NCBI RefSeq assembly: GCF_001570525.1
Contig: NZ_BBXC01000010.1
Coordinates: forward strand, 248,001-312,000
Source: Herbidospora sakaeratensis
GTDB taxonomy: Bacteria > Actinomycetota > Actinomycetes > Streptosporangiales > Streptosporangiaceae
Length of the DNA stretch: 64,000 nucleotides
Reading direction: 5' to 3'
Below, piece by piece: positions 1 to 64,000 of this stretch (its first letter is position 1; each line of letters begins with the position of its first letter). The position numbers were made by a program, and so were the translations under genes. The notes beneath the pieces are model-generated. The model was not told the origin of the DNA. It made no database searches and saw only the letters and a program-made list of their open reading frames with translations.

Positions 1-15
1 TCCACCGAGGCTGCC

Positions 16-195
16 TGTACCGCGGAGGCCGCGTGTACCGCGGAGGCCGCGTGTACCACGGAGGCCGCGTGTACCACGGAGGCCGCGTGTACCACGGAGG
101 CCGCGTGTACCACGGAGGCCGCGTGTACCACGGAGGCCGCGTGTACCACGGAGGCTGCATGTGCCGCGGAGGCTGCTGTACCACGGAGGGCGCGC
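16..195. repeat. 18-bp tandem repeat array upstream of folB
   Basis: About ten head-to-tail copies of the unit tgtaccacggaggccgcg occur. The first two and one late copy read gcg instead of acg, and the last full unit is one base short, which shifts phase. The unit is a multiple of three, so all three forward frames stay open through it: one reads T-T-E-A-A-C, another G-R-V-Y-H-G. Two of them have GC-rich third positions, so it may be the low-complexity C-terminus of a gene entering from the left. The gene itself is not identifiable from this window. Confidence 0.9.
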
Positions 196-514
196 GTCCC
201 GGAGAGGCCGGTGACCACAGCGGCGAAGGCGGCCGATCTGCTGTCCGACGGCAGCATCGCGCTCCACGGCCCGCTGACCTATCCCGGTGAGGATGGGGGT
301 ACCTGGCCAGGTGAGGGGAAGCAGAGTTTCACAGGGGTGCGACTCCCATGGAGGCTCTGGGGCGCCACATGGGCGGCGGCTTTAGTCGATGTTGGGCTTT
401 GGGGCGTTTCGTGGAATTTGCGTTCGGGCGGGGGGCGTTGTCGTCGTCGGAATGGGTGGGCGGTAGAAAGTGATCTCGGGCAGGTCGCCCGGGTGAGATC
501 GGTGCGGAGGTGTC
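196..514. other. folB upstream region, no confident gene
   Basis: A forward frame stays open from base 1 to 582. A GTG at 211 overlaps the stop of another frame at 212-214 in GTGA fashion. Codon bias looks coding only to about 290 and then degenerates, and the end of that frame overlaps folB. No domain is recognised. It could be the eroded end of an upstream reading frame or simply the folB leader. Confidence 0.35.
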
Positions 515-877
515 GTGGGCCTCGATACGGTGAGCCTGAAAGGGCTTCGGGCGAGGGGGCGGCATGGATGCCTGCCCGCTGAGCGTGAGCTGGGGCAGGA
601 GTTCGTCGTCGACGCGACGTTGTTCCTCGACGTGCGGCCGGCGGCCGCGGGTGACGATCTGACCAAGACCGTCGACTACGGGGCGCTGGCGGTCGAGCTG
701 GTCGCCGTGGTCGAGGGGGAGCCGGTCGATCTCATCGAGACGCTGGCCGAGCGGCTGGCGGCGGTCTGTCTGCGGTATGAGCTGGTGGAGAACGTCGAGC
801 TCAGCGTGCACAAGCCGGCGGCGCCGATTCCGTTGCCGTTCGACGACGTGGTGGTGACGGTCAGGAGGTCGCGGTGA
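515..877 (+). CDS. folB: dihydroneopterin aldolase
   Basis: This 120-residue protein matches the usual FolB length and begins V-G-L-D-T-V-S-L-K-G-L-R-A-R-G, followed by the conserved R-H-G-C and G-Q-E-F-V-V-D segments. It converts 7,8-dihydroneopterin to 6-hydroxymethyl-dihydropterin plus glycolaldehyde in folate synthesis. The C-terminal K-P-A-A-P-I-P segment is typical of the family. The GTG start is chosen because the family motif begins immediately after it. Its stop overlaps the folK start by four bases, so the two are translationally coupled. Confidence 0.95.
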   Translation: MGLDTVSLKGLRARGRHGCLPAERELGQEFVVDATLFLDVRPAAAGDDLTKTVDYGALAVELVAVVEGEPVDLIETLAERLAAVCLRYELVENVELSVHKPAAPIPLPFDDVVVTVRRSR

Positions 878-1374
878 GGGTCGTCTTCTCGCTCGGCTCC
901 AACCTCGGGCAGCGCATGGACTATCTGCAGAGTGGGCTCGACGCGCTGTTCGACGCGCCCGGCATGGCGTTCGTGGCGCTGTCGCCGGTCTACGAGACCG
1001 ATCCCGTCGGCGGGCCCTCGCAGGGGGCCTATCTGAACGCCGTGGTGATCGCGGAGAGCTCGCTCGACCCCCGTACCCTGCTCGACCGGGCCCTCGGGGT
1101 GGAGGACGCGTTCGGGCGGGTTCGGAAGGAGCGCTGGGGGCCGCGTACCCTCGACGTCGACATCGTCATGATCGGTAGCCTGATGTCCGACGAGGCCGAG
1201 CTGACGCTGCCCCATCCGCGGGCCCACGAGAGGGCGTTCGTGCTGGTGCCGTGGGCGCAGGCCGACGCTTCGGCGGTGCTGCCGGGGCGGGGGTCGGTGG
1301 CGGCGCTGCTGGCCGGTGTCGACCAGAGCGGCGTGCGCCTCCGGGCTGACCTGTCGCTGGAACCGCCGCTTTAG
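874..1374 (+). CDS. folK: 2-amino-4-hydroxy-6-hydroxymethyldihydropteridine diphosphokinase
   Basis: This 166-residue HPPK starts at a GTG that overlaps the folB stop (GTGA). The family signature F-S-L-G-S-N-L-G-Q-R lies at the N-terminus. The catalytic stretch W-G-P-R-T-L-D-V-D-I sits near residues 88-98 and carries the Mg/ATP-binding aspartates, and H-P-R-A-H-E-R follows. The enzyme pyrophosphorylates 6-hydroxymethyl-dihydropterin, the step before dihydropteroate synthase. Coupling with folB gives consecutive folate steps. Confidence 0.96.
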   Translation: MRVVFSLGSNLGQRMDYLQSGLDALFDAPGMAFVALSPVYETDPVGGPSQGAYLNAVVIAESSLDPRTLLDRALGVEDAFGRVRKERWGPRTLDVDIVMIGSLMSDEAELTLPHPRAHERAFVLVPWAQADASAVLPGRGSVAALLAGVDQSGVRLRADLSLEPPL

Positions 1375-1384
1375 GAGTCGTGTC

Positions 1385-1846
1385 GTGAAGCCCAGCAATC
1401 CCGGTGTGCTCGTCGGCGTCGTGGTCGTGTTCGCCGTCGTGACCTGGGCGTTCCTGCAGGGGGCCTATGCGAGTCTGCCGCAGGTGCCGTGGACGGCCAT
1501 CCCGACGTTCCTGCTGCTGGCGATCGGCGAGGCGTACACGGGGTGGCTGACGCGGGGGCGGATCATGCGGAAAGAGGACACCACGCCGCCCGAGCCCCTG
1601 GTGGTGGCACGGCTCGCGGCGCTGGCCAAGGCGACGGCTCTCGCCGGGGCCGCGTTCGCGGGGGTGTTCGCCGGGTTCTTCATCCACACCCTGCAGATGT
1701 TCGACATCCCCGGCCCGCGGCAGGACGCGCTCGTGTCGGCGGGGTCGCTGATCTCGGCGGTGCTGCTGGTCTGCGCGGCGCTGTTCCTGGAGTTCTGCTG
1801 CCGCATTCCGGACGACAAGAACAACCAGAACCAGCGGCCCGCCTGA
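1385..1846 (+). CDS. DUF3180 family membrane protein
   Basis: This 153-residue protein starts at GTG 1385, ten bases after folK. It has four hydrophobic segments (about residues 5-25, 38-55, 75-100 and 115-140) and ends in a charged tail. In actinobacteria a DUF3180 protein commonly follows folK, and that position plus the four-helix layout supports the call. The function is unknown. Its stop is immediately adjacent to the convergent nuoD stop. Confidence 0.8.
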   Translation: MKPSNPGVLVGVVVVFAVVTWAFLQGAYASLPQVPWTAIPTFLLLAIGEAYTGWLTRGRIMRKEDTTPPEPLVVARLAALAKATALAGAAFAGVFAGFFIHTLQMFDIPGPRQDALVSAGSLISAVLLVCAALFLEFCCRIPDDKNNQNQRPA

Positions 1847-2992
1847 TCATTTGTCGATGTCGCCCACGACGAAGAACATCGACCCCAGGATCGCGACCAT
1901 GTCGGCCACCAGGTGGCCGGGCAACATCTCACGCAGCACCTGGATGTTGTTGAAGCTGGCGCTGCGCAGCTTCAGCCGCCACGGCGTCTTCTCGCCCCGG
2001 CTGACCAGGTAGTAGCCGTTGACGCCGAGCGGGCTCTCCGTCCAGGCGTAGGTGTGGCCTTCGGGCACCTTCAGGATCTTGGGAAGTCGCTGGTTGATCG
2101 GGCCCGGCGGGAGGTCGGCGAGCCGGTCGAGGCAGGCGTCGGCGAGGTCGAGCGAGACCTTGACCTGGTCGAGCAGCACTTCGAAGCGGGCGTGGCAGTC
2201 GCCCGCCTCGCGGGTCACCACCTTGACGGGGAGCTCGCGGTAGGCCAGGTAGGGGTCGTCGCGCCGCAGGTCCCAGTCGACGCCGGAGGCGCGGGCGATG
2301 GGGCCGCTGACGCCGTACTGGCGGATCGTCTCGGGGGTCAGCACGCCGACGCCCCGGGTGCGGGCCAGGAAGATCTCGTTGCCGGAGATCAGGTTCTCGA
2401 TGTCGGGGAGGCGGCGACGCACGTCGGCGACGGCCTGGCGGGTGCGGGACATCCAGCCTTCGGGGAGTTCCTCCTTCAGGCCCCCGACGCGGTTGAACAT
2501 GTAGTGCATGCGGCCGCCGGAGATCTCCTCCATGACCGCCTGGAGGGTCTCGCGCTCGCGGAAGGCGTAGAAGAGCGGGGTGATGGCGCCCAGTTCGAGG
2601 GGGTAGCTGCCGAGGAACATCAGGTGGTTCAGCACGCGGTTGAGCTCGGCCAGCAGGGTGCGGGCCCAGACGGCGCGGACCGGGACCTCCATGCCGAGCA
2701 TGCGCTCCACGGCGATGACCACGCCGAGTTCGTTGCCGAAGGCCGAGAGCCAGTCGTGGCGGTTGGCCAGCACGATGATCTGGCGGTAGTCGCGGACCTC
2801 GAAGAGTTTCTCGGCGCCGCGGTGCATGTAGCCGATGATCGGTTCGGCGGTGCCGATGCGTTCGCCGTCGAGGGTGAGGCGGAGCCGCAGCACCCCGTGG
2901 GTCGACGGGTGCTGGGGGCCGATGTTGAGGATCATGTCCTCGGTCGCGAGTTCTTTGGCGCCCGCGCCCATGCCGACCACGATCTCGCTCAT
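1847..2992 (-). CDS. nuoD: orphan NADH-quinone oxidoreductase subunit D (NuoD-like)
   Basis: This 381-residue protein carries the NuoD/49-kDa signature [10 protein letters not shown] near residue 26, then Y-M-H-R-G-A-E-K and L-N-R-V-L-N-H-L. In complex I this subunit lines the quinone site. It is shorter than typical NuoD (about 410-440 residues), and no other nuo gene lies in the window. It may be a second copy beside a full nuo operon elsewhere, or part of a reduced complex. It is divergent from the P450, with only 37 bases between their starts. A MidA-type methyltransferase, whose mitochondrial relative modifies the NuoD homologue, lies 3 kb away. Confidence 0.93.
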
Positions 2993-3029
2993 GGTGTCAT
3001 CGTGTCACGACCCGTCTAGCATGTGAAAT

Positions 3030-4211
3030 GTGCGGTTTGACCCTTGGAACCCGGATTTCGTGGCCCATCCTTACGACGTCTACGCCGATCTTCGCGCCGA
3101 CGGGCCGGTTCACTATTTCGACAAGACCGACCAATATCTGATCCCGCGCTACGAGGACGTCAACGCCCTGCTGCGCGATCGGCGGCTCGGGCGGTCCTAC
3201 CTCCACCTCGACGACCACGCGGTCTTCGGGCACGAGCCGGAGCCGGAGTTCCAGGAGCCGTTCTGGCGGGTGGTCCGGGCGGGCATGCTCGACGTGGAGC
3301 CGCCCATCCACACGCGGCTGCGGCGGCTGGTGTCCAAGGCGTTCACGCCGCGTATGGTCGAGGCGCTGCGGCCCCGGATCAAGGTGATGGCCGCCGAGCT
3401 GGCCGACGCGCTGGCCGCCAAGGGCGGCGGCGACCTGATCGCCGAGGTCGCCGAGCCGCTGCCGGTGACGGTGATCGCCGAGATGCTGGGCGTGCCCGAG
3501 CAGGACCGTCCCCACCTGCGGCCGTGGTCGGCCGACATCTGCGGCATGTACGAGCTCAACCCCTCCCTTGAGGCCCAGCACACCGCCGCGCGGGCGGCCC
3601 AGGAGTTCGCCGACTACCTGCGCGACCTCTCCCGCGTCCGGGCCGAGAACCCGGGCGACGACCTGATCAGCGCGCTGACCCAGGTCGGGCTCACCGAGGA
3701 CGAGCTGATCGGCACCTGCGTGCTGCTGCTCAACGCCGGCCACGAGGCGACGGTCAACGTGACCGGCAACGGCTGGTGGTCGTTGTTCCGCAACCCCGGC
3801 GAGCTGGCGCGGCTGCGCGAGGACCGGTCGCTGCTGCCCACGGCGGTCGAGGAGATGATGCGCTGGGACACGCCGCTGCAGATGTTCGAGCGGTGGGTGC
3901 TGGAGGACATCGAGGTCGGCGGCACCGCGATCCCGCGCGGCAGCGAGGTGGCCCTGCTGTTCGGCTCGGCCAACCGCGACCCGTCGGTGTTCGCCGAACC
4001 CGACCGCTTCGACGCCGGGCGTACCGACAATCCACACATCTCGTTCGGGGCGGGCATCCACTTCTGCCTGGGCGCGCCGCTGGCCCGCATCGAGCTGATC
4101 GAGTCGTTCGGCGCGTTGCTCGACCGGGGCGTCGACCTGGTCGAGGAGCCGACCTGGAAGCCCGGCTACGTGATCCGCGGCCTCACCGAACTGCGGGTCT
4201 CCACCAGCTGA
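3030..4211 (+). CDS. cytochrome P450
   Basis: This 393-residue soluble class I-type P450 has the K-helix E-M-M-R and the heme loop F-G-A-G-I-H-F-C-L-G with the iron-ligating Cys at about residue 346. The I-helix reads N-A-G-H-E-A-T near 235-241, so the usual Thr after the acidic residue is Ala (residue 240). That is the substitution known from P450eryF, where substrate assists proton delivery. No ferredoxin or reductase gene is adjacent, so redox partners and substrate are unknown. GTG 3030 gives an N-terminus (R-F-D-P-W-N-P-D-F) typical of bacterial P450s. Confidence 0.95.
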   Translation: MRFDPWNPDFVAHPYDVYADLRADGPVHYFDKTDQYLIPRYEDVNALLRDRRLGRSYLHLDDHAVFGHEPEPEFQEPFWRVVRAGMLDVEPPIHTRLRRLVSKAFTPRMVEALRPRIKVMAAELADALAAKGGGDLIAEVAEPLPVTVIAEMLGVPEQDRPHLRPWSADICGMYELNPSLEAQHTAARAAQEFADYLRDLSRVRAENPGDDLISALTQVGLTEDELIGTCVLLLNAGHEATVNVTGNGWWSLFRNPGELARLREDRSLLPTAVEEMMRWDTPLQMFERWVLEDIEVGGTAIPRGSEVALLFGSANRDPSVFAEPDRFDAGRTDNPHISFGAGIHFCLGAPLARIELIESFGALLDRGVDLVEEPTWKPGYVIRGLTELRVSTS

Positions 4212-4213
4212 TT

Positions 4214-4263
4214 CGCCGCATGCGGCGCTCCGCCCCGTTGTCCACAGCCTGTGGACAACGGGG
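4214..4263. terminator. bidirectional hairpin with paired DnaA-box-like sequences
   Basis: Between the convergent P450 and antiporter genes lies a perfect 14-bp palindrome (4214-4227). A near-continuous inverted repeat follows, with 15-bp arms at 4233-4247 and 4249-4263. Each arm contains TTGTCCACA (4238-4246, and its complement at 4250-4258), the form of the DnaA box used in high-GC actinobacteria. A transcription terminator is the simplest reading. DnaA binding is a secondary possibility. Confidence 0.75.
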
Positions 4264-4272
4264 AGCGGATGA

Positions 4273-5445
4273 TCAGTGCGCGGCGGGGGTGGACTTGGTG
4301 AGGGCCGCCACCAGCGGGGCCGTCAACCGCGCCGCCAGCGGGCCGAAGGCCGCCAGGATCAGCACATAAGCCGCGGCCAGCGGCCCGAGGTCCGGATGGG
4401 CGCCGGCCGCCACGGCCAGCCCGGCGATGACGATGTTGAACTCGCCCCGGGGGATGAGCGCGATGCCGGCCCGGACCCGTCCGGCCTTGCCGATGCCGGC
4501 GCGGCGAGCCGCGAAGGCGCCCGTGGCCAGCTTGGTGACCATGCTGACGAACGCCAGGATCGCGGCCAGCCACAACACCGGCACGATCTTCGCCGGGTCG
4601 GTCTGCAACCCGAAGAACACGAAGAACACGGCCGCGAACAGGTCTCTGATGGGCATCAGCAGCGCCCGCGCGTCATGGGCCAGCTCGCCCGACAGGGCGA
4701 TGCCGACCAGGAACGCGCCGACCGCCGCCGAGACCTGGAGCTGCTGGGCGAGGCCGGCGACCAGCATGGCCAGGCCGATGACCTTCAGCAGCAGCACCTC
4801 GGAGTTGGGGCTGGCGACGAACTTCTCGATCCAGTCGCCGAACTTCAGCGCCACGACCAGAACCACCGTCACGGTCGCCAGGGCGATCGCGACCGTGATC
4901 GCGCCGCTCAGCAGCGACACCCCGGCGAGCAGGGCGGTCAGGATCGGCAGGTAGAGCGCCATCGTCAGGTCTTCGAACACCAGCAGCGAGAGCACGACCG
5001 GCGTCTCGCGGTTGCCGATCCAGCCCAGGTCGGAGAGCACCTTCGCGGTGATGCCCGACGACGTGGCGTAGGTGACGCCGCCCATCGCGACCGCCGCGAC
5101 CGGGCCCCAGCCGAGCAGCAGCGCGGCGATCACGCCGGGGGCCGCGTTGAGGACCAGATCGACCAGGCCGCTGGGCGCGTTGCTCTTGAGGCTGGTCATG
5201 AGCTCGTCGGCGTTGTACTCCAGGCCCAGGGTGAGCAGCAGGAGGATCACGCCGAGTTCTGCGCCGGTGGCGATGAACTCCTCGCTGGTCGCGAGGGGCA
5301 GGATGCCGCCCGTGCCGAAGGCGAGGCCCGCGACGAGGTAGAGGGGGATCGGCGAGATGCCGACGCGGAGGGCCAGGGCCCCGAGGATGCCGAGCGCGAG
5401 AATGACCCCGCCGAGCTCGAGGAAAAGTATCGCGGTGTGGTGCAC
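4273..5445 (-). CDS. cation:proton antiporter, CPA2 family (KhtU-like)
   Basis: This 390-residue protein has about 12 hydrophobic segments and no C-terminal Rossmann (RCK_N) domain. It looks like the membrane half of a KhtT/KhtU K+(NH4+)/H+ antiporter. N-terminal L-E-L-G-G-V-I and G-L-E-Y-N-A-D-E, plus a central V-G-A-F-L-V-G-I-A-L-S segment, match the Na_H_Exchanger fold. It starts six bases after the regulatory-subunit gene, in the same operon. It probably exports K+ under alkaline or c-di-AMP-linked stress. Confidence 0.88.
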   Translation of the reverse strand: MHHTAILFLELGGVILALGILGALALRVGISPIPLYLVAGLAFGTGGILPLATSEEFIATGAELGVILLLLTLGLEYNADELMTSLKSNAPSGLVDLVLNAAPGVIAALLLGWGPVAAVAMGGVTYATSSGITAKVLSDLGWIGNRETPVVLSLLVFEDLTMALYLPILTALLAGVSLLSGAITVAIALATVTVVLVVALKFGDWIEKFVASPNSEVLLLKVIGLAMLVAGLAQQLQVSAAVGAFLVGIALSGELAHDARALLMPIRDLFAAVFFVFFGLQTDPAKIVPVLWLAAILAFVSMVTKLATGAFAARRAGIGKAGRVRAGIALIPRGEFNIVIAGLAVAAGAHPDLGPLAAAYVLILAAFGPLAARLTAPLVAALTKSTPAAH

Positions 5446-5451
5446 GCGTTC

Positions 5452-5934
5452 CTACCCGTCGGCCAGGATGTCGGCGACCGCCCCGGTGTTCTCGGCGTCG
5501 CCGACCACCACGACCACGTCTCCGGCCCGGAACCCGAAGTCGGGCGTCGGGCTGGCGTGCACCTGGTCACCGCGCACCACGGCCACCACCGAGGCGCCGG
5601 TGCGGGTGCGGATGCGGGCGTCGCCGAGCGTGCGGCCGTCGTAGGGCGAGCTCGGGGTCACCGGGATCTGCACGCTGACCAGACCTTCGACCTCACGGTG
5701 GAGGGCGTTGAGGCGCTGGACGATGCGGGGGGCGCCGAGGAGCTCGACGAGGGCGTCGGCCTCCTCGTCGGTGAGTTGCACGCTCTCACAGGCCCGATCA
5801 GGATCGTCGCGGTCGTAGATGATCAGATCGCGTCTGCCGGACCGGTGGGACACGATGCCGATGCGACGGCCCGTGTGGGTCGTGAACTCGTGTTTGAGGC
5901 CGATTCCTGGCAAGGCGGTCTGCTCGATCTCCAC
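5452..5934 (-). CDS. antiporter regulatory subunit with TrkA_C domain (KhtT-like)
   Basis: This 160-residue cytosolic protein starts at GTG (M-E-I-E-Q-T-A-L-P-G-I-G). The N-terminal half is KhtT-like, and residues about 75-155 form an RCK_C/TrkA_C domain ending in G-D-V-V-V-V-V-G-D. In Bacillus KhtT this domain binds c-di-AMP and gates KhtU. Its place directly upstream of a CPA2 antiporter supports the same role. With disA and a c-di-AMP riboswitch in the window, c-di-AMP sensing is plausible but not shown by sequence alone. Confidence 0.87.
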   Translation of the reverse strand: MEIEQTALPGIGLKHEFTTHTGRRIGIVSHRSGRRDLIIYDRDDPDRACESVQLTDEEADALVELLGAPRIVQRLNALHREVEGLVSVQIPVTPSSPYDGRTLGDARIRTRTGASVVAVVRGDQVHASPTPDFGFRAGDVVVVVGDAENTGAVADILADG

Positions 5935-5939
5935 ACCCT

Positions 5940-6881
5940 TTACCGTACCTGTTCTAACCAGCCGAAACCTCCCAGCCCTCGGGGGTCGAGAAGTTCGGCT
6001 TCGGCCGAGGCGCGGGCCAGCGCCCGCAGGTAGCCGCGCGGATCCTCCGAGGCCAGCTCCAGGGGCGGACGGGCGCCCGTCAGGCCCAGGTCGCGCAGGG
6101 CCTCGCGCTGGGTGGTGAGCCGGCCCTCCCCTCGCGCGCAGGCGTCGAGGGCGACGTGGGCGGTGATGTCGCAGGTCCCGTCAGGTACGGGCGGCACCGC
6201 GTGGCCGTCTCGGTAGCCCGTCAGGGTGCCCAGGTCGGGGCGGTCGGCCAGGCTGTGGGCGTAGTCGACGGCGACGCACGCGCCGTGCGAAAGCCGTCCA
6301 AGAAGGGACTGCCACGCCTCGTCGCGCGGGCGGCCGATCTCGGCGCGCGACCCGACGCGGGGGAGCGGCCACCAGGCGGCGAGCCAGTCGAGGTCGGCGG
6401 GATCGCTGAGCGGCGGCCCCAGGCGCTCGGCGCCGGTCTCGGGGTCGACCAGGACGACCCGGGGGCCGTCGCCGGTCTGCTCGACCACGTCGAGCGGCAC
6501 GTTGTCGAGCCACTCGTTGGCCACCACCAGACCGGTGATCTCCCCGGGCGCCTCCCCGGCCCACTCGATCGCCTCGGGCAGGCCGGCCGGCCGCGACGCC
6601 ACCTCGACCGCCGTCACCCGGAGCCGGTCGTCGCCGAACGCCGCCAGCACCCCCGCCGCCAGCCGCCCGTCACCGGCCCCCATGTCCACGAAGTCGAGCC
6701 GCGCCGGCCGCCCGAGCCGCGCGTCGACCCGGTCGAGCAGCCGCGCCACGGCCTCGGCAAAGATCGGTGAGGCGTGCACGGACGTGCGGAAATGCGCCGA
6801 AGGGCGCTCCTTCAGGTAGAACCCGCCGTCTCCGTAGAGCGCCCGATGGGTCGCCTCCCGCCACGAAACCCACATCCGCAC
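5940..6881 (-). CDS. SAM-dependent methyltransferase, MidA/NDUFAF7 (COG1565) type
   Basis: This 313-residue protein has motif I D-M-G-A-G-D-G-R-L-A near residue 65, preceded by G-D-G-G-F-Y and the F-R-T-S-V-H-A-S-P-I-F segment typical of the NDUFAF7-like fold. Later V-V-A-N-E-W-L-D-N-V-P marks the motif IV/post-IV region. In mitochondria NDUFAF7 methylates an arginine of the 49-kDa complex I subunit. The orphan nuoD 3 kb away makes a similar pairing possible (inference). The start could be GTG 6881 or ATG 6875. Confidence 0.85.
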   Translation of the reverse strand: MRMWVSWREATHRALYGDGGFYLKERPSAHFRTSVHASPIFAEAVARLLDRVDARLGRPARLDFVDMGAGDGRLAAGVLAAFGDDRLRVTAVEVASRPAGLPEAIEWAGEAPGEITGLVVANEWLDNVPLDVVEQTGDGPRVVLVDPETGAERLGPPLSDPADLDWLAAWWPLPRVGSRAEIGRPRDEAWQSLLGRLSHGACVAVDYAHSLADRPDLGTLTGYRDGHAVPPVPDGTCDITAHVALDACARGEGRLTTQREALRDLGLTGARPPLELASEDPRGYLRALARASAEAELLDPRGLGGFGWLEQVR

Positions 6882-6995
6882 GACCCTACCCAGGAAGCGG
6901 TGTCCGAATGTGGACAGTCGTGATCGCCGCGACCCCCCGGACCCTTACGGCTTCCAGTGACGCGCCGCCGTTACTCTGGCGGTCGGGAGGACGGC

Positions 6996-7886
6996 ATGGA
7001 CACAAGCGATCGCCCCGCGCGGCTCAGCGTGGGGGTGCTCGGAGCCGGACGGGTGGGTTCCGTTCTCGGTGCCGCTTTGGCCCAGGCGGGACACCGGGTG
7101 GTGGCCGCCAGCGGGGTCTCCGACGCGTCGCAGCGACGGGCGAACGACCTGCTGGGCGTCGACCTGAGCAGGCCCGACGAGGTCATGCGCAGAGCCGAAC
7201 TGATCCTGCTGACGGTGCCCGACGACGTGCTGCCCGGCCTGGTCTCCGGGCTCGCGGCCACCGGCGCCGACCTGCGGGGCAAGCTGCTGATGCACGCCAG
7301 CGGGGCCTACGGCCTGGGCGTCCTGCAGCCCGCGACCGACGTGGGGGCGCTGCCGCTGGCGCTCCACCCCGTGATGACCTTCACCGGGCGCGGCGACGAC
7401 TTCGGCCGGCTCAACGGCTGCACCTTCGGGGTGACCGCGCCCGAGCAGCTGCGGCCGGTGGCCGAGGCGCTGGTGATCGAGATGGGCGGCGAGCCGGTCT
7501 GGATCAACGACCGCGACCGCCCGCTCTACCACGCGGCCGTCGCGGGGGCGGCCAACCACATGGTCACCCTGATCGCCGAGTCGCAGGACCTGCTGTCGCA
7601 CATCGGGGTGGAGCACCCCGGCCGGATGCTGGGGCCGCTGCTCGGGGCCGCGCTCGACAACGTGCTGCGGCTGGGGATCAACGGGCTGACCGGGCCGGTC
7701 GTCCGGGGCGACGCAGAGACCGTGCGCAAACACGTCGACGCCCTGATCCTGGCGGCGCCCGAGGCGGCCGACGCGTACATCGCGCTGGCCCGGCTGACGG
7801 CCGACCGCGCCCTGGCCGCGGGCCTGTTGAAGCCCGAGGCGGCCGAACGGCTCCTCGACGCGCTGGGAGGCAACATATGGACCTGA
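6996..7886 (+). CDS. Rossmann-fold / DUF2520 dehydrogenase-like protein
   Basis: This protein of about 296 residues starts at ATG 6996 after GGGAGG. An N-terminal NAD(P) fold G-V-L-G-A-G-R-V-G-S lies near residues 11-20, and the C-terminal DUF2520 domain resembles the ketopantoate/6-phosphogluconate reductase helical bundle (Y-H-A-A-V-A-G-A-A-N-H). The stop overlaps the panC start by 10 bases, so it is coupled to pantothenate synthesis. A ketopantoate-reductase role is attractive but unproven. An in-frame upstream start at 6957 lacks a good ribosome-binding site. Confidence 0.85.
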   Translation: MDTSDRPARLSVGVLGAGRVGSVLGAALAQAGHRVVAASGVSDASQRRANDLLGVDLSRPDEVMRRAELILLTVPDDVLPGLVSGLAATGADLRGKLLMHASGAYGLGVLQPATDVGALPLALHPVMTFTGRGDDFGRLNGCTFGVTAPEQLRPVAEALVIEMGGEPVWINDRDRPLYHAAVAGAANHMVTLIAESQDLLSHIGVEHPGRMLGPLLGAALDNVLRLGINGLTGPVVRGDAETVRKHVDALILAAPEAADAYIALARLTADRALAAGLLKPEAAERLLDALGGNIWT

Positions 7887-8707
7887 CGGTCGCCGGGAAC
7901 CGCGCGGAGCTCGCCGACGCGCGCCGGCCCGGCTCCTACGCGCTGGTGCCCACGATGGGCGCGCTGCACGAGGGCCACCGGTCACTGATCCGGCTGGCCC
8001 ACGAGCAGGCCGACCACGTGATCGTCAGCGTCTTCGTCAACCCGCTCCAGTTCGGGCCGGGCGAGGACTTCGGGCGTTATCCGCGTACCTTCGAGCACGA
8101 TCTCGAAGTGTGCGGCGAAGAGGGCGTGAGCGTGGTGTTCGCGCCCGCCGTCGACGACATGTACCTGCCCGACCGGCAGGTCTCGGTGTCGGCCGGGGCG
8201 ATGGGCACGGTCGCCGAGGGCGCGTTCCGGCCGGGGCACTTCGACGGCGTGCTTACGGTGGTGCTGAAGCTGTTCAACCTGACCCGGCCCGACGTGGCCG
8301 TCTTCGGCCAGAAGGACGCCCAGCAGCTCGCCCTGATCCGCCGGATGGTCGCCGACCTCGACGTGCCCGTGACGATCGTGGCCGGTCAGACCGTACGAGA
8401 ACCCGACGGCCTGGCCCTGTCGAGCCGCAACCGCTACCTGTCGGCCGACGACCGGGCCACCGCGCTCTACCTGTCCAAGGCCCTGCGGGCCGGGGCGGCC
8501 AGTCCCCACCGGGCCAAGGAGGCCGCCAAGGCGGTGCTCGAAGAGGCCGCCCGGCTCAAGCCCCCGCTGCTGCTCGACTACCTGACGCTGGCCGACCCCG
8601 CCACGTTCGACGAGGTCCCCGCGGGCCACCGGGGGGAGGCGATCCTCGCGGTGGCGGCCAAGGTCGGGACGACCCGCCTGATCGACAACGTCGTAGTGAA
8701 TCTGTGA
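7877..8707 (+). CDS. panC: pantoate-beta-alanine ligase (pantothenate synthetase)
   Basis: This 276-residue protein has the class I nucleotidyltransferase signature [11 protein letters not shown] near residues 17-27, then [16 protein letters not shown] and L-S-S-R-N-R-Y-L (KMSKS-equivalent). It condenses pantoate and beta-alanine using ATP. ATG 7877 lies inside the end of the DUF2520 gene, and GGGAGG serves as its ribosome site. panD follows after ten bases and supplies beta-alanine. Confidence 0.97.
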
Positions 8708-8717
8708 AGGGATTCCG

Positions 8718-9137
8718 ATGCTCAGGACCATGCTCACGGCCAAGATCCACCGGGCCACGGTGACCCAGGCCGACCTCCACTACGTGGGGTCGCTGACGGT
8801 CGACGAAGACCTGCTGGACGCGGCCGGCCTGCTGGCCGGTGAGCAGGTCCACGTGGTCGACATCGACAACGGGGCGCGGCTTGTGACGTACACCATCCCG
8901 GGCCCCCGGGGCTCGGGGATCATCGGCATCAACGGGGCCGCCGCCCGCCTGGTCGCGCCGGGCGATCTGGTGATCGTCATCGCGTACGGGCAGCTCACCG
9001 ACGCCGAGGCGCGGGTGTTCCGGCCGAAGGTCGTGCATGTCGACCGCGACAACCGCATCGTCGAGCTGGGCACTGATTTGGCCGATTCTTCGCTTCCCGG
9101 CCTTGAAAGGGGCGACCAAGTGGCCACCCGGGGATGA
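8718..9137 (+). CDS. panD: aspartate 1-decarboxylase proenzyme
   Basis: This 139-residue pyruvoyl enzyme converts aspartate to beta-alanine. The self-cleavage site Y-V-G-S places the pyruvoyl-forming serine at residue 25, with K9 and the Y-G-Q segment also conserved. It begins [13 protein letters not shown], as the family does. It lies between panC and the nad genes, joining CoA and NAD supply in one operon. Confidence 0.97.
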
Positions 9138-9185
9138 GCCCCTCCGTCGCGGGCGTTATCGTCATATTGACGAAAGGGGCTCGCG

Positions 9186-11687
9186 ATGACCGACACCTCC
9201 CTCCCCCGCAGACTGACCGCGCCGCCGCCCGGCTGGACGACGTCCGCCGACGTGGTCGTGGTCGGCTCCGGGATCGCGGGCCTGACCGTGGCGCTGCGCT
9301 ACACCGAGCTCACCCCGGCCGGTCGCGTGCTCGTCGTCACCAAAGACGTCCTGTCGGCCGGATCGACCCAGTGGGCCCAGGGCGGCATCGCCGCCGTGCT
9401 GGCCCCCGGCGACACCCCTGACGAGCACCTGAGCGACACCCTGCTGGCCGGGGCCGGGCTCTGCGACGAGGAGGCGGTCCGGGTCCTGGTCACCGAGGGC
9501 CCCGACGCGCTCAAGCGCCTGATGGAGCACGGCGCCCGCTTCGACCGCGACGACCGCGGCGAGCTCCAGCTGACCCGCGAGGGCGGCCACCGGCGCAACC
9601 GCATCGTGCACGCGGGCGGCGACGCCACCGGCGCGGAGGTCCAGCGGGCCCTCATCGAGGCGGCCACCCACGAGCCGCGCATCGAGATCATCGAACACGC
9701 GCTGGTGCTCGACCTGCTCACCGACGCGCAGGGCCGGGCCTGCGGCATCACCCTCCACGTGATGGGCGAGGGCGCCCGCGACGGCGTGGGCGCGGTCAGG
9801 GCGGGCGCGGTGGTCCTGGCGAGCGGCGGCATGGGCCAGGTGTACGCCTCCACGACCAACCCCCTGGTCTCCACCGGCGACGGGGTGGCGCTGGCGCTGC
9901 GCGCGGGGGCGGTGGTGCGCGACCTGGAGTTCGTCCAGTTCCACCCGACGGTCCTGTGGCTCGGCCACGAGTCGACCGGGCAGCAGCCGCTGGTCAGCGA
10001 GGCGGTCAGGGGCGAGGGCGCGGTGCTGATCGACTCCACCGGCGAGCGCTTCATGGCCGGCGTCCACGAGCTCAAGGACCTGGCCCCCCGCGACGTCGTG
10101 GCCAAGGCGATCATGCGGCGGATGGCCGAGACCGGCGACGACCACGTCTACCTCGACGCGCGGAGCTTCGGCGAGGAGAAGTGGCGGGCCCGGTTCCCGA
10201 CGATCCTCGCGGTCTGCCGCGAGCACGGCATCGACCCGGTCACCGAGCCGATCCCGGTCGCCCCGGCGGCCCACTACGCCAGCGGCGGCGTGCGCACCGA
10301 CCTGTTCGGGCGCACCAGCGTCCCGGGCCTCTACGCCTGCGGCGAGACCGCGTGCACCGGCGTGCACGGCGCGAACCGGCTGGCGTCGAACTCCCTGCTC
10401 GAAGGGCTCGTGTACGCCGAACGCATCGCCTCCGACCTGATCACCCCCCGCGCGGTGCCGGGACCCGACGTCGCCGAAGGAGACAGTGGTCTCGTCGACC
10501 CGCGCACACGCGGCCGGGTCCAGGCGTTCATGAGCCGCGGCGCCGGGGTACTGCGCAGCGTGGAGAGCCTCTCGGGGGTCGCCAGAGCCCTGCGCGACGC
10601 GCAGTGGACCCCGATCGCCGTCGAGCCCTGTCTGGAGGCGTGGGAGGCGACCAACCTGCACACCGTGGCCACCGCCCTGACATGGGCCGCCGCGGCCCGG
10701 CAGGAGACGCGGGGCTCCCACTGGCGGGAGGACTTCCCCGACCGCCGTGACGACGCGTGGCTCGGCCACCTCGACATCACGCTCACCGAGAAGGGCGAAC
10801 TGGTCATGGAGCACGTTCCGCACGTCAGCGCCGACGCCGACCTGCTGGCCGCCGGGCTCGACCCGGCCGAGATCCACACCCTCATCGAGACGGCCTTCCG
10901 CGAAGACCTGTCGACCGGCGAGGACGTCACCTCGGCGGCCACCATCCCGGCCGGTCAGAAGGCCGTCGGCGACATCGTGGCCCGCCGCTCCGGCGTGGTC
11001 GCGGGCCTGCCGGTCGCCGCCGCCGCGTTCCGCCACGCCGGCCTGGAGGTCGAACTCCGCGTCAAGGACGGCGACCAGGTGTCGTACGGCGACGTGCTGA
11101 TGACCGTCAAGGGCGAGACCCGGGAGCTGCTCACGGTCGAGCGCACCGCGCTGAACCTGCTCACCCACCTGTCGGGCGTCGCCACGGCGACCGCCCAGTG
11201 GGTCAGGGCGATCGACGGCACCGGCGCCCGGGTGCGAGACACCCGCAAGACCCACCCGGGCCTGCGCTCCCTGGAGAAGTACGCCGTCCGCTGCGGCGGC
11301 GGCGTCAACCACCGCATCGGCCTCTACGACGCCGCCCTGATCAAGGACAACCACGTGGTGGCCGCCGGCGGGGTCGCCGAGGCCTTCCGCGCGGTGCGCA
11401 AGGCCTACCCCGACATCCTGATCGAGGTCGAGGTCGACCGCATCGACCAGATCGAGCCGGTGCTGGCCGAGGGCGCCGAGGAGATCCTGCTCGACAACTT
11501 CACCGTGCCGCAGCTCAAGGAGGCCGTGGAGCTGGTCGCGGGCCGTGCCCGGCTGGAGTCGAGCGGCGGTCTCACCCTCGACACCGCGCGGGCGGTGGCC
11601 GAGACCGGGGTCGACTTCCTGGCCGTCGGAGCGCTGACCCATTCGTCCCCCGCGCTCGATATTGCACTAGATCTTCGTGGTGCATAA
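9186..11687 (+). CDS. nadB-nadC: fused L-aspartate oxidase / nicotinate-nucleotide pyrophosphorylase
   Basis: This is one uninterrupted 833-residue frame. Residues 1 to about 540 are NadB: the FAD motif V-V-V-G-S-G-I-A-G-L, G-S-T-Q-W-A-Q-G-G-I-A, H-Y-A-S-G-G-V-R-T-D and G-A-N-R-L-A-S-N-S-L-L-E. Residues about 545-833 are NadC: R-D-T-R-K-T-H-P-G-L, C-G-G-G-V-N-H-R and L-I-K-D-N-H. NadB oxidises aspartate to iminoaspartate and NadC makes nicotinate mononucleotide, so the first and third de novo steps are joined and nadA is not adjacent. Met541 sits at the junction and could allow internal initiation, but no stop separates the halves. Confidence 0.93.
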   Translation: MTDTSLPRRLTAPPPGWTTSADVVVVGSGIAGLTVALRYTELTPAGRVLVVTKDVLSAGSTQWAQGGIAAVLAPGDTPDEHLSDTLLAGAGLCDEEAVRVLVTEGPDALKRLMEHGARFDRDDRGELQLTREGGHRRNRIVHAGGDATGAEVQRALIEAATHEPRIEIIEHALVLDLLTDAQGRACGITLHVMGEGARDGVGAVRAGAVVLASGGMGQVYASTTNPLVSTGDGVALALRAGAVVRDLEFVQFHPTVLWLGHESTGQQPLVSEAVRGEGAVLIDSTGERFMAGVHELKDLAPRDVVAKAIMRRMAETGDDHVYLDARSFGEEKWRARFPTILAVCREHGIDPVTEPIPVAPAAHYASGGVRTDLFGRTSVPGLYACGETACTGVHGANRLASNSLLEGLVYAERIASDLITPRAVPGPDVAEGDSGLVDPRTRGRVQAFMSRGAGVLRSVESLSGVARALRDAQWTPIAVEPCLEAWEATNLHTVATALTWAAAARQETRGSHWREDFPDRRDDAWLGHLDITLTEKGELVMEHVPHVSADADLLAAGLDPAEIHTLIETAFREDLSTGEDVTSAATIPAGQKAVGDIVARRSGVVAGLPVAAAAFRHAGLEVELRVKDGDQVSYGDVLMTVKGETRELLTVERTALNLLTHLSGVATATAQWVRAIDGTGARVRDTRKTHPGLRSLEKYAVRCGGGVNHRIGLYDAALIKDNHVVAAGGVAEAFRAVRKAYPDILIEVEVDRIDQIEPVLAEGAEEILLDNFTVPQLKEAVELVAGRARLESSGGLTLDTARAVAETGVDFLAVGALTHSSPALDIALDLRGA

Positions 11688-11694
11688 TCGGGGC

Positions 11695-12477
11695 ATGCTC
11701 CTCACCATCGACGTCAGCAACACCCACACGGTGCTTGGCCTGTTCGAGGGTGAAGAGGTCATCGAGCACTGGCGCATCGCCACCGACGCCCGGCGGACCG
11801 CCGACGAGCTCGCGGTGATCCTCCAGGGGTTGCTGGCCCAGTCGGCCATCCTTAAGAACACCGACATCTCGGGCATCTCGATCTGCTCGACCGTGCCCTC
11901 GGTCCTCAACGAGATGCGCGAGATGTCCCGCCGCTACTACGGCGACGTGACCTCGGTGGTCGTGGAGCCCGGCGTCCGCACGGGGGTGCCCGTGCGGATG
12001 GACAACCCGAAAGAGGTCGGCAGCGACCGCATCGTCAACGCGCTGGCCGCCATCAGCCTGTTCGGCGGCCCCTGCGTGGTCGTCGACTTCGGCACCGCGA
12101 CCTCGTTCGACGCCGTCTCCGCCCGGGGCGAGTACGTCGGCGCGGTGACCGCCCCCGGCCTGGAGATCAGCGTCGACGCGCTGGCCGAGGCGGGCGCCCA
12201 GCTCCACAAGGTCGAGCTCATCCGGCCCCGCTCGGTGATCGCCAAGAACACCGTCGAGGCCCTCCAGTCGGGCATCATCTACGGCTTCGCCGGCCTGGTC
12301 GACGGCATCGTCGACCGCATGACCGCCGAGCTCGCCGCCGACCCCGACGAGGTGACCGTGGTCGCGACCGGCCCCGGCGCGCCGCTGGTCGTCAGCGAGG
12401 CGCGGACGATCGACGTACACGAACCCTGGCTCACCCTCATCGGCCTGCGGCTGGTCTACGCCCGAAACACCGCCTAA
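11695..12477 (+). CDS. coaX: type III pantothenate kinase
   Basis: This 260-residue protein starts at ATG 11695 with M-L-L-T-I-D-V-S-N-T-H-T, the acetate/sugar kinase phosphate-1 motif. It also has V-G-S-D-R-I-V-N and V-V-D-F-G-T-A-T-S-F (phosphate-2 region with catalytic Asp). It phosphorylates pantothenate in CoA synthesis. It lies seven bases after nadB-nadC. The in-frame GTG at 11677 overlaps the end of nadBC and adds residues not usual in CoaX. Confidence 0.95.
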   Translation: MLLTIDVSNTHTVLGLFEGEEVIEHWRIATDARRTADELAVILQGLLAQSAILKNTDISGISICSTVPSVLNEMREMSRRYYGDVTSVVVEPGVRTGVPVRMDNPKEVGSDRIVNALAAISLFGGPCVVVDFGTATSFDAVSARGEYVGAVTAPGLEISVDALAEAGAQLHKVELIRPRSVIAKNTVEALQSGIIYGFAGLVDGIVDRMTAELAADPDEVTVVATGPGAPLVVSEARTIDVHEPWLTLIGLRLVYARNTA

Positions 12478-12498
12478 ACGCCGCTAATCTGTAGTGCC

Positions 12499-13989
12499 GT
12501 GAGCGAAGAGCTGAACGAGCTTCCGGAGCAGATGCGCGTCCGCCGCGAAAAGCTGGACCGCCTGGTCTCCGAAGGCGTCGATCCCTATCCGGTGAACTAC
12601 CCGCGGACCGCGACCAACGCGGAGGTCCGCGAGAAATACACCGACCTCGAGCCGGGTGCCGCGACGGGCGACACCGTCGGCGTGGCCGGCCGCGTGATGC
12701 TCTCCCGGATCGGCGGCAAACTCTGCTTCGCGACCATCCGCGACGGCTCCGGCGACCTCCAGATCATGTTGTCGCTCGACAAGCTCGGCGAAGACGCGCT
12801 GGCGGCCTGGAAGCGCGACGTCGACCTGGGCGACCACGTCGGCATCACCGGCGAGGTCATCACCTCCAAGCGCGGCGAGTTGTCGATCATGGCCGACTCG
12901 TGGGCCATCACCGCCAAGTGCCTGCGCCCGCTGCCCGAGAAGCACGCCGGGCTCAGCGACCCCGAGGCCCGCGTCCGGCTGCGCTACGTCGACCTCATCG
13001 TCAACGACGAGGCCCGCAAGATGGCCCACATCCGCAGCGCCACCGTGCGCGCGGTGCGCGACTTCTGGCACGAAGAGGGCTACCTCGAGGTCGAGACGCC
13101 GATGCTCCAGCCGATCCACGGCGGCGCGGCGGCCCGGCCGTTCAAGACCCACATCAACGCCTACGACATGGAGCTCTACCTTCGCATCGCGATCGAGCTC
13201 TACCTCAAGCGGCTGGTCGTCGGCGGCATCGAGAAGGTCTTCGAGATCAACCGCAACTTCCGCAACGAGGGCGCCGACTCGACCCACAACCCCGAGTTCA
13301 CCATGCTCGAGGCCTACGGCACCTACCTCGACTACAACGACATGGCCGACCTGACCCAGCGCATGTACCAGAAGGCCGTCGTGGCCGCGCTCGGCACCAG
13401 CGTCGTCCGCCACGGCGACCACGAGGTCGACCTCGGCCTGGCCGAGTGGCCGCGCATCACCCTCTACGGCTCGGTCTCCGAGGCCCTCGGTGAGGAGATC
13501 ACCACCGCGACGCCGCTGGAGACCCTGCGGAAGCTGGCCGACGGCCGCGAGATCCACTGGGACCCGAAATGGGGCCAGGGCAAGCTCGTGCAGGAGGTCT
13601 TCGAGGCGCTCGTCGAGCACACCCTCGTCCAGCCCACGTTCGTGATGGACTATCCGCTGGAGACCTCGCCGCTGACCCGTCAGCACCGGGAGAATCCGCT
13701 GCTGACCGAGAAGTGGGATCTGATCGGCTTCGGCACCGAACTCGGCACCGCCTACTCGGAGCTGGTCGACCCGATCGAGCAGCGCCGCCGCCTCACCGAG
13801 CAGTCGATCCTGGCGGCCGGCGGCGACGCCGAGGCGATGCAGCTCGACGAGGACTTCCTGCAGGCCCTGGAGTACGCGATGCCCCCCACAGGCGGTATGG
13901 GAGCGGGCATCGACCGCATGATCATGGCGTTCACCGGAAAAAACATTCGCGAAACAATTCTGTTCCCGCTGGTGCGCCCCAGCCATTGA
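12499..13989 (+). CDS. lysS: lysyl-tRNA synthetase, class II
   Basis: This 496-residue protein has an N-terminal OB anticodon-binding domain (about 55-165) and a class II core: motif 2 around F-R-N-E-G-A-D-S-T-H-N-P-E-F-T, and motif 3 G-M-G-A-G-I-D-R-M near residues 466-474. It charges tRNA-Lys. There is no N-terminal membrane MprF-like domain, so it is the housekeeping enzyme and not a LysX fusion. A GTG start 21 bases after coaX suggests operon read-through, and a strong terminator follows. Confidence 0.97.
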   Translation: MSEELNELPEQMRVRREKLDRLVSEGVDPYPVNYPRTATNAEVREKYTDLEPGAATGDTVGVAGRVMLSRIGGKLCFATIRDGSGDLQIMLSLDKLGEDALAAWKRDVDLGDHVGITGEVITSKRGELSIMADSWAITAKCLRPLPEKHAGLSDPEARVRLRYVDLIVNDEARKMAHIRSATVRAVRDFWHEEGYLEVETPMLQPIHGGAAARPFKTHINAYDMELYLRIAIELYLKRLVVGGIEKVFEINRNFRNEGADSTHNPEFTMLEAYGTYLDYNDMADLTQRMYQKAVVAALGTSVVRHGDHEVDLGLAEWPRITLYGSVSEALGEEITTATPLETLRKLADGREIHWDPKWGQGKLVQEVFEALVEHTLVQPTFVMDYPLETSPLTRQHRENPLLTEKWDLIGFGTELGTAYSELVDPIEQRRRLTEQSILAAGGDAEAMQLDEDFLQALEYAMPPTGGMGAGIDRMIMAFTGKNIRETILFPLVRPSH

Positions 13990-14010
13990 GTTCCCGTTTA
14001 GCAGCAGGTG

Positions 14011-14035
14011 AGGCCCCCACAGAACGTGGGGGCCT
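14011..14035 (+). terminator. lysS terminator hairpin
   Basis: A perfect 10-bp inverted repeat (arms 14011-14020 and 14026-14035, loop agaac) follows the lysS stop and is succeeded by tgtgtt. It closes the panC-lysS operon. Confidence 0.85.
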
Positions 14036-14158
14036 TGTGTTACTAGGCGTTCACATACGGCTGAGCGTGTCAATACCGCTGCTTGACGTCCTTTCTCCCC
14101 GACGTTTACCTTCCCTGAGGGGTGGCGAGAATCATCCGTCGTGGGAGAGGGGCTCACG

Positions 14159-14374
14159 ATGTCAGTTTCCGAGACCGAGCGCGTCGGCCTGACCGACGAC
14201 GAGTTGCTGCTGCTGGCCGAACTGGCCAAGGGCGTGACCGTCGACCGTGTCGGGCGGAGCCTTGATGTCAGCGGCCGGACGGTGCGTCGTCGGCTGCGCG
14301 GCATCTGCGACCGCATCGGCGTCGCCACCGCCATCGAGGCCGTCGCATGGGCGGCCCGACGGCGTTTGATTTAG
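14159..14374 (+). CDS. small LuxR-type HTH protein
   Basis: This 71-residue protein starts at ATG 14159 after GAGAGGGG. It consists almost wholly of a LuxR/GerE-like helix-turn-helix: L-T-D-D-E-L-L-L-L-A-E-L-A-K-G, V-D-R-V-G-R-S-L-D-V-S, then R-T-V-R-R-R-L-R-G-I-C. It has no receiver or other sensor domain, so it is a stand-alone DNA-binding protein. It ends with a 4-base convergent overlap with the NlpC/P60 gene. Its targets are unknown. Confidence 0.8.
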   Translation: MSVSETERVGLTDDELLLLAELAKGVTVDRVGRSLDVSGRTVRRRLRGICDRIGVATAIEAVAWAARRRLI

Positions 14375-15342
14375 TCGGCGATCCGAACGGCTCCCGCGAA
14401 CGGCCTGTTGCCGATCGCCGCGACCCGCACGACGTCACCCGTGCGGGGAGCGTGGATCATGTAGCCCCCGCCGATGTAGAGGCCCACATGGTGCAGGTCG
14501 TTGTAGAAGAACACCAGGTCGCCCGGGCGCATGTCCTCGCGTGAGACGTGCGTGCCCGACGTCCACTGGCTGCCGGTGTAGTGGGGGATGCTGATGCCGA
14601 CCGTGGCGTAGGCCGCCATGATCAGGCCCGAGCAGTCGTAGGAGTTGGGTCCTTCGGCGCCCCACACGTACGGCTTGAGCTGCTGGGTGAGCGCCCACCT
14701 GACCGCCTGGGCGGCCTTGCCGTCGCCGACGACCGGCAGGCTGAGCCGCTTCGCCACCGACACCTGGCCGGCGACCTGGGAGTAGAGTTCGCTCTCGGTC
14801 TTCTTGATCAGGCCGCGGATCGAGGTCTCGCGCTTGTCGAGGCTCTTGATGAGCTTGCTCACCTCGTCCTGCCGGGCCTTGGCGCTGACGCGGGCCCGCT
14901 GCGCGGCCTGGCGCGCCTTGGTGAGCTGGACGACCTCCTCGCCGCTCTGCAACTGCAGCGCGTAGGTGGTCGAGGCGACGTCCATGTAGGCGTCGGGGTT
15001 GGGGGCGTTCATCAACGCGATCCCGCTGGCGCCGCCCGTCATGTAGGCGTTGGTGGCGAACACCATCGCGCGCTTGCGACGGGCCTCCAGATCGGTCTCG
15101 CTCGTGTCGAGCGTCTTCTTGGCCGTCGCGGCCGAGCGCTTGGCCTCGTCGAGCCTGATGCGCTCACCGTTGTACTGCTCGGTGAGCGACTCGATCTCCT
15201 CGTGCAGCTTCTCGACCTCGGCGGTGAGCTCTTTCAGCGTGGGCTCGGGGTCGGCGGTGGCGGAGACCACCGGGGCGCAGATGGTGATGAGGGCCAGCGC
15301 CGAGCCCACGAACACGACCCTGCGGACGGTTCGACGAAACAA
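14371..15342 (-). CDS. secreted NlpC/P60 peptidoglycan hydrolase with coiled coil
   Basis: This 323-residue protein has a signal peptide (about 1-30, cleavage near V-S-A-T-A-D), a coiled coil (about 33-190) and a C-terminal NlpC/P60 domain. The catalytic Cys lies in Y-D-C-S-G-L, with the His in H-H-V-G-L-Y-I-G and H-A-P-R-T-G. It resembles RipA/PcsB-type endopeptidases that cut stem peptides at division or outgrowth. The start is probably TTG 15342, since AAGGAG lies five bases upstream and the nearby ATG is out of frame. It is preceded by a ydaO-type riboswitch. Confidence 0.92.
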   Translation of the reverse strand: MFRRTVRRVVFVGSALALITICAPVVSATADPEPTLKELTAEVEKLHEEIESLTEQYNGERIRLDEAKRSAATAKKTLDTSETDLEARRKRAMVFATNAYMTGGASGIALMNAPNPDAYMDVASTTYALQLQSGEEVVQLTKARQAAQRARVSAKARQDEVSKLIKSLDKRETSIRGLIKKTESELYSQVAGQVSVAKRLSLPVVGDGKAAQAVRWALTQQLKPYVWGAEGPNSYDCSGLIMAAYATVGISIPHYTGSQWTSGTHVSREDMRPGDLVFFYNDLHHVGLYIGGGYMIHAPRTGDVVRVAAIGNRPFAGAVRIAD

Positions 15343-15365
15343 CCATGCTCCTTCCAGAGGGCCTG

Positions 15366-15492
15366 CCGGGTTAGCTGACGGGTTCGGACGGAAGCAGCCC
15401 TACCTTGCGGATTCACCCCATCGGGCCGCGCGGAGGCGGCCCGGGTGGGTCCCCGGCTCCCCGCCTCAGGCGGAGGACTCGGCCGCCTGGAC
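15366..15492 (-). promoter_or_regulatory. c-di-AMP (ydaO/yuaA-type) riboswitch
   Basis: Read on the minus strand, the leader contains the conserved ydaO blocks in order: GCCGAGTCCTCCGCC, GGGGAGCCGGGGACCCA, GGGGTGAATCCGC, GTAGGGCTGCTTCCGTC, and CGAACCCGTCAGCTAACC. It lies directly upstream of the NlpC/P60 hydrolase, the classic actinobacterial target class. In this family c-di-AMP binding generally turns expression off. It ends about 25 bases before the start codon. Confidence 0.95.
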
Positions 15493-15671
15493 ATTAGTGC
15501 ACGTCATGTTCGTGCTCAACCGGAACTGCGATTTCTGTCTAGGTTCGACAACCGAACAATCACGGACAGATCACGCAAGAGACCACTGTAACGCAGGTGA
15601 CCACGGGGGTTTCGGTCGCCACGTGGGACCGGAGGCTTCGTCGTTTTGTGCTGGGCCGTTAAGGTCCTTGC

Positions 15672-16181
15672 ATGGTCAAGGTCCGCCGTGCGCGTACCCC
15701 CGACGTCCGGGCGATCCGCCGGTTCGTCGACTCCTACTCCGGGTCGGGTCCCCGCCTGCTCATGAAGAGCACCGTCACGCTCTATGAGGACGTCCAGGAA
15801 TTCTGGGTGGCCGAGCTCGACGGCGCGGTCGTGGGCTGCGGCGCGCTGCACGTGTTGTGGGAGGACCTGGCCGAGATCCGCACCGTCGCGGTCGACCCCG
15901 CCTGCCGCGGCATGGGCATCGGCCACGAGATCGTCGGGGCCCTCATCGCGACCGCCCGCGAACTCGGCGTGCGCCGCGTCTTCTGCCTCACCTTCGAGGT
16001 CCCGTTCTTCGAACGCCACGGCTTCCGCGAGATCAACGGCACCCCCGTCTCTCCCGAGGTGTACGCCGAACTGCTCGCCTCCTACGACGAAGGTGTGGCG
16101 GAATTCCTCGATCTTGAACATGTGAAACCCAACACTTTGGGCAATACACGCATGATCCTGCACTTGGAACCGCGTGCTTGA
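15672..16181 (+). CDS. GNAT N-acetyltransferase, ArgA-like (amino-acid N-acetyltransferase)
   Basis: This 169-residue protein has the acetyl-CoA loop R-G-M-G-I-G-H-E-I-V near residue 79 after L-A-E-I-R-T-V-A-V-D. The segments F-C-L-T-F-E-V-P-F-F and G-F-R-E-I match the short actinobacterial glutamate N-acetyltransferases used as ArgA in arginine synthesis. No arg genes are nearby, so the call rests on family resemblance. ATG 15672 follows a weak ribosome site. Confidence 0.8.
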   Translation: MVKVRRARTPDVRAIRRFVDSYSGSGPRLLMKSTVTLYEDVQEFWVAELDGAVVGCGALHVLWEDLAEIRTVAVDPACRGMGIGHEIVGALIATARELGVRRVFCLTFEVPFFERHGFREINGTPVSPEVYAELLASYDEGVAEFLDLEHVKPNTLGNTRMILHLEPRA

Positions 16182-16296
16182 CGGTGGTCATAACGGGCCG
16201 GGAAGGTGACTGTAGATCCGGCTATCGATACTTTTGGCTATGTCAAGCGTGCGTGTCTCACGTGTACCGCATGCGTACTCGAAGTGAGGTGACACG

Positions 16297-17580
16297 GTGA
16301 GCGCTCAGCCGCCATACCGCCCGGACGACCGTGACGGGCAGCAAGGCCAGGACAAGCCCGCGCAGGACTATGACCCGGACATGACGATCGTGAGCCGTAA
16401 CCCCACCGGGGGGACCGGCCAGCAGCCCGTCTACGGCCAGCAGCAGCAGGGCTACGACCCCTACGCCCAGCAGGGGCAGCAGCAGGGCCAGCAGGGCTAC
16501 GGACAGCAGCCCGGTTACGGGCAGCAGCAGGGCTACGGCCAGCCGCAGCAGGGATATGGGCAGGAAGCCGGTTACGGGCAGCAGGCCGGTTACGGGCAGG
16601 AGCCCGGCTACGGGCAGCAGCAGCCGCAGCAGGGATATGGCCAGCAGCCTGGCTACGGCCAGCAGCCCGGTTATGGGCAGCAGCCTGGCTACGGCCAGCA
16701 GCCTCAGCAGGGCGGCTACGGACAGCAGCCCGGCTACGGCCAGCAGCCCGGCTACGGACAGCAGCCCGCTTATGGGCAGCAGCCGGGTTACGGGCAGCAG
16801 CAGTCCCAGCAGCCCGGCTACGGACAGCAGCCTCAGCAGGGATACGGCCAGCAGCCCGGTTACGGCCAGCAGCCCCAGCAGGGCGGCTACGGCCAGCAGC
16901 AGTCGCAGCAGGGATACGGCCAGCAGCAGGCCCCGTCCTACCAGCAGCAGCCCGGCTACCCTGGCCAGCCCCAGGGCAGCTACGGCCAGCAGCAGTACGC
17001 CGCCCCCGCCTACAACCCCGGCTACCCGGCCCAGGCCCTTCCCCCGGGCGTGCCGGCTCCGCTGGCCGACTGGTGGCAGCGGCTCGTGGCCCGCATCGTC
17101 GACGGCCTCATCATCGGCGTGGTCTTCTTCGTTCTCTCATTCGCGATCACCGCTCTGGTGGTCACGCAGGGGTCGATCAACCCCGACGACCTGACGTCGA
17201 TCGAACCCAGCGGCTTCACTCTCGCGACGATCCTCATCACGCTCGTGAGCGCCACGGCCTGGTTCGCGTACGAGTTCTTCATGCTGAAGTCGCGCGGCCA
17301 GACCCTCGGAAAGATCGTGATGGGAATCCGCGTCATTCCGGTGGGCGGCGACCTCTCGGCTCCCGGACTTTCCGTCGAGACCGCCGGCAAGCGCGCCGCC
17401 GTCATGTACGGCCCGCAGTTCATCCGCGCGTTGGCGATTGTTCCGGTGGTGGGCCCCATCATCAACCTTGTGGCGGGCCTGTTCTCGCTCCTGAACGTTC
17501 TGTGGCTGCTCTGGGACAAGCCCTTGCAGCAGGCGCTTCACGACAAGGTGGCGAATACGATCGTCGTCAAGGTCAAGTAG
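16297..17580 (+). CDS. RDD family membrane protein with Gln/Gly/Tyr-rich N-terminus
   Basis: This 427-residue protein starts at GTG 16297 after GAGGTGA. Residues about 45-240 are a low-complexity tract built from G-Y-G-Q-Q-P units. Residues about 255-425 form an RDD domain with R-L-V-A-R-I-V-D-G and three hydrophobic segments. The last conserved part, [10 protein letters not shown], is typical. RDD proteins are proposed transporters or envelope factors. A shorter paralogue follows directly, with the same P-P-G-V-P-A-P-L-A linker before the RDD domain. Confidence 0.88.
16430..17000 (+). repeat. degenerate Gly-Tyr-Gly-Gln-Gln coding repeat
   Basis: More than twenty in-frame copies of a unit close to ggctacggccagcagccc, some extended by cag codons, encode a prion-like G-Y-G-Q-Q-P tract. 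Copies differ in synonymous positions (ggc/ggt, tac/tat), so the array is not a recent perfect expansion. Confidence 0.9.
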
Positions 17581-17609
17581 TGACATAGCGCACCGGACAA
17601 ACGGTGCCC

Positions 17610-17637
17610 GGGGTCGATGGATCGCGCCATCGGCCCC
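17610..17637 (+). terminator. hairpin after first RDD gene
   Basis: Arms ggggtcgatgg (17610-17620) and ccatcggcccc (17627-17637) pair with one G-T wobble and are followed by gtttc. This separates the two RDD genes. Confidence 0.7.
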
Positions 17638-17767
17638 GTTTCATGTACACAGCGTGTTCGGTCCGTTCTATCCGAAATAAGTTCCTAAAGCGGTATGCGG
17701 TTGGTGCTAGCGTGCCTTGGGACCATGAACACTCATGTCCCCACTTAGAAGTGACGAGAGGTAACCA

Positions 17768-18511
17768 ATGCACCCGGAACCGCCCCCCGGTCAGAACCCA
17801 TATGGTTCCGTCCCGCCGCCCCAGCAAGGCGGTTACCCCCCGCCCCAGGGTTACCCGCCGCAGGGCGGTTACCCGCCGCCGCAGCAGGGTGGCGGATACC
17901 CCCCTCAGGGCGGTTACCCGCCCCAGGGTGGATATGGTGCGCCCCAGGGTTATGGCGCCGCCCCCGCTTATGGCACGCCGCAGGGCGCGCCTCTTCCTCC
18001 GGGAGTTCCGGCGCCTCTCGCCGAGTGGTGGCAGCGTTTGGTCGCCCGTCTCATCGACGGGGTAATCCTGGGCGTCGTCGTCTACCTCCTTATCGGCAAC
18101 CTGATCTCCGGCGCGTTCACCACGACGACGACCTCGGACATCGGCGGCATTGCCTTCGAGATCCCCACGGTTTCGTTCGTCGGGCTTCTGATCCAGGCGG
18201 TCGTCTCCTTCCTGCTGTACGGCGCGTACGAGTTCTTCCAGATCTCGCGCGACGGTCAGACAATCGGCAAGAAGGTTATGAAGATCCGGATCGTTAAGCT
18301 CGGCCACCCCGCTCAGGGCGGCGTCGACACCGAAAGCGCCATCAAGCGCATCGGCGTCCTGTGGGGCCCGCAGCTGCTGTCGTTCAACCTGGTCCTCAAC
18401 TTCATCGCCGGGCTCTTCAGCCTGGTCAACGTGCTGTTCCCGCTGTGGGACAAGCCCCTGCAGCAGGCGATTCACGACAAGGTCGCCGGCACCGTGGTGG
18501 TCAAGCTCTGA
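17768..18511 (+). CDS. RDD family membrane protein, Pro/Gly/Tyr-rich N-terminus
   Basis: This 247-residue paralogue of the preceding gene has an N-terminus of P-P-Q-G-G-Y-P-P repeats (about 15-75). The linker [19 protein letters not shown] follows, then an RDD domain with hydrophobic segments near 95-115, 135-160 and 205-225. It ends K-P-L-Q-Q-A-I-H-D-K. GAGAGG lies upstream of ATG 17768. Tandem duplication with divergence of the low-complexity part is the likely history. Confidence 0.88.
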   Translation: MHPEPPPGQNPYGSVPPPQQGGYPPPQGYPPQGGYPPPQQGGGYPPQGGYPPQGGYGAPQGYGAAPAYGTPQGAPLPPGVPAPLAEWWQRLVARLIDGVILGVVVYLLIGNLISGAFTTTTTSDIGGIAFEIPTVSFVGLLIQAVVSFLLYGAYEFFQISRDGQTIGKKVMKIRIVKLGHPAQGGVDTESAIKRIGVLWGPQLLSFNLVLNFIAGLFSLVNVLFPLWDKPLQQAIHDKVAGTVVVKL

Positions 18512-18533
18512 GGCCTCCGGAAGCGTTCCAAAC

Positions 18534-18564
18534 AGAGGGGCGGTCGCCTGGCGACCGCCCCTCT
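18534..18564 (+). terminator. strong terminator after second RDD gene
   Basis: Arms of 15 bp (18534-18548 and 18550-18564) are perfectly complementary and are followed by cgctttt, a near-ideal intrinsic terminator. Confidence 0.92.
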
Positions 18565-18735
18565 CGCTTTTCATCGGTACGATTCATAAGCATCGGGTAA
18601 GCGGCCTGACCACCCCGCGCGACCCACCGGTCACGGACTCCGCTATCGTCGGGGACGTCTCCGTGCACCATCTGACACGAAAGCCCCGATTTCATAGGGG
18701 TTCCCGGCGTTTTCCCAGGGAAGGAGTGAGGTCGA

Positions 18736-18879
18736 ATGTCAGAGGTATTGTCCGCCCTCATACCGCCTCTCGTAGTCGGCGCCGCGGTCGTCTACGGCGT
18801 CGTAAAGTTGCTGCGTTCTGATGCGGCGGGGCTCCGTGGAAGGCGCGAACCGGACGAGAAGACTTCCGACAACGCCTGA
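18736..18879 (+). CDS. 47-residue single-span membrane protein
   Basis: ATG 18736 is preceded by AAGGAG at nine bases' distance. The frame gives M-S-E-V-L-S-A-L-I-P-P-L-V-V-G, one hydrophobic helix (about residues 5-25), then a charged tail rich in R, D, E and K ending T-S-D-N-A. The good ribosome site and codon bias (mostly C/G third positions) support a real gene. The function is unknown. It lies 97 bases upstream of lsr2 in the same direction. Confidence 0.65.
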   Translation: MSEVLSALIPPLVVGAAVVYGVVKLLRSDAAGLRGRREPDEKTSDNA

Positions 18880-18976
18880 ACCTGAACGCCTCCTGGGAAT
18901 CCTGAATTGTCAGCGGCGGAAACCGGGTATATGTTTGGCTGACGAATCAAACTTTGCTCTGCGAAAGGATTGCCGG

Positions 18977-19318
18977 ATGGCCAAGCACACGCAGGTGATT
19001 CTCATCGACGATCTCGATGGCGGCGAGGCCAATGAGACTGTCACCTTCGCGCTTGACGGCACGTCATATGAGATTGACCTCAGCGACTCGAACGCCAAGA
19101 AGCTCCGCGAAGCGGTCCTGCCTTTCGTCAACGGTGCCCGCCGTGCGGAATCGGCTCCTTCACGTGGACGTCGTCGTGGCGGCGGTAGCTCGCAGCGCGC
19201 GATGACTCGCGAGAAGAGCGCCGAGATCCGCGCGTGGGCGAAGGCGAACAACCACCCCGTGAGCGAGCGCGGACGCATTGCCGCCTCGATCGTGGAGGCC
19301 TACGAAGCGGCTCACTAA
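18977..19318 (+). CDS. lsr2: Lsr2 nucleoid-associated protein
   Basis: This 113-residue protein begins M-A-K-H-T-Q-V-I-L-I-D-D-L-D-G-G, the Lsr2 dimerisation domain (about 1-60). A basic linker R-G-R-R-R-G-G-G follows. The C-terminal DNA-binding helix domain carries the AT-hook-like S-E-R-G-R-I-A-A-S. Lsr2 is the H-NS-like silencer of AT-rich DNA in actinobacteria. GAAAGG precedes ATG 18977. Longer in-frame starts to 18821 lack the family N-terminus. Confidence 0.96.
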   Translation: MAKHTQVILIDDLDGGEANETVTFALDGTSYEIDLSDSNAKKLREAVLPFVNGARRAESAPSRGRRRGGGSSQRAMTREKSAEIRAWAKANNHPVSERGRIAASIVEAYEAAH

Positions 19319-19330
19319 GTGGGGCCAAGC

Positions 19331-19555
19331 GAGACGCGGACGGCCGAAGGCCGACCGTGGCTCGCGCGAGGGAATCTGCCCAATAGACAGGAGACGCGGA
19401 CGGCCGTCGGCCTGCCGTGGCTCGCGCCAGGGAATCTGTCGAAAAGACACGAGACGCGGACGGCCGTCGGCCTGCCGGGTCTGCCCAATACACACGGGAC
19501 GCGGACGGGCTCAGGCCGGCCGGGGCTCGTGCTGGGAATCTGCCTCAAAGAAGCG
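19331..19555. repeat. four imperfect ~60-bp direct repeats between lsr2 and clpC
   Basis: Units beginning gagacgcggacggcc start at 19331, 19391 and 19451, an exact 60-bp period. A fourth (gggacgcggacgg) starts at 19496 after an internal 15-bp loss. Copies share cggcc...ccgtggctcgcg...gggaatctg and end in an A-rich spacer. Runs of conserved reading frame are not consistent, so they look non-coding. Confidence 0.85.
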
Positions 19556-19834
19556 ATCGTGCGGTTATACCGGTCGCCGGGTGTCCTGAAGTCGAGGGGA
19601 TGTCGCGGCCATCGGGATGATCGCACGATCGTTTTGTGTGTCCACATAAACGTCGTTCGCTTGCGGCGTATCGGGAACACCGCACCCTCCGGCAGTAGTT
19701 GGATGGAGGGTGAACGCCCTGCGCCCGGGGAACGCCTACTCCAATAGACTTGACTGTTCTCCGTGCCGGGGCTGGCATGCGGAACGACGGAGCCGGAACT
19801 CCCGGTCCGCCCGACCGCTCGTGAGGAGCGACGA
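19556..19834 (+). promoter_or_regulatory. clpC upstream region
   Basis: No gene is seen. A 10-bp inverted repeat (cgatcgtgcg at 19554-19563 and cgcacgatcg at 19621-19630, followed by TTTT) could terminate upstream transcription. A CGC-N5-GCG element at 19657-19667 and the AT-richer stretch around 19629-19650 look like the clpC control region. Confidence 0.5.
19657..19667 (+). promoter_or_regulatory. candidate ClgR operator
   Basis: CGCTTGCGGCG has the CGC-N5-GCG architecture of ClgR sites found before clpC and clpP operons in actinobacteria. It differs from the usual core mainly at the central A. It lies 168 bases upstream of the clpC start. Confidence 0.4.
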
Positions 19835-22345
<2,511 letters not shown>

Positions 22346-22362
22346 GGCCTGACGTTTCAAGC

Positions 22363-22396
22363 AGCGGGTCGTCCCTCCGGGGGCGGCCCGCTGTTT
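22363..22396 (+). terminator. clpC terminator
   Basis: An inverted repeat (agcgggtcgtccc / ggggcggcccgct, G-T wobbles allowed) is followed by gtttt, 18 bases after the clpC stop. Confidence 0.85.
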
Positions 22397-22631
22397 TACG
22401 TTCACGTCACAACTGGGTGAAGGGACGTGGCCGCACCACCAAAGGTAGTACTACACTGCGTAGAGCGAAGGGACGTCCTCCTGCAGGCGTACCTCCGAAT
22501 CAACTGCGGGGTGGACGCACCGGAGTGCCGTACGACGGCATGCTCGGGAATCCCGGCGTCCCGGGACTCAAAGCCCATGCGATCAGGACAACTGACATGG
22601 GTGGATTTGGGTCGGACCTTTGGAGGCATCG
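22397..22631. promoter_or_regulatory. clpC-eboE intergenic region with palindrome
   Basis: It contains a perfect 10-bp palindrome gtagtactac at 22445-22454, a possible operator. No gene is seen. TTGGAGG at about 22619-22625 is the ribosome site of the next gene. Confidence 0.4.
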
Positions 22632-23549
22632 ATGCGGCTGCGCCATGACGACGGAACCGTCGTCCACCTGGCCTACAACGCGGGCGTTCACCCGGCGGAA
22701 GATCTGGAGAACCTGATCGCCCACCTGACCCGCTACGCCGTGCCGGTCCGGAAGAAGCTCGGCGTCGACCGCCTGGGCATCGGCCTCTGGCTGGCTCCCA
22801 CGGTCGCCGACCACCTCGTCTCCGACCGCATCGAACTGGTCCGCCTCCGGCGGTCGCTGGAGGAGCGCGGTCTCGAGGTGGTGAGCCTCAACGGCACCGG
22901 CGGCCGTCACCAGGAGGTGCCCGGCCCCGACTGGGCCAAGCCGGAGCGCTACCGCTACACGATGTCGCTGGCCAAGATCCTCGCCTTCCTGCTGCCGGAA
23001 GACGTCCGGTTCGGCTCGATCTCCACGATCCCGATCGGCTGGCGCCGCGACTGGCCCGCCGACCTGCACGCCATCGCCTCCCGCCGCCTGGAGCGCCTGT
23101 CACGCGAGCTGCGCGGCATCTACAGCGTGACCGGCAAGCACATCAGGGTCGGCTTCGAGCCGTGGCCCGGCTGCGTCCTGGAGACGACCGAGCAGGCGCT
23201 GGAGCGGGTGTGCGGCATCGACTCCGAACACCTTGGGGTGTGCCTGGACGCCTGCCATTTGACCTGTGGCGGCGCGGAGGAACCCGGGAAGGCCCTGAGG
23301 GGCCTGGCGCAGGCGGGAGCGCCTGTGGTCAAACTGGGGCACGTCCACAACAACATGGACGAAATCCCCAACACGCTCAACGCGCTCCTGTCGGGCGCGG
23401 TCCACGGCAGCGCCCACATCGAGGTCGAGGCCCACGAGTGGGTCGCCCCGAAGACCAAGGGCCCGGCGGCCCTGGTGGCCCGCTTGGCCGACGACCTCGA
23501 CTGGACCCGCAGCAACCTGACGGCCCTGGGCCTCAAACTCGCGGCCTGA
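22632..23549 (+). CDS. EboE-like TIM-barrel protein (sugar phosphate isomerase/epimerase fold)
   Basis: This 305-residue protein resembles the metabolite-traffic protein EboE: H-L-A-Y-N-A-G-V-H-P-A-E-D, G-I-G-L-W-L-A, L-N-G-T-G-G-R, G-S-I-S-T-I-P-I-G-W and the metal-site-like D-A-C-H and H-V-H-N-N-M. EBO clusters usually hold four to six genes for moving a secondary-metabolite precursor. Here it stands alone, so the role is open. ATG 22632 is chosen because TTGGAGG precedes it. Confidence 0.75.
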   Translation: MRLRHDDGTVVHLAYNAGVHPAEDLENLIAHLTRYAVPVRKKLGVDRLGIGLWLAPTVADHLVSDRIELVRLRRSLEERGLEVVSLNGTGGRHQEVPGPDWAKPERYRYTMSLAKILAFLLPEDVRFGSISTIPIGWRRDWPADLHAIASRRLERLSRELRGIYSVTGKHIRVGFEPWPGCVLETTEQALERVCGIDSEHLGVCLDACHLTCGGAEEPGKALRGLAQAGAPVVKLGHVHNNMDEIPNTLNALLSGAVHGSAHIEVEAHEWVAPKTKGPAALVARLADDLDWTRSNLTALGLKLAA

Positions 23550-23576
23550 TCCGGGGGCGGCAGGTAGCCTGAACGC

Positions 23577-23867
23577 ATGTCCGCCGAGCCTCTGCATCAC
23601 CACGATGACGACCCGGCCGAGATCATGCGGATGCTGCCGGAACGCTGGCGTGAGCAGTTCATGACCGAATATCACGCGGCCTTGGACGCGGCCCACGAGG
23701 TGTGGCGCTACCAGCAGCTCCGGGAACTGCTGCGGGTGTGGCGGCTCCACGCCATCGCGGTCTCCGACCCCATGTTCGACCAGGCCGAACAGGCCGTGCG
23801 CGAAGGCCGCGACGAAGAGTTCGTCTCCATGGACGAGGTCTTCCCCGGGTGGGCCGACCGCCGATGA
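23577..23867 (+). CDS. antitoxin-like DUF6247 protein
   Basis: This 96-residue acidic protein (D-D-D-P-A-E-I, L-P-E-R-W-R-E-Q-F, E-Y-H-A-A-L-D-A-A) matches the actinobacterial DUF6247 pattern. It lacks a clear HTH but has an alpha-helical middle and a Trp-rich segment. Its stop overlaps the next start as ATGA, the usual coupling of an antitoxin to its toxin. The TA role is inferred from size, charge and arrangement. Confidence 0.65.
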   Translation: MSAEPLHHHDDDPAEIMRMLPERWREQFMTEYHAALDAAHEVWRYQQLRELLRVWRLHAIAVSDPMFDQAEQAVREGRDEEFVSMDEVFPGWADRR

Positions 23868-24109
23868 CCTATCGCGTGACCCTTCACGTGTCGGCCTTAT
23901 CCCAGATGCAGGGCCTACCAGAGGTGGCACTCGACGCCCTGATCTCGCGCACGGCGGATCTGCTGAAGGAACCCTGGGATGCCCGGGCCCTCTATCCAGA
24001 CGATTCCGATTACCGGATGACGACCTTCGGCGATTTCGGCGTCATGTACTTCAAGGTCGACGAGGGCCGTGCGCTGATCACCGTCTTCAACGTCACCTGG
24101 GCCGGATAG
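23864..24109 (+). CDS. RelE/ParE-like small toxin candidate
   Basis: This 81-residue protein begins M-T-Y-R-V-T-L-H-V-S-A-L and continues Q-M-Q-G-L-P-E-V-A-L-D-A-L. It then has D-S-D-Y-R-M-T-T-F-G-D-F-G-V-M-Y-F-K-V-D-E and ends V-F-N-V-T-W-A-G. This alpha-beta order (strand, two helices, then a strand sheet with Y-R and the Y-x-V-D turn) is that of RelE/ParE toxins. Its start is embedded in the upstream stop (ATGA). The mRNase catalytic residues cannot be assigned with certainty. Confidence 0.6.
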   Translation: MTYRVTLHVSALSQMQGLPEVALDALISRTADLLKEPWDARALYPDDSDYRMTTFGDFGVMYFKVDEGRALITVFNVTWAG

Positions 24110-24110
24110 G

Positions 24111-24977
24111 TCAGCCGGGCAGGGCGTAGAGGTCGTCGTCGACCAGTTCGGCCAGGCCGTCGGCCAGCAGGCCGTCGAGGGCGCGCTCTCGCTGGACCGC
24201 ATCCGCCCACACCGCGTCCAACAGCGCCTTCTCCACCGGGCCCGGTGCGTCGCGGAGGACGGCCAGCAACCGGCCGCGGCACTGGCGGTCGGTGCCGGCG
24301 TAGGTCTGGCCCTTGCGCTCCGGGCCGTCGTGGGCCGGTTTTCCGGCCAGCAGCCAGGCGCAGCGCGAGGCGACCGGGCAGTCGGCGCAGCGGGGGGAGC
24401 GCGCCGTGCAGACCAGGGCGCCCAGTTCCATGACCGCCACGGCCCAGCGGGGGGCGCCGACGGGCGGGATCAGCGTCTCGGCCAGGCGCTTCTCCGCGGT
24501 GGTCGTGGCCTTGGGGGGATACTCCTCGCCGCGGATCGTGCGGGCCAGGACGCGGCGGACGTTCGTGTCGAGGACCGCGTGGCTCTTCCCGTAGGCGAAG
24601 CTGGCGACGGCGGCCGCTGTGTAGTCGCCGATGCCGGGGAGGGTGCGGAGTTCGTCGTAGGTGGCGGGGACCGTACCGTCGAAGTCCGCGGTGATCGCCT
24701 TGGCGCAGGCGTGCAGGTTCAGCGCCCGCCGGGGGTAGCCGAGGCGGCCCCAGTGCCGCACCGCCTCGCCCGGCACCTCTTTGGCCAGGGCCTCGGGGGT
24801 GGGCCAGCGGGCCATCCACTCCTCCCAGATCGGCAGGACGCGCACCACGGGCGTCTGCTGGAGCATGATCTCGCTGACCAGGATGCCCCACGGGGTCGCC
24901 TCGGGGCGGCGCCAGGGGAGGTCGCGGTTGTGCTCGGCATACCAGTCGAGGATCGGGGAGTGAAGCGGATGAGCCAC
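24111..24977 (-). CDS. mutY: A/G-specific adenine glycosylase
   Basis: This 288-residue HhH-GPD protein removes adenine opposite 8-oxoguanine. The catalytic Glu is in S-E-I-M-L-Q-Q-T, the hairpin is L-P-G-I-G-D-Y-T-A-A-A-V, and the catalytic Asp lies in V-L-D-T-N-V-R-R. The [4Fe-4S] loop reads C-T-A-R-S-P-R-C-A-D-C-P-V-A-S-R-C. The C-terminal NUDIX-like 8-oxoG recognition domain of E. coli MutY is short or missing, as in other actinobacterial versions. GTG start. Confidence 0.95.
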   Translation of the reverse strand: MAHPLHSPILDWYAEHNRDLPWRRPEATPWGILVSEIMLQQTPVVRVLPIWEEWMARWPTPEALAKEVPGEAVRHWGRLGYPRRALNLHACAKAITADFDGTVPATYDELRTLPGIGDYTAAAVASFAYGKSHAVLDTNVRRVLARTIRGEEYPPKATTTAEKRLAETLIPPVGAPRWAVAVMELGALVCTARSPRCADCPVASRCAWLLAGKPAHDGPERKGQTYAGTDRQCRGRLLAVLRDAPGPVEKALLDAVWADAVQRERALDGLLADGLAELVDDDLYALPG

Positions 24978-25048
24978 GTTTCGGCACTGTAGTTGACCTC
25001 GCTCCCCGGCGAGGCGCGTCCGCCGAGACCACTGGGTCTATTAATACT

Positions 25049-25726
25049 GTGAGTATGGATCCGGACACCTTCCGTGGTGAGGTAGTCGAGGGCCCGGACG
25101 TCTACTGGCGGCGCCGAGTGCTGGTGCTGACCGGCGTGCTCGTCGTGGGGGCCGTCATCGCCTGGGCCTTCACGAGCGGCCCCGACACTCCGCTGGCCGG
25201 CGCCGCCCCCGCCAAGGGCGCGTCCGACGCGTTGATCGTCTCGCTGCCCTCACCACCCGCCCCGAGCACTGCTCCTTCCGGTACGCCCTCGCCTTCGGCC
25301 TCCCCGTCGCCATCGGGCGCGCCGGAGAAACGCGAGAGCGGCACCTGCCGCCCGAAGGACCTGGTCGTCAACCTGACCGCCGGTCGCGAGGTCTACACGG
25401 GCGCCGACCGCCCCGGCTTCATGCTGACGGTGGTCAACACGGCCAAGAACCCGTGCAAGGTGGACGTCGGCCCCCGGGCCCTGGAGATGCGCATCACCTC
25501 GGGCCCGGCCCGCATCTGGTCGACCGCCGACTGCGTCAGCGGCTCGGGCGTCGACCGCCAGGTGCTCAAGCGCGGCATCCCGTACGTCCGCTCGATCGAG
25601 TGGGACCGCAACCGCTCGGGCGACTCCTGCACCGCCAAGTCAGGCGTGGCGGGCAAGGGCACCTACATCGCGACAGCCAGGGCAGGCACCCTGCGCAGCA
25701 AGAAGAACATCTTCCACCTTAGATAA
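25049..25726 (+). CDS. membrane-anchored extracellular protein, function unknown
   Basis: This 225-residue protein has a cytosolic N-terminus, one membrane helix (about 28-46), a Ser/Pro/Ala-rich linker (about 70-95) and a predicted extracellular beta domain with four Cys. The domain (C-R-P-K-D-L-V-V-N-L-T to K-N-I-F-H-L-R) resembles DUF4232-like actinobacterial proteins. TATTAATACTGTG directly abuts the GTG start, suggesting a leaderless or near-leaderless transcript. It is divergent from mutY and convergent with disA. Confidence 0.7.
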   Translation: MSMDPDTFRGEVVEGPDVYWRRRVLVLTGVLVVGAVIAWAFTSGPDTPLAGAAPAKGASDALIVSLPSPPAPSTAPSGTPSPSASPSPSGAPEKRESGTCRPKDLVVNLTAGREVYTGADRPGFMLTVVNTAKNPCKVDVGPRALEMRITSGPARIWSTADCVSGSGVDRQVLKRGIPYVRSIEWDRNRSGDSCTAKSGVAGKGTYIATARAGTLRSKKNIFHLR

Positions 25727-25752
25727 TCGCCCCGCCTCCGGCAGGGCGGCTC

Positions 25753-25835
25753 GGGTGCCTTCAGCCCGGGCCTTCCCTCGTCGCTCCGGTTCGCTTCGCT
25801 CTCCTGCGCTCCTCAGTCCAGGCCCGGGCGCACCC
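25753..25835. terminator. long two-part inverted repeat between convergent genes
   Basis: gggtgc (25753-25758) and gcccgggcct (25764-25773) pair with aggcccgggc (25820-25829) and gcaccc (25830-25835) across a 46-bp interior. It is a likely bidirectional terminator for the membrane-protein gene and disA. Confidence 0.65.
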
Positions 25836-25854
25836 TCGCGATCTCCGGTGGCGG

Positions 25855-26940
25855 TCACACATAACGTTCCAGGATCGACGACTCGGCCAGGCGGGACAGG
25901 CCCTCGCGGACGCTGCGGGCTCTCGTCTCGCCTACCCCGCCGACCATCTGCAGGTCGACGATGCTGGCGGCCAGGAGTTTCTGCAGGCCGCCGAAGTGGC
26001 CGACCAGGCGGTCGACGATCGAGGCCGGGAGGCGGGGCACCCGGGCCAGCAGGCGGAAGCCCCGGGGGCTCACCGGTGAGTCGAGGGCCTCGGGGCCGGT
26101 GGCGCCGAGGATGCCGGCGACCTTCGACAGGTCGAGCAGGTCGGTCGAGCTCAGGTCGTCGAGCTCTCGAAGCGCTTCGCTGAAGCCGCGCTGCTTGGGG
26201 CCGAGGGCGTCGGGCAGGTAGTCGCGGACGATGAAGGCGCGGTCGTCTTCGACCCCGGCCACCAGTTCGTCGAGCTGCAGGGAGATCAGCCGGCCGTCGG
26301 TGCCGAGTTCGACCACGTAGCCCTCGATCTCGCGGGCGATGCGGCGGACCATCTCCATCCGCTGCACGGCCGCGACCATGTCACGCACGGTCACGAGATC
26401 TTCGATCTCCAGGGCCGACAGGGTGCCGGAGACCTCGTCGAGGCGCAGCTTGTAACGCTCGAGGGTGGCCAGCGCCTGGTTGGCCTTCGACAGGATCGCG
26501 GCCGACTCTTCGAGCACGTGTCTGACACCGTCGAGGTAGACGGCGATGATGCGCATGGATTTGCTGATCGCGACGACCGGGTAGCCGGTCTGGCGGGCGA
26601 CCCGCTGGGCGGTGCGGTGGCGGGTGCCCGACTCGTCGGTCGGCACCCCGGGGTCGGGGACCAGGTGGACGGCCGCCCGGACGATACGGTGATCACCTTC
26701 GCCGAGCACGATCGCGCCGTCCATCTTGGCGAGTTCGCGCAGGCCGGTGGCGGTGAACTCGACGTTGAGCTGGAACCCGCCGGTGCACAGCTCTTCGACG
26801 GTCGGGTCGTAGCCCAGCACGATCAGACCGCCGGTGTGGCCCCGGAGGATACGTTCGAGCCCGTCGCGCAACATGGTTCCCGGGGCGAGCGTCGCCAGGA
26901 CGGCGCGCCTGCGCTCGTCGGCTTGTTTGTCGTTTTGCAC
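25855..26940 (-). CDS. disA: DNA integrity scanning diadenylate cyclase
   Basis: This 361-residue DisA makes c-di-AMP from two ATP and scans DNA for branched structures. The DAC active site shows K-M-D-G-A-I-V-L (DGA motif, near residue 74) and S-G-T-R-H-R-T-A (RHR motif, near 108). The C-terminal HhH reads [15 protein letters not shown] start. The radA gene lies directly upstream on the same strand, the conserved pairing in which RadA regulates DisA. Confidence 0.98.
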
Positions 26941-26999
26941 GTAAGTGACCCCCGCTGGTTCACACGGCTACTACGCAGTTTACCGACGTAACGGGCTCC

Positions 27000-28433
27000 T
27001 CACCGGATGTGTGTCAGAGCGTCCCAGACGTTCTCGGCCTCGGTGACGGTGAAGCCGGGGGCGAATGTGGAGGTTCGCAGCGGTTCGCGGACGGCGACGA
27101 CCTCGCCGCGCCGGCTTCTCTGCGGCGGATCGAGACGGGGCGGGGTGACGGCCTCCATCGAGCCGGCCGGGACCAAGGCGCGGGTGAAGCCCAGGCGGGC
27201 GGCCTCGGCCAGGCGGCGGCGGACGTCGCGGACCGGGCGCAACTCGCCGGCCAGGCCGACCTCGCCCATCGCGATGAGCCCCTGCGGGAGCGGGTTGTCT
27301 CCGGCGGCGCTGACGACCGAGAGCATCAGGGCCAGGTCGACGGCCGGGTCGGTGAGGCGGATGCCGCCGACGGTGGCTGTGAAGACGTCGCAGCGGCCGA
27401 TCTTGGCGTTGAGGCGGCGTTCCATGACGGCCAGCACCATGGCGACGCGGTAGGAGTCGAGGCCGGAGGAGGTGCGCCGGGGCTGGGGGGCCTCGGTGGG
27501 GCCGACGAGCGCCTGGAGTTCGGCGGGGATGGGGCGGGTGCCCTCGATCGTCACGGTCACGCAGGTGCCCGGGACCGGCTCGGGGTGGCGGGAGACGAAC
27601 AGGCCGCTCGGGTCGGTGATGCCGGTGATGCCCTTTTCGTGGAGGTCGAAGCAGCCGACCTCCTCGATCGGGCCGAACCTGTTCTTGATCGCCCGGACCA
27701 TGCGCAGCCGCGAGTTGCGGTCGCCCTCGAAGTGGAGCACGACGTCGACGAGGTGTTCGAGCACGCGCGGCCCGGCGATCGAGCCGTCTTTGGTGACGTG
27801 GCCGACCAGGACGGTCGCCATGCCGCGCTCCTTGGCCAGCCGGACCAGGTTCCCGGCCACCTCGCGGACCTGGGTGACCCCGCCCGGCACCCCGGTCGCC
27901 TCGGCCGACCCGATGGTCTGGACCGAGTCGACGATCAGCAACCGTGGGTTGACCCGTTCGACGTGGGTGACCAGGGCGCCCAGGTCGGTCTCGGCGGCCA
28001 GGTAGAGGTTGTCGACGACGGCGCCGATGCGGTCGGCCCGCATACGGACCTGGGAAGCGGACTCCTCACCGGTCACGTAGAGCACGGTCTCGCGCCGCCC
28101 CGCGTGGGCGGCGGCCTCCAGCAGCAGGGTCGACTTCCCGATGCCCGGCTCTCCGGCCAGCAGCACCACCGCGCCCGGCACCAGCCCGCCCCCGAGCACC
28201 CGGTCGAGCTCGCCCACCCCGGTCGGCCTGGCATGGGCGACCTCGGCCTTGACCTGCCCGATCGGAATGGCCGGAGAGGTGATCGCCCCGGCCTTGACCT
28301 CGGTCACCCCGGCCCGGACCCCGGCCTCCTCGACCGTGCCCCACGCCTGGCACTCCCCGCACCGGCCGACCCACTTGACGGTCACCCAGCCGCACTCGCC
28401 GCACCGATAGGACACCTTGGTCGCTTTAGCCAC
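27000..28433 (-). CDS. radA: DNA repair protein RadA
   Basis: This 477-residue RecA-like helicase has an N-terminal zinc finger C-G-E-C...C-G-E-C (about 11-28), a Walker A G-E-P-G-I-G-K-S near 94-101, the RadA signature K-N-R-F-G and a C-terminal Lon-protease-like domain (A-M-G-E-V-G-L-A-G-E-L-R-P-V). It processes recombination intermediates. GTG 28433 is used because the zinc finger starts ten residues later. The frame remains open far upstream but overlaps the neighbouring methyltransferase. It lies 59 bases upstream of disA. Confidence 0.97.
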   Translation of the reverse strand: MAKATKVSYRCGECGWVTVKWVGRCGECQAWGTVEEAGVRAGVTEVKAGAITSPAIPIGQVKAEVAHARPTGVGELDRVLGGGLVPGAVVLLAGEPGIGKSTLLLEAAAHAGRRETVLYVTGEESASQVRMRADRIGAVVDNLYLAAETDLGALVTHVERVNPRLLIVDSVQTIGSAEATGVPGGVTQVREVAGNLVRLAKERGMATVLVGHVTKDGSIAGPRVLEHLVDVVLHFEGDRNSRLRMVRAIKNRFGPIEEVGCFDLHEKGITGITDPSGLFVSRHPEPVPGTCVTVTIEGTRPIPAELQALVGPTEAPQPRRTSSGLDSYRVAMVLAVMERRLNAKIGRCDVFTATVGGIRLTDPAVDLALMLSVVSAAGDNPLPQGLIAMGEVGLAGELRPVRDVRRRLAEAARLGFTRALVPAGSMEAVTPPRLDPPQRSRRGEVVAVREPLRTSTFAPGFTVTEAENVWDALTHIR

Positions 28434-28465
28434 GAGCCGCAGGCTACCGGCGGCCCCCGACAGAT

Positions 28466-29164
28466 TCAGAAAAGACGCCACCGCAGGACGTTCGGGTAGG
28501 GGATCTCCAACCCCTCCGTCTCGCGGATGGCCGCCTTCGCGACCGTGTGGGCGAACTCGATCTTCAGGACGGCTTCCAGGTCGGCCCGGCGTTCGAAGAC
28601 CATGCGCAGGTCGAGCTCCTGCCGAGACCACCCCTGCCGGGCCCAGAACGCCTCCACGGCCTCCGGGGAGTAGGTCGGGACCGTCGCCTGGAACCAGCGT
28701 CCGAAAGAGCCTCGGGTCGCGTCGAGGTCCACGACGAAGGCCGCGCCGCCCTTGCGCAGCACCCTCGACAGCTCCGCCAGGCCCGGTTCGCAGCCGGGGC
28801 CGAAGAAGTAGGCCCAGCGGGCCATCGCCACGTCGACCGAGTGGTCGGGCAGGGGGATCTCCTGGGCGGTCGCCGTGTGGACGGTCACGTTGGGCACCCG
28901 GGCGCAGCGGCGGCGGGCCAGGGCGGCCAGGTCGCCGTGGGGTTCGACGCCGATCACCGACGACGCCTCCGAAGCCAGGGCGGGCAGGTGGTAGCCGGTG
29001 CCGCAGCCGATGTCGAGGACCGTCGCGCCGGTCCACGGGCGGAGCGCGCGCATCGCCGACTCGACCCGCCGGTCGGGGTCGACCGCGTGGTTCTCCAGCT
29101 CGTAGACCTGCGGGGTGTTCCAGATGTTGGGGCTGGGCACGGCGCCCTTGACGATGCTGGCCAT
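28466..29164 (-). CDS. class I SAM-dependent methyltransferase
   Basis: This 232-residue protein has motif I V-L-D-I-G-C-G-T-G-Y-H-L-P near residue 48, then G-V-E-P-H-G-D-L and a motif IV-like V-D-V-A-M-A-R-W-A-Y-F. The C-terminal half holds the substrate pocket, with no recognisable target family. It lies upstream of radA with a 32-base gap on the same strand and is divergent from the TIM-barrel gene. Substrate unknown. Confidence 0.85.
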   Translation of the reverse strand: MASIVKGAVPSPNIWNTPQVYELENHAVDPDRRVESAMRALRPWTGATVLDIGCGTGYHLPALASEASSVIGVEPHGDLAALARRRCARVPNVTVHTATAQEIPLPDHSVDVAMARWAYFFGPGCEPGLAELSRVLRKGGAAFVVDLDATRGSFGRWFQATVPTYSPEAVEAFWARQGWSRQELDLRMVFERRADLEAVLKIEFAHTVAKAAIRETEGLEIPYPNVLRWRLF

Positions 29165-29214
29165 GACGCAACCCTAGGTTCGCCTCGACCGGACACACGC
29201 CCGCTTAGGCTGGC

Positions 29215-30072
29215 ATGGTGAGCAAGAGCCGTGGCGAGCGTACATATATCGGAAGGAGCGAGGTCGTCCGGGTGCCGAATGCGAAGATCGCGTTGTCGAC
29301 CGCATCGGTCTATCCCGAGCGAACCCCCGACGCCTTCGAGCTCGCGGCACGTCTGGGTTACGACGGCGTCGAGATCATGGTCGGGCAGGATCCGGTCAGT
29401 CAGGACGTCGACGTGCTCCAGCGTCTCCGCGACCACTACGAGCTGCCCATCCTCGCGATCCACGCGCCCTGTCTGCTGGTCACCCAGCGCGTGTGGGGCA
29501 AGGACCCGTGGCTCAAGCTGCGCAAGGCGCAGGCCGCGGCCGAGCGGCTGGGCGCCGGCACCGTCGTGGTGCATCCCCCTTTCCGCTGGCAGCGTGACTA
29601 CGCCCGAGACTTCGAGATCGGGCTGGCCCGCATGCGCGACGAGACCGACGTGGTCTTCGCGGTCGAGAACATGTTCCCCCTCCGGGCCCGGGGCAACGAG
29701 GTCGTGCCCTATTCGCCCGACTGGAACCCCCTCGACTACGACTTCCCCCATGTCACCCTCGACCTGTCCCACACGGCGGTGTCCGGATCCGACGCCATGG
29801 AGATGGCCACCAAGCTGGGCGACCGGCTGGCCCACCTCCACCTGGCCGACGGCGTCGGCACCACGAACAAGGACGAACACCTCGTTCCGGGACGGGGCAA
29901 CCAGCCCTGCGCTCCGATGCTGGAGCGCCTCGCCAACGCGGGCTATGGTGGGCTGATCGTGCTGGAGATCAACACGCGGAGAGCGGCGACCCGCACCGAG
30001 CGGATCGACGACCTGGCCGAGGCGCTGGCCTTCGCCCGGCTCAACTTCGCCGCCTCGTCCGCGAGGAAATGA
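29215..30072 (+). CDS. sugar phosphate isomerase/epimerase (AP endonuclease 2 family)
   Basis: This TIM-barrel protein of up to 285 residues has G-Y-D-G-V-E-I-M-V near the N-terminus, V-V-V-H-P-P-F, V-E-N-M-F-P, L-D-L-S-H-T and H-L-A-D-G, which carry typical metal ligands. The specific substrate is unknown. Two starts are possible: GTG 29215, or GTG 29272, which has GGAAGGAG upstream and follows an AT-rich stretch (tacatatatc, 29241-29250) that could be its promoter. The coding match begins after 29272. Confidence 0.82.
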
Positions 30073-30085
30073 GCGCTACAACCCC

Positions 30086-30826
30086 ATGAGTCACCTGGTC
30101 TTCGACGCGCCCAGGGTGGCCGAGGCGTACGACGCGGCCCGACCGGAATACCCCGCCGCGCTCTACGACGCCCTGTCCGAACTGTCCGAGACGACGCTCG
30201 ACGGCGCCACCGTGGTCGACGTCGGCGCCGGGACCGGCATCTCCTCCCGGGGCATGCAGCGGCGGGGCGCCCGGGTGGTCGCCGCCGATCTGGCCGGGCA
30301 CATGCTGGCCTACCACGACGGCGCGTCCGTCCTGGCCGACGGCAACGTGCTGCCCTTCCGCGACGGCTCGGCCGATCTGGTGACCTACGCCCAGGCGTGG
30401 CACTGGCTCGACCCGGCGCGGTCGATCGAGGAGGCCAAGCGGGTCAGCCGCAGGGCCGTCGCCGGATGGTGGAACTCCGTCGACACCGGCAAGGCCGGCT
30501 GGCTGGCCGAGTGTCAGATCAGGTTGTCCGACGTGCCGGGCTACACCGGCCCCGAGGGCCGGGACCTGCCGGCCATCGCGCGGGCGATGACCGACGGCGG
30601 GCTCGACGTCCGCGACCGGTGGATCCACTGGACGCGGCACGTGCGGCTCGACCTGTTCCTGACCAACCTGCGCTCCCACTCCTACATGGCCCGGCTCGAC
30701 CCGGCCCGGGCCGACGAGCTGATCGAGCGCGAGCGGGCGGAACTCCTGCGTGTCTGCCCTGGTGGTGATCTTGTCGTGCCGATGCGCGTTTACCTCGCGG
30801 TCGGCCGGAAAGAGCCCGCCGGATGA
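30086..30826 (+). CDS. class I SAM-dependent methyltransferase
   Basis: This 246-residue protein carries V-V-D-V-G-A-G-T-G-I-S-S (motif I, near 44), V-V-A-A-D-L-A-G-H-M-L and the A-Q-A-W-H-W-L-D-P segment common in the Methyltransf_11/25 group (smtA/YafE-like). It starts 13 bases after the TIM-barrel gene and its stop overlaps the TetR start (ATGA), so the three form an operon. Substrate unknown. Confidence 0.85.
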   Translation: MSHLVFDAPRVAEAYDAARPEYPAALYDALSELSETTLDGATVVDVGAGTGISSRGMQRRGARVVAADLAGHMLAYHDGASVLADGNVLPFRDGSADLVTYAQAWHWLDPARSIEEAKRVSRRAVAGWWNSVDTGKAGWLAECQIRLSDVPGYTGPEGRDLPAIARAMTDGGLDVRDRWIHWTRHVRLDLFLTNLRSHSYMARLDPARADELIERERAELLRVCPGGDLVVPMRVYLAVGRKEPAG

Positions 30827-31410
30827 CGGAACAGCGGCGGCGCAGGCCCGGCAGACGGCCCGGATCCCTCGACACCCGCGGTGAGATCATCACCGCGGCC
30901 CGGGGGGTCTTCGCGGAGAAGGGGTTCGACAAGGCGACGGTCCGGGGCATCGCCCGGGAGGCGAACGTCGACCCGGCCCTGGTCCACCACTACTTCGACA
31001 CGAAGGAGGGCCTGTTCGTCGCGGCGATGCAGTTCCCGGTGGAGCCGAGCGTGGCGGTGCCGATGATCCTGGCCGGGCCCCGCGAGGAGATGGGGGAGCG
31101 GCTGATCAGGTTCATCCTGACGGTGGCCTCCGACGAAGACCGGCGGGCGCCGATCATCGCGATGATCAGGTCGGCGATGTCGAACGAGCAGGCGGCCACG
31201 ATGGTGCGCGAGTTCCTCGGCGAGGCGGTGCTCCAGCGGCTCGCCCAGGGGCTGGGCGTCGATCCGATCAGGATCGAGGCGGCCTTCGGGCAGATGATCG
31301 GCGTGGTGATGCTGCGGTATATCGTCAAGATCGAGCCGATCGCGTCGGCGACGCCCGATGAGCTGGTCGCCCTGCTCGCGCCCACGTTGCAGCGGTATGT
31401 CGACCCCTGA
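30823..31410 (+). CDS. TetR family transcriptional regulator
   Basis: This 195-residue regulator has an N-terminal HTH (about 15-60: I-I-T-A-A-R-G-V-F-A-E-K-G-F, T-V-R-G-I-A-R-E-A, L-V-H-H-Y-F). A helical ligand domain follows, with a TetR_C-type tail. ATG 30823 overlaps the preceding stop. An inverted repeat CTAGA-N7-TCTAG lies just downstream at 31422-31438, before the membrane Fe-S reductase gene, and is a candidate operator. Confidence 0.92.
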   Translation: MTEQRRRRPGRRPGSLDTRGEIITAARGVFAEKGFDKATVRGIAREANVDPALVHHYFDTKEGLFVAAMQFPVEPSVAVPMILAGPREEMGERLIRFILTVASDEDRRAPIIAMIRSAMSNEQAATMVREFLGEAVLQRLAQGLGVDPIRIEAAFGQMIGVVMLRYIVKIEPIASATPDELVALLAPTLQRYVDP

Positions 31411-31421
31411 CGGAGCGCCTT

Positions 31422-31438
31422 CTAGAGGTTTGTTCTAG
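31422..31438. promoter_or_regulatory. candidate TetR operator
   Basis: CTAGA-ggtttgt-TCTAG, an interrupted palindrome, sits between the tetR stop and the Fe-S reductase start, followed by a GATTATGGTG stretch. Confidence 0.45.
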
Positions 31439-31479
31439 GGTCTGATTATGGTGACCACGATGGCGATGAGGAGGCCCCA

Positions 31480-33579
31480 ATGTTGCTGGTCTGCATAATC
31501 GGGCTGCTGATGACGGCGCTGACGATCGCGGTGGTGGCCAGGCGGGTGGGCTTCCTCTACCGGCTCGCCACGGTGGGCCAGCCGGCGCCCGAACGTATTG
31601 AATACGCCCGCGCGAACATCGGGGCCGAGATAAAGGCCCAGCTGGTCGAGGTGTTCGGGCAGAAGAAGCTGCTCAAGTGGACGCCCTCGGGCATCGCCCA
31701 CTTCTTCGTCATGTGGGCGTTCTTCATTCTGCTGACCGTTTATGTCGAGGCGTACGGCGCGATGATCCAGGGCGCCGTCACCGGGCGGCCCGACTTCCAC
31801 ATCCCGCTGATCGGCCGGTGGCCGGCCCTGGGCTTCCTGCAGGACTTCATCGCCCTGGCGGCTTTGCTCGGCCTGGTCGCCTTCGCCGTGATCCGGATCA
31901 GGAACGCGCCCTCGAAGCTCGGCCGCGACTCCCGGTTCTCCGGGTCTCACCTGGGCGGCGCGTGGCTGATCCTGTTCATGATCTTCAACATCATCTGGTC
32001 GTTGTTCCTGTTCCGGGCCGCCGCGATCAACACCGGCAACTTCCCCTACGAGTCGGGGGCGTTCGTCTCCGAGCTCCTGGCGCGGATCCTGCCGACCTCG
32101 TCACTGCTCGAAGAGATCGCGCTGCTGCTGCACATCGGCCTGATGCTGGTCTTCGCGGTGATCGTGGTCAACTCCAAGCACCTGCACATCTTCACGGCCC
32201 CGCTGAACGTGTTGTTCTCCCGCCGTCCCGACGGCATGGGCGCGGCCCAGGAGATGCGCAGCGGCGGCAAGGTGCTCGACTTCGAGGAGGCCGACCCGGA
32301 GACCGACGTCTTCGGCCGAGGCAAGATCGAGGAGACCACCTGGAAGGGCTTCCTCGACTTCTACACGTGCACGGAATGCGGCCGCTGCCAGTCGCAGTGC
32401 CCGGCGTGGAACACCGACAAGCCGCTGTCGCCCAAGATGCTCATCCTCGACCAGCGCGACCACGCCTTCGCGGTCGCGCCCTACCTGCTGATGAGCGAGG
32501 AGCAGCGCGCCCACGCCGGTCAGGACGTGCTGGCCCTGCTGGAGAAGCCCCTCGTCGGCGAGCAGGGCGTCATCCACCCCGACGTGCTCTGGTCGTGCAC
32601 CAACTGCGGCGCGTGCGTCGAGCAGTGCCCGGTCGACATCGAGCACATCGACCACATCCTCGACATGCGGCGTTACCAGGTCATGATCGAGTCGGCCTTC
32701 CCGTCCGAGGCCGGCGTGATGCTGAAGAACCTCGAGAACAAGGGCAACCCGTGGGGCATGCCCGAGATGAAGCGGGCCGAGTGGATCGAGGAGCTCGACT
32801 TCGAGGTCGAGATCGTCGACGAGAAGATGCCCGAAGACACCGAGTACCTGTTCTGGGTCGGCTGCGCGGGCGCGCTCGAAGACCGGGCGAAGAAGACCAC
32901 CAAGGCGGTCGCCGAACTGCTGCACATCGCGGGCGTCAAGTTCGCGGTGCTCGGGCCGATGGAGGCGTGCACGGGCGACCCGGCCCGCCGTCTGGGCATG
33001 GAGTTCCTGTTCAACATGCTGGCCCAGCAGAACATCGAGACGCTCAACGAGGCCGGGGTCAAGAAGATCGTGGCCACCTGTCCTCACTGCTTCAACACCC
33101 TGGCCAACGAGTATCCGCAGCTGGGCGGGCACTTCGAGGTCGTACACCACACGCAGTTGTTGTCTCATCTGGTCGACACCGGGAAGCTGACCCCGATCAC
33201 GCCGATCGAGGAGAAGATCACCTACCACGACCCGTGTTTCCTGGGGCGGCACAACAAGGTCTACTCCCAGCCGCGCGACATCATGGCCAAGGTGCCCGGC
33301 GTCACGACTCAGGAGATGCACCGCCACAAGGACCGAGGGTTCTGCTGCGGCGCCGGCGGCGCGCGGATGTGGATGGAGGAGCGGATCGGCAAGCGCATCA
33401 ACACCGAGCGGGTCGACGAGGCGCTCACCACCGATCCCGACACGGTGTCGACCGCCTGCCCGTTCTGCCTCGTGATGCTCGGCGACGCCATCAACGAGAA
33501 GAAGAACACCGGCAAGGCGAAGGAGACGCTGGAGGTCGTCGACGTGGCCCAGCTCCTGATCAAATCCATCAAGGGCTGA
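31480..33579 (+). CDS. membrane heterodisulfide-reductase-like Fe-S oxidoreductase
   Basis: This 699-residue protein has five or six N-terminal membrane helices (about 1-235, NarI/nitrate-reductase gamma-like with possible heme His). Two [4Fe-4S] motifs follow: C-T-E-C-G-R-C-Q-S-Q-C-P near 292 and C-T-N-C-G-A-C-V-E-Q-C-P near 373. Two Cys-rich CCG domains come last, with C-P-H-C-F-N-T and F-C-C-G-A-G-G. This layout is that of the conserved actinobacterial Fe-S reductase (Rv0338c-type), thought to move electrons from a dehydrogenase to quinone. AGGAGG precedes ATG 31480. Confidence 0.9.
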   Translation: MLLVCIIGLLMTALTIAVVARRVGFLYRLATVGQPAPERIEYARANIGAEIKAQLVEVFGQKKLLKWTPSGIAHFFVMWAFFILLTVYVEAYGAMIQGAVTGRPDFHIPLIGRWPALGFLQDFIALAALLGLVAFAVIRIRNAPSKLGRDSRFSGSHLGGAWLILFMIFNIIWSLFLFRAAAINTGNFPYESGAFVSELLARILPTSSLLEEIALLLHIGLMLVFAVIVVNSKHLHIFTAPLNVLFSRRPDGMGAAQEMRSGGKVLDFEEADPETDVFGRGKIEETTWKGFLDFYTCTECGRCQSQCPAWNTDKPLSPKMLILDQRDHAFAVAPYLLMSEEQRAHAGQDVLALLEKPLVGEQGVIHPDVLWSCTNCGACVEQCPVDIEHIDHILDMRRYQVMIESAFPSEAGVMLKNLENKGNPWGMPEMKRAEWIEELDFEVEIVDEKMPEDTEYLFWVGCAGALEDRAKKTTKAVAELLHIAGVKFAVLGPMEACTGDPARRLGMEFLFNMLAQQNIETLNEAGVKKIVATCPHCFNTLANEYPQLGGHFEVVHHTQLLSHLVDTGKLTPITPIEEKITYHDPCFLGRHNKVYSQPRDIMAKVPGVTTQEMHRHKDRGFCCGAGGARMWMEERIGKRINTERVDEALTTDPDTVSTACPFCLVMLGDAINEKKNTGKAKETLEVVDVAQLLIKSIKG

Positions 33580-33704
33580 CTGGTTCGTTGATCGGTTGTT
33601 GAATCCGCTGGTCAGGGCCACATGCGCGCCACCCTGTTCTCCACATAACGGGAGAATCACGGTAACCTCAACGTTGGCTCAATCAACGGGGAGGGGGCTG
33701 AACG

Positions 33705-34496
33705 GTGGGTGTGGTCGTAACAGACGCCGAAGTAACTCTTGCCGACGTGCTCTCCCTGCGGATGGCGATCGACCATCCGCTGGAGGCGGGCACGCATCTG
33801 GTGCTCCGGCACCGCGGCACCGGCTCGGAACGGAAGGTGCGGCTCGGGACCCCGGGCCGCCCCGCCAAGGACGCCACCGTCGCCGTCTCGCTGGCCGGGC
33901 TGAAGCTGACGCCCGGCCGCTGGGACGCCTACCTCCAGCAGAGCGGCCCGCGCACCCGCATGCAGAGCGTCGACCCGGGCTTCTCGCTCCACCGCCTCGA
34001 CGCCTACGCGCTCGGCCGCCGGACCATGTCCTACCGCGCCTACCGCACCCGCAACGGCTTCCTGGCCATCAAGATCGCCGACGCCGAGCCGGTGGCCGAC
34101 GTGCGGGCGGTCTGGTTCCGCGAGGGCCGGTTCGAGGTGACGGGGCTGCTGGCGTACACGGGGCTGGGAGACGACGACCAGCACCACCGCGCCCGGCTCT
34201 CCTTGAAGCACAGTGACGCCACCGTGACCGCGATTGCCACGGTCCAAGGTGTACGGTTTCACGCCGCCCTCTCCCTGTGCGACGTCCTTGCCGCCACCCC
34301 CGACTCCGAAGGGGTGTGGGAGCCCTCCCTCGAAGTCGACGGGGTCGACGGCCCCATGGCCTTGGGAGCGCTCCTCGACGACGTGGAGGGCAAGCGCCGC
34401 CGCGTCCACTATCCGGCGACGAAGATCGACGGAGTGCCGATCAAGCCGAGCTTCTCGCCCGCCGACCATCTCCGGCTCGAGGTGGGCGCGGCGTGA
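33705..34496 (+). CDS. hypothetical protein coupled to a glycosyltransferase
   Basis: This 263-residue protein has no recognised family. It is rich in predicted beta strands with no signal peptide or membrane span. Two similar-looking halves (about 5-90 and 105-190) each carry hydrophobic/charged alternation. GTG 33705 follows GGGGAGGGGG. Its stop overlaps the start of the GT4 gene (GTGA), so both act together, perhaps in envelope-polymer synthesis. The call is by position only. Confidence 0.6.
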   Translation: MGVVVTDAEVTLADVLSLRMAIDHPLEAGTHLVLRHRGTGSERKVRLGTPGRPAKDATVAVSLAGLKLTPGRWDAYLQQSGPRTRMQSVDPGFSLHRLDAYALGRRTMSYRAYRTRNGFLAIKIADAEPVADVRAVWFREGRFEVTGLLAYTGLGDDDQHHRARLSLKHSDATVTAIATVQGVRFHAALSLCDVLAATPDSEGVWEPSLEVDGVDGPMALGALLDDVEGKRRRVHYPATKIDGVPIKPSFSPADHLRLEVGAA

Positions 34497-35566
34497 AGAT
34501 CACGTTCCTGGTGCCGTCCGCGTACGGGATGCGCGGTGACATACGGGCGATGCTGAACCTCGCGGCCGCCCTCACCAGTGGGCACCAGGTCGAGGTGGTC
34601 AGCGTCAAGCGCACCAGGGACGCCCCGTTCTTCCCCGTCGACCCCGCGATCAGGCTGCGCTGGCTGGTCGACGCCCGGCCCGGCCGTCATCTGCTGCCGC
34701 GCGGCCAGGTGCGCACCGAGGTCGCCCTGTGGCGGGCGCTGCGCGCCATCCGGTCTGACGTGCTGGTCACCGCCCGGCCCAGCCTGAGCGTGCAGTCGGC
34801 CCGCTACGCGCCCCGCGAGGTGGTCAGGATCGCCCGCGAATGGACGCGGCCGGCCGTGCCGACCCCCGTCCAGCGCTACTACCCCCGCCTCGACGCCGTG
34901 GTGACCAGCACCGACGCCGGGCGCGGCGAGTGGACCCGGCTGCTCGACGACGAGCTCAGCGTGCACACCATCCCCGACCCGCTGCCCGCGGCGCCGTGGC
35001 CGAGGTCGCGCATGGACAACCGGATCATCAGCGCCGGCGGCCGGTGGGTGGCCGACAAGGCGTTCGACCGGCTGATCAGGGCCTTCGCGATGGTCGCCGA
35101 CAAACGGCCCGACTGGCGGTTGCGCCTCTACGGCGCCGGCTCGGAGGAGAAGCGGCTGCGCGCCCTGGTCGCCGAGCTCAGCCTGCACAACCACGTCTAC
35201 TTCATGGGCACCACCCCCGACCTGCCCGGCGAGTTCGCCAAGGCGTCGATCGTGGCGGTCCCGTCGCGCCACGAGGTGCTCGGCATGACCGTGAACGAGG
35301 CGCTCAGCACGGGGGTGCCCATCGTGGGCTTCGACGGCCCGAAGGGGCTGGCCCAGTTCGTGCGGCCCGGGATCGACAGCGTGCTGGTCAGCGAGGGGGC
35401 CGGGGAGATCGAGGCGTACGCGGGGGCGCTGCTGTCGCTGGTCGACGACGAGCGCAAACGTATGACGCTGGCCGCCGGGGCGCTCGAATCGGCCTCGCTG
35501 CGCGCCGCCACCGCCATCGCCGCCCGCTGGCAGGATCTGATGTATGGTTTGCGCTCCCGGGCCTGA
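34493..35566 (+). CDS. glycosyltransferase family 4 (GT-B)
   Basis: This 357-residue protein begins K-I-T-F-L-V-P-S-A-Y-G-M-R-G-D-I. The C-terminal half has I-S-A-G-G-R-W-V-A-D-K, the Y-G-A-G-S-E segment and S-R-H-E-V-L-G-M-T-V-N-E-A, the nucleotide-sugar E-x7-E region of GT4 enzymes. The sugar donor cannot be read. It is translationally coupled to the upstream hypothetical gene, and an upstream in-frame extension to 34277 overlaps that gene and is unlikely. Confidence 0.88.
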   Translation: MKITFLVPSAYGMRGDIRAMLNLAAALTSGHQVEVVSVKRTRDAPFFPVDPAIRLRWLVDARPGRHLLPRGQVRTEVALWRALRAIRSDVLVTARPSLSVQSARYAPREVVRIAREWTRPAVPTPVQRYYPRLDAVVTSTDAGRGEWTRLLDDELSVHTIPDPLPAAPWPRSRMDNRIISAGGRWVADKAFDRLIRAFAMVADKRPDWRLRLYGAGSEEKRLRALVAELSLHNHVYFMGTTPDLPGEFAKASIVAVPSRHEVLGMTVNEALSTGVPIVGFDGPKGLAQFVRPGIDSVLVSEGAGEIEAYAGALLSLVDDERKRMTLAAGALESASLRAATAIAARWQDLMYGLRSRA

Positions 35567-35629
35567 TCCTCGTGGAATAACAGATCCCGAGCCCCCGAAT
35601 TCGGAAGCCCGGGACCGTGATCTTCAGCT

Positions 35630-35791
35630 TCAGCGACTCGCCGAAGTCCGCAACCCGAGCGCGTTGTCGAGCTCCTCCAAGGTCAGTCGGTCATCCGTGA
35701 AGTTGACGGCCTCCAGAACCTCGGCGTAGAGCGCGATTTCGTCCAACGCGACACGGTCATGGACCCGGGAGTCCAAGTCGTCGTGCCCCAC
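35630..35791 (-). CDS. small acidic hypothetical protein
   Basis: This 53-residue protein starts at GTG 35791 after GGAAGGAAGG eight bases upstream. The sequence G-H-D-D-L-D-S-R-V-H-D-R-V-A-L-D-E-I-A-L-Y and L-T-L-E-E-L-D-N-A-L-G-L resembles short actinobacterial proteins with a helix-turn-helix-sized acidic core. It is convergent with the GT4 gene. The function is unknown. The ribosome site and codon use support it. Confidence 0.6.
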   Translation of the reverse strand: MGHDDLDSRVHDRVALDEIALYAEVLEAVNFTDDRLTLEELDNALGLRTSASR

Positions 35792-36010
35792 CGCGTCGTC
35801 CTTCCTTCCGCAGCCCACACCCTCTTCGAGGTTACGTCCGCGTCGGTTTCGGCGACATGGCCCATCGGGACCATTCCCGCCGCCGGACCCCCCTCGACTA
35901 ACCATTTCCCGCTAAGCGCGATCACAATTCGGTCAATTTCCCAAGGTGGGTGAGACCTGATTGCTAAAGGATGATTTATCGGTCTTTGCGGGGTAAGGGG
36001 GATCTGGCGG

Positions 36011-37384
36011 TCAGGAGTGGTACAACCACTCCGAGGTGATCTCCGAGACGGGCCTTCCGGGCATCCGCAACGGCGAAGGAACCGTGTCGTCCCGCTCGTG
36101 AATCAACTTCCCAGAGACGGCCGAAGCCGACGGGAATCCTCTTTCCGGCACCGCCCTGCCGATCATGGCAGACCATGCCAGACCTGTGGCGTAGGCCGCG
36201 CCGAGCAGTGTCGAGGCGGCTTCGCGGCCCGGCGGCGACAGGACGTCGGGAAGCGCGCCGTCGACGGGCCACAGGGCCCTCAGCGGGTGGGCCGAATCGT
36301 CAAGGGCCTGCCGGACGGCCCGGCGCACCTCGTCGTCGAGCAGGGGGAAGACATCTGTCACCTCGGCGTCAGCCACCGTTGACAGGTCACAGGCGAGGAG
36401 GCCGGCGGCCGCCATGCGGGGGTCGACGCCCCGGCCGGCCAGGTAGCCCAGCGCCTCGGTCAGGTCGTAGAAGGTGTGCTGGAAGTGGTCCTTCGGGGCG
36501 GTCTCGTGGATGGTCGTACTGGTCAGATGGGGTGGCAACCGGTGCAGCCAGTGTCTGGCCAGATCTGACCCCCGATCGACGTGGCCGTGGTCGAGCCAGG
36601 GTTGCCGCAGCAGGGGCTCGATCATCACCGTGAGGGCCTGGGCGCGCGGCCGGAAACGCGGGTCGTCGCTCAGCACGGTCGCGACCTCCGCCGCCAGCCC
36701 GGCCAGGCGCAGCGCCGTCTCGGGCGCTCCGGCGGCCAGCCTCTCCCGGTACGGCTCCAGCCACGACTCCAGCCGCACCCCCGGCAACCACCTGACCCAG
36801 TCGTCGCCCGGCAGCGGCCTGCCCAGGAACTCGCCGAACATGGTCAGCAGCTGCTCGTTGCCGTCGAAGGCCGGCGCGTAGGCGCACCACATGATCACGC
36901 CCCACACCGTCGCGACGGGCGAGGTCACCTCGGGGGCGAACAGCTCCTTCAGCGGGCCCGGGACGAGCGGGAAGTCGTCCTGGCTCAGCCCCCGGTGGGC
37001 GGCCAGGATCGCCCGGATCCGCTCGGCGACCTCGGGCAGCACGTCGGGCCCGACGAATCCCTGTGTCGACCCCCGGTCGGCCGCGAAGTCGGGGCCCTGC
37101 GGCACCAGCCACCACGGGATGGCGGGATTGACGCGTACACACGTGTTGCGCACCCCGGGTTCGGCGGGGGGCGGAGCCAGCATCCACTGGCCGTCGGCGT
37201 CGCGCCGGTACCAGCGCGCGCCCAGCCCGAAGATCCAGCACGAGCCGTCGCGGGCCGACAGGCCCCGGCGGGCGAGCGCCTCGGCGCGTGACTCCATCCG
37301 GCGGAGCGACCACTGGGGGTCGGCCACCATCGCCCGGACGTCCTGCTCCACGGCCGCGAAACCGTCAAACTGCACGAGCCACAT
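36011..37384 (-). CDS. hypothetical protein (457 residues)
   Basis: The frame starts at ATG 37384 (M-W-L-V-Q-F-D-G-F). No family is recognised. It is Trp-rich, apparently cytosolic and mostly alpha-helical, with no Cys cluster or nucleotide motif. Segments such as W-I-F-G-L-G-A-R-W-Y-R-R-D-A-D-G-Q-W suggest a small N-terminal beta domain. It is divergent from the PIG-V-like gene. A longer in-frame start at 37603 would overlap that gene. Confidence 0.7.
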   Translation of the reverse strand: MWLVQFDGFAAVEQDVRAMVADPQWSLRRMESRAEALARRGLSARDGSCWIFGLGARWYRRDADGQWMLAPPPAEPGVRNTCVRVNPAIPWWLVPQGPDFAADRGSTQGFVGPDVLPEVAERIRAILAAHRGLSQDDFPLVPGPLKELFAPEVTSPVATVWGVIMWCAYAPAFDGNEQLLTMFGEFLGRPLPGDDWVRWLPGVRLESWLEPYRERLAAGAPETALRLAGLAAEVATVLSDDPRFRPRAQALTVMIEPLLRQPWLDHGHVDRGSDLARHWLHRLPPHLTSTTIHETAPKDHFQHTFYDLTEALGYLAGRGVDPRMAAAGLLACDLSTVADAEVTDVFPLLDDEVRRAVRQALDDSAHPLRALWPVDGALPDVLSPPGREAASTLLGAAYATGLAWSAMIGRAVPERGFPSASAVSGKLIHERDDTVPSPLRMPGRPVSEITSEWLYHS

Positions 37385-37487
37385 GCTAGAACATGTGAAA
37401 CTTTCACCCACCTGAGCTGGATAAACGGCTATAAGCCGGGGGACTCGCGGCGTGACCTCTTGGCATGTCCGCTGTTGTTCCACTTCG

Positions 37488-38657
37488 ATGGTCTTCGTGA
37501 CGGAGACCCAGCAGGCCAAGACCGACGCGGACCAGCCGGAAAACGCTCCCACCGCGAGGCGGAGATGGCTCGGCCAGCCCGGCGACCTGACGGCGCTGGG
37601 CATCTGGTTCTTCTGGCACGTCGCGACGTACGTCTACATGGTCCTGGCCGCCCCCGGCCGGACCGAGGCGCCGCTCCTGGACCGGCTGACGCCGTGGGAC
37701 GCCGAGAACTTCATCACGATCGCCCAGTACGGGTACGACGGCTCTCCCGGCATGACCGACGCGCCCAAGCTGGTGGCGTTCTTCCCCGGGCTGCCGCTGC
37801 TGCTGCGCGACCTCAACTGGCTGGTGCCCAACTACGACCTGCTGATCGTGCTGGTGTCGGTCGTGGGCAGCGCGGTGGTCGCCGTGTTCCTGTCGCGGCT
37901 GAGCGAGTCGTACAAGGAGGGGACCGGCACCTGGACGGTGCTGGCGTTCTTCCTGTCGCCGTGGGCGGTGTTCATGTGGGCGGGCTACTCCGAGGCCCCG
38001 TTCCTGGCGCTGGCGATCCCGGCCTGGTTGTTCGCCCGTCAGGGCCGCTGGGAGTGGGCGGCCGTCTGCGCGGCGTTCGCGTCGTCGATCAGGATCACCG
38101 GGTTGTTCCTCGCGCTGGGCCTGGCGGTGATGTTCCTGGTCTCTGAGAAGGGGCTGCGCGCCGACTGGCGGAAGATCTTCTGGCTCGTGGTGCCGGGGTT
38201 GCCGGTGCTGGCGTACATGATCTTCCTGAAGGTCAGGGTCGGCGACTGGATGGCCTGGAACGCGGCCCAGGCGCAGTACTGGGGGCGCTATCCCGTCGAA
38301 CCGATCGAGGTGCTGACGAACACCTGGAATCGGTCGCTGGAGGAGCCGGTGCTCGCCACGTCGTATCGTGAGGAGATCCTCGCTGCGCTGGTGCTGGTCG
38401 TCCTGATCGTCTGGCAGCTGGTGCGGCGCAGATGGGCCGAGTTCGCCTACCTGGCGCCCCAGGCGGTCGCGTTGCTGGCGATGTCCTCGTTCTACATGTC
38501 GGTCGGGCGGGCATCGTTGTTGTGGTGGCCGCTCTACATCGGGATCGGCATCGCCGCGGCGCGCAACAAATGGGCGTTCATGGCGTATGTCGCGGTGGCG
38601 GCGCCGGTCATGGCGATCAACGTAGGAAACTTCACCACGGGGGCCTGGGTTGGCTGA
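37488..38657 (+). CDS. PIG-V-like mannosyltransferase family membrane protein
   Basis: This protein of about 389 residues has roughly nine membrane helices. The first extracytoplasmic loop carries L-T-P-W-D-A-E-N-F-I-T-I-A-Q-Y-G-Y-D, the D/E-containing catalytic loop of PIG-V/GT-C polyprenyl-dependent mannosyltransferases, followed by F-F-P-G-L-P-L-L. It probably adds a sugar to an envelope lipid or protein. The start is ATG 37488 or GTG 37497. It overlaps the carbonic-anhydrase-like gene by eight bases. Confidence 0.82.
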   Translation: MVFVTETQQAKTDADQPENAPTARRRWLGQPGDLTALGIWFFWHVATYVYMVLAAPGRTEAPLLDRLTPWDAENFITIAQYGYDGSPGMTDAPKLVAFFPGLPLLLRDLNWLVPNYDLLIVLVSVVGSAVVAVFLSRLSESYKEGTGTWTVLAFFLSPWAVFMWAGYSEAPFLALAIPAWLFARQGRWEWAAVCAAFASSIRITGLFLALGLAVMFLVSEKGLRADWRKIFWLVVPGLPVLAYMIFLKVRVGDWMAWNAAQAQYWGRYPVEPIEVLTNTWNRSLEEPVLATSYREEILAALVLVVLIVWQLVRRRWAEFAYLAPQAVALLAMSSFYMSVGRASLLWWPLYIGIGIAAARNKWAFMAYVAVAAPVMAINVGNFTTGAWVG

Positions 38658-39171
38658 GGTGTTCGCTCTGGACGACGACCTGCCGTCGATCGACCCGACG
38701 GCGTGGATCGCGCCGGGCGCGGTCGTGGCCGGCCGCGTCCGCGTCGGCACGCACGCGAACGTCTGGTACGGCAGCGTGCTCCGGGGAGACGACGAGTCGA
38801 TCGAGGTCGGCGCGCAGTGCAACGTCCAGGATCTGTGCTGCCTGCACGCCGACCCGGGCTTCCCGGCGGTCCTCGAACCGAGGGTCAGCGTCGGCCACAA
38901 GGCGGTCGTCCACGGCGCTTACGTGGAGACGGGCGCCCTGATCGGCATCGGCGCGATCCTGCTGAACGGCGCCTACATCGGCGCGGGCACGCTGGTGGCG
39001 GCGGGCGCGCTGGTCACGCCGGGCAAGAAGTTCCCCGGCGGGGTGCTGCTGGCGGGCAGCCCGGCGAAGATCATCAGAGATCTCGACGAAGACGACGTCG
39101 CGACCTTCGCCGAGACCCCCGATCGCTACATGGACAAGGCCCGCCGGCACGCCCGGGCCCGCCGCTGGTGA
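38650..39171 (+). CDS. gamma-carbonic anhydrase-like hexapeptide protein
   Basis: This 173-residue left-handed beta-helix has W-I-A-P-G-A-V-V-A-G-R-V, N-V-W-Y-G-S-V-L-R-G-D, the Zn-ligand segments L-H-A-D and V-G-H-K-A-V-V-H-G, and ends P-A-K-I-I-R-D-L. It is in the YrdA/PaaY group, of which only some members have carbonic anhydrase activity. The start is a TTG at 38650 inside the end of the preceding gene. Confidence 0.88.
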   Translation: MAEVFALDDDLPSIDPTAWIAPGAVVAGRVRVGTHANVWYGSVLRGDDESIEVGAQCNVQDLCCLHADPGFPAVLEPRVSVGHKAVVHGAYVETGALIGIGAILLNGAYIGAGTLVAAGALVTPGKKFPGGVLLAGSPAKIIRDLDEDDVATFAETPDRYMDKARRHARARRW

Positions 39172-39176
39172 GCTGA

Positions 39177-39971
39177 CTACCGGGTGGCGCGGTCGGCCGC
39201 GGTGACCAGGTCGGCGGTGGCCTCCGCGTGGGAGACCAGGATCAGGTGCGAGGCGCTCTTGACCTCGACGGTGTGCGACCCGGCGCGCTTGGCCATGAAC
39301 TTCTGGGCCGCGGTCGGGATCGCCTGGTCGGCGCCCGAGACGAGGTACCACGACGGGATCTTCTTCCACGCCGCCGTCGTGGCCTTGGCGTCGAGCGCCG
39401 CGTAGGAGACCGGACGCTGGGTCGCGGCGATCAGGGCAACGTCGCGGGCGGGCAGGTCGGCGGCCACGGCGGCGCGGAACTTGGCCGGGTCGACGTAGAC
39501 GTCGGTGCCGCCCGGGTAGTCGCGGGTGAGCAGGCTGGTGGGCAGCTGGCTGCCGGGGAACTTGCCGGTGAGGTCGAGGGCCGACTCGCCGACCTCGGGG
39601 GCGTAGCCGGCGACGTACACCAGCGCCTTGACGTTGGTGTGGCCGCTCGCGGCCTGGCTGATGACCGAGCCGCCGTAGGAGTGGCCGACCAGGATCACCG
39701 GCCCCGGCACGGTGGAGATCACGCTCGACACGTAGTCGGAGTCGTCCTTGAGGCTCCGCAGGGGGTTGGCGGGCGCGATCACCGGGTAGCCGGCCGTCTG
39801 GAGCTTGGCGACGACCTTGGTCCAGCTCGACGCGTCGGCGAACGCGCCGTGGACCAGGATGACGGTGGGCTTGGCCTGGTGCTCGTGGTGGCCGGTCGAG
39901 GCGAACGCGGGCGTGGTCATGGCGGGGACCAGCGCGGCGAGCGCGACGGCCAGCAGAAGCTTTTTGGGCAT
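39177..39971 (-). CDS. secreted alpha/beta hydrolase
   Basis: This 264-residue protein has a signal peptide (M-P-K-K-L-L-L-A-V-A-L-A-A, cleavage near A-F-A-S). It also has the oxyanion loop V-H-G-A-F-A-D-A-S-S-W, the nucleophile elbow V-G-H-S-Y-G-G and a late His in S-A-S-H-L-I-L. It resembles the salicylate-esterase-like EstA/hydroxynitrile lyase branch. It is divergent from a LAL regulator with 138 bases between, which may control it. Confidence 0.9.
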   Translation of the reverse strand: MPKKLLLAVALAALVPAMTTPAFASTGHHEHQAKPTVILVHGAFADASSWTKVVAKLQTAGYPVIAPANPLRSLKDDSDYVSSVISTVPGPVILVGHSYGGSVISQAASGHTNVKALVYVAGYAPEVGESALDLTGKFPGSQLPTSLLTRDYPGGTDVYVDPAKFRAAVAADLPARDVALIAATQRPVSYAALDAKATTAAWKKIPSWYLVSGADQAIPTAAQKFMAKRAGSHTVEVKSASHLILVSHAEATADLVTAADRATR

Positions 39972-40109
39972 GGCGTTCTCCAAGAAATGGACGGGTTTCT
40001 GCGGCCCTAAGCTAGAAACGGCCGGATCTGCGGCGCATGCGTCACGTGACTGCGTCACCGACTGAGGCCGGTTGGACAGGACTCCGATCCGAGGCGAAAC
40101 TAGTCACAT

Positions 40110-42845
40110 ATGCCACCAAAACTGCCTAACGAGGCACTTTTCGGGCGTGAGCTTGAGCGGGGACGTCTCACTGATCTCGTGGACGGGGTCCGCGACGGCG
40201 GTGCGGCGATCCTGATCCGGGGCGACGCCGGGATCGGGAAGTCGGCCCTGCTGCTCGACGCGGCCGCGACCGCCGCCGCGCGGGGCATGCGGATCCTGCG
40301 GACGGCCGGGGCGCAGGCGGAGACCCGGATGCCGTTCGCCGGTCTGCACCGGCTGCTGCTGCCGTTCCAGGCCGAGATCGCGGAGTTGCCCGCGCCGCAG
40401 CGCGACGCCCTGGGGGCCGCGTTCGGCTTGATCGAGGCCGGGACACCGGAGCTCTTCCTCGTGGCCCTCGGCACGCTGAACCTGCTGAGCGAGGCGGCCA
40501 ATCGCACGCCCGTGCTCCTGCTGGCCGACGACGTGCACTGGCTCGACCGGCCGACCGCCGAGGTGCTCGCCTTCGTCGCGCGGCGGCTGGAAGCCGCGCC
40601 GATCCTGCTGGCGGCCGCGCTCCGCGACGGGTCGCAGAGCCCACTGGAGGTCGCGGGGCTCCCCGAGCTGGTCCTCGACCGGCTCGACGACGACGCCGCC
40701 ACCGCCCTGCTGGAGGCCCGCAGCCCCGCCCTGACGCCGGAGGCGCGTGCCCGGGTGCTCCGGGAGGCGGCGGGCCACCCGCTGGCCCTGGTCGAACTGC
40801 CGATCGCCGTGGAGACGCTGCGGCCGGAGCCCGGACGGCTCCCGCTGACCTCCCGGCTGGAGCAGACCTTCACCGCCCGCCTGTCGGGCCTGCCGTCGGT
40901 CACCCGCACCCTGCTGCTGGTGGTCGCGGTCAACGACTCGACCGCGTTGTGCGAGGCGATGGACGCCGCCACGCTGATCCTCGGCACGGAGGTGACCGCC
41001 GACGACCTCGCGCCCGCGGTGGCCGTCCGGCTGGTCGACCTCCACGAGACCGTGGTCTGGTTCCGCCACCCGCTCATGCGCTCGGCCATCCAGCAGGAGG
41101 CGAGCCGGTCCCGGCGGCACGCCGCGCACGCCGCCCTGGCCGAGGTCCTGGCCGGCCACCCCGACCGCAGCCGCTGGCACCGGGCGGCCTCGACCAACCG
41201 TCCCGACGAGGAGATGGCGGCCGAGCTGGAGACGGCGGCCCGGCGGGCCCGGCGGCGGGGAGATCTGCTGTCGGCGGTCGAGGGCCTCGAACGGGCCGCC
41301 CGGCTCAGCGTCGACCCCGGCCACCGGCGCGAACGGCTGGTCCACGCGGCCGAATGGGGGGCCGAGGCCGGCCGCCGCGACCTCGCCACCCGGCTGGTGA
41401 CCGAGGCCGAGCCCTGGACGTTGTCGCTCCGCCAGCGCGCCCGCGTCGTGTGGATCCGCGAAAGCTTCGAAGAGGACGTCCGCGACGACGCCGCCGCAGT
41501 TCGCTCCCTGGTCGACCTCGCCGGGACCGTGGCGAAGGAGGGCGAGCTCGAACTGGCGATGAAGCTGCTGTCGAGCGCGTCCCTGCGGTGCTTCTGGGCC
41601 CACACCGACGCAGAATCGCGGGAACTCGTCGTGACCGCCGCCGAGAGCCTGCCCGTCGACGAGCACGACGGCTGGTTGCTCTCGATCCTGGCGTACGCGG
41701 CCCCGATCGAGCGCGGCCGGGTGGTGATCGAGCGGCTCCGCCGGCTGGCCGCCGACCGGCCCGACGGCTGGCGGGCGGCCCGGCTGCTCGGCAGCTCGGC
41801 GCTGACGGTGGGGGCCTTCGACCTGTCGGAGGAGTTCTGCGCCCTGTCCCTGCCGCGCCTGCGCGTGCAGGGCCGGCTCAGCCACATGTGCCGTGATCTG
41901 GGGGCCCAGGCGTTCAGCGCGGCCCGGCTGGCCGATCTCGGCGTGGCGATGTCGGCCGCCGAGGAGGCCGCCCGGCTGGCCCAGGAGACGTCCCTGCCGC
42001 TGATGCACGCCATGGCCCACGCCTCGGGCGCCGTGGTCGCCGCGTTGCGCGGCAACCCCGACCGGATGGAGAACCTCGCGGCGGTGGCCGAGCAGGCGGC
42101 CCTGCCGATGGGGGCGCGTCCGGTGCTGGCGACCGTGCAGCACGCGCGCGGCCTCGCCGCCCTCGGCGAGAGGCGCTACGGCGACGCGTACGACCACCTG
42201 CGCCGGATCTACGACCCCGCCGACCCCGTCTACCACGAGGCCCTGCGCTGCTACAGCGTGGCCGAACTCGCCGACGCCGCGTCGCACTGCGGCCAGGGCG
42301 AGGCGATCACCGGGATCATGGCTGAGCTGGAGGAGGTGGCGCTGCTCACCCCGTCACCCGCCCTGCACGCCGACCTGCGCTACGCCAGGGCCGTGCTGGC
42401 CGACGACGACGCCGCCGAGGCCCTCTACACCGCCGCCCTCGACGCCGACCTGCGCCGCCTGCCCTTCGCCCGGGCGCGGGTGCAGCTGGCCTACGGCGAA
42501 TGGCTGCGCCGCCGGCGGCGCACGGCCGAGTCGCGGACGCCGCTGCGCACGGCCAGGGAGACGTTCGACGCGCTCGGCGTCATCCCGTGGAGCGAGCGGG
42601 CCTGGCAGGAGCTGCGCGCCTCAGGCGAGGGCGGCCGCCGCCGCACCGGTGACGCCCGCGACGTCCTCACCGCCCAGGAGCTCCAGATCGCCCAGATGGC
42701 GGCCGACGGCCTGACCAACCGGGAGATCGGCGAGAAGCTCTACATGTCCCACCGGACCGTCGGCTCCCACCTCTACCGGATCTTCCCCAAGCTGGAGATC
42801 ACCTCGCGGTCGGCGCTGGCGGCGGCCCTGCGCGGGTCAGACTGA
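40110..42845 (+). CDS. LuxR family regulator with AAA ATPase domain (LAL type)
   Basis: This 911-residue protein has an N-terminal ATPase domain with Walker A G-D-A-G-I-G-K-S near 38 and Walker B L-L-L-A-D-D-V-H-W near 133. A long TPR-like helical middle follows (about 330-830). The C-terminal LuxR HTH (about 850-908) reads L-T-A-Q-E-L-Q-I-A-Q-M-A-A-D-G-L and N-R-E-I-G-E-K-L-Y-M-S. LAL proteins activate adjacent pathways on binding ATP and an inducer. The divergent secreted hydrolase is its only close neighbour. Confidence 0.93.
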   Translation: MPPKLPNEALFGRELERGRLTDLVDGVRDGGAAILIRGDAGIGKSALLLDAAATAAARGMRILRTAGAQAETRMPFAGLHRLLLPFQAEIAELPAPQRDALGAAFGLIEAGTPELFLVALGTLNLLSEAANRTPVLLLADDVHWLDRPTAEVLAFVARRLEAAPILLAAALRDGSQSPLEVAGLPELVLDRLDDDAATALLEARSPALTPEARARVLREAAGHPLALVELPIAVETLRPEPGRLPLTSRLEQTFTARLSGLPSVTRTLLLVVAVNDSTALCEAMDAATLILGTEVTADDLAPAVAVRLVDLHETVVWFRHPLMRSAIQQEASRSRRHAAHAALAEVLAGHPDRSRWHRAASTNRPDEEMAAELETAARRARRRGDLLSAVEGLERAARLSVDPGHRRERLVHAAEWGAEAGRRDLATRLVTEAEPWTLSLRQRARVVWIRESFEEDVRDDAAAVRSLVDLAGTVAKEGELELAMKLLSSASLRCFWAHTDAESRELVVTAAESLPVDEHDGWLLSILAYAAPIERGRVVIERLRRLAADRPDGWRAARLLGSSALTVGAFDLSEEFCALSLPRLRVQGRLSHMCRDLGAQAFSAARLADLGVAMSAAEEAARLAQETSLPLMHAMAHASGAVVAALRGNPDRMENLAAVAEQAALPMGARPVLATVQHARGLAALGERRYGDAYDHLRRIYDPADPVYHEALRCYSVAELADAASHCGQGEAITGIMAELEEVALLTPSPALHADLRYARAVLADDDAAEALYTAALDADLRRLPFARARVQLAYGEWLRRRRRTAESRTPLRTARETFDALGVIPWSERAWQELRASGEGGRRRTGDARDVLTAQELQIAQMAADGLTNREIGEKLYMSHRTVGSHLYRIFPKLEITSRSALAAALRGSD

Positions 42846-42942
42846 GGCGCGGGCAATAACCAGGTTCGGGTTGCAGGTTGACGCTGATAGCAGGAAAGTC
42901 GTGTCTTGATACGTCTTCCCGCCATCTCCCCCAAGGCTCTTC

Positions 42943-44001
42943 ATGACGAACCAGACTGACAGTTTCCCCGACCTCATGAGCGACGACTCGTTCGAAGTCG
43001 TCATGCGTGGATACAGCCGCCGTCAGGTGCACGACTACATGATCCGCACCCGGAACCAGATCCGTGATCTCGAGGAGCGTCTGGCACGTACCATCGACCA
43101 GGCCGAGCAGAGCCGGCTGGAGCTCGCCGAGGCCCGCCGGAAGCTGACCGAGGCTCCGCAGAGCCCCGATGAGCTGGGCGAGCGGCTGAGCCAGATTCTC
43201 AAGCTGGCCCACGAAGAGGCGCGTGCCAACAAGGAGGCGTCGGAGAGCGCGGCGTCGCAGATGCGCGACCAGGCGGCGACCGAGGCCGACCGCGTGGTGT
43301 CGACGGCGCGGGAGCAGGCCGACTCCATCCGGGCGGCGGCGCAGGACGAGGCCGAGCGGCGCATCCACGACGCGACCGCGTCGGCCGAGCGGCTGCTGGC
43401 GCAGGCCGGCGCCGAGGCGGAGGAGAAGGTGGCGACGGCCAACGCCGAGGCCGAGGAGACGTTGCGGGACGCGCGGGCCGAGGCCGACCGGCGGGTGACC
43501 GCCGCGACGCTGGAGTCCGAGAAGCTGGTCGCCGACGCCAACGCGGTGTCGGAGCAGACCTTGACTTCGGCCAAGCAGCGTGCGGGATACCTTGACGAGC
43601 ACACCGGGCGGCGTGTGGTCTATCTGACCGACACCCACACCGAGGTGATGCGCCGCCTGAACGAGATCGGCGCCGTGCTGGGTGACCTGCTGCACCGCGA
43701 GCAGGCCGCCGGTGCGCTGATCGACGAGGCGTCGGTGCTGCCGCCGGCTCCGTCGATCGACGAGGAGCTCCCCGTCGAGCGGGCCGAGCAGGTCGACGAG
43801 GACGAGGTTCCGGCGCCGGCCGCGCAGCCGGCAGCCGCGCCTTCCCCGGCCGCCGCCGGTCCCGCTGTGCTGGCCGATCAGGCCGCCGAGGAGGATGACT
43901 CCGATGACGAGCACGTGATCGTCGATCACGACCCGGCCGTCGTGGCCGCGCCGGTGGACCTGCGACGCGGGCTGCCTCCGATGGATGCCCGCGGCGCGTG
44001 A
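42943..44001 (+). CDS. DivIVA-like coiled-coil protein
   Basis: In this 352-residue protein the N-terminus (F-E-V-V-M-R-G-Y-S-R-R-Q-V-H-D-Y-M, about 17-33) matches the DivIVA membrane-binding motif. A continuous Ala/Glu/Arg-rich coiled coil (about 38-235) and an acidic Pro/Ala tail with E-E-D-D-S-D-D-E follow. It is probably a cytoskeletal or cell-pole scaffold and has no enzyme motif. A strong terminator follows ten bases after the stop. Confidence 0.82.
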   Translation: MTNQTDSFPDLMSDDSFEVVMRGYSRRQVHDYMIRTRNQIRDLEERLARTIDQAEQSRLELAEARRKLTEAPQSPDELGERLSQILKLAHEEARANKEASESAASQMRDQAATEADRVVSTAREQADSIRAAAQDEAERRIHDATASAERLLAQAGAEAEEKVATANAEAEETLRDARAEADRRVTAATLESEKLVADANAVSEQTLTSAKQRAGYLDEHTGRRVVYLTDTHTEVMRRLNEIGAVLGDLLHREQAAGALIDEASVLPPAPSIDEELPVERAEQVDEDEVPAPAAQPAAAPSPAAAGPAVLADQAAEEDDSDDEHVIVDHDPAVVAAPVDLRRGLPPMDARGA

Positions 44002-44010
44002 TGCAGTGGA

Positions 44011-44045
44011 GATGGGCCCGCCAATGGGGTGGCGGCGGGCCCATC
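44011..44045 (+). terminator. terminator after DivIVA-like gene
   Basis: A perfect 12-bp stem (44011-44022 with 44034-44045) with an 11-base loop lies just downstream of the stop. Confidence 0.88.
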
Positions 44046-44199
44046 GCCGTTCATGAGCGGGGGCGGCTGCCGGTCGTACCCGCTGATCGACTCCGGCCGG
44101 CTTCGTCGGCGGCCGGTGTGGTGCCCCGTGAGAGCGCCTCGTCGTTGGCTGGCACCAGTGGAAAGCGCCCCCACGGGGGTCTGTGGTTATTCATGGAAA

Positions 44200-44238
44200 G
44201 CGGAAGCCTCCGCCCCCGATAGGGTCGGAGGCTTCCGC
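44200..44238 (-). terminator. terminator of the gntR-side transcripts
   Basis: A perfect 13-bp stem (gcggaagcctccg at 44200-44212 with its complement at 44226-44238) is read on the minus strand after the small 72-residue gene and followed there by TTTCC. Confidence 0.8.
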
Positions 44239-44256
44239 GCTTCTGGTGGGGACATG

Positions 44257-44475
44257 TCATGGATCCGCCGTGTTGGCACGTTCCTCCTGGTCGCGTAACA
44301 ACTGGCGTAATCCCTCCGGCTCGTCCGCGTCGATGGTCATCGCGCAGCCGGCCTCCCGCTGTGCGGAACTCAGGGGATGGTGGCGGGTTGCCCACCACCG
44401 TCCCGCATCGCTCCGCCAGATAGTCCATTCCGGATACTCGCGGGCAATTTCGGCAAGATGCCGGTCAAAGGACAT
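44257..44475 (-). CDS. small hypothetical protein next to GntR regulator
   Basis: This 72-residue protein starts at ATG 44475 after AAAGGTGGG. It contains E-Y-P-E-W-T-I-W-R-S-D-A-G-R-W-W-A-T and ends in a helix rich in E, R and Q. Similar short Trp-rich proteins occur near GntR regulators in this order of bacteria (recollection, not searched). A near-palindrome shared with the gntR promoter lies just upstream, so GntR control is likely. Confidence 0.65.
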   Translation of the reverse strand: MSFDRHLAEIAREYPEWTIWRSDAGRWWATRHHPLSSAQREAGCAMTIDADEPEGLRQLLRDQEERANTADP

Positions 44476-44521
44476 CTGCCCACCTTTCCCTCGCCGAGCC
44501 GCCCCGGGTGTACCCCGATCT

Positions 44522-44562
44522 CCTTGACGTCTCTCTATCAAGGTGCGGGACATCTCTAGAGA
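44522..44562. promoter_or_regulatory. inverted repeats before the small gene
   Basis: CCTTGA-N10-TCAAGG (44522-44543) and the 10-bp palindrome TCTCTAGAGA (44553-44562) lie between gntR and the small gene. The second closely matches a site upstream of gntR. Confidence 0.6.
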
Positions 44563-44615
44563 AGACAAGATCCTGGGAGGACAGGTCCACCTATCGTCCG
44601 ATTTTTCAAGTTGAA

Positions 44616-45368
44616 CTACGCATCGAAGTCGTACTGGAGTACATACGACGCGGCGTCGAGTGTCATCTCGTTCAGCTCAACTGGTATGCCTCCCGAGGTG
44701 TACGCCGTGCGCACGACGACGATGATCGGGTTGCCCGGCGGCAGATGGAGGAGCTCGGCCTCCTGGGGCTGGGGCATGCGGGCGCGTAACTCCTCGGTGA
44801 AGTGGGCCGGGAGGTAGCCGAGGTCGCCCAGGCGGGCGTACACGCCGCCGGGGCCGGTGTCGGGCAGGGTGATGGCGGTTCCCTCCACCAGGTCGGCGGG
44901 GAAGTGGGAGACGGCCAGCTGGACGGGCCTGCCGTCGACGTTGTAGCGCCTTCGGCGGATCCACACCTCGTCGACGTCGAGGACGCGCCCGATGTCCTCG
45001 CTCGCCGGCAACCGTTCGATGTGGACCTCGTCCACGGTGTAGGCACGCCCCCGGGTGTCGGAATCCCAGATCGCCCGCCCCTGCCCCCACTGTTCACGGG
45101 ACAGACGTCGTGACCCATGCCGTCTGATGGGTCGAAAGAGTCTCACGTATACCCCCGAACCTCGCCGCGGAACAGCCAGGCCCTCATTGATGAGTACGGC
45201 CAGCGCCTGCCGTGCGGTGGCGCGGGCGATGCCGTACTCGGTCATGAGGGCGTTTTCGCCCGGTAGCCGCTCCCCATCACGGAGTTCGCCGGACAGGATC
45301 TGCGTGCGCAGCCGGTCGGCGATACGCCGGTAAATGGGGGGCTCGTGATGCACCGGGGACTCGGTCAC
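44616..45368 (-). CDS. GntR family transcriptional regulator with UTRA domain
   Basis: This 250-residue regulator has a winged HTH (about 10-75: I-Y-R-R-I-A-D-R-L-R-T-Q-I-L-S-G-E-L, L-P-G-E-N-A-L, A-R-A-T-A-R-Q-A-L). A UTRA ligand domain (about 95-245) ends M-T-L-D-A-A-S-Y-V-L-Q-Y-D-F-D-A. Ligand unknown. GTG start. TCTCCAGAGA at 45405-45414, 37 bases upstream, and TCTCTAGAGA before the downstream small gene suggest autoregulation plus control of that gene. Confidence 0.92.
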   Translation of the reverse strand: MTESPVHHEPPIYRRIADRLRTQILSGELRDGERLPGENALMTEYGIARATARQALAVLINEGLAVPRRGSGVYVRLFRPIRRHGSRRLSREQWGQGRAIWDSDTRGRAYTVDEVHIERLPASEDIGRVLDVDEVWIRRRRYNVDGRPVQLAVSHFPADLVEGTAITLPDTGPGGVYARLGDLGYLPAHFTEELRARMPQPQEAELLHLPPGNPIIVVVRTAYTSGGIPVELNEMTLDAASYVLQYDFDA

Positions 45369-45404
45369 GTTTGATCACCCTCTGTCACCAACGGGGGGTT
45401 AGCG

Positions 45405-45414
45405 TCTCCAGAGA
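45405..45414. promoter_or_regulatory. candidate GntR operator upstream of gntR
   Basis: TCTCCAGAGA differs by one central base from the TCTCTAGAGA palindrome at 44553-44562. Confidence 0.55.
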
Positions 45415-45546
45415 ACTTGCCCCGTCTTGTCCACGATCGCACAGAGAGAATGGTTGGTCCCGAGCCTAATTTGAGCGGATCGTGCCCCTGTGGCGATCTT
45501 CAGCGGTTAGTGCAGCCCGTTACCCTGGAACGGTCCTAGCCGCTAT

Positions 45547-46095
45547 TCACCGTGCCCACCAACGCTGAGTCATGACCGCAGCCAGGACCGCCCCTATTGT
45601 GTTCAGCAGAATGTCATCGACCGACGACACACGGTGGAGCTCCAGGCCGTATTGAAGTAACTCGACGGTAAGAGATCCGGCCGCCGCGACGGCCGCGACG
45701 ATCTTCAAACGAGCCAACTTTTGAGACCTGAGGGGCAAAAGCGCGCCCAGTGCGGCGAACACCAGAAGATTGCCTCCGACCTGCACGAACGCCGTCGCGG
45801 CCGGCCCGGTCACTACCTGTGCAAGATCGTGAAACGGGACCAGACCGACCGCCCGGTCAGGAGCCGAGGGGTCACCGGGAGTGAGGATCATCCAGAGCCA
45901 GGGCGCCGTGCCGATCACGATGAAGACGTCCGCGTACGCCGTCCGCGCAGGTTCCGGGTGGTTGGAACGCTCCCGGAACCGAGTGAGCAGGTGGGCGACA
46001 CCCCATCCGGCCGGAATGGTCAAGAGGGTGGCGATGACGACATGTCCCCATAGAGCCCACGCCAGCAACATGACTGTGTCCTTTTTGGCATCCAT
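45547..46095 (-). CDS. VanZ family membrane protein
   Basis: This 182-residue protein has four to five membrane helices and the VanZ signature near the C-terminus: V-E-L-L-Q-Y-G-L, then S-S-V-D-D-I-L-L-N-T-I-G-A. VanZ-like proteins give low-level glycopeptide tolerance in some Firmicutes, but their role in actinobacteria is unclear. It is a single gene, divergent from kynureninase. Confidence 0.87.
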   Translation of the reverse strand: MDAKKDTVMLLAWALWGHVVIATLLTIPAGWGVAHLLTRFRERSNHPEPARTAYADVFIVIGTAPWLWMILTPGDPSAPDRAVGLVPFHDLAQVVTGPAATAFVQVGGNLLVFAALGALLPLRSQKLARLKIVAAVAAAGSLTVELLQYGLELHRVSSVDDILLNTIGAVLAAVMTQRWWAR

Positions 46096-46256
46096 CAGGC
46101 CCGTCGTTCCGGACGCCCCATGGCACTTTCGGTCAGGGAGAAAAACAACAAAGAACTTAGCCGGAAACGGTCACCAGAAGGTGGCCCCTTGGGAAGCCGA
46201 CCCTTGGTGACGCATTGGGCTGCCGAGTCAGGATATTTCTGGAGATGATGTCTGGC

Positions 46257-47474
46257 ATGAGCATCACCCGCGCCGGCTGTGCCGCGCTCGACTCCGCCGA
46301 CCCCCTTCGCGGTTTCCGTGCGGAGTTCGTCCTGCCGGACGACGTGGTCTACATGCTCGGCAACTCGCTCGGCGCGCTGCCGCGGCGCACGATCGAGGCC
46401 GTCTCCCACACCGTCACCGCCGAATGGGGGCGTGACCTGGGGCAGAGCTGGAACACCGCCGGATGGTGGGACCTGCCCGAGGTGATCGGCGACCGGATCG
46501 CCAATCTGATCGGCGCCGGGCCCGGCACGGTGCTCACCGGGGAGTCGACCTCGGTCTCGATCTTCAAATTGATGTCGGCCGCCGTCCGGCTGCGTCCGGG
46601 CCGCCGGACCGTTGTGGTGGAGTCGGAGGGCTTTCCGACCGATCGGTACGCCGTCCAGGGTCTCGCGGCGGGCTTCGACCTGAACGTGCGAGATTTCGGT
46701 CCGGAAGGTTCCCTGGCCGACTGCCTCGACGACGACGTCGCCGTGGTGCTGCTGTCGCACGTCGACTACCGGACCGGCGCGCTGCGCGACATGGCGGCCG
46801 ACACCGCGACGGCGCAGGCCGCCGGGGCGCTGGTCATCTGGGATCTCTGCCACAGCACCGGGGCGCTGCCCGTCGAGGTGGGCGCGGCCGATTTCGCGGT
46901 CGGGTGCACGTACAAATATCTGAACGGCGGGCCCGGAGCGCCGGCCTACCTCTACTGCGCGCCCGCGCACCTGGCGGAGGCCGAGTCGGTGTTGCGCGGC
47001 TGGCACGGGCACGCCGCGCCGTTCGCCTTCGAGGCCGACTACCGGCCCGCCGACGGCGTGCGCCGCTTCGGCGCCGGCACCCCGCCGATCCTGTCGATGA
47101 GCGCGCTCGCCGCGTCGCTGGACCTGTGGAGCAAGGTCGACATCAGGTCGGTGCGGGCCAAGAGCGTGGCGCTGACCGAGCTCTTCATCGCGCTGACCGA
47201 GCCCCTCGGGCTCGACCTGGCCACCCCGCGCGACCCTGCGGGGCGCGGCAGCCAGATCAGTTTCCGGCACGACCACGGCTACCCGATCATGCGGGCGCTG
47301 CTCGACCACGGGGTGCACGGCGACTTCCGGGCCCCCGACATCATGCGGTTCGGGTTCACCCCGCTCTATCTGCGCTACGTCGACGTGTACGACGCCGCCG
47401 ACACCCTCGCCGAGATCATCGGCAAGGGCATCTGGCGGGACGAGCGCTACCAGCGCCGGGTGACGGTCACCTAA
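46257..47474 (+). CDS. kynU: kynureninase
   Basis: This PLP enzyme of about 405 residues cleaves kynurenine to anthranilate (or 3-hydroxykynurenine to 3-hydroxyanthranilate). It has Y-M-L-G-N-S-L-G-A-L-P, W-D-L-C-H-S-T-G-A and the PLP lysine in C-T-Y-K-Y-L-N-G-G-P-G (about residue 220). Several ATGs are possible (46245, 46248, 46257). 46257 has GGAGATG at good spacing. No other kynurenine gene is adjacent, so the pathway context lies elsewhere. It converges with the next gene with a 4-base overlap. Confidence 0.95.
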   Translation: MSITRAGCAALDSADPLRGFRAEFVLPDDVVYMLGNSLGALPRRTIEAVSHTVTAEWGRDLGQSWNTAGWWDLPEVIGDRIANLIGAGPGTVLTGESTSVSIFKLMSAAVRLRPGRRTVVVESEGFPTDRYAVQGLAAGFDLNVRDFGPEGSLADCLDDDVAVVLLSHVDYRTGALRDMAADTATAQAAGALVIWDLCHSTGALPVEVGAADFAVGCTYKYLNGGPGAPAYLYCAPAHLAEAESVLRGWHGHAAPFAFEADYRPADGVRRFGAGTPPILSMSALAASLDLWSKVDIRSVRAKSVALTELFIALTEPLGLDLATPRDPAGRGSQISFRHDHGYPIMRALLDHGVHGDFRAPDIMRFGFTPLYLRYVDVYDAADTLAEIIGKGIWRDERYQRRVTVT

Positions 47475-47872
47475 CGCGTCTTCGCTTTGTCGGCGACGAT
47501 CTCGGCGGCCAGGGCGACGCACTCGGCGCAGATCCGGCCGCCCTCGCCGTAGACCATGTGCAAATGCGGGTTCGGCGGCTTGCGGCAGAACGAGCAGGCC
47601 GCCGCGCGCCGCGTCTTGCGGGCCGAGAACGGGTGGGTGAAGTTGCGGGTGAAGCGCTTACGGGCGGCCTGCTTCGACACGCCGAGGCGGTCGCCGATGG
47701 CCGTCCAGGAGGTGCCCGCGGCGCGGGCGTCGCGGACCGCCAGATCGATCAGGGCGTCGGCGTCGCGGGTCATCTCCTGGCTCAGCTCGTTGGCTGCGGC
47801 CAGGGTGTCCAGCGGGTCAGAGGGGTTGGCCGCGCGTTTGCGTGCGCGGGCGAGTAACTCTGATGGCTCCAT
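47471..47872 (-). CDS. HTH protein with C-terminal ClpX-type zinc finger
   Basis: This 133-residue protein has an N-terminal helical part and a central HTH-like segment (T-S-W-T-A-I-G-D-R-L-G-V-S-K-Q-A-A-R-K-R). The C-terminus is C-S-F-C-R-K...C-A-E-C, the four-Cys zf-C4 finger of ClpX. It is not a Clp ATPase. It is probably a DNA-binding regulator that uses the finger for dimerisation or partner binding. Confidence 0.82.
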   Translation of the reverse strand: MEPSELLARARKRAANPSDPLDTLAAANELSQEMTRDADALIDLAVRDARAAGTSWTAIGDRLGVSKQAARKRFTRNFTHPFSARKTRRAAACSFCRKPPNPHLHMVYGEGGRICAECVALAAEIVADKAKTR

Positions 47873-47899
47873 ATCGACAACATTAGGTTGTCATCTGGG

Positions 47900-48238
47900 T
47901 CAGAGCAACTTGCCGAGACGTTTCGGCGCGACGAGCCGGTAGCTCTCCTCGACCCAGTCCCGCAGCACGTCGAACTCGGGCAGATCGGCGTCGTAGGGGA
48001 CGGTCACCCAGCCCGACCGGCCCAGGCCGTAGCGGCTCGGGATGGCGCCCGGCACGCTGAGCGCGTGTCCGTGGGCGACGACGAGCTTCACGCCGAAGCC
48101 CGTGGCCCGCTCTTCGGAACCGAGGAACAGGAAGATCTTCTTGTTCACCTTGACGACGGCGTCGTCCTCCCAGGGGAAGTCCTCGAACGCCTCGGGGAGG
48201 GTGAGGGCGTAGGCGCGGAGATCGGTGCGGATACTCAT
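47900..48238 (-). CDS. MmcQ/YjbR family protein
   Basis: This 112-residue protein has the YjbR fold pattern: L-P-E-A-F-E-D-F-P-W-E, V-N-K-K-I-F-L-F-L, S-R-Y-G-L-G-R-S-G-W-V-T-V and C-terminal W-V-E-E-S-Y-R-L-V-A-P-K. The fold resembles CyaY-like DNA-binding proteins. Function unknown. Same strand as the zinc-finger gene, 27 bases upstream of it. Confidence 0.9.
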   Translation of the reverse strand: MSIRTDLRAYALTLPEAFEDFPWEDDAVVKVNKKIFLFLGSEERATGFGVKLVVAHGHALSVPGAIPSRYGLGRSGWVTVPYDADLPEFDVLRDWVEESYRLVAPKRLGKLL

Positions 48239-48308
48239 GTGCTACTCACCGGTAACTTGGGATGGGGGGCTCAGGCCCGGCCCCGGGCTGGGCCTCCAGC
48301 ATTGCCCC

Positions 48309-48590
48309 ATGAACAAGCCCGTGCCAAACAAGACCACATCCGCCTATTTCGCGCAGTCCGTCATCTCGTTCGGGCTGGCGCTCGGCGCCCTCACGCTGGG
48401 GGTCGCCTACCTGCCCGTCGACGCCTGGATCAGGTCGTTCTTCGCCGTCGGGGTCTTCTACCTGGTGACCGCGTCGTTCACGCTGGCCAAGGTGGTGCGC
48501 GACCGGCAGGAGGAGTCGGCCGTGGTGGCCCGGGTCGACCAGGCGAGACTCGACCGGCTCCTCGCCGAGCACGATCCCTATCAGAACTGA
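48309..48590 (+). CDS. YiaA/YiaB-type two-helix membrane protein
   Basis: This 93-residue protein has two membrane helices (about 14-34 and 41-62) with the intervening Y-L-P-V-D-A-W-I-R-S-F and a charged C-terminal helix, matching the YiaAB domain. Function unknown. It ends five bases before the convergent L,D-transpeptidase stop. Confidence 0.85.
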   Translation: MNKPVPNKTTSAYFAQSVISFGLALGALTLGVAYLPVDAWIRSFFAVGVFYLVTASFTLAKVVRDRQEESAVVARVDQARLDRLLAEHDPYQN

Positions 48591-48595
48591 CCGCC

Positions 48596-50491
48596 TTAGG
48601 TGTACTTGCTCTGCGCGCCACGGACGTAGACCGGTTCGCCCGACGTGACCATGGCGTAGACGATTTTCGAGGTGTGGATCGGAATCCGGATGCATCCGTG
48701 TGAGGCCGGATATTTCGGTACCTCCGAGGATCCGTGCATGGCGATGCCGCCGTTGAAGTAGATCGAGTTGAACATCGTGCCCAGCGGACTCGTCGTCCAT
48801 CCCGGCGCCCGCGTCCCCGCCCGGAAGTCGCCGACGGGGGTGCGGGCGAAGCCGCAGTGACCGTTGTCGCAGTACGACCGGTTCGCGCCCGTGGAGATGT
48901 GCGTGGTGAGGTCGGGCTTGCCGTCGCGCCAGATGGTCATCAACTGCCGCCGGACGTCGATCTCGACCCGGTTCGTGGCCTTGGGGCGGACCAGCGGCTT
49001 GACACGACGCGGGTGGCGCAGCGCCCACATGGTGTTCCGGTCGATGCGGTTGGTCATGGGCAGGCCGTTGACCTTCTGGAAGGCCCAGACGGCGTAGCGG
49101 GTCGTCTCGCCGTAGCGGCCGTCGTCGACGCCGGAGTCGAAGCCGAGCTCCCGCAGGCGCTGTTTCATGGCGCGGATCTGGTGACTCTTGTCGCCGAACT
49201 TCATGACCTCGGGGCGACGGGGGGCCTGGCGGTGGTGGCGGTGGTGGGCGGCCGGGTGGGCGTGGTTGCCTCCGTGGTGGACGGCGTGATGGGCCTGGTG
49301 ACCCGGGTGCCCGTGGACGTGGTCGTGATGAGCGACCGGATGCTCGTGGTGGCGGCCGTGGGCGTCGTGGCGGCCTCCGTGCATGTCGCGGTGCCTGCCG
49401 TGTGTGTCGCGGTGACGGCCGTGCATGTCGCGTTGTCTGTCGTGCGGTTCGTGGTGATGGTTGCGCAGGTCGTGATGCCTGTCCTGCATGTCGCGGTGGC
49501 GGCCGTGCGCGTCGTGGTGGCGGTTGCGCGAGTCGCGGTGGCGGTCGTGCAGGTCGCGGTGCTCGCCGAGCGCGTGGTGGTGCCTGTCCTGTACGTCGTG
49601 GTGGCGGTTGCGCGAGTCGCGGTGGCGGTCGTGCATGTCGCGGTGCTCGCCGAGCGCGTGGTGGTGCCTGCCCTGCGCGTCGTGGTGTCTGCCGTGCATG
49701 TCGTGGTGGCGGGTGCGGTCGCCGTGGCCGTCGTGATGTCGCGCGTGGGCGTCCTGCCGGTCGCCGGGCGCCTCGAAGTGGCGGGCGTGCGCCTCCGGGC
49801 GGTCGGTGTAGCGGAAGCGCATCTGCCGGCGGCCGTCTCGGCCGTCGGGGTACCTGCGGGCCGCCGTCGAGCGCCGGTGGTTCGCCTCGGCGTGGCGGTG
49901 GCCGAGGGCCGCGCGCCCGTTCACGGTGGCGTGGGTCGCGCGCTGAATGGCCGCGCCGGTGACGGCTCGCCCGGTCGTCGCACCGGGGGCCGCGCGCCGC
50001 TGCGTCGTGGCGTTCGTCGCGCGCTGGTTCGCCGTGCGGGTGAAGGCACGCCCGTGCGCCGCATTCAGGGCGGCGCGCTGCTGCATGGCGGCGTAGGCCG
50101 CCTGCTGGTTCGCGGTGACCGAGGCCGCGCGGCCGGTCGTCGTGCCGTACTGCGCGCGGTGCTGGGCGGCGGCGAGGGCCGCTTGCCAGTTCGCGGCGGC
50201 GGCGGTCGTGCGGCGGGCGGCGGTGCCGAGGGCCGCTTGCCGGTTGGCGGCGCCGGAGGTCGCGCGGCGTTCGGCGATGCCGTGGGCGCGGGCGGCAGCC
50301 GGGCGCCGGTCCCGTGTGTGGTCACGGTGCACGGTCGGGCGCCCGTGCTGCTTGTTCTCCTGTACGTGCTTGTGGTGCCTGTCCTTCACGGCTTGGTGGC
50401 CGTGCTTTCTATCCGCCGAGTCGGCGAAGGCCGCCGACCCGGTGATCAGCGCCAGCCCGAATCCGAGGCCGACGACCATATATGTCCGCAT
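48596..50491 (-). CDS. L,D-transpeptidase with His-rich heptad-repeat region
   Basis: This 631-residue exported protein has a signal peptide (about 1-23), then an Ala/Arg/Thr-rich region (about 60-215). A striking His/Arg/Asp heptad array (about 225-425) follows, then a PG_binding_1 domain (about 430-490, I-R-A-M-K-Q-R-L-R-E-L-G-F) and a YkuD domain. The catalytic Cys is at about 600 in S-H-G-C-I-R-I-P, with H-G-S-S-E upstream. YkuD enzymes form 3-3 cross-links in peptidoglycan. Typical relatives are about 200-300 residues, so half of this protein is extra repeat. Confidence 0.92.
   Translation of the reverse strand: MRTYMVVGLGFGLALITGSAAFADSADRKHGHQAVKDRHHKHVQENKQHGRPTVHRDHTRDRRPAAARAHGIAERRATSGAANRQAALGTAARRTTAAAANWQAALAAAQHRAQYGTTTGRAASVTANQQAAYAAMQQRAALNAAHGRAFTRTANQRATNATTQRRAAPGATTGRAVTGAAIQRATHATVNGRAALGHRHAEANHRRSTAARRYPDGRDGRRQMRFRYTDRPEAHARHFEAPGDRQDAHARHHDGHGDRTRHHDMHGRHHDAQGRHHHALGEHRDMHDRHRDSRNRHHDVQDRHHHALGEHRDLHDRHRDSRNRHHDAHGRHRDMQDRHHDLRNHHHEPHDRQRDMHGRHRDTHGRHRDMHGGRHDAHGRHHEHPVAHHDHVHGHPGHQAHHAVHHGGNHAHPAAHHRHHRQAPRRPEVMKFGDKSHQIRAMKQRLRELGFDSGVDDGRYGETTRYAVWAFQKVNGLPMTNRIDRNTMWALRHPRRVKPLVRPKATNRVEIDVRRQLMTIWRDGKPDLTTHISTGANRSYCDNGHCGFARTPVGDFRAGTRAPGWTTSPLGTMFNSIYFNGGIAMHGSSEVPKYPASHGCIRIPIHTSKIVYAMVTSGEPVYVRGAQSKYT
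49216..49813 (-). repeat. 21-bp coding repeats for His-rich heptads
   Basis: The coding strand repeats a 21-bp unit giving R-H-R-D-M-H-G-like heptads (variants R-H-H-D-A-H-G, E-H-R-D-M-H-D, R-H-R-D-S-R-N). Two near-identical 28-residue blocks (R-H-H-H-A-L-G-E-H-R-D-M-H-D type, ending D-S-R-N) show a recent four-heptad duplication. Confidence 0.92.
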
Positions 50492-50560
50492 GGGGGCGAA
50501 ATTCCCACTACGATCCCCGGACAGACCGGACTTAGGCGATCTTGATGGAAAGATGATCTT

Positions 50561-51580
50561 TTAATAGGCGAGTGCCTTTGTCTTGGCGCTCGGCGCGAGC
50601 ATCGTCTCCTGGAACTTCGGGAACGCGACCGTGCGCGCGTCGCCGTCACTGGTGTAGCGCTCGCCCGGGTTCGACTGCAGCCAGTCGAGCCACCCCGTGG
50701 AGCAGAACTTCGCGCAGTCGCCCTTCTTGTCCATCGACCGGATGCGCGGGATGCCCAGCGGGTCGAACGCCCCGCTGAACGGCGACTGGGCCGGCATGTA
50801 GCCCGCCAGGAACACGCCGGAGTAGTTGTACTTCACCCCCTTGTCGGAGCCCTTGAGCGCCCACTCCTTGGTCTTCGGCTGGTTGCCGTAGGGAAGGGCG
50901 AAGGTGACGACCTCGCCGCCGTTGAGGTCGGTGATCAGCTTGTGCCCGGCGGTGACCTCGTCGAGCACGACCTGCTTGGGCTTGCCCATCAGGTTGGTGT
51001 GGTCTTTCGTGTGGTTGCCCAGCTCCATGCCGTGCTGCTTCAGCCAGGCGACGATCTGCGCCTGCTCGGCGGGGCTGCTCTTGCCGAACATGTCGCGCGT
51101 CACGTAGAAGGTGGCCACCGGGCGGAAGCCCGGGTGCTTCGCGCCGGCTTCGAGCAGGATCGCCACCGCCGTGTCCTTGGCCGGGGTGCCGGTCCCGTCG
51201 AGGGTGACCTGCGACGGCGACGAGTCGTCGAAGGTCAGCACGACCGGGTGTTTCCCGGCCGGAATGTCGATCTTCCCGGTCACGTACTCGGCGGCGGTGA
51301 TCGGCACGTAGCCTTCCTTGGCCAGCCGGTCGAGTTCGGTGCGGAACTGCTTGGGCGTGCGGTCGTCCTGGGTGGTCGGGTTCTCGATGATGCGGTGGTA
51401 CATCAGGACCGGGATCTGACCCAGTTCGTTGGCCTTGACCGCCTTCGCGTTGGCCGCGCTCACCGGCTTGATGGCCGCCGGTTTGACCTCGACCGCCGAA
51501 GCGGGCTTCTGACCTTGGTCGGCGCCACATGCCACACACCCGGCCAGCACGATCAATCCGACAGTCGCCGCGGCTCTCAT
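50561..51580 (-). CDS. polysaccharide deacetylase lipoprotein
   Basis: This 339-residue protein has a lipobox V-L-A-G-C near residues 11-15. The NodB domain shows V-L-M-Y-H-R-I, V-V-L-T-F-D-D-S-S (catalytic/metal Asp pair) and E-L-G-N-H-T-K-D-H (metal His pair). It probably deacetylates peptidoglycan or another envelope glycan. It lies downstream of the L,D-transpeptidase gene on the same strand, with 69 bases between. Confidence 0.92.
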   Translation of the reverse strand: MRAAATVGLIVLAGCVACGADQGQKPASAVEVKPAAIKPVSAANAKAVKANELGQIPVLMYHRIIENPTTQDDRTPKQFRTELDRLAKEGYVPITAAEYVTGKIDIPAGKHPVVLTFDDSSPSQVTLDGTGTPAKDTAVAILLEAGAKHPGFRPVATFYVTRDMFGKSSPAEQAQIVAWLKQHGMELGNHTKDHTNLMGKPKQVVLDEVTAGHKLITDLNGGEVVTFALPYGNQPKTKEWALKGSDKGVKYNYSGVFLAGYMPAQSPFSGAFDPLGIPRIRSMDKKGDCAKFCSTGWLDWLQSNPGERYTSDGDARTVAFPKFQETMLAPSAKTKALAY

Positions 51581-51793
51581 CTCTGGTGCCCCTCCGATAA
51601 GTCATGTCATTGACACGGAGAGTGATCCCCTTAGGTGAGGACGAAGACGGCTAAGAGATTTTAAAGTTCACGTACAGGGCGAAATGTGGCATTCGGGATG
51701 CCGGTGGTGAGGGGGGCGAAGCGTCACCGACCGGCATCCCGTCCGCCATCGTGAAGACGCCACCGGCCATGCCCCTGACCTCGGGCGGCGATC

Positions 51794-52624
51794 TCACGAT
51801 GACGCGCTGATCCGCTCCTCTCCGGAGTAGACGTTCATGGACCGGCCACGCACGAACCCGAGCAGGGTCAACCCGGACTCGGCGGCCAGTTCCACCGCCA
51901 AGCTTGACGGCGCCGACACCGCGGCCAGCACCGGAACGCCCGCCATGACGGCCTTCTGGACGAGTTCGAACGAGGCCCTGCCCGACACCATGAGCGCCGT
52001 TTGCCGAAGCGGCAGCCGGCCGTCGCGCAGTGCCCATCCGACGAGCTTGTCGACCGCGTTGTGCCGCCCGACGTCCTCTCTGACGGCCAGCGCCCGGCCG
52101 GCCGGCGTGAACAGCCCGGCGGCGTGCAGGCCGCCGGTCCGGTCGAACACCTTCTGGGCGGTACGCAGCCTCTCGGGCAACTCGGCGATGACCTCTTCGG
52201 AGAAGGTGACGTCATCGGGGGCGACGTCCCAGCGGGCGACGGTCCGGACCGCGTCGAGCGACGCCTTCCCGCAGACCCCGCACGACGAGGTCGTGTAGAA
52301 GTTGCGCTCCAGCGAGGTGGCCGGCGGCGTCACGCCCGTCGTGAGCCGCACGTCGAGCACGTTGTAGGTGTTCTGGCCGTTCTCCAGGGCCCCCGCGCAG
52401 TAGCGGATGGCCTCGATGTCGCCCGCTTTCCCGATGACGCCCTCGCTGACGAGGAACCCGGCGGCCAGGTCGAAGTCGTCGCCGGGGGTGCGCATCGTGA
52501 TGGTGAGCGGCTTGCCGTTAAGCCGGATCTCCAGCGGCTCCTCGGCGGCCAGCACGTCGACCCGGTGACTCTGCCCGGTCTCCCGGACCCGCAGGATGCG
52601 CCGCTGGACGGTGACCCTACCCAT
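51794..52624 (-). CDS. fdhD: formate dehydrogenase accessory sulfurtransferase FdhD
   Basis: This 276-residue FdhD transfers sulfur to the molybdenum cofactor for formate dehydrogenase. The catalytic C-G-V-C motif lies in T-S-S-C-G-V-C-G-K-A-S near residue 115, with R-T-P-G-D-D-F-D-L-A-A-G-F and E-D-V-G-R-H-N-A-V-D-K also typical. It overlaps the Fe-S subunit gene by eight bases and is last in the formate dehydrogenase operon. Confidence 0.97.
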   Translation of the reverse strand: MGRVTVQRRILRVRETGQSHRVDVLAAEEPLEIRLNGKPLTITMRTPGDDFDLAAGFLVSEGVIGKAGDIEAIRYCAGALENGQNTYNVLDVRLTTGVTPPATSLERNFYTTSSCGVCGKASLDAVRTVARWDVAPDDVTFSEEVIAELPERLRTAQKVFDRTGGLHAAGLFTPAGRALAVREDVGRHNAVDKLVGWALRDGRLPLRQTALMVSGRASFELVQKAVMAGVPVLAAVSAPSSLAVELAAESGLTLLGFVRGRSMNVYSGEERISASS

Positions 52625-53483
52625 CGGAGGCCACGTTCTGGACGTGCTGGAAGCCGAACCGCCCCTTGATGCACAGATTGCCGTGGGTGACCGGGTTGTC
52701 GTGGGGCGAGGTGACCTTCACGATCGTGTTGTCCTGCACGTGGAGGGTCAGGTTGCAGCCCACGCCGCAGTAGCTGCAGATGGTGGTGGTCTGGGTCTGG
52801 CGTTCTTCGTCCCAGGTGCCGGCCTCGCGCATGTCGAACTCGTTCTTGAACGACAGGGCCCCCGTCGGGCAGACCTCGACGCAGTTGCCGCAGAACACGC
52901 AGGCCGAGTCGGTCAGCGGGGCGTCGAACTCGGTGGAGATGGTGGCGTCGAAGCCGCGCCCGGCGACCGAGATGGCGAAGGAGTTCTGCCACTGCTCGCC
53001 GCACGCGTCGACGCACTTGTAGCACAGGATGCACTTGGCGTAGTCGCGCACGTAGAGGTCGTTGTCGACCTTCGGGGGCTCGGCGACGGTGGCGGCGTCC
53101 TCCCCGAAACGGGCCGGGTCGGCGCCGTATTCGGCCATCCACTCCTTGGCGTTCGGCGTGGTCGACAGGTCGACCGAGGAGCCGAGCAGCTCCAGCACCA
53201 CCTTGCGGCTGTGGCGGGCACGCTCGGAGTCGGTCTTCACCACCATGCCGGGCTCGGCCTTGCGGGAGCACGCCGGGGCGAGGGTGCGGGCGCCCTCGAC
53301 CTCGACGACACAGACCCGGCAGGCGTTCTTCGGGTTGAGGGTGTCGCCGTAGCAGAGGGTCGGGATGTCCTTCCCGGCCGTCTGGCAGGCGTCGAGCAGG
53401 GTGTCGCCTTCGGGGACGCGCATCGCCTCGCCGTCGACGGTGATCTCGATGAGCCGCCGTGGCGGACGCAGGGGGACGCTCAT
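52617..53483 (-). CDS. formate dehydrogenase Fe-S subunit carrying the detached Mo-enzyme [4Fe-4S] domain
   Basis: This 288-residue protein has three parts. A [2Fe-2S] ferredoxin domain (about 12-90, C-R-V-C-V-V-E) comes first. Two [4Fe-4S] clusters follow (about 145-215: C-I-L-C-Y-K-C-V-D-A-C, C-V-F-C-G-N-C-V-E-V-C-P). Last is a molybdopterin-oxidoreductase Fe4S4 domain with Cys at about 236, 239, 243 and 271 (C-S-Y-C-G-V-G-C ... N-L-C-I-K-G-R-F-G). That last domain is normally the N-terminus of the catalytic chain, and here it ends this subunit. ATG 53483 overlaps the upstream stop (ATGA). Confidence 0.9.
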   Translation of the reverse strand: MSVPLRPPRRLIEITVDGEAMRVPEGDTLLDACQTAGKDIPTLCYGDTLNPKNACRVCVVEVEGARTLAPACSRKAEPGMVVKTDSERARHSRKVVLELLGSSVDLSTTPNAKEWMAEYGADPARFGEDAATVAEPPKVDNDLYVRDYAKCILCYKCVDACGEQWQNSFAISVAGRGFDATISTEFDAPLTDSACVFCGNCVEVCPTGALSFKNEFDMREAGTWDEERQTQTTTICSYCGVGCNLTLHVQDNTIVKVTSPHDNPVTHGNLCIKGRFGFQHVQNVASDG

Positions 53484-55414
53484 GAGCTCTCCTTTGCCGT
53501 GAACACACCAAGCCGGTCGATGGCCGATTCGACGGCGTTCCAGGCGGTCTGGCCTAGGCCGCAGATCGAGGCGTCGCGCATGGCCTGGCCCACCTCCCGC
53601 AGCAGCACCAGGTCGCCCTCGCTGCGCCGTTTGGAGAGCCGGTGGAGGGCCTCCTCCTGGCGGACCGTGCCGACCCGGCAGGGCACGCACTGGCCGCACG
53701 ACTCGTCGCGGAAGAACTCGGCGATGCGCAGCAGCACGCCGGGCAGCTCGACCGTGTCGTTGAGCACCAGCACCACCCCGGAGCCCAGCGTGGCCCCGGC
53801 GGCGCGGGTGCCCTCGAACGTCAGCGGGATGTCGAGCTCGTCGGCCCGTACGAACGCCCCGGCCGCGCCGCCGAGCAGCACCGCCCGCAGCTCGCCGGTC
53901 GCGCCTCCGGCCAGGTCGAGCAGGTCGCGCAGGGTGGCGCCGAACGGGACTTCGTAGATGCCCGGCCGCTCGACCGTGCCCGAGACGCAGAACAACTTGG
54001 TGCCGGTGGACGACGACGTGCCGACGGCCGCGTAGGCGGCGGCCCCCATCTCGAGGATGTGGGGCACGTTGACCAGGGTCTCGACGTTGTTGACGACCGT
54101 GGGCTTGCCGAACAGGCCCTTCTCCACCGGGAACGGTGGCTTGGTGCGCGGCTCGCCCCGGAACCCCTCGATCGAGTTGAAGATCGCGGTCTCCTCGCCG
54201 CAGATGTAGGCCCCGGCGCCGCGCCGGATCTCGATGTCGAACGAGAACCCCTGGCCGAGGATGTCGTCGCCGAGCAGCCCCCGCGACTTCGCGACGACGA
54301 TCGCGTTCTCCAACCGCTGGAGCGCACGCGGGTATTCGCCCCGGATGTAGAGGTAGCCGAGAGCGCAGCCGTTGGCGTAGCCCGCGATGGTCATGGCCTC
54401 GATCAGGGCGAACGGGTCGCCCTCCATCAGGACCCGGTCCTTGAAGGTGCCCGGCTCGCTCTCGTCGGCGTTGCAGACGAGGTAGTGGGGCCGGTCGAGC
54501 TGGCGTGCGGTCGCCTCCCACTTGCGGCCGGTGGGGAAGGCCGCGCCGCCCCGCCCGACCAGCCCCGACTCCAGGACCTCGCGGATGACCCCGGTGGGCC
54601 CGAGCTCGAAGGCGCGGCGCAATCCGGTGTAGCCGCCGGTCGCCCGGTAGTCGTCGAGACTCAGGGGGTCGACGACGCCGATGCGCCGGAGCAGGACCAG
54701 CTCGGATGGACCGGCCGACCGGCCGTCGTCACTCGACACTTCTTGGGCCGCTTCGCCAGGGGGAGCCTGGCCCTCGTGCGCGAGCCGCTCCGCGGTCGGT
54801 GCCGGCCGCGCGGGTGCCTGCCGGCACGCCCGGGTCTGCGGCACCGCGGCCTCGACGGGAGGTTCTTCTGTCGTGGCCGACCACTCCTGGCCGACCGAGC
54901 ACGGCCCGTAGACCGCGTTCACCGGGGGATCGCCCGCTTCGATCGCCAGGGCGGCGGGGGCGCGTTCGCACAGGCCCAGGCACGGGCTCGGCTGCCACGA
55001 CACCCCGGGAGGGCCGAAGCGCTCCTCGACGTCGCGGCGGACCGCCTCGGCGCCCTTGGCGGCGCACGCGAGGTCGGTGCAGACGTGGAGCATCCGGGCC
55101 TGGCGGGGCTTGACGGAGAACAACGAGTAGAAGGTCGCCACCGAATAGGCCTCGGCGGGTGGGATCGTCAGGCGGCGGCAGATGTAGTCGAGCGCGCCCT
55201 CGCTGATCCAGCCCACCCGGTCGTTGACCGCGTGGAGGGCGGGCAGCAGCAGGTCGCGGCGGTCGCGTGCCACCCGGGGGGCCTGCGTGGCGAAGCGCAG
55301 GTCGAACTCGGTGCGCTCGCCGCCGTCCCAGGCGGAAGACGGCGCTCCGAGGAGCGCGTCGACGACGGCGCGCTCCTCGGCGGTCGGTTCGGCGTCGCGG
55401 AACCGAAGATCCAT
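53480..55414 (-). CDS. NuoE-NuoF-type NAD-reducing subunit of formate dehydrogenase (fused)
   Basis: This is a 644-residue fusion. The N-terminal NuoE part (about 35-170) has the [2Fe-2S] ligands C-T-D-L-A-C and C-L-G-L-C. A Pro/Ala linker (about 185-240) follows. The NuoF part has the FMN/NADH motif G-R-G-G-A-A-F-P-T-G-R-K-W near 290, P-H-Y-L-V-C-N-A-D-E-S-E-P-G-T and the [4Fe-4S] ligands S-C-G-Q-C-V-P-C-R. It passes electrons from formate to NAD. FdhA lies seven bases upstream. Confidence 0.95.
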   Translation of the reverse strand: MDLRFRDAEPTAEERAVVDALLGAPSSAWDGGERTEFDLRFATQAPRVARDRRDLLLPALHAVNDRVGWISEGALDYICRRLTIPPAEAYSVATFYSLFSVKPRQARMLHVCTDLACAAKGAEAVRRDVEERFGPPGVSWQPSPCLGLCERAPAALAIEAGDPPVNAVYGPCSVGQEWSATTEEPPVEAAVPQTRACRQAPARPAPTAERLAHEGQAPPGEAAQEVSSDDGRSAGPSELVLLRRIGVVDPLSLDDYRATGGYTGLRRAFELGPTGVIREVLESGLVGRGGAAFPTGRKWEATARQLDRPHYLVCNADESEPGTFKDRVLMEGDPFALIEAMTIAGYANGCALGYLYIRGEYPRALQRLENAIVVAKSRGLLGDDILGQGFSFDIEIRRGAGAYICGEETAIFNSIEGFRGEPRTKPPFPVEKGLFGKPTVVNNVETLVNVPHILEMGAAAYAAVGTSSSTGTKLFCVSGTVERPGIYEVPFGATLRDLLDLAGGATGELRAVLLGGAAGAFVRADELDIPLTFEGTRAAGATLGSGVVLVLNDTVELPGVLLRIAEFFRDESCGQCVPCRVGTVRQEEALHRLSKRRSEGDLVLLREVGQAMRDASICGLGQTAWNAVESAIDRLGVFTAKESS

Positions 55415-55421
55415 GCGTCGG

Positions 55422-57347
55422 TCACCCGACCTTCGCGGGAACGAGACGGTCGATGCGCACCGCCGCGGCCTTGAACTCCGCGGTCCCGGCGATCGGGCAG
55501 GTCGCCTCGATCGTCAGGGCGTTGGTGTCGACCTCGTCGGGGAAGTGCATCGTCATGAAGACCAGGCCCGGACGCAGGGCCGGGTCGATGTAGACGGGAG
55601 CCACGACGGTGCCCCGCCGTGAGGAGACGCGGACCTCCTCGCCCGCGGTGACGCCCAGGCTCGCGGCGTCTTCGGGGGACAACTCGATGTTCTCGCCGCG
55701 CCGCAGCGGGGAGGCGAAGCCGGAGCTCTGCACCCCCGTGTTGTAGGAGTCGAGGCGGCGGCCGGTGGTGAGCCGGAACGGGTATTCGTCGTCGAGCAGG
55801 TCGACCGGTGGCGAGTGGCGCAGGATCGCGAACGGCGCGAGGCGGCCCCGTTTCTCCGGGTCGGTCTCCCACAACCGGCCGTGGAGGAACGGCGGTTCGA
55901 GCTCCTCGGTCGAGGGGCACGGCCACTGGATGCCCTGGTGTTCGGCCAGCCGCTCGTAGGTCATGCCGTAGTGGGCCGGCGAGACCGAACGCAGTTCGTC
56001 CCAGACCTCTTCGGCGCCGGAGTAGGCCCACTCGTGGCCGAGCCGGCGGGCCAGCTCGCACAGGATCCAGATGTCGTCGCGGGCCTCGCCCGGCGGCACC
56101 AGCGCGGCGCGCACCCGCTGGACGCGGCGCTCGCTGTTGGTGAAGGTGCCGTCGGACTCGCACCAGGCCGCCCCGGCGGGCAGCACCACGTCGGCCATCT
56201 GGGCCGTCTTGGTCAGGAAGATGTCCTGGACGACGAGGTGGTCGAGCATGCTGAGCCGCTTGATGCAGCTCAGCGAGTCGGCCTCGGACTGAACGGGGTT
56301 CTCGCCGATCAGGTAGCAGGTGGTGACCTCGCCCTCGGCCATGGCCTCGAGCATCTCGGTCAGGTTGAGGCCGTAACGCGGTTGGATCGGCGCCTGCCAC
56401 GCCGCCTCGAAGCGGGCCCGGATCGCCGGGTCGAGGATGTCCTGGAAACCGGGGAGCCGGTTGGGGATGGCGCCCATGTCGCCGCCGCCCTGCACGTTGT
56501 TCTGGCCGCGCAGCGGCGACAGGCCCGAGCCGTAGCGGCCGACGTGGCCGGTCAGCAGGGACAGGTTGATGAGGGCGCGCACGTTGTCGGTGGCGTTGTG
56601 GTGTTCGGTGATGCCGAGGGTCCAGACCAGCTGCGCGCGGTCGGCGCGGGCGTAGGCGTGGGCCATCTCGCGGATCGCGTCGGCGGGCACGCCGGTGACC
56701 TGCTCGGCGGCCGACAACGTCCATGGTTCGACGCTGGCGGCGTATTCGGCGAAGCCCTCGGTGGCGCGCTCGATGAAGGTCGTGTTGTGGAGGCCCGCGT
56801 GGATGATCTCGCGCGCCACGGCGTGGGCGAGCGGGATGTCGGTGCCGACGTTGAGGCCCAGCCAGCGGTCGGCCCACTGGGCGGTGCCGGTCCGGCGGGG
56901 GTCGACGGCGAACATCCTGGCGCCCTTGCGGATGCCCTTGAGGACGTGCTGGAAGAAGATGGGGTGGGCGTTGCGGGCCGCCGAGCCCCACATAAGGATC
57001 ACGTCGGCCTCTTCGACCTCCTGGTAGGAGGAGGTGCCGCCGCCGCTGCCGAAGACCGCCGACAGGCCCGCCACGCTCGGGGCGTGGCAGGTGCGGTTGC
57101 ACGAGTCGACGTTGTTGGTGCCGATGACCACGCGGGTGAACTTCTGCCCGATGTAGTTCATCTCGTTGGTCGACCGGGCGCACGACAACATGGCGAAGGC
57201 GTTGGGCCCGTGGGCCGCCACGTTGCGCCGGAACCCCTCGGCCGCGCGGTCGAGCGCCTCATCCCATGTGGCCCGCCGCAGCACACCGTCTTCACGTACC
57301 AGGGGATGGGTCAGCCGGTCGTAGTGCTCGGCCTTCTTCCTCTTCAT
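55422..57347 (-). CDS. formate dehydrogenase catalytic subunit (Mo/W-bisPGD), lacking N-terminal Fe4S4 domain
   Basis: This 641-residue protein starts at ATG 57347 (AAAGG nine bases upstream). It contains V-D-S-C-N-R-T-C-H-A-P-S-V-A-G-L, in which Cys87 replaces the selenocysteine of E. coli FdhF. Later come R-G-Q-N-N-V-Q-G-G-G-D-M-G and the C-terminal molydop-binding barrel (F-R-L-T-T-G-R). It begins in the L-T-H-P-L-V-R segment that normally follows the [4Fe-4S] loop, so the first domain is absent and is found at the end of the neighbouring Fe-S subunit. It oxidises formate to CO2. Confidence 0.93.
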   Translation of the reverse strand: MKRKKAEHYDRLTHPLVREDGVLRRATWDEALDRAAEGFRRNVAAHGPNAFAMLSCARSTNEMNYIGQKFTRVVIGTNNVDSCNRTCHAPSVAGLSAVFGSGGGTSSYQEVEEADVILMWGSAARNAHPIFFQHVLKGIRKGARMFAVDPRRTGTAQWADRWLGLNVGTDIPLAHAVAREIIHAGLHNTTFIERATEGFAEYAASVEPWTLSAAEQVTGVPADAIREMAHAYARADRAQLVWTLGITEHHNATDNVRALINLSLLTGHVGRYGSGLSPLRGQNNVQGGGDMGAIPNRLPGFQDILDPAIRARFEAAWQAPIQPRYGLNLTEMLEAMAEGEVTTCYLIGENPVQSEADSLSCIKRLSMLDHLVVQDIFLTKTAQMADVVLPAGAAWCESDGTFTNSERRVQRVRAALVPPGEARDDIWILCELARRLGHEWAYSGAEEVWDELRSVSPAHYGMTYERLAEHQGIQWPCPSTEELEPPFLHGRLWETDPEKRGRLAPFAILRHSPPVDLLDDEYPFRLTTGRRLDSYNTGVQSSGFASPLRRGENIELSPEDAASLGVTAGEEVRVSSRRGTVVAPVYIDPALRPGLVFMTMHFPDEVDTNALTIEATCPIAGTAEFKAAAVRIDRLVPAKVG

Positions 57348-57378
57348 CGACCTCATCCTTTCGTATTCTGTATACAGA

Positions 57379-57387
57379 CTACGGTAT
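57379..57387. promoter_or_regulatory. ATACGGTAT-like element, site 1 (before fdhA)
   Basis: CTACGGTAT matches eight of nine positions of the motif found at the two other promoters of this module. The palindrome CTGTATACAG (57368-57377) lies beside it, between kpr and fdhA. Confidence 0.55.
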
Positions 57388-57393
57388 GTGCGG

Positions 57394-58377
57394 TCATGCT
57401 GCGCCGACAAGCCGGGTCTGGGTGTCGAGCAGGTCGGTGACGGCGTGGATGGCACGCAGCGTGGGCACCGGGGTGGTGGTCAGGTCGGCCAGTTCGACCA
57501 CCGCCGAGAGCAGCACGTCGAGTTCGAGCGGCTTGCCCTTCTCCAGGTCCTGGAGCGTGGAGGTCTTGTGCTCGCCGGCCTTCTCGGCCCCGGCGAGCCG
57601 CCGCTCGATCGAGATGTGGGGGTTGCAGCCGACCGCCTGGGCGACCGCGACCGTCTCTTCCATCATGGTTCTGACCAGCTCGCGGGCGCCGGTGTGGCGG
57701 CAGATGCCGGCCATCGTCGCGCGGGCGAGCGCGCTGATCGGGTTGAACGCGACGTTGCCCATCAGCTTGACCCAGATGTCCTGGCGCAGATCGGCCTCGA
57801 CCGGGCATTTGAGGTCGCCGGCGACCATGGCGTCGCTGAACTCGGCGCACCTGGGCGACAACTCGCCGCTGGGCTCGCCGATGGAGAAGCGGGTTCCTTC
57901 GAGGTGGCGGATCACGCCGGGGGCCTCGATCTCGGTGGCGGCGTAGACGACGCAGCCGATGGCGCGCTCCAGCGGGAGCGCTTCGGTCACCGAGCCGCCG
58001 GGGTCGACGCTCTCGATGCGGTAGCCGTCATAAGGGCCGCCGAGGCGGTGGAAATACCACCACGGGATGCCGTTCTGGGCGGCGATGAGGGTCGTGGACC
58101 CGTGGAGCATCGGCGCGATCATCCGACCGGCCGCCGCGTAGGAGTTGGCCTTCAGGCCGAGGAAGACGTGGTCGACCGGGCCGACCTCGCCGGGATCGTC
58201 GGTGGTGTGCGGGTGGGCGGTGAAGTCGCCGCGCGGGCTGAGCACGCGCACGCCTGACTTCCGCATGGCCGCGAGATGCTCCCCGCGGGCTATCAGATGC
58301 ACCTCGACGCCGGCGCGATGCAGGGCGGCCCCCACATACGCGCCGATGGCGCCGGCGCCAAGAACAGCGACCTTCAC
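57394..58377 (-). CDS. 2-dehydropantoate 2-reductase family protein
   Basis: This 327-residue protein starts at GTG 58377 (V-K-V-A-V-L-G-A-G-A-I-G-A-Y-V-G). ApbA/PanE hallmarks are the NADPH loop, G-L-K-A-N-S-Y, A-A-Q-N-G-I-P-W-W, the central W-V-K-L-M-G-N-V-A-F-N-P and the C-terminal helical domain. It heads the formate dehydrogenase operon, away from the pantothenate genes, so it may reduce another 2-oxo acid. Such off-context KPR-like proteins are common, and the substrate cannot be read. Confidence 0.9.
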   Translation of the reverse strand: MKVAVLGAGAIGAYVGAALHRAGVEVHLIARGEHLAAMRKSGVRVLSPRGDFTAHPHTTDDPGEVGPVDHVFLGLKANSYAAAGRMIAPMLHGSTTLIAAQNGIPWWYFHRLGGPYDGYRIESVDPGGSVTEALPLERAIGCVVYAATEIEAPGVIRHLEGTRFSIGEPSGELSPRCAEFSDAMVAGDLKCPVEADLRQDIWVKLMGNVAFNPISALARATMAGICRHTGARELVRTMMEETVAVAQAVGCNPHISIERRLAGAEKAGEHKTSTLQDLEKGKPLELDVLLSAVVELADLTTTPVPTLRAIHAVTDLLDTQTRLVGAA

Positions 58378-58412
58378 ACTAGCTCCGTTCTCGCGTCGAC
58401 AGTGCATTCGGT

Positions 58413-58421
58413 ATACGGTAT
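58413..58421. promoter_or_regulatory. ATACGGTAT element, site 2 (kpr/moeA divergent promoter)
   Basis: A perfect ATACGGTAT lies within cattcggtatacggtatgg (58405-58423), between the divergent kpr and moeA starts. Confidence 0.65.
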
Positions 58422-58450
58422 GGCAACGGTGTCGTCAAGGAGGTCGCCCG

Positions 58451-59644
58451 ATGACCGTGCTGTCGCATACCCGGCCCGAACACGCCGCCGGGGCCGCCGA
58501 CCTGCCCTGGGATCGAGCCCGCCGGCTGGCCGCCGCGGCGACGTTGCCGCTGGTCGCGGCCGAGGTCCCGCTTCGGGCCGCCCACGGCTGCCGGCTCGCT
58601 GACGCGCTGCGTGCGCTCGTCGCCCTGCCGGGCGCCGACGTCTCGGCGATGGACGGCTACGCGGTCGGCGGCCCCGGCCCGTGGCACGTGGTCGGCGAGG
58701 TGCTGGCCGGGGGCGTCCCGTTCCCCCGGGAACTCGGGCCGGGCGAGGCCGTGGAGATCGCCACGGGGGCGCCCGTGCCCGGGGGGACCGTGTGCGTGGT
58801 GCCGTACGAGCAGACGGAGCAGGCCGGGCTGTCGATCAGCGGTCACTGTGAGCCGGGCCGCCACATCAGGCGGCGGGGGGAGAACGTCTCCGAGGGCGCG
58901 GTCGTGCTGACCTCGGGGGCGCTGGTGACGCCGGCCGTGCTCGGGCTGGCCGCCGGGCTCGGCCACGACACCCTGTGGGTGCGGCCGAGGCCGGTCGTGT
59001 CGGTGCTGGTCACCGGTGACGAGGTGGTGGGTTCGGGCATTCCGGCGGCCGGGCTGGTGCGCGACGCGGTGGGGCCGATGTTGCCGCCGCTGATCGCCTG
59101 GGCCGACGGCGAGGCGCTGCCGCCGCGTCACCTGCCCGACGGCGCCGAGGTGCTGGAGGCCGCGCTGAGGGAACCGGGGGCCGACGTCGTCGTGGTCTGC
59201 GGCGCGTCGTCGAAGGGGCCGGCCGATCACCTGCGCGGGGTGCTCGGCCGGCTCGGCGCGGCGGTCCTGGTCGACGGCGTCGCGGTGCGGCCCGGCCATC
59301 CGCAGGCCCTCGCCCGGCTGCCGGGCGGGCGGCTGGTGGTCGGGCTGCCCGGCAATCCGTTCGCCGCCCTGGCGGCGGCGCTGACGCTGCTGGCGCCGGT
59401 GCTGCGCGCGCTCAACGGGCGGCCCGAGCCGGAAGGCGAGCTCAGTGCCGTCAGCGGGCCGGTGCGCGCCCATCCGCGCGACACCCGCCTGGTGCCCGTC
59501 TGGAGATCGGCGCGGGGCGCGATCGCGGTCGGCCATGACCAGCCCGGGTCGCTGCGCGGGGCGGCGATGGCCGACGCCCTCGCCGTGATACCGCCCGGCT
59601 ACGACAGCGGCCCGGTGGAGCTCCTCGCCCTGCCCGCGCGGTAA
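58451..59644 (+). CDS. moeA: molybdopterin molybdotransferase MoeA
   Basis: This 397-residue protein inserts molybdate into adenylyl-molybdopterin. It shows the N-terminal A-H-G-C-R-L-A-D-A, M-D-G-Y-A-V and E-I-A-T-G-A-P-V-P-G-G motifs, V-L-V-T-G-D-E-V, and the end-domain P-G-N-P-F-A-A-L. AAGGAGG precedes ATG 58451. It supplies cofactor to the divergent formate dehydrogenase. It is probably a pathway-dedicated copy, since the housekeeping moa/moe set is not here. Confidence 0.94.
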   Translation: MTVLSHTRPEHAAGAADLPWDRARRLAAAATLPLVAAEVPLRAAHGCRLADALRALVALPGADVSAMDGYAVGGPGPWHVVGEVLAGGVPFPRELGPGEAVEIATGAPVPGGTVCVVPYEQTEQAGLSISGHCEPGRHIRRRGENVSEGAVVLTSGALVTPAVLGLAAGLGHDTLWVRPRPVVSVLVTGDEVVGSGIPAAGLVRDAVGPMLPPLIAWADGEALPPRHLPDGAEVLEAALREPGADVVVVCGASSKGPADHLRGVLGRLGAAVLVDGVAVRPGHPQALARLPGGRLVVGLPGNPFAALAAALTLLAPVLRALNGRPEPEGELSAVSGPVRAHPRDTRLVPVWRSARGAIAVGHDQPGSLRGAAMADALAVIPPGYDSGPVELLALPAR

Positions 59645-59715
59645 CCGGTTCGAAATCTTGTAACCCGCCGGAAAGGTATGGACATCCTCGGAAGCCGGGG
59701 GTAACCATGTTCCTC

Positions 59716-59724
59716 ATACGGTAT
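59716..59724. promoter_or_regulatory. ATACGGTAT element, site 3 (before ThDP gene)
   Basis: A perfect ATACGGTAT lies inside catacggtatgcagtatgg (59715-59733), 51 bases upstream of the ThDP-enzyme start. Confidence 0.65.
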
Positions 59725-59774
59725 GCAGTATGGCGTAGACGCAAAGCAGAAACGTCTTTGAGAGGACGGCCCTG

Positions 59775-61457
59775 ATGACGGAAGAAGCCCCGGAACAGAT
59801 CTCCGGTGGTCACCTGGTCGCTAAGGCGCTCAAGGCGGAGGGGATCGACGTGATCTTCACCCTCTGCGGCGGCCACATCATCGACATCTACGACGGCTGT
59901 GTCGACGAGGGCATCGACGTGATCGACGTGCGCCACGAGCAGGTCGCCGCCCACGCGGCCGACGGCTACGCGCGCATCACCGGCAAGCCCGGTTGCGCCG
60001 TGGTCACCGCGGGTCCCGGCACCACCGACGCCGTGACCGGAGTGGCCAACGCCTTCCGCGCCGAGAGCCCGATGTTGCTCATCGGCGGCCAGGGCGCCCT
60101 GAGCCAGCACAAGATGGGCTCACTGCAAGACCTGCCCCACGTCGACATGATGACCCCGATCACCAAGTTCGCCGCGACGGTGCCCTCCACCGAGCGGGTG
60201 GCCGACATCGTGTCGATGGCGTTCCGCGAGTGCTACAACGGCGCGCCCGGCCCGTCGTTTCTCGAGATCCCGCGCGACGTGCTCGACGCCAGCGTGCCGG
60301 TGGCCAAGGCCCGCATCCCCCAGGCCGGCCGCTACCGCGCCTCCACCCGCCAGGTGGGCGACCCCGAGGCGATCGAGCGCCTGGCCGACCTGCTCGTCCA
60401 CTCCGAGAAGCCCTGCGTGCTCCTCGGCAGCCAGGTCTGGACGACCCGCGGCACCGACGCCGCGATCGACTTCGTCCGCGCCCTCAACGTGCCCGCCTAC
60501 ATGAACGGCAGCGGCCGGGGCACCCTCCCGCCCGGCGACCCCCACCACTTCCAGCTGTCGCGGCGCTACGCCTTCAACGAGGCCGACCTCATCATCATCG
60601 TCGGCACCCCGTTCGACTTCCGCATGGGCTACGGCAAGCGGCTGTCCAGCACCGCCAACGTCGTGCAGATCGACCTCGACTACCGCACCGTCGGCAAGAA
60701 CCGCGACATCGACCTCGGCATCGTGGGCGACGCGGGGCTCATCCTGGCCGCCGCCGCGCAGGCCGCGTCGGGCCGGGTCGACAACGGCGCCGCCAAGCGC
60801 AAGGAGTGGATCGAGGAGCTGCGTGCGGTCGAGACGCAGGCGTTCGAGAAGCGGCTTCCGCGCCAGCTCTCGGCGGCCGCGCCGATCGACCCCTACCGGC
60901 TGGTCCACGAGATCAACGAGTTCATCACCGAAGACACCATCTACATCGGCGACGGCGGCGACATCGTCACCTTCTCCGGCCAGGTCGTGCAGCCCAAGTC
61001 GCCCGGCCACTGGATGGACCCGGGCCCCCTCGGCACCCTCGGCGTCGGCGTCGCCTTCGCGATGGCCGCCAAGTACGCCGAGCCCGACAAGGAGGTGCTG
61101 TGCCTGTTCGGCGACGGCGCCTTCTCCCTCACCGGGTGGGACTTCGAGACGATGGTCCGCTTCGACCTGCCGTTCATCGGCGTCATCGGCAACAACTCGT
61201 CGATGAACCAGATCCGCTACGGCCAGGCCGCCAAGTACGGCAACGACCGCGGCCGCGTCGGCAACACCCTCGGCGACGTCCGCTACGACGAGTTCGCCCG
61301 CATGCTCGGCGGCTACGGCGAAGAGGTCCGCGACCCCGCCGACATCCGGCCGGCGCTCGAGCGCGCCCGTGAGTCGGGCAAGCCCGCGCTGATCAACGTG
61401 TGGGTCGATCCCGACGTCTACGCCCCCGGGACCATGAACCAGACGATGTACAAGTAG
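59775..61457 (+). CDS. ThDP-dependent enzyme, oxalyl-CoA decarboxylase-like (atypical)
   Basis: This 560-residue enzyme has the catalytic Glu55 in R-H-E-Q and the ThDP motif from G-D-G-A-F to G-N-N. A frc gene follows directly, so oxalyl-CoA decarboxylase or 2-hydroxyacyl-CoA lyase is expected. However, the Tyr-Glu pair of O. formigenes Oxc (residues 120-121) and its Tyr483 are absent: the local sequences are L-Q-D-L-P-H-V and N-N-S-S-M-N-Q. C-G-G-H-I-I-D-I-Y-D-G-C recalls actinobacterial IlvG-annotated proteins. The function is therefore open between these decarboxylase/lyase roles. It is not a typical acetolactate synthase context. Confidence 0.8.
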   Translation: MTEEAPEQISGGHLVAKALKAEGIDVIFTLCGGHIIDIYDGCVDEGIDVIDVRHEQVAAHAADGYARITGKPGCAVVTAGPGTTDAVTGVANAFRAESPMLLIGGQGALSQHKMGSLQDLPHVDMMTPITKFAATVPSTERVADIVSMAFRECYNGAPGPSFLEIPRDVLDASVPVAKARIPQAGRYRASTRQVGDPEAIERLADLLVHSEKPCVLLGSQVWTTRGTDAAIDFVRALNVPAYMNGSGRGTLPPGDPHHFQLSRRYAFNEADLIIIVGTPFDFRMGYGKRLSSTANVVQIDLDYRTVGKNRDIDLGIVGDAGLILAAAAQAASGRVDNGAAKRKEWIEELRAVETQAFEKRLPRQLSAAAPIDPYRLVHEINEFITEDTIYIGDGGDIVTFSGQVVQPKSPGHWMDPGPLGTLGVGVAFAMAAKYAEPDKEVLCLFGDGAFSLTGWDFETMVRFDLPFIGVIGNNSSMNQIRYGQAAKYGNDRGRVGNTLGDVRYDEFARMLGGYGEEVRDPADIRPALERARESGKPALINVWVDPDVYAPGTMNQTMYK

Positions 61458-61465
61458 GGAGCGGC

Positions 61466-62692
61466 ATGCCCAAGGCCTTGGAGGGCGTCCGCGTCCTCGA
61501 CATGACCCATGTGCAGTCGGGCCCGTCCGCGACGCAGCTGCTCGCGTGGCTCGGCGCCGACGTCGTCAAGCTGGAGGCCCCGACCGGCGACATCACCCGG
61601 AGCCAGCTGCGTGACCTGCCCGGCGTCGACAGCCTCTACTTCACGATGCTCAACTGCAACAAGCGCTCCATCACGCTGAACATGAAGAGCGAGCGCGGCA
61701 AGGAGCTGTTCGTCAAGCTCGTTCAGGAGTCCGACGTCCTGGTCGAGAACTTCGGCCCCGGCGCGGTCGACCGCATGGGCTTCTCCTGGGAGCGGCTCCA
61801 GGAGCTCAACCCCCGCCTCATCTACGCGTCCATCAAGGGCTTCGGCGGCGGGAAGTACGCCAAGTTCAAGGCCTACGAGGTGATCGCCCAGGCGATGGGC
61901 GGCTCGATGGCCACCACCGGGTTCGAAGACGGCCCGCCGCTGGCCACCGGCGCGCAGATCGGCGACTCCGGCACCGGCGTCCACGCCGTCGCCGGCATCC
62001 TGGCCGCGCTCTACCAGCGCGAGTCCACCGGCCAGGGGCAGCGGGTGCAGGTCGCCATGCAGCACGCCGTGCTGAACCTGTGCCGGGTCAAGCTGCGCGA
62101 CCAGCAGCGGCTGGCCCACGGCGCCCTGAAGGAATACCCGAACCGCACCTTCGGCACCGAGGTGCCCCGGTCGGGCAACGCCTCCGGAGGCGGCCAGCCC
62201 GGCTGGGCGGTGAGGTGTGCGCCCGGCGGGCCCAACGACTACATCTACGTCATCGTCCAGCCGGTCGGCTGGAAACCCGTCTCCGAGATCATCGGCCGCC
62301 CCGAGCTGGCCGACGACCCCGAGTGGGCCACCCCCGAGGCGCGGCTCAACAAGCTCGACAAGATGTTCCAGCTGATCGAAGAGTGGTCGAGCCAGCACGA
62401 CAAATGGACCGTCCTCGACCGGCTCAACGCGGCCAACGTGCCCTGCGGGCCCATCCTGTCCACCGCCGAGCTCATCGACGACGAGTCGCTGCGCGCCGAG
62501 GGCGCGGTCGTCACCGTCCCCCACCCGGAGCGCGGGGAGTTCACGACGGTCGGCAGCCCCCTCCAGCTCTCCGGCTCCCCGGTCGACATCACGACGCCGC
62601 CGCTGCTCGGAGAGCACAACGACGAGATCTACACGCGGCTCGGGGTCACGGCCGAGGAGCTGGCCGAGCTGAAGACGAACGGAGTGATCTGA
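61466..62692 (+). CDS. frc: formyl-CoA:oxalate CoA-transferase (class III)
   Basis: This 408-residue protein closely follows the O. formigenes Frc pattern: V-L-D-M-T-H-V-Q-S-G-P (Gln17), S-L-Y-F-T-M-L-N-C-N-K-R-S-I, V-E-N-F-G-P-G-A, catalytic Asp167 in Q-I-G-D-S-G-T-G, and the glycine loop S-G-G-G-Q-P-G-W. It ends P-L-L-G-E-H-N-D-E. It moves CoA from formyl-CoA to oxalate (or a related acid). It starts eight bases after the ThDP gene with AGGGAGCGG upstream. Confidence 0.92.
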   Translation: MPKALEGVRVLDMTHVQSGPSATQLLAWLGADVVKLEAPTGDITRSQLRDLPGVDSLYFTMLNCNKRSITLNMKSERGKELFVKLVQESDVLVENFGPGAVDRMGFSWERLQELNPRLIYASIKGFGGGKYAKFKAYEVIAQAMGGSMATTGFEDGPPLATGAQIGDSGTGVHAVAGILAALYQRESTGQGQRVQVAMQHAVLNLCRVKLRDQQRLAHGALKEYPNRTFGTEVPRSGNASGGGQPGWAVRCAPGGPNDYIYVIVQPVGWKPVSEIIGRPELADDPEWATPEARLNKLDKMFQLIEEWSSQHDKWTVLDRLNAANVPCGPILSTAELIDDESLRAEGAVVTVPHPERGEFTTVGSPLQLSGSPVDITTPPLLGEHNDEIYTRLGVTAEELAELKTNGVI

Positions 62693-62693
62693 G

Positions 62694-64000
62694 ATGTCGG
62701 CAGAAGTCCGGGAGATCCTGGACAAGGCACGGGCCGAGGGGCGCACCGCGCTCACCGCTCCCGAGGGCAAGCTCGTCTGCGACGCCTACGGCATCGCCAC
62801 CCCCGGTGAGGGCCTGGCCACGTCGGCCGACCACGCCGTCGAGCTGGCCACCTCAATCGGGTTCCCGGTCGTGCTGAAGATCGTCTCCCCGGACATCCTG
62901 CACAAGACCGAGGCCGGCGGCGTCCTGGTGGGCGTGGCCTCGGCCGAGGCCGTCCGCGCCGGCTACGCCCAGATCATCGCCAACGCCGAGGCCTACGACG
63001 CCGGTGCCGTCATCGACGGCGTCCAGGTGCAGCAGATGGTCGGCGGCGGCCACGAGGTGATCATCGGTGCGGTGACCGACCAGACGTTCGGCAAGGTGGT
63101 CGCATTCGGCCTCGGCGGAACGTTGGTCGAAGTGTTAAAGGATGTGACCTTCCGGCTCGCCCCCCTAACAGTGCATGATTCCCTGGCGATGCTGGACGAC
63201 ATCAAGGCGGCCGAAGTGCTGCGTGGGGCCCGCGGAGCCGCACCGGCCGACCGGGCGGCTCTGTCGACCATGATCGAGCGCGTCGGCGCGCTGGTCGCCG
63301 ACTTCCCCGAGATCGCCGAGGTCGACCTCAACCCCGTCTTCGCGTCCGCGAACGGCGCCGTGGCCGCCGACGTGCGCATCATCCTGTCGGCCGAACCGCC
63401 GGTGGAGACCCCGCGCATCCCGCGCGAGGAGATCCTCGCCAAGATGAACCGCATCTTCCGCCCGCGCGCCGTCGCCGTCATCGGCGCCTCCGGCGAGACC
63501 GGGAAGATCGGCAACTCGGTCATGCGCAACCTGATCAACGGCGGCTTCCGGGGCAACATCTACCCGATCAACCCGAAGTCCTCCGAGATCCTCGGGTTAC
63601 CCGCCTATCCGAGCATCGCCGACGTGCCCGGCGAGATCGACGTCGCGGTCTTCGCCATCCCGGCCGCGTTCGTGCCGGCCGCCCTGGAGGCCGCGGGGGA
63701 GAAGGGCGTCGCCGGCGCCATCATGATCCCCTCGGGCTTCGCCGAGACCGGCAACGTCGAGGGCCAGCGGGAGGTCGTCGAGATCGCCCGCAAGCACGGC
63801 GTACGCATGCTGGGCCCGAACATCTACGGCTATTACTACACCCCCGAGAATCTCTGCGCGACCTTCTGCACCCCCTACGACGTGCAAGGACACGTTGCGC
63901 TGACCTCCCAGAGCGGCGGCATCGGGATGGCGATCCTGGGCTTCAGCCGCACCACCCGGATGGGCGTCTCCGCGATCGTCGGAGTCGGCAACAAGGCCGA
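62694..64000 (+). CDS. ADP-forming acyl-CoA synthetase (beta-alpha fusion), partial
   Basis: The 435 codons visible run off the right edge. The order is an ATP-grasp_5 beta domain (about 1-235: V-L-K-I-V-S-P-D-I-L-H-K-T, G-G-T-L-V-E-V-L-K-D-V, E-V-D-L-N-P-V), then a CoA-binding alpha domain (R-A-V-A-V-I-G-A-S-G-E-T-G-K-I-G, N-P-K-S). S-Q-S-G-G-I-G begins the next segment. It starts one base after the frc stop. It could link formyl-CoA to ADP phosphorylation or activate oxalate; the direction is unknown. Confidence 0.88.
   Translation, partial: MSAEVREILDKARAEGRTALTAPEGKLVCDAYGIATPGEGLATSADHAVELATSIGFPVVLKIVSPDILHKTEAGGVLVGVASAEAVRAGYAQIIANAEAYDAGAVIDGVQVQQMVGGGHEVIIGAVTDQTFGKVVAFGLGGTLVEVLKDVTFRLAPLTVHDSLAMLDDIKAAEVLRGARGAAPADRAALSTMIERVGALVADFPEIAEVDLNPVFASANGAVAADVRIILSAEPPVETPRIPREEILAKMNRIFRPRAVAVIGASGETGKIGNSVMRNLINGGFRGNIYPINPKSSEILGLPAYPSIADVPGEIDVAVFAIPAAFVPAALEAAGEKGVAGAIMIPSGFAETGNVEGQREVVEIARKHGVRMLGPNIYGYYYTPENLCATFCTPYDVQGHVALTSQSGGIGMAILGFSRTTRMGVSAIVGVGNKA

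Follow-up and report, generated by a model that had tools for sequence, protein, structure and literature searches.

The three genes that close the window (the whole 64-kb stretch of Herbidospora DNA that was analysed) appear to form an oxalate-catabolic operon, and the ThDP-dependent enzyme encoded by the first of them, X, is very probably its oxalyl-CoA decarboxylase, which, judging from sequence comparisons, has its origin elsewhere than in the canonical OXC/HACL clade and stands in for OXC. X has hitherto been annotated as "thiamine pyrophosphate-binding protein". It is also likely that X represents a second, independently evolved family of oxalyl-CoA decarboxylases in Actinomycetota and Pseudomonadota, which lacks the Tyr-Glu-Tyr-Ser set of OXC. 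In this view, one type has supplanted the other several times next to a shared frc family, in whichever direction, and X is the more frequent of the two among frc-bearing actinomycetes. We found no description of the X group as oxalyl-CoA decarboxylase in the accessible parts of the literature, subscription journals being outside the scope.

According to the ORF calls, X (560 aa, 59775..61457), frc (408 aa with the ATG start, 61466..62692) and acd (62694..64000, continuing beyond the window end, 708 aa) are arranged in tandem on the + strand, with 8 nt between the X stop and the frc start and 1 nt between the frc stop and the acd start. Frc scored 656.4 against the oxalate_frc equivalog TIGR03253 (cut-off 504.2) and carries Gln17, the catalytic Asp167 and a GGGQP glycine loop at 241–245, which confirms the sequence-only reading of this CoA-transferase as a true formyl-CoA:oxalate CoA-transferase. 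Its top solved-structure match was E. coli YfdW. The domain scan placed three TPP_enzyme domains in X, and its ThDP motif, GDG...NN, starts at 446. Against the OXC profile TIGR03254, X reached 246.2 bits (245.8 in the genome search), short of the cut-off of 739.4, and the profile search of the Herbidospora genome detected no OXC over the cut-off.

Several neighbouring genes could act on the products of oxalate breakdown. The − strand encodes a PanE/ApbA-family reductase, a candidate oxalyl-CoA reductase (57394..58407; NF005089, 442.1 versus 223), the catalytic subunit of a formate dehydrogenase (FdhA part, 55422..57455; TIGR01591, 637.2, slightly below the cut-off of 666.25) and a NuoE-NuoF-like fused subunit that probably belongs to the formate dehydrogenase (53480..55414; matches to TIGR01959 and TIGR01958, both under cut-off). 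Reading by eye added a ferredoxin-like FDH subunit with an SYCGVGC iron-sulfur motif (52617..53480, −) and an FdhD-like formate dehydrogenase accessory protein (51794..52624, −), which recurs as a neighbour. A MoeA-like molybdenum cofactor gene with MoeA_N and MoCF_biosynth matches lies on the + strand (58445..59644, start approximate), and a glyoxylate carboligase over the cut-off is encoded ~10 kb past the synthetase gene. Among the best 80 of at least 566 confirmed relatives, all 80 named loci have X-frc-acd and 39 have a PanE homologue within the flank covered. An ALDH gene matched no specific family in the profile scan (best 132.9 versus a cut-off of 521), and its role is therefore a guess.

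In the route that we propose, Frc would transfer CoA from formyl-CoA to oxalate to yield oxalyl-CoA and formate. X would then catalyse addition of ThDP to the oxalyl-CoA carbonyl, loss of CO2 and protonation of the carbanion, and the resulting formyl-CoA could be reused by Frc. The formate would be oxidised by the adjoining formate dehydrogenase. The PanE-like or ALDH gene product probably reduces some of the oxalyl-CoA to glyoxylate, which would be assimilated via glyoxylate carboligase. A probable role of the ADP-forming synthetase is to spend ATP on starting or replenishing the supply of CoA esters.

The distribution of the two Frc partners argues for this assignment of X. Among 52 frc-bearing actinobacterial genomes, that of Herbidospora included, X immediately precedes frc in 43, where nothing scores above the OXC cut-off, while nine have OXC without X (eight over the cut-off and G012 at 730.3 versus 739.4); neither both nor none of the two was seen in any of the 52. 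Of the other 42 X genomes, 40 were confirmed to carry X by a tblastn search (79.7–99% identical), and in G628 and G388 X was assigned by score and adjacency alone. In the nine OXC genomes, OXC is 24–30% identical to X. Partner exchange is also apparent in the Frc tree (59 rows), where starred branches force at least six partner changes; the partner label C of L110 and L271 in this tree was assigned by genome rather than by adjacency. Cassettes of frc-acd lacking X occur alongside OXC in G277, G182 and Cupriavidus campinensis, and genome G472 retains an X-type frc while X and acd are absent. Outside the actinobacteria, X was found in five proteobacterial records (67–70% identity), all of them plasmid records; the alternation with OXC was counted in actinobacteria alone. 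On two Phyllobacterium plasmids X is accompanied by frc, oxlT, acetate--CoA ligase, sucCD and a PanE homologue, and one of the two also carries gcl. The accessible literature held no statement on growth of Cupriavidus metallidurans CH34 on oxalate. Taken with the oxalate neighbours in two phyla, the complementarity across 52 genomes and the exchange of partners give good support to one of the two options raised by the sequence-only reading, an unrecognised type of oxalyl-CoA decarboxylase.

Available sections of two surveys treat oxc as a key gene of oxalotrophy (PMC10192776, PMC7190790). A survey for textbook OXC alone would miss X-type operons, and should X prove to be an oxalyl-CoA decarboxylase, a full route from oxalate to formate could be assigned to many actinomycetes, among them Streptomyces, Amycolatopsis and Nonomuraea.

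The family of ADP-forming acyl-CoA synthetases is reversible, and the three genes had earlier been proposed to form a distinct energy-conserving route, with ATP being recovered from formyl-CoA by the synthetase. Acd has an ATP-grasp_5 domain followed by CoA-binding and Succ_CoA_lig domains, the last of which is cut by the window end (25.9 versus 27.4), and contains an SHTG motif. It shares its domains and the SHTG motif with the ADP-forming 3-hydroxypropionate--CoA ligase 9Y43, with which it is collinear, and with the 4-hydroxybutyrate--CoA ligase 8WZU. Acd matched no known substrate class, staying below all equivalog cut-offs (best 547.3 versus 1300). The ADP-forming character of the family would suit ATP formation, as would the presence of Acd in 31 of 31 X stretches versus 4 of 15 OXC-bearing stretches, a distribution from which we conclude that the tie of the synthetase to X is real. 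However, those four stretches (G277, Skermanella, Paracoccus and C. campinensis) pair Acd with canonical oxc-frc, and operons of canonical OXC in part share acd, sucCD and GntR with those of X. Acd is absent from the OXC stretches read of G074, G066, G174, G012, G455, G472, G423, Azospirillum, Methylobacterium, Caballeronia SBC1 and L109, the last despite the presence of Acd in L110 of the same genome (G182). Moreover, Frc takes one formyl-CoA per oxalate activated, so that none would be spare for ATP unless oxalyl-CoA were made another way. We therefore consider ATP recovery by the triad improbable.

We compared the active site of X with those of related enzymes. OXC residues Tyr120, Glu121, Tyr483 and Ser553, kept in 10 of 10 OXC rows of the alignment, are replaced by Leu117, Gln118, Ile480 and Gly552 in all 25 X rows; the absence of the Tyr-Glu pair and of the second Tyr had been noticed from the sequence alone. 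The catalytic Glu56 of OXC is retained as Glu55 in 25 of 25 X rows, but this residue is not specific to OXC because every other group in the alignment has it. The four positions are named as OXC residues in the accessible part of PMC10192776. From the portions available of the respective papers, the Y126A and E127A substitutions strongly reduced the activity of a mycobacterial OXC (PMC7190790), and a four-substitution variant of the M. extorquens enzyme had <0.2% of its decarboxylation efficiency left (PMC8411744). These residues thus matter for OXC yet are absent from X, which must manage otherwise. Candidates for what takes over from them are Cys31, His112, Lys113, Gln479, Arg481 and a C-terminal QTMYK, all invariant in the X rows. 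X resembles canonical OXC (TIGR03254, O. formigenes 2C31, E. coli YfdU) in its position beside frc, its ThDP domains and the catalytic Glu, but by score, residues and clade it is not itself a canonical OXC. In principle, an oxalate operon could also contain a different formyl-CoA-making enzyme.

The second option of the sequence-only reading was a 2-hydroxyacyl-CoA lyase making formyl-CoA. In the wider form considered here, X would be such a lyase or a synthase, formyl-CoA would be its product or its substrate, and Frc would act on this formyl-CoA. By sequence, the top solved-structure matches of X are indeed to the actinobacterial 2-hydroxyisobutyryl-CoA lyase (AcHACL, 7PT1), with which it has in common an LQD motif and the Gln at the Gln128 position, and X scored 361.9 bits against the lyase profile NF058623, under the cut-off of 600. 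In all 25 X rows, however, the acid/base Glu493 of the lyase, whose role is described in the accessible text of PMC8760513, aligns with Ile480, and the lyase Gln taken as Gln41 aligns with Cys31. The same text indicates that OXC chemistry works without proton transfer by a lyase-type Glu. The identified neighbours of X are oxalate, formate and glyoxylate genes (in a search not directed at 2-HIBA genes), and X alternates with OXC without co-occurrence. A lyase function of X is accordingly very unlikely. If X is instead an oxalyl-CoA decarboxylase, it would be a new enzyme to build on for formyl-CoA carboligation; both OXC and HACL are being engineered to this end according to the sections available of PMC8411744 and PMC11271303.

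Phylogenetic analysis of the ThDP enzymes placed the 25 X rows and the nine PRK05858 rows in separate starred clades; X is not inside the PRK05858 clade, which is the nearest large group. The OXC clade lies apart from X and groups with an HACL synthase. A clade of X with OXC was rejected (p-AU 1.08e-95), as was a clade of X, OXC and HACS (p-AU 2.5e-06). Long branches were flagged in this tree at the lyase row, the Bosea row and the outgroup. If X does decarboxylate oxalyl-CoA, the ThDP superfamily evolved this reaction on two occasions, each time with a different active site. Support is weak (89/71) for the branch that joins X to its sister proteins (43–47% identical), whose rows do not form one clade. 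A tblastn search of nine sister loci (L226–L234, 6–16 kb) with all reference proteins showed no oxalate linkage; apart from the ThDP gene, a single MoeA-like stretch in L234 was matched, and ORF calls at these high-GC loci were poor.

Finally, X might be an acetolactate-synthase-like or glyoxylate-carboligase-like enzyme for carbon assimilation from oxalate, which we regard as very unlikely: its top NCBIfam match is the acetolactate synthase PRK05858 (504.5 bits, under the cut-off of 587), and PRK05858 proteins are close to it in the phylogeny, but the Herbidospora genome has a separate PRK05858 member on another contig (895 versus 587), a biosynthetic acetolactate synthase (1059.7 versus 881) and its own glyoxylate carboligase, and 43 frc-bearing genomes would be left without a recognisable oxalyl-CoA decarboxylase. 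X did not cluster with biosynthetic acetolactate synthase (L011), the outgroup of the tree, and its closeness is to PRK05858, an acetolactate synthase by name. The eight PRK05858 rows scanned (row L138 was left out) scored 774–984 against the cut-off of 587. PRK05858 IlvG-like proteins are 37–39% identical to X and have GGH, IYDG and LQ motifs in common with it. Of the IlvG-like features listed by the sequence-only reading, GGH and IYDG were thus borne out, whereas the Cys is not shared with the PRK05858 rows: all 25 X rows have Cys31, but Ser or Thr occupies this position in the nine PRK05858 and seven sister rows. The position of Ile480 is occupied by Glu in 9 of 9 PRK05858 rows.

X, a ThDP-dependent enzyme of 560 aa proposed as a second type of oxalyl-CoA decarboxylase, is read from an ORF at 59775-61457 (+) of the window, which covers C10:248001-312000 of an actinomycete genome of 8.6 Mb. 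It is followed after an 8-nt gap by frc (61466-62692, +) and, 1 nt further on, by acd, encoding an ADP-forming acyl-CoA synthetase of 708 aa that begins at 62694 (+) and extends past the window. Frc is a true member of the formyl-CoA transferase family: it scored 656.4 bits in a profile search (family cut-off 504.2), its best solved-structure match is E. coli YfdW, and it keeps Gln17, Asp167 and the GGGQP loop.

X itself is not a canonical oxalyl-CoA decarboxylase (OXC). It scored 246 bits against TIGR03254, whose cut-off is 739.4, and a profile search of the host genome found no protein above that cut-off. We aligned 25 X, 10 OXC, 9 PRK05858 (IlvG-like "acetolactate synthase") and 7 sister sequences with one 2-hydroxyisobutyryl-CoA lyase, one HACL synthase and one Bosea protein. 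OXC residues Tyr120, Glu121, Tyr483 and Ser553 are replaced by Leu117, Gln118, Ile480 and Gly552 in all 25 X rows; the catalytic Glu (Glu55 in X) is invariant across all rows. In a 58-row ThDP tree, X forms a single clade (100/100), and OXC and HACL synthase form a separate one (100/100). X joins the sister proteins weakly (89/71), and this group next joins PRK05858 (100/99), whose rows are genuine family members (8 of 8 scanned at 774-984 bits versus 587). On a deeper branch, which carries a long-branch warning, the lyase joins these three groups (95/85). The same genome's biosynthetic acetolactate synthase (1059.7 versus 881) is an outgroup member, well separated from X. Constrained clades of X+OXC and X+OXC+HACL synthase were both rejected (p-AU 1.08e-95 and 2.5e-06, respectively). 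The sister proteins come from other actinobacterial families and share 43-47% identity with X; no frc or acd was found in the 6-16 kb examined around each of their genes.

X and OXC are complementary. Frc scored above its cut-off in 8/246 genomes of the phylum, 21/60 relatives and 34/394 genomes of the class, 52 different genomes overall. X lies directly 5′ of frc in 43 of these, with OXC above cut-off absent, and OXC is present in the other nine (eight above cut-off; G012 at 730.3 versus 739.4), where no protein exceeds 39% identity with X. None of the 52 has both or neither. X was confirmed by tblastn in 40 of the 42 genomes other than its own (79.7-99% identical); in G628 and G388 it was assigned from score and adjacency.

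Among the best 80 of 566 confirmed relatives, X-frc-acd occurs in the same order in 80/80 named-genome loci, with X and Frc 14-178 nt apart as measured by match ends; genera include Streptomyces, Amycolatopsis, Nonomuraea, Prauserella, Kibdelosporangium and Saccharopolyspora. Streptomyces strains that degrade oxalate are recorded in PMC11347878, which cites Sahin 2004. Two Phyllobacterium plasmids carry an X 67-68% identical, annotated merely as a thiamine pyrophosphate-binding protein, beside frc, oxlT, acetate--CoA ligase, two sucCD pairs and 2-dehydropantoate 2-reductase, with gcl visible on one of the two stretches. X-frc-acd with PanE and SucCD homologues is also found in C. metallidurans and Caballeronia M1242.

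The partner of frc has been exchanged repeatedly. In an Frc tree of 59 rows (39 X-partnered, 20 OXC-partnered), the starred branches require at least six partner changes. G277 carries a canonical oxc on the contig that also holds its frc-acd-Nramp-TerC cassette, which lacks X. In G182, which has oxc ~22 kb away, sucCD-ALDH and frc-acd remain but X is missing. In G472, two X-type frc copies accompany sucCD-ALDH, X and acd are missing, and oxc again lies on that contig. The sucCD/frc-acd cassette of Cupriavidus campinensis resembles the X-containing one of C. metallidurans but lacks X, and oxc is nearby. The two frc copies of G472 (L271, contig C34) are inverted, closely similar and placed on either side of sucCD-ALDH; the canonical oxc on this contig is part of an oxc-frc pair. 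By linkage, complementarity, partner exchange and occurrence in another phylum, X behaves in its own operon like an OXC.

The sequence-only reading had also allowed a 2-hydroxyacyl-CoA lyase, and the best solved-structure match of X is indeed the actinobacterial 2-hydroxyisobutyryl-CoA lyase. In the available text of PMC8760513, Glu493 is the acid/base of that enzyme, and OXC has no such role because decarboxylation requires no such proton transfer. We located Glu493 in the alignment from deposited variants that differ at exactly that residue. X keeps the lyase/ALS-like Gln but lacks the lyase proton shuttle, since Glu493 corresponds to Ile480 and the lyase Gln taken as Gln41 to Cys31. As judged from the alignment, this is what a decarboxylase, and not a lyase, would be expected to show. 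His112, Lys113, Gln479, Arg481 and the C-terminal tail of X are candidates for holding the oxalyl carboxylate. The available parts of two surveys define OXC by conserved residues or InterPro family and term it highly conserved (PMC7190790, PMC10192776), and we found no description of the X group as an OXC in the accessible portions of the literature searched. X is very likely a real, conserved variant of a known function, apparently unrecognised.

Recovery of ATP from formyl-CoA, proposed earlier for the synthetase, is not supported. The synthetase is collinear in its domains with ADP-forming 3-hydroxypropionate--CoA ligase. Its gene is not restricted to X: in Skermanella it lies directly 3′ of oxc-frc, and Paracoccus and C. 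campinensis have it close to that pair. Its presence in 31/31 X versus 4/15 OXC stretches ties it more closely to X. Frc spends one formyl-CoA per oxalate, so as long as Frc activates the oxalate none is left for making ATP. The synthetase would more probably prime or refill the pool, chiefly when a PanE-like or ALDH enzyme drains oxalyl-CoA to glyoxylate.

The whole gene set looks like an island of oxalate, formate and glyoxylate genes. An Nramp-family transporter (1471-2967 of L007, the stretch beyond the synthetase) lies directly 3′ of acd. Also downstream are TerC, a GntR regulator, sucCD, an MFS protein with weak likeness to the oxalate/formate antiporter family (63.3 versus cut-off 374.85), hydroxypyruvate isomerase and tartronate semialdehyde reductase genes identified by eye, glyoxylate carboligase (NF008431, 884.2 versus cut-off 791; TIGR01504 slightly below its own cut-off) and an ALDH (L007:13538-15076) of no specific family (best NCBIfam 132.9 versus cut-off 521). 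Upstream, the opposite strand carries a PanE-like reductase gene (57394-58407) and a formate dehydrogenase operon, and a MoeA-like gene separates these from X. The ALDH and PanE-like protein are candidate oxalyl-CoA reductases. Among the same best 80 of 566 relatives, they recur in 37/80 and 39/80 loci, an Nramp homologue in 32/80 and a sucCD-like pair in 45/80. The Nramp protein may import oxalate or deal with metal released from metal oxalates; in its place, most Streptomyces loci show an MFS protein with 31-37% identity to the host genome's OFA-like protein. The sucCD-like pair, also seen at L259, L260, L265 and L269, accompanies oxalate operons with either decarboxylase type and from either phylum. 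The formate dehydrogenase alpha subunit is apparently split over two ORFs (52617-57455, -): the TIGR01591 match of the catalytic ORF (55422-57455) starts only at model position 49, and a SYCGVGC iron-sulfur segment lies towards the C-terminal end of a second ORF, 52617-53480. The enzyme has Cys at the presumed selenocysteine place (RTCHAPS).
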